Of a DNA stretch of 20,109 bases, positions 1-20,109 are shown one piece after another. Both the position numbers and the translations under genes were made by a program. The number at the start of each line of letters is the position of its first letter. Within the stretch, counting starts at the first letter, position 1. The notes beneath the pieces are model-generated. The model saw only the letters and a list, made by a program, of their open reading frames with translations. It ran no database searches and was not told the origin of the DNA. The DNA comes from a virus. Location of the stretch: positions 1 through 20,109 of IMG/VR virus record IMGVR_UViG_3300036668_000211, one strand, 5' to 3'.

Positions 1-2
1 TA

Positions 3-1163
3 GCGTACAAAGCGCAAAGCGTACCGATGCGAGTAGTTTATGACGAATTTCATAAAGACTATACCGATTTTATTTTGACGCCTTTAATACAGAATTTGGA
101 ATTTAAATATGATGCTATTTTAGCCACTGATTTTGATTTGTCAAAAGTATTTTACATAGAGCAACAGGCGGCGTATTGGATACCTTTAGAAATTAGCTTT
201 TCTACAAAAAAGGATAAAATAAATATACGTGCGATGTTAATTAAAGCGAAAAAAGTTGTTAGTCCTACTCTTAATAATTTTAATTCCGTATTATTAGACT
301 TTAAGCAAAAAGTAATTTTTACAAAGGAATTTTTATTGTCGATGTATCCGTTCCCTAGTCCTAATCAGTACCCGTGGGAAGTTGTGATTTTCAAAAGTTA
401 TGACCAAAATAAAAACAGATTATTTATAAATGATGTTTTAGTACCTGCAAACTCTTTGCCGCAAGCTTTTAGTATTGATGCATTGCTGGATAATTCAATA
501 GTATTAGAATCTAATGATGACAATCAAAGTAACCCTAACACTTTGACTGATGCGCTATTAATACAGGCTAGTGATACAAATGGGGGTGTTTCAAATGAGG
601 CTTATATTACTTTAAAACATACAGGGGTCGCAAAATTAGAAAGTAACTTTTTGCAAATTACAGATTTTGAATTTATTAAAACGGGTGGCTCTCCTAGCAC
701 ACTTCAAGCAATGCCATTTAATTATGTAGTTGGTTTAAGACCTAATATAAATAATACGGTAACGAGTGCCGTTCCTGTATTACATGGAGAAAATTCAAAC
801 CCACCGTCTACATTTAATTTAATAGATGCAACTCAAAATTATACTAATTTAAAATTAGAAATTGAAGCCTTTAATATTAGAATAGAGCAAACTTCTATTT
901 TAACGCTTCCTAGAACGGATTACAAAGTTTTGATGTTAGTAAATAACACGCTCACTACTTTAACGAGTGGGACAATAGAGCAACAAGGTATTGCAATAGT
1001 TCAAATACCTTATATTTTAAGGCAACTTGGAAGCGTACAATCAGGTACAAAAATTAAAGTATATTTTAGATTTGATTATACAGCCGCACCATTTAGTAAC
1101 AGAACATCAATAGTAACATTTAAAGAAGTAGCAGTAAAATTCACAACCACCGTAACAGTATAA
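3..1163 (+). CDS. Phage tail/structural protein, 5' partial
   Basis: The reading frame is open from the first complete codon of the window (position 3) and runs through the first ATG at 27. The bases before that ATG are coding-like and lack the A-rich leader seen before other starts here. The true start is therefore probably upstream and the gene is 5' truncated. At least 387 residues are visible. The protein looks like a soluble, beta-rich structural protein, with many Thr/Asn/Ser and alternating hydrophobic strands in the C-terminal half. No enzyme motif is visible. It ends two bases before the tape-measure start, so the two are surely co-transcribed, and a tail or baseplate role is inferred from that position. 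I do not recognise a named family. Confidence 0.7.
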   Translation, partial: AYKAQSVPMRVVYDEFHKDYTDFILTPLIQNLEFKYDAILATDFDLSKVFYIEQQAAYWIPLEISFSTKKDKINIRAMLIKAKKVVSPTLNNFNSVLLDFKQKVIFTKEFLLSMYPFPSPNQYPWEVVIFKSYDQNKNRLFINDVLVPANSLPQAFSIDALLDNSIVLESNDDNQSNPNTLTDALLIQASDTNGGVSNEAYITLKHTGVAKLESNFLQITDFEFIKTGGSPSTLQAMPFNYVVGLRPNINNTVTSAVPVLHGENSNPPSTFNLIDATQNYTNLKLEIEAFNIRIEQTSILTLPRTDYKVLMLVNNTLTTLTSGTIEQQGIAIVQIPYILRQLGSVQSGTKIKVYFRFDYTAAPFSNRTSIVTFKEVAVKFTTTVTV

Positions 1164-1165
1164 AA

Positions 1166-4000
1166 ATGGCAGAAGAAATAGTAATAGGTAAATTAATCCT
1201 TGACAATTCAGATTTAGATAGGGCTTTAATCGACTCGAAAAAAGCAGTTATTGAATTAGAAAACGAGCAAAAGAATTTAAAAAAAACAACGGATAATCTA
1301 TCCAACGCAACAGAAGAGCAATTAAAAACTTTCGTAGCAAATGAAGCGAAAATAAAAAGTGCACGTTCGGAATATTCAGCAAACCAAAAGACAGTTTTAG
1401 AACTCACGAAAGCGCAAACTGGACTAGATGCGTCTTTAGTTCAAAACATTAAAACGCAAGAACAAGCCGCTGCAAATACTAGAGACTTAATCGCTGCACG
1501 AAAGCAAATTGATACCACAACAGTAGACGGTGCAAAAGCAATTACAGATATTAACGCAAAAATAGAATCTAATAACACGCTTATAAAAAATAGTAGCTCA
1601 GCACTAGAGCAGCAAAAGATTAATATAGGTAAATATCCAGAATTTATGGGGGCGGTCAGTTCCTCGTTTAGTGGCGCAACTAAGCAAATAATTGGATTTG
1701 GACAACAGGGAAAAGCAGTTATAGGAGAGCTAACGGGTACAATCGGTAATTTCAGAGCAGCGCAAGAAGCAAGTAAAACCGCATCGCAAACTTTAGCAAC
1801 AGCGCAAGCGGCGCAAAACATAGCAACGCAAGCGGCAACAGTAGCAGAAACACAAAGGACGTTAATCGGTTTTCAATATGCAGCAGGAAAAGCAACGCAA
1901 ACAGAAGTTGAAGCGGCTAACACAACAGCAACAGCAGCCAATGCAGCAGCAACAGCGGCGCAAGCAACAGTACAAACAGCCGCAACCGCTGCAACAGTAA
2001 CGGGTACAATTGCTACTAGAGCGTTAAGTATGGCGATGCTAGCAATTCCTTTGGTGGCTATTTTGGCTTTAATAGTCCCTTTGATTTCATTTCTTACCTC
2101 CACGCAGGAGGGAATGGATAAAATAACAGCTGTAACACGTCCGCTTACTGCAATATTCCAATCCTTTATTGGTGTACTGCAAAACGCTGGAAAAGCCTTG
2201 TTTGATACGTTTGCCAATCCAAAGCAGGCGTTAGAAGATTTTGCGGATTTCGTTAAGCAAAATTTAATAAATAGGTTCAAAGCATTTGGCGTAATCCTAC
2301 AGGGTATTATAAATTTAGATTTCAAAAAGGTGGCAAATGGAGTGGCGCAAGCAGGGACAGGAATAGAAAATTTAAGCGATAAAGTAGCAGGAGCTGCAAA
2401 ACAAACAGCTAAATTTTTAGCGGATGCAGCGGCGAGGGGTGCGGCTTTAGATGCACTTGAAAAGAAACTAGAAAAAACTAGAGTTGCTAATATTTTATTG
2501 TTAGGAAAAGCAACCGAAGAGGTTAAGGCGCAAAATAGAATTGCAGAGGATTTAACGAAAAGCAATAAGGAGCGTGAAGCCGCAACTTTAAAATCTATAG
2601 TTGCAGCGAAAGAAATTAACAGGCTGAAAAATCTAGAACTAGATATTGAAATAGAAATATTAAAAAATAAGCAGTCAAATAATGATACTTCAAGAGCAGA
2701 CCAAGAAGCTCTTAACAAATTAATTGCAGCTAAAAACGCAAATAATGCAGGGCTTTTGGAATTGGAAACAACGCAAACAAATAAGCTAAATGGTATTAGA
2801 AAAGACACGCAAACCAAAGCAGCAACAGCCGCAAAGGAAGCGACCGATTTAGCAAATAAAGAAGCGAGAAACAGAATTGATATTTTAAAAACAGAAGCCG
2901 CAAATAGTAATTTAACAGCCGATCAAAAAGTCGCAAATGCTAAAAAAGTTTTTGAATTAGAAAACGCTTTAGCAAGTAAAACTACAACAGGAAGCGACCG
3001 AACTAAAGCGCAATTACAGATTAGACAAGATTTGTCTAGTCAAATTTTGTCAATTGCAGAAGAGCAAATCGAAAAGGAATTACAAGCCCAAAAGAAAGCA
3101 TTTGCAGAAAATAAAAAGATTAACAAAGAGCAATTAGACGGGCTTGTGCAAAGTGCAAATGATTTGGCAAATGCGCAAGTACTTTTGTTAGATAAACAAT
3201 TATTAAGCGAGCGAGCATATTCCGATGAAGTTTTAAAAATAAATGCAGGGAAAAATGAAAGCATCGCAATTGCAAACTCAGTATTTGATGAGGGAGAAAA
3301 AGTAAGGCTTCAAGTAAAAGCCGCAAATGATAAAGCACTTGAAGACATTGCGTTTCAAATTAAACTGCAAGATATTACGGATAGAGACGCAACCGAGCAG
3401 GAAATTAAAACCGAACTTTTAGCCGCAAATTATGCACGAGATTTAGAAATGTTAGAAGCTTCTTTGGCTTCGCAAGAAATTAGTGAGGATGTTTATAGGA
3501 ATAAAAAGGCTTTAGCGGAAAAGAAATTTAACAGCGAAACGGTAAAGAATGATAAAATTTTATTAGCTCAAAAAAACCAGTCAAATGTTAAAATGGTGCA
3601 GGATGGAATTTCTGCACTACAAAGTCTATTTGGAGAAAGTAAAGCGTTATCCGTTGCGTCCGCTTTGGTCAATACTTATTTAGGAATCACGGCGGCTCTT
3701 AAAGCTCCAACATTAGCGGAGAGAATTGTAGGAATTACACTCGCAACGGCAACAGGATTTTCAGCCGTTAAGAACATTTTGAAAACTAATAAAAGCAGTA
3801 GTTCAATTGAGGGCGGCGGTTCTGCTCCAGTTACCACAACGGGTGCAGGGTCGTTTGTAAATAATTCACAAACCTCAACAATAGCAACAGTAAGCCAATC
3901 ACCAGTAGAAAATAGAACAATAGTAACGCCACCTGTTTTGGTTTTAGAAAGCTTTTTAGAAGTTCAGAACCAAGTAGCTATAAAAGTTTCGAGTGAATAG
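1166..4000 (+). CDS. Tail tape measure protein
   Basis: At 944 residues this is the longest gene in the window and is almost entirely alpha-helical and coiled-coil. It has a Lys/Glu/Asn-rich helical N-terminus, an Ala/Gln/Thr-rich low-complexity stretch around residues 195-285, and a strongly hydrophobic segment around residues 286-311. Long charged coiled coils occupy about 420-790, and a second hydrophobic Ala/Gly/Leu-rich segment lies around 828-873. Length, helicity and membrane-like patches are the standard signature of tape measure proteins, which set tail length and take part in DNA passage through the host envelope. Tape measures imply a long tail, contractile or not. The start at 1166 follows the previous stop closely in an A-rich context. 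Large antisense frames across this gene are codon-bias shadows. Confidence 0.9.
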   Translation: MAEEIVIGKLILDNSDLDRALIDSKKAVIELENEQKNLKKTTDNLSNATEEQLKTFVANEAKIKSARSEYSANQKTVLELTKAQTGLDASLVQNIKTQEQAAANTRDLIAARKQIDTTTVDGAKAITDINAKIESNNTLIKNSSSALEQQKINIGKYPEFMGAVSSSFSGATKQIIGFGQQGKAVIGELTGTIGNFRAAQEASKTASQTLATAQAAQNIATQAATVAETQRTLIGFQYAAGKATQTEVEAANTTATAANAAATAAQATVQTAATAATVTGTIATRALSMAMLAIPLVAILALIVPLISFLTSTQEGMDKITAVTRPLTAIFQSFIGVLQNAGKALFDTFANPKQALEDFADFVKQNLINRFKAFGVILQGIINLDFKKVANGVAQAGTGIENLSDKVAGAAKQTAKFLADAAARGAALDALEKKLEKTRVANILLLGKATEEVKAQNRIAEDLTKSNKEREAATLKSIVAAKEINRLKNLELDIEIEILKNKQSNNDTSRADQEALNKLIAAKNANNAGLLELETTQTNKLNGIRKDTQTKAATAAKEATDLANKEARNRIDILKTEAANSNLTADQKVANAKKVFELENALASKTTTGSDRTKAQLQIRQDLSSQILSIAEEQIEKELQAQKKAFAENKKINKEQLDGLVQSANDLANAQVLLLDKQLLSERAYSDEVLKINAGKNESIAIANSVFDEGEKVRLQVKAANDKALEDIAFQIKLQDITDRDATEQEIKTELLAANYARDLEMLEASLASQEISEDVYRNKKALAEKKFNSETVKNDKILLAQKNQSNVKMVQDGISALQSLFGESKALSVASALVNTYLGITAALKAPTLAERIVGITLATATGFSAVKNILKTNKSSSSIEGGGSAPVTTTGAGSFVNNSQTSTIATVSQSPVENRTIVTPPVLVLESFLEVQNQVAIKVSSE

Positions 4001-4042
4001 TAAAAAAACTATAGATAAAACTTATAATTAGAAAAAATTATA

Positions 4043-4050
4043 TATATTTG
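4043..4050 (+). promoter_or_regulatory. Candidate -7 promoter element (TATATTTG)
   Basis: TATATTTG matches the Bacteroidota -7 consensus TAnnTTTG and lies in the 54-base gap after the tape measure gene. The position 19 bases upstream reads ACTT, so there is no good -33 TTTG. The element ends four bases before the ATG at 4055. If used, the transcript would begin at or within a few bases of the start codon, giving a leaderless or near-leaderless message. Confidence 0.45.
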
Positions 4051-4054
4051 CTTT

Positions 4055-4288
4055 ATGATAGATTTTATCAATGCTTTGGCGAGTAGCATAACTGGCAAAC
4101 ATACAACTGAATCATTAAGACGTTCAAATATTTGTGCGCAATGTCCAGAGAAAAGTAAAAAATTTTACGCTGCCATTGTTAATGCTGAAATAAAAGATGT
4201 ACAAGGTTATGCGTGCGATAGGTGCGCCTGTCCAATTGCTACAAAAGTATTTGCGAAAGATAAAAATGATATTTGCACAAAATGGTAG
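4055..4288 (+). CDS. Small Cys-rich, probably zinc-binding phage protein
   Basis: This is a 77-residue protein. It has a CxxC pair at Cys27/Cys30, a CxxCxC group at Cys54/Cys57/Cys59 and a last cysteine at Cys74 in a C-terminal ICTKW. The pattern resembles small Bacteroidota phage proteins with two cysteine knuckles and a terminal CP..KW-type motif, so structural zinc binding is likely. Exact function is unknown. It sits between the tape measure and the protease gene, and its stop codon overlaps the start of the next gene, so the two are probably translationally coupled. It has its own candidate -7 promoter element immediately upstream. Confidence 0.8.
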   Translation: MIDFINALASSITGKHTTESLRRSNICAQCPEKSKKFYAAIVNAEIKDVQGYACDRCACPIATKVFAKDKNDICTKW

Positions 4289-4779
4289 AAATATTTATAG
4301 TAGGGGCTTTTGAAGCCGCAATGGAAAATAAATTTAATAAGGATATTTTAGTCTTGAAAAGTGGCGATGTTGCTCTTTTCAACATTACTTCACATGGTGG
4401 CGAACTTGAATGTCTAAAACGAATGACTGCAAAAGTTTATGCACTTAAAGAAATGGGTGTACACGTTGTAACTTACGTTCCTACCTATGCAGAAAGTGCG
4501 GGTTTTTTCTTTTTTCTTTTAGGAGACCACCGAGAAATGGAAGAGACGGCAACGGTTCATTATCATACTCCACGTGTATTTTTGGAAAATGGATTTATTG
4601 CAACCAAACACAGTCTTACAGGTTTACTAACTGATATTTCAGCATACCAAGATTTCACGAGCAGCCTATTTAAAGCTAGTTGTGATATTAGCGAAGACAT
4701 TTTTTCGCTACTTGAAAATAGTGAGTTACCAATGAACCGCGCAAATTTACAAACTTTAGGAATTATTAACCAAACATAA
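4282..4779 (+). CDS. ClpP/S14-like serine protease, probable head maturation protease
   Basis: I chose the ATG at 4282, which overlaps the preceding stop codon, over an in-frame TTG three codons earlier. The 165-residue protein carries the ClpP fold landmarks in order. There is an N-terminal hydrophobic strand, ITSHGG at residues 35-40 (oxyanion/GG loop, like NSPGG in ClpP), AESAGFFFFLLGD at 70-82 with Ser72 as the likely nucleophile, and VHYHTP at 92-97 with His95 as the likely catalytic His. The Ser-His spacing is close to ClpP. The third residue of the triad is not certain by eye. Its place just before a scaffold-like gene and the probable major capsid gene fits a prohead protease that cleaves scaffold and capsid during head maturation. 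At 165 residues it is shorter than cellular ClpP (about 195-205). Confidence 0.82.
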   Translation: MVEIFIVGAFEAAMENKFNKDILVLKSGDVALFNITSHGGELECLKRMTAKVYALKEMGVHVVTYVPTYAESAGFFFFLLGDHREMEETATVHYHTPRVFLENGFIATKHSLTGLLTDISAYQDFTSSLFKASCDISEDIFSLLENSELPMNRANLQTLGIINQT

Positions 4780-4786
4780 TTTAAAA

Positions 4787-5242
4787 ATGAAAATCAAAAA
4801 TCCAATTTTAGCGACTATGTTAGCGAAATTAGGCGTAGAAGTGAAAGCAGAATTAATGGTAGATGATACCAATGGTTTATCAATTACTTTTCCCGACATT
4901 TCGGATGTAGTAGAGATTGCAGAAGGTGTTTCTGTAAATGCTCCAGATGGTACTTATACAGTAGCAGACGGAGAAAACACAATTACTATGACTGTTTTAG
5001 GTGGTATAGTAACAGCTTATGAACTTACTACGCCAGACGCTCCAGACGAGCCAGTTGAAGCAAATGCAGAAGTACTTGCAGTATTAGAGGCGGTTGTAGA
5101 GGCAAACGTAAAGGCAAACGGTTTAATCGTTGCTTTACAAGCTGAAATGAAAGCTTTAAAAGTTTCTTTGAAACACGAACCTTTACAAGCTCCAGCTGCT
5201 GCTGCTGATAAAACAAAACCACAATTTAAAATCATAGGATAA
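4787..5242 (+). CDS. Scaffold- or decoration-like head protein
   Basis: This 151-residue protein lies between the protease and the probable major capsid gene, the usual place of a scaffold. The N-terminal two thirds is acidic and beta-rich, with a DGTYTVADGEN-type hairpin around residues 54-64 that recurs in head proteins of Bacteroidota phages. It is followed by a Pro/Asp/Glu linker near 85-92, a helix or coiled coil at about 95-130, and an Ala/Pro/Lys-rich tail. Low aromatic content and a helical C-terminus suit a scaffold. A decoration protein is the alternative. It ends one base before the next start. Confidence 0.6.
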   Translation: MKIKNPILATMLAKLGVEVKAELMVDDTNGLSITFPDISDVVEIAEGVSVNAPDGTYTVADGENTITMTVLGGIVTAYELTTPDAPDEPVEANAEVLAVLEAVVEANVKANGLIVALQAEMKALKVSLKHEPLQAPAAAADKTKPQFKIIG

Positions 5243-5243
5243 T

Positions 5244-6278
5244 ATGGCAACATTAAACCAAGTATGTATTCCTGCAGGCAGAATTGTAGAAGGAGTTTTT
5301 GAATTAAGCTCAATTGAAGAGGCTTTATCAATTTCATCTTTAAAGTATAATACTACTTTACAAGTAGATGAAGATAGCATATTTTTAGCTCCCGAAGCGA
5401 TTACGGATGCAGTAGCAATGGCAGGATGTGAGATTACGGAATCTTGCGACTTACCAGCTGTATTAGAATCAAACCAGTATAATTTCATGGCGGGTTGTGA
5501 TTTATGTTTAAATGAATTGACTTCCAACGAAAAGAAAGTTTTTGGAATTAACGTATCAAAACCAGAACCAACAGCGGCTTTGTCTTCTCGTTACGAAACT
5601 GGATTTATTACTAAAATTTTAAATTCAACACGTAAAATTAATTGGTTAGGGTCGAAAGATTATGTAGCTGCTAATTTAGCAAATGCAGCATTGTTGCCAA
5701 ACTACATTAAAGCGGATGGAATCTGGACTAAAATCGTCGCCCTTTCTCCTGCAGCTCCACGTTACACAATTGACAAAAATGCTGAGTTAACAAAAACTTT
5801 GCAAACTACATGGACAGGGGATGAGGTTTTAGACGTTATTGAAGAGATGCGTTTATTACAATCAGATACAATGAGGGCGGTTGTGGATACTTTAAAATTC
5901 GTACAAATTACAGCTGAAATGTATGACGCTCTTATTCGCTCTATGCGTTTAAAAGACTTCGACTTATGTTGTGTAGGCTCTTTAGCTTCGCAAGTTGCGG
6001 GGGGTGTTGAAGTTCCTGTAATTTTATACGGAGATTTAACGATAGTTAAGTACACTGAATTAAGCGCCGCTATTCGTGATTTAGCACTTGTTGGAGATGC
6101 TTGGAATTTGCCGAATAGAGTAGTTATGTCTTTAGGTTTGCCTATCGTAAACTACACTCAAGCAGGTTCATTTGAAGAGGAATTTACAGCCGTAAACGGT
6201 AAGTATTTAGCTTCTTACAGTTTAACAACTGCAATTGTAGACCCTTTTCCAGCGGACTTCTACGTATTAGGCTACTAA
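5244..6278 (+). CDS. Probable major capsid protein
   Basis: This is a 344-residue protein of mixed alpha/beta composition, a normal size for an HK97-fold capsid subunit. It is directly downstream of the protease and scaffold-like genes. The central helix around residues 185-215 and a C-terminal run of strands ending in ADFYVLGY resemble the P-domain and A-domain endings of capsid proteins. It has several cysteines (for example near residues 59, 66, 83 and 86), unusual for a capsid but found in some Bacteroidota phage capsids. The assignment rests on size, composition and order. No catalytic motif is present. Terminator-like hairpins just inside the following genes fit a need for high expression of this one. 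Confidence 0.7.
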   Translation: MATLNQVCIPAGRIVEGVFELSSIEEALSISSLKYNTTLQVDEDSIFLAPEAITDAVAMAGCEITESCDLPAVLESNQYNFMAGCDLCLNELTSNEKKVFGINVSKPEPTAALSSRYETGFITKILNSTRKINWLGSKDYVAANLANAALLPNYIKADGIWTKIVALSPAAPRYTIDKNAELTKTLQTTWTGDEVLDVIEEMRLLQSDTMRAVVDTLKFVQITAEMYDALIRSMRLKDFDLCCVGSLASQVAGGVEVPVILYGDLTIVKYTELSAAIRDLALVGDAWNLPNRVVMSLGLPIVNYTQAGSFEEEFTAVNGKYLASYSLTTAIVDPFPADFYVLGY

Positions 6279-6296
6279 TTTTTAAAAAAAATAAAT

Positions 6297-6911
6297 ATGG
6301 CTTTATGTTATAAACCAGCGGACGTATTAAAAGCGTGCGACTCATCAGATTTAAACGCCCTCTCAGGGGGGCTTTTAATAAATTTAAAAGCGTTTAAAGC
6401 TGTAAAAGCGACAGGTAAGAAATTTACTTATGACGATATTACAGTAATTGACCCGACTACAAATGCTTATCCTGTTGCAGGTAGTGATTACTATCCTATA
6501 CTAATAGAATGGGAGAAAAACGCGGTAAAACCTAATTACGAGGTTGTTTCTAGTGATGTTAAAAAAGACACTTATGTACAAGTTGCAAGCAGTTTAATTA
6601 TTGCAAACAGTGAAAGCGATGCAGGAAAAGAAACGCTTATGTCTTTAGCTACTGAAAAATATGTATTTGTTTATGCACTTTCTGGAGTATCTGACGAATT
6701 AGATACTTATCAAGTTTTAGGCTCTAAAAATGGCTTACAATTTGTAGTTGAACCAACTAGTGACGAAGTAGGTGGACGTGTTACAGGAACATTAAGAAGT
6801 CTTAACGGTGGAGCAGAGGGAAATCCAAACGGATATAACTTTTTATTAGATACTGGACTACCAGCAACAGAAACGTTATTTAACAACCGTTTTAGCACGG
6901 TCGTAATTTAA
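6297..6911 (+). CDS. Probable tail tube or head-associated structural protein
   Basis: This is a 204-residue, beta-rich protein without enzyme motifs. The C-terminal half contains alternating strands and Gly/Asn-rich turns (around residues 140-185), as in tail tube subunits or head decoration proteins. It starts 18 bases after the capsid gene, behind an A-rich leader, and its stop overlaps the next start (TAATG). A GC-rich hairpin followed by TTTT sits only about 60 bases into the gene. The structural role is inferred from composition and position, and the tail tube call is tentative. Confidence 0.55.
   Translation: MALCYKPADVLKACDSSDLNALSGGLLINLKAFKAVKATGKKFTYDDITVIDPTTNAYPVAGSDYYPILIEWEKNAVKPNYEVVSSDVKKDTYVQVASSLIIANSESDAGKETLMSLATEKYVFVYALSGVSDELDTYQVLGSKNGLQFVVEPTSDEVGGRVTGTLRSLNGGAEGNPNGYNFLLDTGLPATETLFNNRFSTVVI
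6357..6376 (+). terminator. Terminator-like hairpin inside the gene after the capsid gene
   Basis: GCCCTC (6357-6362) pairs with GGGGGC (6367-6372) over a four-base loop (one G-U pair), followed directly by TTTT at 6373-6376. It lies about 60 bases into the 6297 gene. It resembles a weak intrinsic terminator and could shorten part of the transcripts leaving the capsid gene. Translating ribosomes may suppress it. Confidence 0.45.
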
Positions 6912-7318
6912 TGACTAGGGAAGAATTTAACGCCTTGCCTGTAGAGGTAAGGCGTTTTATATCTAACCACGCGGGTTGTTTAGGTTGTGGCGGAAATGCG
7001 GAACAGAAACTAACTAAAGCCTACGAGCTTTATAAAACACAAAGAAAAATGAAAGCATACCAATTACACGGTGGTGGTATTAATTATCTTAAAGACGGTC
7101 AAAAAGGCGTATTATATGCTATTGATCAAAACGATACAGCGGATAGCACACGCCAAAAAATAGAAATTGCAAAAGCAATATACAAGGCTAGTCCTCACGT
7201 GTTTACAATATTTGATAAAGATGCAATTTCTGAATTGTTAGAAAGTTTAAAGCCTGCTGAAATTGTTAATCTTGACAATGTTCAGAAAAGACAAAAAAAC
7301 GGAAAATTTAAAAAATAA
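6911..7318 (+). CDS. Conserved-type phage protein of unknown function
   Basis: This 135-residue protein sits between structural genes. The N-terminus carries a GCLGCGG motif around residues 22-28 (one CxxC pair), followed by a charged helical region and a basic C-terminal tail ending KNGKFKK. A single CxxC is not enough to claim a zinc site without partners. It starts in the TAATG overlap with the previous gene and ends five bases before the portal gene. A strong terminator-like hairpin occupies its first 50 bases. I do not recognise the family. A head-tail joining or assembly role is possible from position only. Confidence 0.75.
   Translation: MTREEFNALPVEVRRFISNHAGCLGCGGNAEQKLTKAYELYKTQRKMKAYQLHGGGINYLKDGQKGVLYAIDQNDTADSTRQKIEIAKAIYKASPHVFTIFDKDAISELLESLKPAEIVNLDNVQKRQKNGKFKK
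6929..6958 (+). terminator. Strong terminator-like hairpin at the start of a coding region
   Basis: An 11-base arm (6929-6939) pairs with 6946-6956 with only one G-U pair, over a six-base loop (6940-6945). The stem runs into a T tract (6955-6958). The structure is as good as many intrinsic terminators. It begins just 18 bases after the start codon of the 6911 gene, so it may serve as the partial terminator of the capsid/6297 transcript. Confidence 0.6.
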
Positions 7319-7323
7319 AAATT

Positions 7324-8364
7324 ATGTTTACAGACTTTTTTAAAGTCAAAGGCAAAAAGAAAAGAAAAGCCGTCGATACTAAGGGATATGTCCAATTAGA
7401 CGGCGGCTTATTTTTTTCCAACCTTGACGAAGCGTATTTAAATAGTCCAACGGCAACAATGTCGCTTTTAAAATTCCACGAGTACGCCGTACCTGCTAAT
7501 CTAATGCAGAAGTATCAGGAACTTTGGAAAAAAATAGAAAGCGATTACATACGTTACGGATATTATATGATATTAGTATCTTATAATGTGGATGCTGAAG
7601 CTATACAATGGGATTATTTAAACCCTAAAAAATTTCTAGTTAAAGATTTTGATGACAACGATAATGCATCGACTTTTATTAACATCATTTCGAACAAAGA
7701 ATATCCAACTTTCAACAGCTCAAAAACAGTAGTAAGGTCGCAATTTGAAAAGCAAGGTTTTAGTAAGTTTGCGGGTCAAATCTATATGTATAACGACAGC
7801 TCATTACCTTATAGAGTAACTCCAATGTATAGCGTTTTAAAGTGGATGCGTACAGAAGCAGATGCATCTACTTACATCGATAAGGCTTGTGATAATGCGA
7901 TGTTTGGAAACAATATTTTTATAGTTAAAAAATCAAGTTCCGCAACAGAAACAGAAATAGCAGTTTTAGAAAGTGTAAAAGAAGCGATTAGCTCCACAAA
8001 AGGAGTTGATGAAGCAGGTCAAAATTTACTAATTGAATATAGCGGAGATATTGATGACGTTTCTAAATTACTTTCTAAAGTTTCAATTTCAAATGATTTT
8101 GAAGTAGACTTGTTGAATAATGCGGATGCAAAAGCAAGCGAAAAGATAGCAATGGCTTGTTATGGTTTTCCTTTGATTTTGGTAAAACAAAGCGAAGGAA
8201 TATTTGGAAATAGTGGAGAAGCTATTACGGTGGCTACTAATGAATGGGCAAAAACGTGCCAAAAAGAAGCCGTTAATATTTTAGACGGATTAAAAAAAAT
8301 AGGCTTTCAAATAACAAAAGAAAAAAATGATACCATTAACAATCCCAACAATACAGGAGCTTAA
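7324..8364 (+). CDS. Probable portal protein
   Basis: This 346-residue protein has portal-like architecture. The N-terminus is basic. A central segment around residues 160-200 (YRVTPMYSVLKWMRTEADAS) matches the pattern in portals where a long helix follows a 'Y..SP' turn. A later motif around 275-310 (ASEKIAMACYGFPLILV, then an N-x-GEA-rich helix) corresponds to the 'I..AFGVPP.LLG....N.EE' segment of HK97-type portals. Portals form the dodecameric DNA gate of the head. It is somewhat short for the family (usually 400 or more) and follows rather than precedes the capsid gene. The connector gene overlaps its 3' end by 38 bases. Confidence 0.72.
   Translation: MFTDFFKVKGKKKRKAVDTKGYVQLDGGLFFSNLDEAYLNSPTATMSLLKFHEYAVPANLMQKYQELWKKIESDYIRYGYYMILVSYNVDAEAIQWDYLNPKKFLVKDFDDNDNASTFINIISNKEYPTFNSSKTVVRSQFEKQGFSKFAGQIYMYNDSSLPYRVTPMYSVLKWMRTEADASTYIDKACDNAMFGNNIFIVKKSSSATETEIAVLESVKEAISSTKGVDEAGQNLLIEYSGDIDDVSKLLSKVSISNDFEVDLLNNADAKASEKIAMACYGFPLILVKQSEGIFGNSGEAITVATNEWAKTCQKEAVNILDGLKKIGFQITKEKNDTINNPNNTGA
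7333..7417 (+). terminator. Two stacked hairpins at the start of the portal gene, the second ending in a T tract
   Basis: GACTTT (7333-7338) pairs with AAAGTC (7342-7347) over a TTT loop. Just downstream AAGCC plus GTC (7367-7374) pairs with GAC and GGCTT (7399-7401 and 7405-7409) with a three-base bulge, followed by seven T at 7411-7417. Both lie inside the first 95 bases of the portal gene. They could act as a partial terminator or limit portal translation, since only 12 copies are needed per head. Confidence 0.4.
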
Positions 8365-8782
8365 AGAATTTTACCCTGTTTCTACCTCCATAACGGACGA
8401 TAAAAGGCAGCAATTATTTGACTACGTGAAAAACCACGTTTTAATTAAAATGTTTGGATTTCAAGCGGCTACGCAGATAATAGAGGGTGCTATCGTAGGC
8501 GGTGCAAGTTCTACATTTATAGGATTTCAAAAATTTACAGCTTTATTATGCGCATACCAAGAGATAAAAGACCCTTTAGTAAGCACTAACTTCGGAGCTA
8601 AAATAATCGACAGAACGGGCGCAATAAACCCGACTAACGGACAGAAAAGCATCACTCTTATAGATATTGAAAATACAATTTCAATACATTATAAAACAGC
8701 TTTAGTATTAATTAACGAAAATAATTGTCAAGACGTGCCTAATTGGGGCGGATACTTTTCTTATAAAATTTCTCGATTATGA
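8327..8782 (+). CDS. Head-tail connector (gp6-like adaptor) candidate
   Basis: This 151-residue protein starts inside the 3' end of the portal gene and overlaps the fibre gene by ATGA. Its N-terminus (IPTIQELKEFYPVSTSITDD) followed by helices and a middle Gly/Ala-rich turn resembles small, mostly helical head-completion or connector proteins. These bind under the portal to receive the tail. The short length and position directly after the portal are the main reasons for the call. No catalytic motif is visible. Confidence 0.55.
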   Translation: MIPLTIPTIQELKEFYPVSTSITDDKRQQLFDYVKNHVLIKMFGFQAATQIIEGAIVGGASSTFIGFQKFTALLCAYQEIKDPLVSTNFGAKIIDRTGAINPTNGQKSITLIDIENTISIHYKTALVLINENNCQDVPNWGGYFSYKISRL

Positions 8783-10182
8783 TTGATCCATACGAATTTA
8801 ACGACGCAAATGCGCAAGGAGACAAAGAAGCTGTAATACTTCCAAACTTACCAAGTTTGGTAAATAAATTAAGTGCTGATGAAACCAATGGTATAAAAGA
8901 CAAGATTAACGAAATTGCGCAAGTAGTTAATGTAATTGATCCCGATAATGCAAACTTACAAACTGTTACTAATAGCGGAAATATTACGGATAAAGAAATG
9001 ATAATTGTATCTGACGGATTAGTTCCTGACGACGTATTTAATCAGGCTGTATTTTCTAATAAAAGTTTTAAAGCAATAAATACCGATACAAACAATAGCA
9101 TTACTGTTTTATCTGATAAAATTCAAAGTGTAAAAACAGACGGGGGTTTTGAAAGTACGATTAACGTAAGTAATGCAGAACCAACGGAAACAGCAACGTA
9201 TGAACAAGTTAAGCCTAATAAGTCGGGTACTTATGCAATGACTGACGATGTAGGTGTAGCAACCCTGCAACAAGCCACAGCAGGAGCAAATAAGAATTTA
9301 GTTGATGGTATATTTCAAGCGGGAGAAGGAGCAGGAAACGGACAGACAGGTGTAAATGTTAATCAGTTTGGAGGCGAGGCAGGAGCAGGCAACATAGGAG
9401 ATAATCAAAATGCTTTAGGTGTAGGTGCAGGTGTTAACAACACAGGAGATAATCAAAATGCTTTAGGTGTAGGTGCAGGTATTGGCAACACAGGAGACTT
9501 TCAAAATGCTTTTGGACAGGGTGCAGGTATTGGCAACACAGGAAACCATCAAAATGCTTTTGGTGTGGATGCAGGACAAAATAATACAAAACAAGGTCAA
9601 AATGCATTCGGACAACAGGCAGGAAAAAACAACACAGGAGACTTTCAAAATGCTTTTGGACAGGGTGCAGGCTTTGGTAATATTTATGACGATGTAAACC
9701 TTTTCGGTCAAGAAACACAAGCAGACGAAAATGGTCAAACCGTTTTTAGAAGTTCAGGAGGTTTTATGACTAGATTATCTACCTTACTTTTAACCGCAAG
9801 TAGAAAGTATATTTTTCCAGATAAAAGTGGAACGTTTGCAATGTTGGATGACATAATTTTACCAATACCATACCAAAGCATCGTTAACCTTGGAGACGTA
9901 ACGGGAGCGGTTAGTATTAATTGGAATTTAGGAGTAAAACACAAACTAAATTTAACTGGAAATATTACAATAACACAATTAAATTTTGCAGATTACGAGG
10001 GGCAAAAAGTACAGGAATTAGAGATTACAAGTTCCGACCCTGCACACACAATTACTTGGGTTTCTGTAAATCCAGCGGATTTTACGGACGCAATAGATTT
10101 TAATGAACCCTTTAGGTTCAATAACGTATCCATAAGATTGTTAAGGGGTTCTATTTTTCAATCAAATAATCTAGTAAGATAA
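8779..10182 (+). CDS. Tail fibre protein with seven 16-residue Gly-rich repeats
   Basis: This is a 467-residue protein. Residues 1-160 are acidic and Asn/Thr-rich, ending in KSGTYAMTDDV, a motif common in Bacteroidota phage fibres. Residues 204-315 are seven tandem 16-residue units of the type NNTGDxQNAFGxGAGx, the last one degenerate. They suggest a trimeric beta-roll or beta-helix shaft like those in bacterial trimeric adhesins. A second KSGTFAMLDDI motif follows near residue 352, then a beta-rich C-terminal domain that ends the protein. A fibre that reaches the host surface is the natural reading. It starts in an ATGA overlap with the connector gene and its stop overlaps the next start (TAATG). 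Confidence 0.82.
   Translation: MIDPYEFNDANAQGDKEAVILPNLPSLVNKLSADETNGIKDKINEIAQVVNVIDPDNANLQTVTNSGNITDKEMIIVSDGLVPDDVFNQAVFSNKSFKAINTDTNNSITVLSDKIQSVKTDGGFESTINVSNAEPTETATYEQVKPNKSGTYAMTDDVGVATLQQATAGANKNLVDGIFQAGEGAGNGQTGVNVNQFGGEAGAGNIGDNQNALGVGAGVNNTGDNQNALGVGAGIGNTGDFQNAFGQGAGIGNTGNHQNAFGVDAGQNNTKQGQNAFGQQAGKNNTGDFQNAFGQGAGFGNIYDDVNLFGQETQADENGQTVFRSSGGFMTRLSTLLLTASRKYIFPDKSGTFAMLDDIILPIPYQSIVNLGDVTGAVSINWNLGVKHKLNLTGNITITQLNFADYEGQKVQELEITSSDPAHTITWVSVNPADFTDAIDFNEPFRFNNVSIRLLRGSIFQSNNLVR
8842..8860 (+). repeat. Perfect 8-bp inverted repeat near the start of the fibre gene
   Basis: CCAAACTT (8842-8849) and AAGTTTGG (8853-8860) form a perfect stem over a three-base loop, 63 bases into the fibre gene. 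No T tract follows, so it is not terminator-like. It may be RNA structure affecting translation, or chance. Confidence 0.4.
9388..9723 (+). repeat. Seven tandem 48-bp repeats in the fibre gene
   Basis: In-frame 48-bp units begin at 9388, 9436, 9484, 9532, 9580, 9628 and 9676. Units 1-2 and units 3 and 6 are nearly identical pairs, while units 5 and 7 have diverged. The mosaic similarity suggests duplication and recombination between units. Repeat number may vary between isolates, changing fibre length. Confidence 0.92.
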
Positions 10183-10976
10183 TGGGAAGCTTCGGAAATA
10201 AAATGGTGGCGTTTAGTGGTAGGAAATTGTTTTTGGACACTTTTTCTGGTGCAGCGGTTGGATGGTCTTTGCAGAATTTAAAAGAAACAACGGTTTTTGT
10301 GGTAAGAGTCCGTAGAAGCTCCGATAATGTAGAACAAGATTTTAGAGCCATAGAAATTACAAACGGTGCTTTATTAACTTTTGTAGGAGCTAATGATGGA
10401 TTTGTAACCACAATTTACGACCAAGTAGGAAGTAATAATTTTACGCAAGTAACCACAACAAGGCAAGGTTTCTTGGTAAATGCAGGAGTTTTAAATTTAC
10501 TAAACGGAAAACCAGTGATTTTAAGAAATACAGTCGGAGGAGGTTATATTTCGAGTTATGCACCAAATGGCGCAACTGCAAAAGGTTTATTTTATCTAGG
10601 AAGAATGGGAAATGCTTTTAATCAAGGTATAATGATTGGTACTTTAAATAATGGGGCTTCTTACATTTATAACAGCCAAATAAATGGGAGCAACACAAAT
10701 GTAAATTCAAATGCTACACTTTCTAATCAAAAAATAAACGGGTCTACTTTTACATACAGCACCCTTGGAGATGTCTATTCACAAACTCAAAATCAAAGTT
10801 TAATAGCGGCTAACATTATCTTTAATTTCGTGAGTAATTCATTATCCTTAGGTTATAGGTTTACAAATCCTTCTACCCTTGGAATGTGGAGTTTTCAAGA
10901 ATTGGTAATATTTGATAATACAAACGAAACAGCCGCAAAAGAAAATAACATTAACTCAAGATACAGCATATACTAA
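10182..10976 (+). CDS. Lectin/LamG-like adhesin, candidate receptor-binding protein
   Basis: This is a 264-residue beta-rich protein. The segment around residues 38-80 (VRVRRSSDNVEQDF, then FVGANDGFVTTIYDQVGSNN) matches a pattern I know from concanavalin-like and arabinofuranosidase-B-type beta-sandwich domains of Bacteroidota. There RVRRSSDN and 'WYDQSG' are hallmarks. Here the W is replaced by I (IYDQVG). The C-terminal WSFQELVIFDN and final helix also fit such sandwiches. It follows the fibre gene with a TAATG overlap, so it is probably the fibre tip or a separate adhesin that binds surface glycan. Hydrolase activity is not claimed. Confidence 0.7.
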   Translation: MGSFGNKMVAFSGRKLFLDTFSGAAVGWSLQNLKETTVFVVRVRRSSDNVEQDFRAIEITNGALLTFVGANDGFVTTIYDQVGSNNFTQVTTTRQGFLVNAGVLNLLNGKPVILRNTVGGGYISSYAPNGATAKGLFYLGRMGNAFNQGIMIGTLNNGASYIYNSQINGSNTNVNSNATLSNQKINGSTFTYSTLGDVYSQTQNQSLIAANIIFNFVSNSLSLGYRFTNPSTLGMWSFQELVIFDNTNETAAKENNINSRYSIY

Positions 10977-11455
10977 TGAAAGCAATTAAAATTAATAACG
11001 AGTGGCAAATATTCCAAACTTTACCTAAAAGTTGGAATAATAAGATGCCTTATAACGCAATAGAAGAAGGTTTTAAAGATGTTGTAAATCCAAGTGTAAC
11101 CAACTTACAAAAATTAGGTGCAATGGTTTTTGACGTTGAAAATGAAGTTTTAACCTATCAAGTAATTGATAAAACAGAAGAAGAAATTTATACGGAAACT
11201 TTGGCAAATGCTTCAACTGTTACTGCAATTCAATTTTTAACGCAATTAGAATTAGAGGGAATAACTCAGGACGCTATTTTGCAAGTAATTGAAACTTTAG
11301 AAGCACCCAATAATATAATGGCTAGAGTTAGTTTTTTAAGAGCAACAACATTTGATAGAGATAGTCCACTTATTTCGTTGGTTGGTGCGGCTTTTGAAAA
11401 AACAGAATTAGAATTGGATGAAATATTTATAAATGCAAATAATCTAAATTTTTAA
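10976..11455 (+). CDS. Fibre-associated protein, unknown
   Basis: This 159-residue acidic protein has an N-terminus (MKAIKINNEWQIFQTLPKSW) typical of small proteins encoded after fibre genes in Bacteroidota phages. A helix-rich C-terminal half follows. It may be a fibre chaperone or accessory adhesin. Start and stop overlap both neighbours by one base (TAATG), so it is translated with the adhesin and the holin-like gene. No domain is recognised with certainty. Confidence 0.65.
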   Translation: MKAIKINNEWQIFQTLPKSWNNKMPYNAIEEGFKDVVNPSVTNLQKLGAMVFDVENEVLTYQVIDKTEEEIYTETLANASTVTAIQFLTQLELEGITQDAILQVIETLEAPNNIMARVSFLRATTFDRDSPLISLVGAAFEKTELELDEIFINANNLNF

Positions 11456-11724
11456 TGATAAATTTTTTAAAAGAAAACTGGGAGGTTATAGCGGCATTAG
11501 GTGGCAGCGTTATTGCTTATTTTGGTGGGAAAAAAGCGAAAGAAATAAGCAACAAAAAAGACGATGCGGATGCTGTCCGTTCAATTCAAGAATTATATGG
11601 CAAATTTGCAGAACAAACAAATGACAAGTTTGAAGAGATGCGAAAAGAAATGACCGAGCTAAAAATCATACTAAAAGAGTACATTGATCAATGCAGTAAA
11701 TGCGAAAATAATAAGATAAAATGA
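11455..11724 (+). CDS. Holin-like small membrane protein
   Basis: This 89-residue protein has one N-terminal hydrophobic segment (about residues 9-24, VIAALGGSVIAYFGG). A Lys-rich patch follows, then a charged coiled coil to the end with a late CSKC. Its position immediately before the endolysin with an ATGA overlap makes a lysis role likely, as a holin or holin regulator. Only one membrane segment is seen, and its Gly-rich character fits class III-like or pinholin-like proteins only loosely. A structural membrane-associated tail protein is the alternative. Confidence 0.55.
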   Translation: MINFLKENWEVIAALGGSVIAYFGGKKAKEISNKKDDADAVRSIQELYGKFAEQTNDKFEEMRKEMTELKIILKEYIDQCSKCENNKIK

Positions 11725-12101
11725 GACTAACAAAAAATTTTAATAGACAGGAATTTGACTGTAAAGATGGCACTATTGTGCCTAAAGAATTTATTAATAA
11801 TTTAATTGAATTAGCGGTAAATTTACAAGTATTACGAGATTACATTAAAGAAGTAGTAAGTGTTACGGGCAGCGGTTATAGAACAGAAAGCCATAACAAT
11901 AAAATAAAACCAAAAGGAGCTAAAAACAGCCAGCATTTGACAGCTAAAGCGGCTGATATAAATGCAGTAAATTACACGCCTAAAAGCCTAGCTGCAGTAA
12001 TTGAAAAACTTATTGCGGATGGTAAAATGAAACAAGGCGGAATAGGAATTTATAAAGGATTTGTACATTACGATATTAGAGGCACTAGAGCTAGGTGGTA
12101 A
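11721..12101 (+). CDS. M15-family peptidase, probable endolysin
   Basis: This 126-residue protein carries the zinc site of M15 D-Ala-D-Ala-type carboxypeptidases/endopeptidases. SGYRTESHNN at 51-60 is followed by SQHLTAKAADI at 70-80, with His72 and Asp79 as ligands in the H-x6-D motif. FVHYDIRG at 114-121 supplies the third ligand, His116. The protein ends in TRARW, as in the M15_3 group. It would cut the peptide stems of peptidoglycan at lysis. No signal peptide is present, so it needs a holin for export, consistent with the preceding gene. It is the last gene of the late operon, directly before a strong terminator. Confidence 0.92.
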   Translation: MRLTKNFNRQEFDCKDGTIVPKEFINNLIELAVNLQVLRDYIKEVVSVTGSGYRTESHNNKIKPKGAKNSQHLTAKAADINAVNYTPKSLAAVIEKLIADGKMKQGGIGIYKGFVHYDIRGTRARW

Positions 12102-12110
12102 AATTAAATA

Positions 12111-12140
12111 AACCCGTTACAAATCGTAACGGGTTTTTTT
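12111..12140 (+). terminator. Bidirectional intrinsic terminator
   Basis: A perfect 10-bp stem (12111-12120 with 12126-12135) with a five-base loop is followed by seven T (12134-12140). Read from the other strand the same stem is followed by a T-rich tract. It separates the converging late operon and the leftward small-gene operon. Confidence 0.92.
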
Positions 12141-12161
12141 ATTAGTAGCGTGTATTTATTA

Positions 12162-12171
12162 GTTATGGGTT
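12162..12171 (-). repeat. Left copy of the inverted GTTATGGGTT motif
   Basis: GTTATGGGTT is the exact inverse of AACCCATAAC at 12777-12786. Read on the minus strand, the complementary CCCATAAC directly follows the stop codon of the 12170-12760 gene. This is the position and form of the first core site (RYYYAAC-like) of an integron attC. No matching second half is found before the terminator. Confidence 0.6.
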
Positions 12172-12760
12172 ATTTTAAAAGACGTTCACGTTTAAAAAAC
12201 TCCAAAACAACTTTACATCTTGAAAAACCACATCTATCGCTCCAATAACTAAACTGAACGCCATCTAAAATATGACCTTCAATATATTTTAAATCCTCAT
12301 CATTAGGTTCAAAATCTTTAAACCCTCTTTTAACAAACAATTTAATTAGTCTTTGTGCTTTGCTCGGAAGAATAGTCTTTTCATCATCTTCATAGATATT
12401 ACACATTAGAGAACTTACTTTTTCAGAAAATGCAAAATATTTCTTATCAACTTTGCTAATTGAATTATTTTTAGAAATAAATTTTTTACCTCTAAAATCC
12501 ATTTGTTTTAAAACGATTTTTAAAGGTGTGCCTTTTACAGAATAATCATTGTACCAAACAAACCACTCTCTTTTTGTATTACTACAATTAAATGATTTAT
12601 GGTCTAAAGAAACTGTACCATTTACTGATTCTGCAAATTTTTTATTTAGAAATTTCATTAAATCTGCTTTATATTTAAAGCGATACAAATGCTTTTCTAA
12701 TTTTGAATTTTTAGATGGTCTAAACCACCATTCGTACTTTCTATGATTTCTAATTTTCAT
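12170..12760 (-). CDS. Orphan protein in a cassette-like setting
   Basis: This protein has 196 residues from the ATG at 12760. An in-frame TTG lies six codons earlier, but the ATG fits the start context of the window. It is basic, Lys/Phe/Trp-rich and soluble, with a WW pair near the N-terminus, paired aromatics at mid-length and a Cys pair near the C-terminus (RCGFSRC). No family, transposase or nuclease motif is recognised. The gene is bracketed closely by GTTATGGGTT in opposite orientations, 16 bases before the start and at the stop codon. It is convergent with the late operon and looks like an acquired accessory gene. Confidence 0.75.
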   Translation of the reverse strand: MKIRNHRKYEWWFRPSKNSKLEKHLYRFKYKADLMKFLNKKFAESVNGTVSLDHKSFNCSNTKREWFVWYNDYSVKGTPLKIVLKQMDFRGKKFISKNNSISKVDKKYFAFSEKVSSLMCNIYEDDEKTILPSKAQRLIKLFVKRGFKDFEPNDEDLKYIEGHILDGVQFSYWSDRCGFSRCKVVLEFFKRERLLK

Positions 12761-12776
12761 AATATGTGATAAAAAC

Positions 12777-12913
12777 AACCCATAACACTCGTTTTGAGCT
12801 ATTACGGCAATTGTGGTTAATTGATATTTGTTTTGCCCGTAGGCGTTTATTATTTGTTGAAAATTCTCGGTTCGCTATTTCCGTAACAGACACAAAGCGA
12901 GGGGACGTTATAA
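12777..12913 (-). repeat. attC-like imperfect hairpin element between two orphan genes
   Basis: Four nested helices close over about 134 bases: 12780-12786 with 12907-12913 (CCATAAC/GTTATAA, allowing two wobble pairs), 12788-12791 with 12898-12901 (CTCG/CGAG), 12793-12796 with 12893-12896 (TTTG/CAAA) and 12802-12807 with 12881-12886 (TTACGG/CCGTAA). The outer helix has the 7-bp core form of integron attC sites, with an asymmetric 1-against-5 bulge inside it. The stop codon of the 102-aa gene lies within one core. No gene is seen inside. It resembles an attC recombination site, but no integrase is in the window. Confidence 0.5.
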
Positions 12914-13216
12914 GCAATTGCTAAGAACCTGCTTCCAATTGACTTTTTCACCACAATAAGGGCAGTAAACAAATCTTGATAGGTATCCACGCCTATTATC
13001 AACTATTTCTTTTTTTGTTAATGGCTTTCCTTTAAGCATACCATATTTTTGATATTTTGGCATCATATTGAAAATGCTTGTAACTTCATAATCAATAGTT
13101 GATTTGTTTACTTTTTCTCCGCTAATAAATCCTACTAAACAATCGCAACTACTTATAACAGCACCTATATTCAATTGCGGTTTCTCTGGTTCATTCAAGT
13201 TTTCGTTTTCTAACAT
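12908..13216 (-). CDS. Small zinc-ribbon-like orphan protein
   Basis: This is a 102-residue protein. Its N-terminal part is acidic (NENLNEPEKP), followed by SSCDCLVGFISGE, and its C-terminus carries YCPYCGEKVNW (CPYCG knuckle) and a last cysteine. With the CDC pair this could make one zinc site. Proteins of this size with a terminal 'F.YCPYCGEKI.W' are typical of accessory cassette-type genes in Bacteroidota, but function is unknown. It starts in the CATAATTATG context. Its stop codon sits inside the attC-like element. Confidence 0.75.
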   Translation of the reverse strand: MLENENLNEPEKPQLNIGAVISSCDCLVGFISGEKVNKSTIDYEVTSIFNMMPKYQKYGMLKGKPLTKKEIVDNRRGYLSRFVYCPYCGEKVNWKQVLSNCL

Positions 13217-13310
13217 AATTATGTGTTTATTTAAAGTTTAGTAATTCTAAATCCGCAACTAAATATAGCTGCAAACCGTTATGTAATATACTGCTTCACA
13301 TATTCAGAAA
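13217..13310 (-). other. Intergenic leader with a CATAACGG motif
   Basis: This 94-base gap upstream of the 102-aa gene holds no reading frame. On the minus strand it begins after the stop of the 13311 gene and contains CATAACGGTTTGCAGC, with a GTTGCGGATTT segment downstream. The CATAAC core again resembles an attC or similar flavobacterial intergenic element, but I could not draw a convincing long hairpin. It probably marks the upstream edge of the inserted genes. Confidence 0.35.
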
Positions 13311-13754
13311 TTATGAGTAGCGAATGTACAAAAATGTTGCCAGTAAAACTATTATAAAGTAGAAAAAATAAGGCTCTTTAGTTTCCTTTGTTTTAATCGT
13401 TTTAAGGGCTTCAATTTGTTTTGTTAATACTTTTGCATTGTTAATATATCTTTGCTCCAACGTCTTCAAATCTTGTTTATAATTAGTGTTTTCCTGCTTA
13501 TTTATAATTCTAACGTTTTCATACTTTTTACCATTTACAAAATAAGGTTTTGAATTATCAAAGGGTTCAAATCCGTAAATATTTACAAAACGTGAAACTT
13601 CAATCTTATTTGTGATTTCAATTTTAGAAGTATCTTTAAAAACTTCTTTAACAGTTTCAGTTTCTTTAGTTTTATCGATTTCTTTTATCTTTTTAGAAGC
13701 CCCACAACTGCAAGAGATAGCGGCTAAAAGCAGAATTGCTATTTTTTTTTTCAT
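13311..13754 (-). CDS. Candidate unimolecular spanin (lipoprotein with C-terminal membrane anchor)
   Basis: This is a 147-residue protein. The N-terminus MKKKIAILLLAAISCSCG is a lipoprotein signal peptide with the acylated cysteine at 15 or 17. The middle (about 20-125) is charged and becomes a coiled coil around 90-120. The C-terminus (about 128-146, FFYFIIVLLATFLYIRY) is one membrane segment. A lipid anchor in the outer membrane plus an inner-membrane anchor is the defining layout of u-spanins such as T1 gp11 (about 130 residues). These fuse the two membranes in the last step of lysis. No acidic surface-export tag follows the cysteine, which keeps it facing the periplasm. It overlaps the upstream gene by ATGA, and the lysis genes lie about 1.2 kb away on the other strand. 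A superinfection-exclusion lipoprotein is the alternative. Confidence 0.6.
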   Translation of the reverse strand: MKKKIAILLLAAISCSCGASKKIKEIDKTKETETVKEVFKDTSKIEITNKIEVSRFVNIYGFEPFDNSKPYFVNGKKYENVRIINKQENTNYKQDLKTLEQRYINNAKVLTKQIEALKTIKTKETKEPYFFYFIIVLLATFLYIRYS

Positions 13755-14215
13755 AATTGATAAAATTGTTTAATTAATCCCTCGTGTTTTTCCATAAATT
13801 CTTTAGCGATTTCGGGAGTGTTAAATGTTAGGAGGTTAAAATTATAGTAAACAATTGAAGTTTTTAAATCGTTCATACTTCGAATAACGCAGTACTTTGA
13901 TTCACTATTTCTCCAGTCAATCTCACAATCTCCGCAATCTGCCATTAATTGCGTTAATTGAGCGTAAGCTAATACGGATGCGGCTTGTTTTTCTGTTTTG
14001 AAAATGTTTTTGTTTATGAAATTTGTGATTATCGAAAATGAAGTTTTTGAAATACAAGAGACTTCTTCAATATAGTAACCATCTATTTTACCTAATTGCT
14101 CCCAACTATCCGCAACCTTTAAGGGTTTTAATTCAGGATAATCTAAATAAATTTCATTAGCCATTTCTGGCATTTTTTTAAGCATTATTACAGCTTGTTC
14201 TTTTGTGATTTTCAT
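13751..14215 (-). CDS. Bacteroidota-phage-type hypothetical protein
   Basis: This 154-residue protein contains FKTEKQAASVLAYAQLTQLM around residues 92-111, followed by an Asp/Cys patch (ADCGDCEIDW). The C-terminus is TPEIAKEFMEKHEGLIKQF. This combination recurs in a family of small proteins in Bacteroidota phages and mobile elements with no known function. It is acidic, mixed alpha/beta, without signal or membrane segment. It is part of the leftward operon, one base after the HTH gene and overlapping the candidate spanin gene by four bases. Confidence 0.75.
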   Translation of the reverse strand: MKITKEQAVIMLKKMPEMANEIYLDYPELKPLKVADSWEQLGKIDGYYIEEVSCISKTSFSIITNFINKNIFKTEKQAASVLAYAQLTQLMADCGDCEIDWRNSESKYCVIRSMNDLKTSIVYYNFNLLTFNTPEIAKEFMEKHEGLIKQFYQL

Positions 14216-14216
14216 A

Positions 14217-14429
14217 TTATATTAATTTAATTGTTATTTTATAACCATTTTTAAAAGTTTTAAAACTCTTAATGTTTAACTCCTTCGCAATTGCTATACT
14301 ATTTTCAATTGATCCAATAGTTTCTTTATTCATTTGTGCGGATAAGGTAGATTGTTTGATTTTCATAATCTCACATACTTCTTTTTGATTTTTACCCGAT
14401 AACTCAATTATTTGCCTGACTGTATTCAT
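14217..14429 (-). CDS. Small helix-turn-helix (Cro/XRE-like) regulator
   Basis: This is a 70-residue protein with a helix-turn-helix around residues 14-34: NQKEVCEIMKIKQSTLSAQM. The pattern, with a buried A/V in helix 1, a turn and SxLSxxM in the recognition helix, is that of Cro/C1-type domains. The remaining 35 residues are too short for a CI-like effector domain, so this is Cro-sized. It overlaps the 116-aa gene by ATGA. Placed in the leftward operon next to a divergent promoter region with a dyad, it is a natural candidate to bind there. Confidence 0.72.
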   Translation of the reverse strand: MNTVRQIIELSGKNQKEVCEIMKIKQSTLSAQMNKETIGSIENSIAIAKELNIKSFKTFKNGYKITIKLI

Positions 14430-14776
14430 AATTCTTTTTTTGTTAGTGCAAAATATAAGTTTTGAAGCTCGTGGACGTATTGAATTTTTACATCCAATTT
14501 AAACCATTCCTTTAAAAATATTGACACGTTGTTAGATTTTGATATTGAAATAAAATCTTTATCAAACCAACTATCATTTTCACTTCGTTTAAACCCAAAC
14601 TTCAAAAGCCAATCTTTAGTTATTTCTATTGGTTCAATTTCTTCACTTGTTGTATAATCATATGTTATTTCGTCAACTGAAATATACTCCTCATTTATTG
14701 CTGTAACCACATTAAATGGCTTTTCTCCGTAAATAAGCTTTACAAAATTGCCTAATCTTAATTTTTTTGCCTCCAT
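14426..14776 (-). CDS. Accessory Bacteroidota protein of unknown function
   Basis: This is a 116-residue protein. It begins MEAKKLRLGNFVKL, has PIEITKDWLLKFGFK around residues 49-63 and ends with KIQYVHELQNLYFALTKKEL. All three segments are hallmarks of a small family spread through Bacteroidota phages and accessory islands, often in host-takeover or regulatory gene clusters. Function is unknown. It is the first gene of the leftward operon, behind the promoter whose -7 element lies at 14794-14801. Confidence 0.8.
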   Translation of the reverse strand: MEAKKLRLGNFVKLIYGEKPFNVVTAINEEYISVDEITYDYTTSEEIEPIEITKDWLLKFGFKRSENDSWFDKDFISISKSNNVSIFLKEWFKLDVKIQYVHELQNLYFALTKKEL

Positions 14777-14793
14777 AATTATTTTTATTTCTA

Positions 14794-14801
14794 CAAATGT
14801 A
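14794..14801 (-). promoter_or_regulatory. -7 element of the leftward promoter
   Basis: On the minus strand this reads TACATTTG, an exact TAnnTTTG. The -33 position (about 14821-14824) reads TTTT, three of four matching TTTG. It would start the 14776-to-13311 operon with an A/T-rich leader of roughly 15 bases. Confidence 0.6.
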
Positions 14802-14823
14802 AAACAAAAATATTAATAAAAAA

Positions 14824-14838
14824 AACATTTAAAATGTT
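14824..14838. promoter_or_regulatory. Dyad operator candidate between divergent promoters
   Basis: AACATT-TAA-AATGTT is a perfect 6+6 dyad. It spans the expected -33 positions of both the leftward (14821-14824) and rightward (14837-14840) promoters, so one bound regulator could control both. Low-complexity A/T sequence makes chance possible. Confidence 0.45.
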
Positions 14839-14859
14839 ATTTATTTAAAATTAAAGTTG

Positions 14860-14867
14860 TATATTTG
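14860..14867 (+). promoter_or_regulatory. -7 element of the rightward promoter
   Basis: TATATTTG matches TAnnTTTG. The -33 position reads TTAT, a poor match, which suggests a weak or activated promoter. The 16 bases at 14870-14885 are identical to the leader at 19765-19780. It would drive the 14898 gene and the small genes behind it. Confidence 0.6.
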
Positions 14868-14897
14868 TAAAAGAAATAACAACTAGAAAAACACATT

Positions 14898-15233
14898 ATG
14901 AAAGCAGCATTTACAAAACAAGATTTTAACCAAGATTTTAACCACGCAGAAAAGGTTAAAAACGATTTTTTAGCATTAGGTTTTACAAACACAAAAGTAG
15001 ATGTTTGCCTTACTAATGGATGTTCTATTTATGTTAAACTTGATGTTCAAGTTTTAAACGAAAATAAACTTTACGCTTCTATGTTTGTTTGGGAAAATGA
15101 AACTGATATTATCGTTAGAATTAGCGACCATAATTCAGGCTTAGACAGATGCGGCGGAGTTTCAGGAAATAATATGACAATGGAAGCTTTTTTAAAATTA
15201 ATTGAAACAGGAGCAATAGCATCAAATAACTAG
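14898..15233 (+). CDS. Small phage protein, unknown
   Basis: This 111-residue soluble protein has alternating strands in the middle and a VRISDHNSG segment near residues 72-80. That segment resembles a motif shared by small proteins of Bacteroidota mobile elements. It also has a Cys/Gly patch (RCGGVSG). Function is unknown. It is the first gene of the rightward early region, behind the divergent promoter. Confidence 0.75.
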   Translation: MKAAFTKQDFNQDFNHAEKVKNDFLALGFTNTKVDVCLTNGCSIYVKLDVQVLNENKLYASMFVWENETDIIVRISDHNSGLDRCGGVSGNNMTMEAFLKLIETGAIASNN

Positions 15234-15238
15234 AAATT

Positions 15239-15394
15239 ATGAAAAGATACATTTTACATTACGATTTATATAGAAACGACGAATGGCAAGATTTGGAAAC
15301 TGAAATTGAAGCGGAAACCGAAACAAAAGCGATACAAGAACTTTTAAGAATTACAAATAATTTAGCAAAAAATATAACTATATGGAAGAATTAA
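15239..15394 (+). CDS. 51-residue hypothetical protein
   Basis: This short gene starts at the ATG at 15239 in the same AGAAATTATGAAA context used by two other genes here. The protein begins MKRYILHYDLYRNDEWQDLE and continues as an acidic helix rich in Glu/Thr, ending ITIWKN. The N-terminus resembles small phage proteins with a single beta strand followed by a helix. Its 3' end overlaps the next small gene by 13 bases. Function is unknown. Confidence 0.65.
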   Translation: MKRYILHYDLYRNDEWQDLETEIEAETETKAIQELLRITNNLAKNITIWKN

Positions 15395-15507
15395 TTGAGT
15401 TTCAAAAAACGCAAATAGAGGCGTTACAAAGAGAAAGAGAAAATCTAAAACAAATGCTTAAGGAATGCCTAGAAGCAATGGAAGAATTTAAACTAATAAT
15501 AAAATAA
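15382..15507 (+). CDS. 41-residue coiled-coil micro-protein
   Basis: A short gene begins at 15382 within the end of the previous one and encodes 41 residues. The product is almost entirely one Glu/Lys/Leu-rich helix with heptad-like spacing and one Cys. It ends two bases before the 15510 gene. The packed spacing supports translation, but at this length and composition it could be spurious. Confidence 0.5.
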   Translation: MEELIEFQKTQIEALQRERENLKQMLKECLEAMEEFKLIIK

Positions 15508-15509
15508 CC

Positions 15510-15725
15510 ATGAGAACACAAAGCAAAACCAATGAAATTTTAACGGAACATTTCAGAAAACCTATTATGTTAGGACATACGGCATTTCCAGAAAAAAAAG
15601 TTAAAAAAAATAAAAGATTAGAAATTTCTAAAATTTTATACAGAAATTCAACAGATAACGACACTTGTCTAATGATTAAATTTGAAAATATAGAAATAGT
15701 AATTGACTTATTAGAAAAATTATAA
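15510..15725 (+). CDS. Small hypothetical protein
   Basis: This 71-residue basic protein has a Lys-rich middle (EKKVKKNKRLEISK) and a strand-helix C-terminus (MIKFENIEIVIDLLEKL). No motif is recognised. It is packed between the 41-residue gene and the 15728 gene, with two-base gaps on both sides, which supports it as a real operon member. Confidence 0.65.
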   Translation: MRTQSKTNEILTEHFRKPIMLGHTAFPEKKVKKNKRLEISKILYRNSTDNDTCLMIKFENIEIVIDLLEKL

Positions 15726-15727
15726 TT

Positions 15728-16090
15728 ATGGATAAAGAAATTAAAACAATGATTTTAGACACTCTTTTTGCAAAAAGTATTATGGCAAACCAACATGCCC
15801 TGCATCAAAATGAAATGCTTGCAAAAATTCCTAAAATGTATAAAGGAAAATTAAAGGAAAAATTAAGACCCGTAATATTAGAATTGATAAATGCGGAACG
15901 AAAAGAATTTGAAAAAGTAGACGCAATTAAAGACGAAATAGTTACGGATGTATACAGGTCAATGGATAGATTTTTTCACACGCTTGCAAAGTCTGCATTT
16001 GTAGATTATGATGAATTAGATTTTGTTTTAAAAGCACTTGCAAAAGATAGGGTTTCTGTAATTGGAATAGCTAATAAGATATTACGATGA
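15728..16090 (+). CDS. Helical phage protein, unknown
   Basis: This 120-residue protein is predicted to be nearly all helix, with a basic cluster around residues 37-48 (KMYKGKLKEKLRP) and Glu-rich helices after it. No signal, membrane segment or catalytic motif is seen. Its last codon overlaps the start of the small helix-turn-helix gene (ATGATG), so the two are probably coupled. It may take part in replication or regulation, judged only from position before the recombination genes. Confidence 0.7.
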   Translation: MDKEIKTMILDTLFAKSIMANQHALHQNEMLAKIPKMYKGKLKEKLRPVILELINAERKEFEKVDAIKDEIVTDVYRSMDRFFHTLAKSAFVDYDELDFVLKALAKDRVSVIGIANKILR

Positions 16091-16287
16091 TGTTCCCCAG
16101 CATAGCCAACTCAAAGAAAAGAATACAAATTATTGAGTATTTCATAAGCCATAAAGAAAATTCCTCACGTGCAATTTCGGAAGCTTTAGGGATGCAAATT
16201 CAATTTGTTCACGCCACTGTTAATAAGTATGGAAAAGATAAAACAGTTATAATTCAAAGCAAAATGAATTTTGATAATTCAAATTAA
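16087..16287 (+). CDS. Small helix-turn-helix protein
   Basis: This 66-residue basic protein has a central NSSRAISEALGMQIQFVHAT (about residues 25-44). It reads as two helices around a turn, as in the winged-helix or HTH domains of small regulators and replication initiators. Start codons at 16087 and 16090 are both possible, and the first overlaps the stop of the upstream gene. The protein ends just upstream of the strong promoter at 16270-16300, so the promoter's -33 lies inside this gene. Confidence 0.6.
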   Translation: MMFPSIANSKKRIQIIEYFISHKENSSRAISEALGMQIQFVHATVNKYGKDKTVIIQSKMNFDNSN

Positions 16288-16300
16288 AAGTTTATATTTG
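16270..16300 (+). promoter_or_regulatory. Consensus Bacteroidota promoter for the recombination module
   Basis: TTTG at 16270-16273, exactly 19 bases, then TATATTTG at 16293-16300. This is a full match to the TTTG-N19-TAnnTTTG consensus. It lies 23 bases before the start codon of the 16323 gene and is the clearest promoter in the window. Confidence 0.88.
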
Positions 16301-16322
16301 CATATCTAAATAAATAGAAATT

Positions 16323-16844
16323 ATGAAAACAACACAAACAGATTGGAGAAAATACCGAAAAAGCACCCATTTAGCAAGTGCAGATTTGGACGCAATGGAA
16401 ACGGATAATTTAAAGTTATTCTTTACTATTAAAGAGGTTAAGTATGAGACAAATATAGATGTTTCGGGTACTAAAATGGATGGCATATTTTGCTACTTTA
16501 TAGAAGCAGTTAAGCCTTTAAAATTAAACTCAACTAATAACAAGATATTAGCAGGATTTGCCAAGAAAAACGGATTAATAGGCAAAGAATGTCACGTCAT
16601 AGAGAATTGGAAAGGTATGTTAATTGAGCTTTATGTTGACCGAAATGTCAAAATGATGGGCGCAATTACGGATGGCGTTAGAATTAAGCCGTTACAGCCA
16701 ATAATTAATAAGGTACTGCCTAGTTTTACAGAAGTTAATTTTGAAGCCGCTAAAGCCGCAAATGCAACAGTAGAGCAAATTAAAACTAAATATTTAATAA
16801 CTAAAGAAATAGAAAAAAAATATGCAGAATATAGAACAACGTAG
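16323..16844 (+). CDS. Recombination-module protein, unknown
   Basis: This 173-residue protein begins with a basic patch (DWRKYRKSTHLAS). A beta-rich core follows, with LFFTIKEVKYE (about 32-42), a KPLKLNSTNNKIL segment (about 64-76) and DRNVKMMGAITDGVRIKP (about 105-122). The C-terminus is a charged helix (EIEKKYAEYRT). In Bacteroidota phages this type precedes a YqaJ nuclease and an OB-fold protein, as here. A role with the nuclease, for instance in DNA binding or strand annealing, is plausible but not shown. It overlaps the nuclease gene by 23 bases. Confidence 0.72.
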   Translation: MKTTQTDWRKYRKSTHLASADLDAMETDNLKLFFTIKEVKYETNIDVSGTKMDGIFCYFIEAVKPLKLNSTNNKILAGFAKKNGLIGKECHVIENWKGMLIELYVDRNVKMMGAITDGVRIKPLQPIINKVLPSFTEVNFEAAKAANATVEQIKTKYLITKEIEKKYAEYRTT

Positions 16845-17439
16845 TCAAGAATGGCACGCACAAAGACACGGACGCTTTACGGCTTCAGAAATTCACAAAT
16901 TATTAGGCTTTCGAGGTCTCGGAGAAACTGGCAAAAGTTACGCAATTGAAAAAGCTATACAATCACTATATGGAGATATGGAAGACAGATTTGTAACTTT
17001 TGACATGCAAAATGGAATATATACAGAGCCTTTAGCATTTGCAAAATTTAAGGAGTTGAAAGGACTTGAATTTTTAGAAGTTAAAACTTGTGGCTTCTTT
17101 ACTTTTAAAGAACACGCTGGCGCAAGTCCAGACGGATTAGTTAGTGATAATGCTATTTTAGAAATTAAATGTCCTAAACCCACAACCTTTTTTAAATTAG
17201 TTGCTACAAATGAAATTGACCCAAAATATTATGCTCAAATGCAAATGCAAATGATGTGCACGGGTCGTGATAAAGCTTATTTCTTTAATTATCTTATACA
17301 CGAGGGAAAAGAGTATTGGCATGAAATAATAGTTGAGCGTGATGCAGTTATGATTCATAAAATTAAAGAGCGTTTGATTGAAGCGATTGAAATTAAATTA
17401 GATTACATAGAAAAAATTAATAAAAACAAACAATTTTAA
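16822..17439 (+). CDS. YqaJ/lambda-exonuclease-type recombination nuclease
   Basis: This is a 205-residue protein. It begins IEQRSQEWHAQRHGRFTASE, the usual start of YqaJ proteins (QxSxEWxxxRxGxxTAS). The PD-(D/E)xK catalytic core follows: AGASPDGLV with Asp104, then ILEIKCP with Glu114 and Lys116, and KYYAQMQMQM, the conserved helix Q motif. The 200-residue length matches the family. It would resect double-stranded ends 5'-to-3' and hand the strand to an annealing or ssDNA-binding partner. A candidate partner lies next to it. It overlaps the upstream gene, and the start at 16822 keeps the whole conserved N-terminus. Confidence 0.93.
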   Translation: MQNIEQRSQEWHAQRHGRFTASEIHKLLGFRGLGETGKSYAIEKAIQSLYGDMEDRFVTFDMQNGIYTEPLAFAKFKELKGLEFLEVKTCGFFTFKEHAGASPDGLVSDNAILEIKCPKPTTFFKLVATNEIDPKYYAQMQMQMMCTGRDKAYFFNYLIHEGKEYWHEIIVERDAVMIHKIKERLIEAIEIKLDYIEKINKNKQF

Positions 17440-17443
17440 GATT

Positions 17444-17773
17444 ATGGAATTAACAGGGAAAGTAAAGGTAGTAAGTGGGGATATTCAAGTTACTGAATCA
17501 TTCAAAAAAAGGGAATTAGTAATAACGACAGATGAGCAATATCCTCAACATATTTTAATTGAATTTGCACAAGACAAATGCGAATATTTAGATAAAATTA
17601 AAGTAGGTAGCGAAGTGAAAGTTTTCATAAATGTTCGAGGTCGTGAGTGGATCAATCCACAAGGAGAAGCGAAATATTTTAATCAATTATCAGGCTGGAA
17701 AATTGAAACGCTAGAAGGTGCTCCTACTATTGAACCAGTTGTAGATAATGCAGCAGACGATTTAGCTTTCTAA
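17444..17773 (+). CDS. OB-fold, SSB-like protein (DUF3127 type)
   Basis: This is a 109-residue protein. An OB-fold core is suggested by alternating strands: ELTGKVKVV, then KKRELVITTDEQYPQHILIE, VKVFINVRGREW and FNQLSGWKIE. The first and third segments match the DUF3127 group of Bacteroidota that replaces or supplements SSB in phages. The C-terminus, after an acidic linker (VVDNAADDLAF), ends in Asp-Asp-x-x-Phe like the protein-interaction tip of bacterial SSB. The likely role is binding ssDNA made by the YqaJ nuclease next door. The start at 17444 follows the nuclease stop by four bases. Confidence 0.78.
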   Translation: MELTGKVKVVSGDIQVTESFKKRELVITTDEQYPQHILIEFAQDKCEYLDKIKVGSEVKVFINVRGREWINPQGEAKYFNQLSGWKIETLEGAPTIEPVVDNAADDLAF

Positions 17774-17782
17774 AACTAACCA

Positions 17783-17806
17783 AACCCGTTATTAATTTAG
17801 CGGGTT
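17783..17806 (+). terminator. Weak terminator-like hairpin
   Basis: The arms 17783-17791 and 17798-17806 (AACCCGTTA/TAGCGGGTT, one G-U pair) form a nine-pair stem over a six-base loop. Only AATTT follows, so it is weak or serves to shield the 3' end of the recombination message. Confidence 0.5.
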
Positions 17807-17825
17807 AATTTAAAAACTTAAAAAA

Positions 17826-18020
17826 ATGGAAACACCCGCACACTACGACAATAGCAATGGTTCGCTTTACAAATTTTGCGAAGAACAAAAACTAAATAGT
17901 TACGAATTTGACCTTATAAAAAGGATTATGCGATGCAGGAAAAAAGGGCAGTTTGAATCGGATTTAAAAAGTACAAAAGTATTAATTGACCTTTATTTAA
18001 ATGAATATGGAATTAATTAG
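17826..18020 (+). CDS. DUF3310-type phage protein
   Basis: This 64-residue protein contains PAHYDNSNGSLYKFCEEQ (residues 4-21), then FDLIKRIMRCRKKGQFESDLKS, then a final YLNEY helix. It fits the DUF3310 pattern (an HY motif, a middle I.R...KG, then DL.K...YL). The best-known member is T7 gp1.7, a nucleotide kinase that phosphorylates dGMP and dTMP. This protein is much shorter than gp1.7 and kinase activity is not claimed. It overlaps the next gene by 20 bases. Confidence 0.72.
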   Translation: METPAHYDNSNGSLYKFCEEQKLNSYEFDLIKRIMRCRKKGQFESDLKSTKVLIDLYLNEYGIN

Positions 18021-18315
18021 CAGCAAAGAAGTTAAGGCACGAAAAGAAGATCATTGCGATTATTGCGACCAGATTATAACAGTAGGTACAATTTACAGAA
18101 AATCAACTTTCAAAGATAAAAATTCTATTGCTTGGAAAAGCCATTTAGAGTGTGAAAAATTAGCGACAAAACTAAAATTATTTAAGGATGGTTTTTGCGA
18201 ACAAGGTAGTTTTTACGCGGGAGTTTTAGCTGCTTATAATAAAATTGGAAAAGAGAACATAAATTTTAAATATAAATTACAAATTGTTTTAAAATATTAT
18301 TTACCTTTGCATTAG
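18001..18315 (+). CDS. Zinc-binding phage protein, unknown
   Basis: This is a 104-residue protein with HCDYC (about residues 18-22) followed by a beta hairpin (IITVGTIYRKS) and then WKSHLECEKL (about 45-54). The C-x2-C ... H-x2-C arrangement is typical of a small zinc site in phage and bacterial proteins of unknown function. The C-terminal half is helical and Lys-rich. A candidate -7 promoter element lies within its last codons. Confidence 0.72.
   Translation: MNMELISSKEVKARKEDHCDYCDQIITVGTIYRKSTFKDKNSIAWKSHLECEKLATKLKLFKDGFCEQGSFYAGVLAAYNKIGKENINFKYKLQIVLKYYLPLH
18302..18309 (+). promoter_or_regulatory. Candidate -7 element upstream of the cytosine methyltransferase
   Basis: TACCTTTG matches TAnnTTTG. 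The -33 position is not TTTG, so this is a weaker call. A start near 18315 would give a leader of about 95 bases before the ATG at 18409, carrying the structured element below. Confidence 0.4.
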
Positions 18316-18320
18316 TTAAA

Positions 18321-18397
18321 AGTCGGAAGTTAACAAATTAAAGAAATTATTAAGACTCTTTAGATGTGCCGACTCACATTTATTGGGTCTTTTTTTT
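18321..18397 (+). promoter_or_regulatory. Structured leader (attenuator-like) of the methyltransferase gene
   Basis: Basal stem: 18352-18358 (AAGACTC) with 18385-18391 (GGGTCTT). Upper stem: ATGTG (18364-18368) with CACAT (18375-18379). The apical loop is CCGACT (18369-18374), exactly complementary to AGTCGG at 18321-18326. Eight T (18390-18397) follow the basal stem, so the element can read as a terminator. Pairing of the loop with the upstream six bases could give a pseudoknot or alternative fold that decides read-through. Confidence 0.5.
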
Positions 18398-18408
18398 ATA
18401 GAATAAAT

Positions 18409-19476
18409 ATGCACAAATTTAACTACAACTGGAATTTAAAAGATACAATTTTCACTAAAGACAAAGGCAAAGTATTTAGTTGCTTTGCGTGCGGTGGTGG
18501 TTCAACAATGGGTTATAAACTCGCTGGTTTTGACGTTATTGGTCACAATGATATTGACAAAAAAATGATTGAAGTTTATAAAGAAAATCACAATCCTGAA
18601 TTTAGTTTTTTGGAATCAATTACAACTTTTGCCAAACGTAAAGATTTACCAAAAGAACTTTATAATCTTGATATTTTGGACGGTTCTCCACCTTGTAGCT
18701 CTTTTAGTATGGCAGGAAATAGAGAAAAAGATTGGGGCAAAAAAAAGGTATTTCGTGAAGGTCAAGCTGAACAGATTTTAGATACATTATTTTTTGATTT
18801 TATTGATTTAGCAAAAGAGTTGCAACCTAAAGTTGTAGTTACTGAAAATGTAAAAGGTTTACTTATGGGGGAAGCTAAAGCCTATGTTCGTAAAATTTAT
18901 GAAGAATTTGATAAAGCTGGTTATTATTGTCAACACTTTTTATTAGATGCTTCAAAAATGGGAGTTCCTCAAAGAAGGGAAAGAGTGTTCTTTATTTGTT
19001 TACGAAAAGATTTAGCAAAACCATTTTTGCATTTTGCGGATATGTTTACCGAAATTCCTAAAATTGAAATGGTTTTTAAAGATAGGCTTATTTTATTTGG
19101 GGAAATATTTGAAAAAAATGGAAAAGGAGAGCAATCTATACCACCTTCATATTCTAAATACTATGATTTACGATTAATTAAAGAATATTGCATGAGCCAA
19201 ACTACTATGAGAATTGAAAATAAAGAAAAGTTTTTTTCAGTAAAGTACATTTCAAAATATAAAGTTTTGAATACAATAACCGGGGGAGAAAAAAACATGT
19301 TGCACGATGAAAAAAGAACTTTATCAAAAAGTGAAATTATAAAAGGTGGTAGTTTTCCAAAAGATTACAATTTTTTAAACAATAAACCAGGTTATTTAAT
19401 TGGAATGTCAGTACCTCCAATAATGACAGCGCAAATTGCATCAAAAATTTATGAACAATGGTTGTCTAAAATATGA
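18409..19476 (+). CDS. C5-cytosine DNA methyltransferase
   Basis: I chose the ATG at 18409 (355 residues). The upstream in-frame ATG at 18364 lies inside the leader hairpin and would add 15 residues unlike the family. Motif I is CFACGGGSTMGYKLAGF (residues 25-41, AdoMet site). Motif IV is SPPCSSFS with the catalytic Cys96. Motif VI is TENV with Glu146, and motif VIII is GVPQRRERV (185-193). Motifs IX-X are at the end, including PPIMTAQIASKIYEQWL. The stretch between motifs VIII and IX (about 200-310) is the likely target recognition domain. No cognate restriction gene is seen, so it is probably an orphan phage methyltransferase protecting DNA from host restriction. The next gene overlaps by ATGA. 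Confidence 0.93.
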   Translation: MHKFNYNWNLKDTIFTKDKGKVFSCFACGGGSTMGYKLAGFDVIGHNDIDKKMIEVYKENHNPEFSFLESITTFAKRKDLPKELYNLDILDGSPPCSSFSMAGNREKDWGKKKVFREGQAEQILDTLFFDFIDLAKELQPKVVVTENVKGLLMGEAKAYVRKIYEEFDKAGYYCQHFLLDASKMGVPQRRERVFFICLRKDLAKPFLHFADMFTEIPKIEMVFKDRLILFGEIFEKNGKGEQSIPPSYSKYYDLRLIKEYCMSQTTMRIENKEKFFSVKYISKYKVLNTITGGEKNMLHDEKRTLSKSEIIKGGSFPKDYNFLNNKPGYLIGMSVPPIMTAQIASKIYEQWLSKI

Positions 19477-19712
19477 AATACAAAATCTTCTTAACAGCAT
19501 TTCTACAGGTTGGACTTGTTGCAATAAATACCGTTTTAATTGCTAAAGGTTACGTTATAGGCATCTTTTTAGCGTCGTTCACGATTAGTATGTTATGGAG
19601 CTACAACGTGGCTAAAATATCATTATCTAACTTCTCAAACAAATTACTATATTCCTTTGGGGCTGCATTTGGTTCAATTACTGGATATTATTTAATTACT
19701 TCAATATTATGA
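19473..19712 (+). CDS. Small membrane protein, two or three segments
   Basis: This is a 79-residue hydrophobic protein. Segments are seen near residues 5-22 (IFLTAFLQVGLVAINTVL), 26-43 (GYVIGIFLASFTISMLW) and 60-78 (YSFGAAFGSITGYYLITSI). The pattern LQVxLVAxNT...SxxWxxNV resembles a small phage membrane family of unknown function. It overlaps the methyltransferase stop (ATGA), so it is co-translated. Its job could be superinfection exclusion, but that is only a guess. Confidence 0.72.
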   Translation: MKYKIFLTAFLQVGLVAINTVLIAKGYVIGIFLASFTISMLWSYNVAKISLSNFSNKLLYSFGAAFGSITGYYLITSIL

Positions 19713-19730
19713 AACTTTAACACTTTAAAA

Positions 19731-19762
19731 GTTGCAGGGAACAAAAATGTTCCTTATATTTG
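19731..19762 (+). promoter_or_regulatory. Promoter with palindromic operator in its spacer
   Basis: The -7 element TATATTTG is at 19755-19762 and the -33-like GTTG at 19731-19734 (20-base spacing, imperfect). Between them GGAACA-AAAA-TGTTCC (19738-19753) is a perfect 6+6 palindrome with a 4-base spacer, exactly where a repressor would block RNA polymerase. The leader 19765-19780 is identical in 16 bases to 14870-14885. Confidence 0.62.
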
Positions 19763-19794
19763 CTAAAGAAATAACAACTAAAAACTTAGAAATT

Positions 19795-19950
19795 ATGAAA
19801 ATCACGAAAGAAACAGTAAAAGCAAATTTAATCTTAAAAGGTAACAATGTAGATGAAGTTACAGAAATGGTAGATTTGCATTTTGATATCGCTATTGAAA
19901 AGTGCGAAACTTTAAAAACAGTTTGCCGTTATATTAGAAATGTGTATTAA
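19795..19950 (+). CDS. 51-residue phage protein, unknown
   Basis: I chose the ATG at 19795, in the TTAGAAATTATGAAA context. An in-frame upstream TTG lies in the operator/promoter and is not credible. The 51-residue protein begins MKITKETVKANLILKGNNVD, is helical and acidic in the middle, and has two cysteines near the end. It has its own promoter with an operator-like palindrome, so it may be tightly regulated. Function is unknown. Confidence 0.68.
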   Translation: MKITKETVKANLILKGNNVDEVTEMVDLHFDIAIEKCETLKTVCRYIRNVY

Positions 19951-19957
19951 AAAAATT

Positions 19958-19973
19958 GGGGTGTAAAAACCCC
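19958..19973. terminator. Short G4/C4 hairpin
   Basis: GGGGT (19958-19962) pairs with ACCCC (19969-19973) over six bases. The plus strand has no T tract after it. The minus strand does (complement of the seven A at 19949-19955). A weak terminator on the minus strand or an RNA structure before the next gene is possible. Confidence 0.3.
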
Positions 19974-19988
19974 TTAAAAACAAAAAAT

Positions 19989-20109
19989 ATGGAAGCAGAA
20001 TTTAAACCTAACTTATTTAACGATCATTTTCAGAACTACAAAAGATATGCAGTTCCAAAAGCACAATTAATAATTGCAGATATTCCGTACAATTTGGGAA
20101 ATAATGCAT
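19989..20109 (+). CDS. DNA N6-adenine/N4-cytosine methyltransferase, 3' partial
   Basis: The gene starts at the ATG at 19989 and runs off the window. Forty residues are visible. The N-terminus (NYKRYAVPKAQLIIADIPYN) contains DIPY at residues 31-34, a form of the DPPY catalytic motif IV of amino-methyltransferases, followed by LGNNA. Motif IV close to the N-terminus points to an order in which the catalytic motif comes before the AdoMet motif I (beta-type). The substrate and specificity cannot be read from this part. Confidence 0.8.
   Translation, partial: MEAEFKPNLFNDHFQNYKRYAVPKAQLIIADIPYNLGNNA

Follow-up and report, generated by a model that had tools for sequence, protein, structure and literature searches.

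Conserved hairpins in the first codons of three consecutive genes after the capsid gene of a virus, the portal gene being the third: candidate leaky terminators

Li et al. (2015, PMC4824070) measured efficient transcription termination at sites that lie no more than 100 bp into a coding region, and terminators less than about 27 nt from a stop codon are repressed by ribosomes, tR2 being variably repressed in E. coli near stop codons (PMC4824070). In programmed differential mRNA decay of E. coli, of which menBCE is an example, protective hairpins are embedded near the 5' end of the downstream coding sequence and lack a U-tract by definition (Dar & Sorek 2018, PMC5927463). A third kind of element, the ribosome termination structure (RTS), is a stable structure soon after a stop codon (PMC7518266). 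Among phages, the T7 record carries an annotated terminator, Tphi, directly behind the capsid gene (gene 10). Here, three hairpins at successive gene junctions of an uncultivated-virus record are set beside these systems.

The DNA analyzed, hereafter the window, is the whole 20,109-base virus record IMGVR_UViG_3300036668_000211, positions 1 to 20,109, close relatives of which were not found in the annotated phage set searched. The four genes of concern lie on the plus strand. The probable major capsid gene (5244-6278, 344 aa) has a distant profile match (hhalign probability 67, E 5e-5) to capsids of isolates with the same gene order, including that of BU2-1, which has been annotated by structure as a major capsid. 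It is followed by a head-tail adaptor-like gene (6297-6911, 204 aa), the product of which matches gp04/gp05 of phi46:1 and the 'head-tail adaptor' family of Bacteroides phages (hhalign probability 59, E 9e-5); both profile matches are low in level yet significant. A small pre-portal gene of 135 aa (6911-7318) overlaps the stop of the 6297 gene, and then comes the portal gene (7324-8364, 346 aa; PHROG 11226 portal, E 6.5e-16). Direct homology search against annotated phages gave portal matches at 25-27% only and no match for the capsid, 6297 or 6911 proteins; no portal relative was found in the genome contigs searched, and AlphaFold gave models of the capsid and the adaptor that were too poor for use. 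A first-pass annotation of the window had described intergenic gaps as almost absent here, and this holds: they are 18, -1 and 5 nt at the capsid/6297, 6297/6911 and 6911/portal junctions, respectively.

Portals come in two lengths, 344-354 aa for the short form and 418-427 aa for the long one (window 7324-8364 and loci L003, L004, L005 and L009-L011), the difference being a block ahead of the conserved C-terminal tail, and the gene after the portal has a 38-nt overlap in all of these. At 8779-10976, the window has ORFs of 467 and 264 aa where the near relative L001 has a single ORF of 877 aa, which suggests, from the reading frames, recombination within a tail-fibre-like gene. At the start of a DNA methyltransferase ORF (18364-18409), a hairpin is followed by eight T (18371-18397), and a second in-frame ATG stands at 18409 behind an A/T-rich leader; the hairpin resembles a terminator or attenuator in a leader, and it may be at 18409 that the gene really starts. 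An ordinary bidirectional terminator between convergent genes (12110-12136) is intergenic and serves as a comparison.

All three hairpins lie on the plus strand. Hairpin 1 (6357-6372) has the stem GCCCTC-TCAG-GGGGGC with one G-U pair and the tail TTTTAATA; it is 60 nt into the 6297 ORF, just where the first-pass annotation had placed a stem plus T, and 79 nt past the capsid stop. A larger three-way fold (6346-6402, plus strand) can be drawn around it, consisting of a 12-bp outer stem (6346-6358/6390-6402) and a GCTTTTAA/TTAAAAGC stem; it would pair the U-tail of hairpin 1 with downstream sequence and is present in the window and near relatives and absent in divergent ones. Hairpin 2 (6929-6956), with a 4-nt loop, the tail TTATATC and a fold z of -6.2 against dinucleotide shuffles, begins 18 nt into the 6911 ORF and 18 nt past the stop of the 6297 gene; the position had been given correctly, and the stem proves to have 12 pairs, one of them G-U, rather than 11. 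Hairpin 3 (7366-7408) is formed by a 9-bp stem (AAGCCGTCG...CGGCGGCTT) with a 25-nt loop and the tail ATTTTTTT, 42 nt into the portal ORF and 48 nt past the 6911-gene stop. The portal structure had been reported as 7333-7417, a start that is too early; an A-rich 5' flank and the U-rich tail lengthen the pairing to 7359-7416. The three sequences are unrelated to one another, and an Rfam scan returned no family at or above the gathering cut-off, the portal site having two weak sub-threshold sRNA matches. In a bare count, terminator-like sites in the whole window numbered 16 against 12.5 expected, an excess that is not significant; the three sites are thus not credible from one sequence alone, and the case rests on conservation instead.

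For this purpose, the window was compared with 14 IMG/VR loci encoding a portal at 56-97% identity, giving 15 sequences in total. The order capsid, 6297-like, 6911-like, portal is kept in all 14 loci, as far as the contigs reach. Hairpins 2 and 3 stand at the same codons in 15 of 15 sequences, hairpin 3 being weak in L011, and hairpin 1 is kept in all 13 relatives that cover its site (14/14 with the window). Against synonymous-codon shuffles that use the codon usage of each contig, the z of the sense fold ranges from -3.3 to -7.0 at the 6911 site and from -1.5 to -6.5 at the portal site (15 loci each), and from -1.4 to -3.8 at the 6297 site in the loci covering it. When the 11 genes of the module are aligned by order, the mean 5' z is -1.5 for 6297, -2.9 for 6911 and -2.8 for portal, and +0.5 to -1.15 for the remaining genes. 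Moreover, the sense strand folds better than the antisense in 10 of 11 distinct sequences at the 6297 site (p 0.002) and in 14 of 14 at the portal site (p 0.001), with no difference at the 6911 site.

Base changes among relatives point the same way. The stem of hairpin 2 has changes on both sides in three of 11 pairs, and 96.7% of alignment cells pair, compared with at most 57% in slid registers. In L009 and L011, AACGCC/GGCGTT has become AATTCC/GGAATT with pairing preserved, a double change that turns Ala into Ser in one arm and Arg into Asn in the other. Compensatory changes in hairpin 3 replace AAGCCGTC/GACGGCTT by AGACCGTC/GACGGTCT in L006 and by AACCCGTC/GGCGGGTT in L010. Covariation of hairpin 1 in one fixed register is weak because its stem is shifted by two bases in some relatives (L007, L008, L010 and L014); in L013 the stem is rebuilt with other bases. 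Loss of the stems in phages with conserved protein had been named beforehand as the outcome that would speak against a role for them, and the contrary was found, as the stems of L009 and L011 stay even where the protein changes. On the strength of these alignments, the hairpins are confirmed as real and as being under selection at the capsid/6297, 6297/6911 and 6911/portal junctions.

The tails are less uniform than the stems. T-richness exceeds the codon null behind hairpin 1 (P 0.003) and hairpin 3 (P 0.0035), and no excess is present behind hairpin 2 (P 0.18); the U-tract is strong at the portal site and moderate at the other two. In the most divergent relatives (L007, L013 and L014) the U-tails are weaker: the tail of hairpin 2 reads TCATAG in L013 and L014, and that of hairpin 1 is broken in L007 and L013, the stem being retained each time. 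Counted over genes, U-tailed hairpins in the first 100 nt number 18 against 2.0 expected, most of them orthologues of the sites described here, as compared with 15 against 10 in the remainder of genes and 4 against 3.1 in antisense. In addition, U-tailed hairpins are present at +32 to +42 of a small membrane-protein gene, which overlaps the gene before it, in G005, G006 and G007 (G005:35194, G006:258 and G007:8486; L042, L043 and L045), with sequences unrelated between relatives and codon positions nearly the same.

The junction has counterparts in culture. Distant relatives of the portal occur in Cellulophaga phage phi46:1 and in over 80 Bacteroides phages, and the capsid junction was compared in 13 isolates from Cellulophaga, Elizabethkingia and Bacteroides/Phocaeicola; the gene order capsid, adaptor(s), portal is common to the isolates examined and the window. 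A strong intergenic stem-plus-T terminator lies 13-28 nt past the capsid stop in 8 of the 13, although the independent cases are fewer than eight because some isolates are closely related, and phi46:1 has two further intergenic terminators, ahead of the second adaptor and ahead of the portal. In four isolates the gap measures about 20 nt and holds no such terminator; they have instead a selected coding hairpin in the first post-capsid gene (z -2.8 to -3.8) and a second one where the portal gene begins (z -2.0 to -4.5). Thus, the junction element occurs both in gaps and in coding sequence. A further set of isolates has a coding hairpin at about +25 in a pre-portal gene X, the N-terminal protein sequence of which is poorly conserved; in the Bacteroides phages these hairpins have no T-run. 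BU2-1, which infects B. uniformis, has a gap terminator as well as a hairpin in gene X, whereas BT24, a phage of Bacteroides thetaiotaomicron VPI-5482, has its hairpins in coding sequence. Homology between the 6911 family and gene X is not detectable, so that their hairpins may be independent. In Bacteroides, Phocaeicola and Cellulophaga phages (L048, L050-L057 and L059-L063), the capsid gene is followed by two or three adaptor-like paralogues in tandem, for which the annotation often gives no more than 'hypothetical' or 'head-tail adaptor'.

The three sites also belong to a wider class of 5'-coding hairpins. A hairpin of z < -2 is found in the first 120 nt of 20% of the genes of Bacteroidota phages, as compared with 2.4% at mid-gene; the 5' figure is 13.6% in Bacteroidales chromosomes, 6% in lambda and 17% in T7, neither of the last two having any at z < -3. 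Within the group of the window, hairpins of z < -2 are found in 21% of genes at gaps below 40 nt, 0% at 40-100 nt and 8.5% at larger gaps, and the enrichment at genes that begin less than 40 nt after another gene of the same strand has p 0.0002 when all Bacteroidota phages are pooled, gene starts being taken from ORF calling and some records being related. Close junctions of coliphages reach 7.5%, and close-following host genes (Bacteroidales, L068-L077) 28% (n = 32) against 0-11% otherwise, in a sample of 105 genes. About 90% of the stems start at least 20 nt past the upstream stop, the distance from the start codon is variable (11-73 nt), and the class is mostly devoid of a U-tract, with T-tails barely above the null. 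It looks like a junction element and not a start-codon element. A reading of all 5'-coding hairpins as terminators was discarded, as most have no U-tract, and termination cannot be the whole story for this class. A general junction code in Bacteroidota phages and perhaps their hosts, by which an RNA-selected hairpin in the first codons of the second of two abutting genes would set the product ratio, replacing intergenic terminators and Shine-Dalgarno tuning, is an idea that we hold to be rather doubtful.

As to function, the junction hairpins most likely give the upstream message its 3' end or shield that end, as leaky terminators or as decay ends. They would mark the end of the upstream cistron, and are most likely leaky intrinsic terminators that step the message down from capsid to portal, a reading to which we assign a probability of about 0.48. 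RNA polymerase would have passed the upstream stop codon, with the last ribosome gone or waiting at that stop, at least 18 nt upstream, and the following ribosome still behind, so that the hairpin would be free to fold. A fraction of polymerases would then halt at the U-rich tail, yielding capsid-only, then capsid-6297, then capsid-6297-6911 messages with a protected 3' end, while those that read through would allow the next protein to be produced; the message level would fall in steps, with far more capsid than portal made. The near-lack of intergenic space would account for the elements being placed inside the next gene, in its first 20-30 codons. Partial terminators inside coding starts, and a stepwise drop in message, had been put forward by the first-pass annotation, and the proposal is reasonable and has partial support. 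It fares well in its selected hairpins, each a stable G+C-rich stem in the sense RNA as in intrinsic terminators, in the U-tails beyond codon choice at 6297 and portal, in the gap terminators of distant isolates at the capsid junction and in the precedents of Li et al. (PMC4824070) and T7 Tphi; it fares less well at 6911, the tail of which is at the null, in divergent relatives, in which tails weaken, and in the wider class with its general lack of U-tracts. Hairpin 2, at 18 nt past a stop, also falls inside the range of variable tR2 repression, which counts against the terminator reading. We infer termination itself, its efficiency, the expression steps and a benefit to head stoichiometry.

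Other explanations have to be weighed against leaky termination. Amino-acid sequences may simply happen to yield inverted repeats that have no function of their own, as the insignificant excess of terminator-like sites in the window alone would allow; the synonymous null, the double changes, the amino-acid changes that preserve pairing and the stems re-formed in a shifted register nevertheless speak against such a coding by-product, as do the hairpins that persist in gene X, where protein is not conserved, and it is highly improbable. We judge it just as improbable that the inverted repeats act in DNA, as regulator sites or cruciforms. They are present on both strands, and the portal repeat is flanked by A/T on both sides, but the three sequences are mutually unrelated, folding of the sense strand is favoured at two sites, and G-U alternates with Watson-Crick pairs in the stems.

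Chief among the rivals is a barrier to decay without termination. Here the full message would be made, a nuclease would cut downstream, where protection is weaker, and 3'-5' exonucleases would degrade the RNA as far as the hairpin, which would be left as the 3' end of a surviving upstream cistron. Capsid and portal would thus come to the same gradient, but after transcription. Stems that outlast their U-tails are what such a barrier would predict, and the tight-junction class is mostly without T-runs genome-wide; T beyond codon choice at two of three sites, and full stem-plus-T terminators as the equivalent intergenic elements of the isolates, make it unlikely on balance. The phylum Bacteroidota is without Shine-Dalgarno sites. 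A hairpin just past the start might therein hold, slow or block a terminating or initiating ribosome and tune re-initiation. Such translational control would suit the enrichment of 5'-coding hairpins mainly in genes that follow another at a distance below 40 nt, both in phages and in Bacteroidales chromosomes, and the position of hairpin 2, which lies 18 nt into its gene and borders on the initiating ribosome; in a synthetic operon of E. coli, re-initiation does fall when a stable structure follows the stop (PMC7518266). However, the loose start-codon offsets, the depletion of the published RTS at gene gaps below 25 nt (PMC7518266) and the post-capsid element of the isolates, which sits in an untranslated gap with a U-run, leave translational control quite improbable. 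Since hairpins of the same class mostly have no U-tract, either decay barriers or translational control could yield the same pattern.

Leaky termination at these sites would show that a phage without spare intergenic space can set unequal protein ratios from one operon, RNA signal and protein sharing the same bases. The same junction exists in culturable Cellulophaga and Bacteroides phages, with gap terminators or coding hairpins, which opens the question to tests with laboratory phages. That coding hairpins go with tight junctions in Bacteroidota further bears on how single genes are tuned in operons without Shine-Dalgarno sites.

Among the known systems, the E. coli protective hairpins (PMC5927463) are alike in being stable, in lying early in the downstream coding sequence at an operon junction, in conservation across relatives, which here goes beyond protein coding, and in occurring several per operon in series with a stepwise fall expected. 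They differ in their offset, about 107 nt against 18-60 nt in the window, and in the uridine tract that they lack, at least two of the three window hairpins having a selected U-rich tail (ATTTTTTT at portal, TTTTAATA at 6297). The RTS (PMC7518266) shares a stable structure soon after a stop codon, but by definition the next same-strand gene must be 25 nt or more away, unless the neighbour is on the opposite strand, and closely spaced genes are depleted of it, whereas the junctions here measure 18, -1 and 5 nt and the class to which they belong is enriched at short gaps. T7 Tphi likewise stands directly after a capsid gene with essential genes downstream; it is intergenic and serves the phage RNA polymerase, in contrast to coding hairpins at three successive junctions. 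Finally, the terminators of phi46:1 and the Bacteroides/Phocaeicola phages occupy the same capsid junction, in the same gene order (capsid, adaptors, portal) and orientation, and differ in lying outside the coding sequence and in having longer T-runs.

Follow-up and report, generated by a model that had tools for sequence, protein, structure and literature searches.

Classical integrons (IntI, attI, attC) carry imperfect-palindrome sites with R boxes, L boxes, an unpaired spacer and a variable loop, and their arrays lie beside a tyrosine recombinase, with insertion at the integrase end and complementary cassette body ends. Integrons have been said not to function without the IntI-specific domain (Messier and Roy 2001, as cited in PMC9668308). 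Integrase-free attC clusters (CALINs) are known in the virulent phages Tetrasphaera TJE1, Polaribacter P12002L and Pseudoalteromonas PH101, with DNA methyltransferase cargo and inverted core motifs at their boundaries (Qi et al. 2023, PMC9892861). As far as its main text goes, that paper does not mention Flavobacterium, and for the virulent phages it describes neither a complete array accompanied by an integrase nor flipped cassettes, coding attC or cassette polymorphism between sister isolates. Bacteroidota are named as an integron-bearing phylum in reviews, without detail, so that parts of the chromosomal system considered below may be described outside the open-access literature; in the open-access papers searched, the recombinase type, the flipped cassettes and the coding attC sites reported here appear to be undescribed.

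Here we analysed a stretch of 20,109 bases that makes up a whole IMG/VR virus record (the window). Its segment 13281-12162 is very probably a two-cassette CALIN of a Bacteroidota integron system, lying at a variable phage locus between an endolysin gene and a lipoprotein-like gene (Table 1). The source is a small Bacteroidota (Flavobacterium-like) phage with two swappable cassettes of integron build whose genes are turned round. The sites and arrays of this system share with classical integrons all the features of site anatomy, array position, insertion end and body ends listed above, and the cluster shares with the phage CALINs of Qi et al. its lack of an integrase, its inverted boundary motifs and, in related phages, the methyltransferase cargo. 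Unlike in classical integrons, the R boxes fit GTTANNNNNNG rather than the GTTRRRY / RYYYAAC core boxes, the recombinase found in relatives has no IntI-specific domain, and the phage genes are reversed, each having attC on its 5′ side, with ~40% of start codons falling inside attC.

Table 1. Coordinates of the cassette units, their parts and their flanks in the window.
Feature	Position	Strand	Remarks
Left flank: M15-peptidase endolysin, phage late operon	11721..12101	+	PF08291 E 1.8e-14, PHROG 894 E 1.1e-27
Terminator hairpin	12105-12141		follows the endolysin gene
Insertion point, weakly attI-like, TAAC|TAATAAATACACGC	12148..12165	-	attI weight matrix
Gene-1 body, 3′ end: AACCCATAAC	12162..12171	-	AAAAT before it; holds the last TAAC box (12165-12162) and the phage DNA junction
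Cassette unit 1 (attC 2 + gene 1)	12162..12906	-	boundaries after AAC, as in Freya series; R1 sites
Cassette gene 1, 196 aa	12170..12760	-	function unassigned by family searches
Gene-1 body, 5′ end: GTTATGGGTT	12777..12786	-	then G TTTT; fits end template GTTA-6 nt-G-4 nt
attC site 2	12781..12912	-	TAAC box 12910-12907, GTTA box 12786-12783; R1 69.7 bits, E 3.9e-14
Cassette unit 2 (attC 1 + gene 2)	12907..13277	-	boundaries after AAC, as in Freya series
Cassette gene 2, 102 aa	12908..13216	-	leader MLENENLNEPEKPQLNIGAV from attC 1; stop codon inside next TAAC box
attC site 1	13154..13283	-	TAAC box 13281-13278, GTTA box 13159-13156; R1 118.1 bits, E 2e-25; inverted arms
Right flank: phage gene, small, lipoprotein-like	13311..13754	-	PHROG 5885; 95% identical in L003/L004

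attC sites and cassette body ends

The sequence-only reading had singled out GTTATGGGTT at 12162-12171 and its exact reverse complement AACCCATAAC at 12777-12786, the former overlapping the stop codon (12172-12170) of the minus-strand reading frame 12760-12170 and the latter lying 16 bases upstream of its ATG; both were confirmed, and the pair was found to extend to 14/15 bases (GTTATGGGTTATTTT / AAAACAACCCATAAC). A 10-bp pair alone proves nothing, because AT-rich DNA such as this commonly contains them: the window has 40 exact 10-bp inverted pairs at spacings of 300-900 bp, compared with 41-66 in ten dinucleotide shuffles, and copies of GTTATGGGTT with 1-2 mismatches occurred in the window at chance level only. 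These counts, together with the variability of the locus between relatives, would fit a chance inverted decamer at an ordinary phage gene, with the locus turned over by illegitimate or homologous recombination. However, two independent attC matches abut the genes exactly, the body ends obey a 15-nt template and the breakpoints of replacement fall at TAAC/GTTA boxes on both sides, which makes this explanation highly improbable.

Eight further viral contigs carry copies of the sequence that precedes gene 2, for the most part in other contexts. Each copy is ~130 bp long, opening with TAAC (or AAC) and closing with GTTA; in between lie inverted arms, a start codon and ~20 leader codons, and at the GTTA the leader is fused in frame to a protein body. 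Most of these bodies are mutually unrelated. A scanner for this pattern (TAAC, 2-8 nt, paired arms, 0-5 nt, GTTA) gave 17 sites in one of these contigs, L055, versus 0.8 in shuffles, several of the 17 being one site counted on both strands. Spacers of 5 nt on the TAAC side and 1 nt on the GTTA side were present in 51 of 94 sites, and the R boxes included GTTATGG, GTTATAA and GTTAGCG. A covariance model, R1, was built from 57 aligned attC-like sites of other phages, with the window excluded. Among these 57 sites, 95.8% of cells were paired, 17 of the 22 pairs varied on both sides and the covariation score was 0.70 versus 0.08-0.13 for slid controls, so that paired R and L boxes, spacer and variable loop are conserved as structure over sequence; because the scanner rewards pairing, the pairing level is partly selected, whereas the R1 test of the window is independent of that. 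One G.T pair was invariant on the coding strand (57/57), and the coding strand folded better than its complement in 56 of the 57, the strand preference of attC 2 in the window being slight.

Covariance models had been proposed as a check of the earlier reading, and R1 found two attC-like sites in the window, attC 1 and attC 2, and no others (next best 12 bits, E about 1). Applied to 380 kb of further sequence, R1 matched none of 43 other phage loci, nearly all picked for a related endolysin, and found four sites in a Chryseobacterium plasmid. Supportively, attC 1 shared 93.7% identity with a site in the contig L076, which has both array and integrase. Rfam returned no attC family for the window and L055, only tRNAs in L055. 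Folding of the intact 156-nt site against shuffles gave no signal, since the loop dominates, and attC 2 alone folded no better than shuffles; covariation and R1 decided instead.

The bodies between neighbouring sites follow one template, starting with GTTA-n6-G-n4 and ending with n4-T-n6-TAAC, in which n6 and most of n4 are complementary within the body. At least four extra complementary bases at the body ends were found in 60 of 77 phage-array bodies (mean 3.6, maximum 12 in 2,000 permutations), which bears out the expectation of similar motif pairs around other genes, and 53 of 56 bodies in Flavobacterium chromosomal arrays had five or six complementary end bases. Both window genes fit the template (TGGGTT G TTTT / AAAA T AACCCA for gene 1; TAAGtA G TTGC / GCAA T TgCTTA for gene 2), and the GTTA box of attC 2 is the start of the right-hand motif. 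The motif pair thus represents the two complementary ends of one cassette body, that of gene 1, and an instance of a general signature of such cassettes. Such complementarity would arise because a circular cassette sets both ends against the attC hairpin, which they would flank, lengthening its stem. Inverted ends around a gene could also be terminal inverted repeats of a transposable or homing element (IS-like, HNH or retro-element), and HNH elements are frequent in phages; however, neither gene is transposase-, nuclease- or RT-like in family searches, the segment has no transposase gene with fixed terminal repeats, and the end sequence differs from cassette to cassette, being only self-complementary, with attC rather than the ends common to the units. 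Such an element is hardly credible here.

The proposal of an integron cassette in a phage was therefore supported, R1 and the body ends identifying two integron-type cassettes, but not its GTTRRRY boxes. Its geometry, a site before and a site after the gene, had to be replaced: attC, ~130 bp long, is on the 5′ side of the gene, and the motif pair represents body ends meeting in the circle. The mobile segment is also longer than 12162-12786, running from 12162 to 13281 with two cassettes. Gene 1, taken for a gene alone on its strand, closes a run of minus-strand genes (14776-12170), in which gene 2 (13216-12908) is its immediate upstream neighbour. Nor is it a strict orphan: a 146-kb phage contig has a 79% identical copy, and the Tenacibaculum phages PTm1/PTm5 have a relative at 24%. 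No Pfam, PHROG or NCBIfam family matched it, and its AlphaFold prediction, with a pLDDT of 41, was set aside. The 79% copy, which has no attC near it, suggests phage-to-phage capture. Within attC 1 lie the start codon of gene 2 (13216) and ~20 of its codons; the leader of gene 2 is also fused to unrelated proteins in other phages, and its C-terminus, CPYCGEKV, is zinc-ribbon-like.

The window locus in related contigs

The flanks of the segment are 93% (11219-12165) and 86% (13282-14885) identical in the viral contigs L003 and L004. Between the breakpoints, the window holds 1,116 bp with genes 1 and 2 versus 257 bp with one different small gene in L003. Both breakpoints lie inside plus-strand GTTA boxes (12162 and 13278), and homology with L003/L004 resumes at 12165. 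The L003 gene has a related leader, MNEPNNPQSCKNAVSG, ending at GTTAGCGG, and its 3′ end reads ..CACTAAC|TAATAA. By this comparison, the locus in L003/L004 holds another cassette, with a different gene, a related leader and the same GTTA/TAAC ends. It is not an empty site, because the 5′ half of attC is lost in L003; at L003 5639-5700 a terminator hairpin stands in its place before the leader, possibly marking a frozen cassette.

No empty version was found among the relatives with this locus, which are only L003 and L004, both filled; a true empty site is predicted to read ..TATTACATAAC|TAATAAATACACGC... The insertion point was the best of 227 TAAC sites in the window by an attI weight matrix, but as its score was -3.8 versus 10-16.5 for real attI, the attI-likeness of the junction at 12162 is suggestive only. 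Searches of the 20-kb window and of the contigs L003 and L004 found no integrase, and because the window has none, we infer mobility at this locus and acquisition in trans, by a recombinase that would have acted from outside the window phage. Elsewhere in the window, 8779-10182 encodes a tail-fibre-like protein with GNTGDNQNAFGxGAG repeats, and a reading frame at 18364-19476, outside the cassettes, resembles a DNA cytosine methyltransferase (SPPCSSFS motif).

Arrays beside a recombinase and exact unit differences in Freya phages

At L055, about eleven attC sites in a row are followed by the gene of a 267-aa tyrosine recombinase, and the scanner detected arrays immediately upstream of nearly all phage relatives of this recombinase. 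An attI-like AAC|TATnnTATATATGTAA is conserved ~52 bp before the recombinase start. The last body ends at this AAC and the opposite array end begins with attC, so the units consist of attC plus gene; read from the integrase, the layout is int-attI-(gene reversed-attC)n, which the Freya phages described below confirm. Multi-cassette arrays adjoining a tyrosine recombinase and an attI-type site were found in L055-L092, compared with two cassettes and no integrase in the window. In L078, L082, L084-L087 and L092, which are decayed phage integrons, the recombinase is interrupted or matched only over its first 19-84 codons and attC arrays are still present; in L078 the array continues downstream of the decayed recombinase.

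At 253-276 aa as extracted, the phage recombinases retain the residues R-K-H-R-H-Y and lack the IntI-specific additional domain around patch III: IntI1 residues 197-227 and 239-248 are missing, and 28 residues stand where IntI4 has 76. The score was 145 bits against TIGR02249 (cut-off 265) and 178 bits against the best named family, NF040815 (cut-off 220), and fell short of the cut-offs set for the XerA, XerC/D and integron-integrase families. XerA, XerC and XerD are alike in family and size, but the phage recombinase lies beside cassette arrays rather than single dif sites. In the tree, whose deep branches are weak and which lost one of four Xer controls in extraction, IntI1 lay outside the main phage clade. 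Because of these scores and this position, we do not claim IntI-family membership, only that the system works like an integron. A canonical IntI/GTTRRRY cassette from a proteobacterial-style integron would explain the overall hairpin anatomy, the attI-array-integrase topology and the conserved G after TAAC on the coding strand of these sites, as G follows AAC on most classical attC bottom strands (PMC2727003), and phage CALINs have been reported, including that of Polaribacter phage P12002L (PMC9892861). Its boxes, however, would be GTTRRRY, and its integrase would carry the insert, reach the TIGR02249 cut-off and group with IntI1, so that a canonical cassette is quite improbable.

Sister isolates of the Polaribacter Freya phages (Freya_1, 2, 5, 6, 8 and 10) differ by exact units. 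Freya_1 is empty (..TTTACAAC|ACCCC..), Freya_2 carries unit A (842 bp), Freya_5 A+B (B, 902), Freya_6 A+B+C (C, 472), Freya_8 A+D (D, 3198) and Freya_10 A+B+D. Each of these differences amounts to the exact insertion of a stretch that ends in AAC, and units are added only on the integrase side; between A and D, unit B is either there in full or missing in full. No more than 3-7 bases are common to the joints, apart from Freya_1 versus Freya_2, where both ends share TTGTTTACAAC and the step may have occurred by slippage. Units A and D hold more than one gene each. At the start of each of the units A, B and D, R1 found sites with E 2e-8 to 3e-4, some of them truncated where the record begins. 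Exact gain or loss of single units at the integrase-proximal end was thus observed in Freya and not for the window locus; the empty site that the sequence-only reading had looked to for support exists, with stepwise filled versions, in the Freya phages, while relatives of the window hold a different cassette.

Our initial reading was that each unit is a gene plus its downstream attC, as in classical integrons, with the leader exchanged at each recombination. The body ends alone are compatible with attC on either side, and one leader occurs on many different bodies. This reading was reversed by the Freya units, which begin with attC, end in ...AAC and join beside the integrase, and by the position of attI on the integrase side of the array; moreover, the coding strand has its conserved G after TAAC, in the place that G takes on the bottom strand of classical sites. 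The downstream arrangement is now considered unlikely. With attC plus gene as the unit, read on the minus strand in the window, the coding strand of attC would fold to a hairpin with the R box TAAC/GTTA, an asymmetric 5/1-nt spacer and L arms with the invariant G.T. A short tyrosine recombinase, from other phages or the host and presumably acting on folded single strands, would join the TAA|C side of the circular unit to a TAAC target, either the attI-like TAAC junction beside its own gene or an off-target TAAC. The 5′ attC would carry a ribosome site, the start codon and a short N-terminal leader, so that a captured gene could be expressible at any place; the leaders encoded by attC are presumably translated. 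A recombination site would then double as an N-terminal coding segment, and the system challenges the need for the IntI-specific domain in integron function. Capture by a phage is directly testable with the Freya isolates and their Polaribacter host. The study that isolated them took the integrase to mean that these phages might be temperate (PMC8776804); contrary to that reading, integrases of such phages are no proof of a temperate life style.

Gene orientation, cargo and bacterial hosts

In phage arrays, the reading frame ran with attC in all 71 scored bodies, the reverse of a gene reading away from attI with attC at its 3′ side, and the start codon lay inside attC in 22 of the 71, or in 23 of 57 by a second method. 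Reciprocally, 12 of 15 genes at bacterial loci near the recombinase and 44 of 51 in Flavobacterium chromosomal arrays ran opposite to attC, the classical orientation. The chromosomal arrays have the same attC type and body-end signature as the phage arrays, with related recombinases in many Bacteroidota genomes, and differ in gene orientation and in mostly longer recombinases. A bacterial-genome scan gave 404 recombinase relatives, the best 80 of the 404 being almost all from Bacteroidota, and most of those examined were longer (347-463 aa), with extra N-terminal sequence.

When 84,980 bacterial genomes were scanned for exact matches to one attC allele, none was found; the phage-only element once read from this null was dropped when R1 found the same attC class in Flavobacterium chromosomes. 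Of 41 Flavobacterium genomes sampled, 33 had R1-type sites, with as many as 69 in one genome, which makes a cassette reservoir in the hosts plausible. The cargo of phage cassettes includes N6/N4 DNA methyltransferases, and the Flavobacterium phage filifjonk9-1 has four methyltransferase genes between attC sites. We consider it likely that Bacteroidota and their phages share an integron system without the IntI domain, in which the phage branch flipped the cassettes and made attC the coding start and leader, and through which several kinds of phage trade genes, DNA methyltransferases among them, fast enough to show among isolates of one sampling campaign. It would be a precise exchange system for small gene units in phages and would explain part of the small-gene turnover of flavobacterial phages.

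In an Acinetobacter baumannii plasmid (L191, NZ_CP104336.1 7612-8277), a recombinase ~50% identical to the phage integron recombinase, over 82% of the query, lies directly beside tet(X3), with no attC of this model near it; it could bear on how tet(X) left Bacteroidota. The isolated Flavobacterium phages filifjonk9-1 (MN812206, L050), hattifnatt9-1 (MN812207, L051) and 6H (KC959568, L053) have 15, 9 and 5 attC sites, none of which is annotated in the regions viewed. The Chryseobacterium plasmid NZ_CP041688.1 (L052) carries seven sites of this attC type, and the genes at the sites viewed are in classical orientation.
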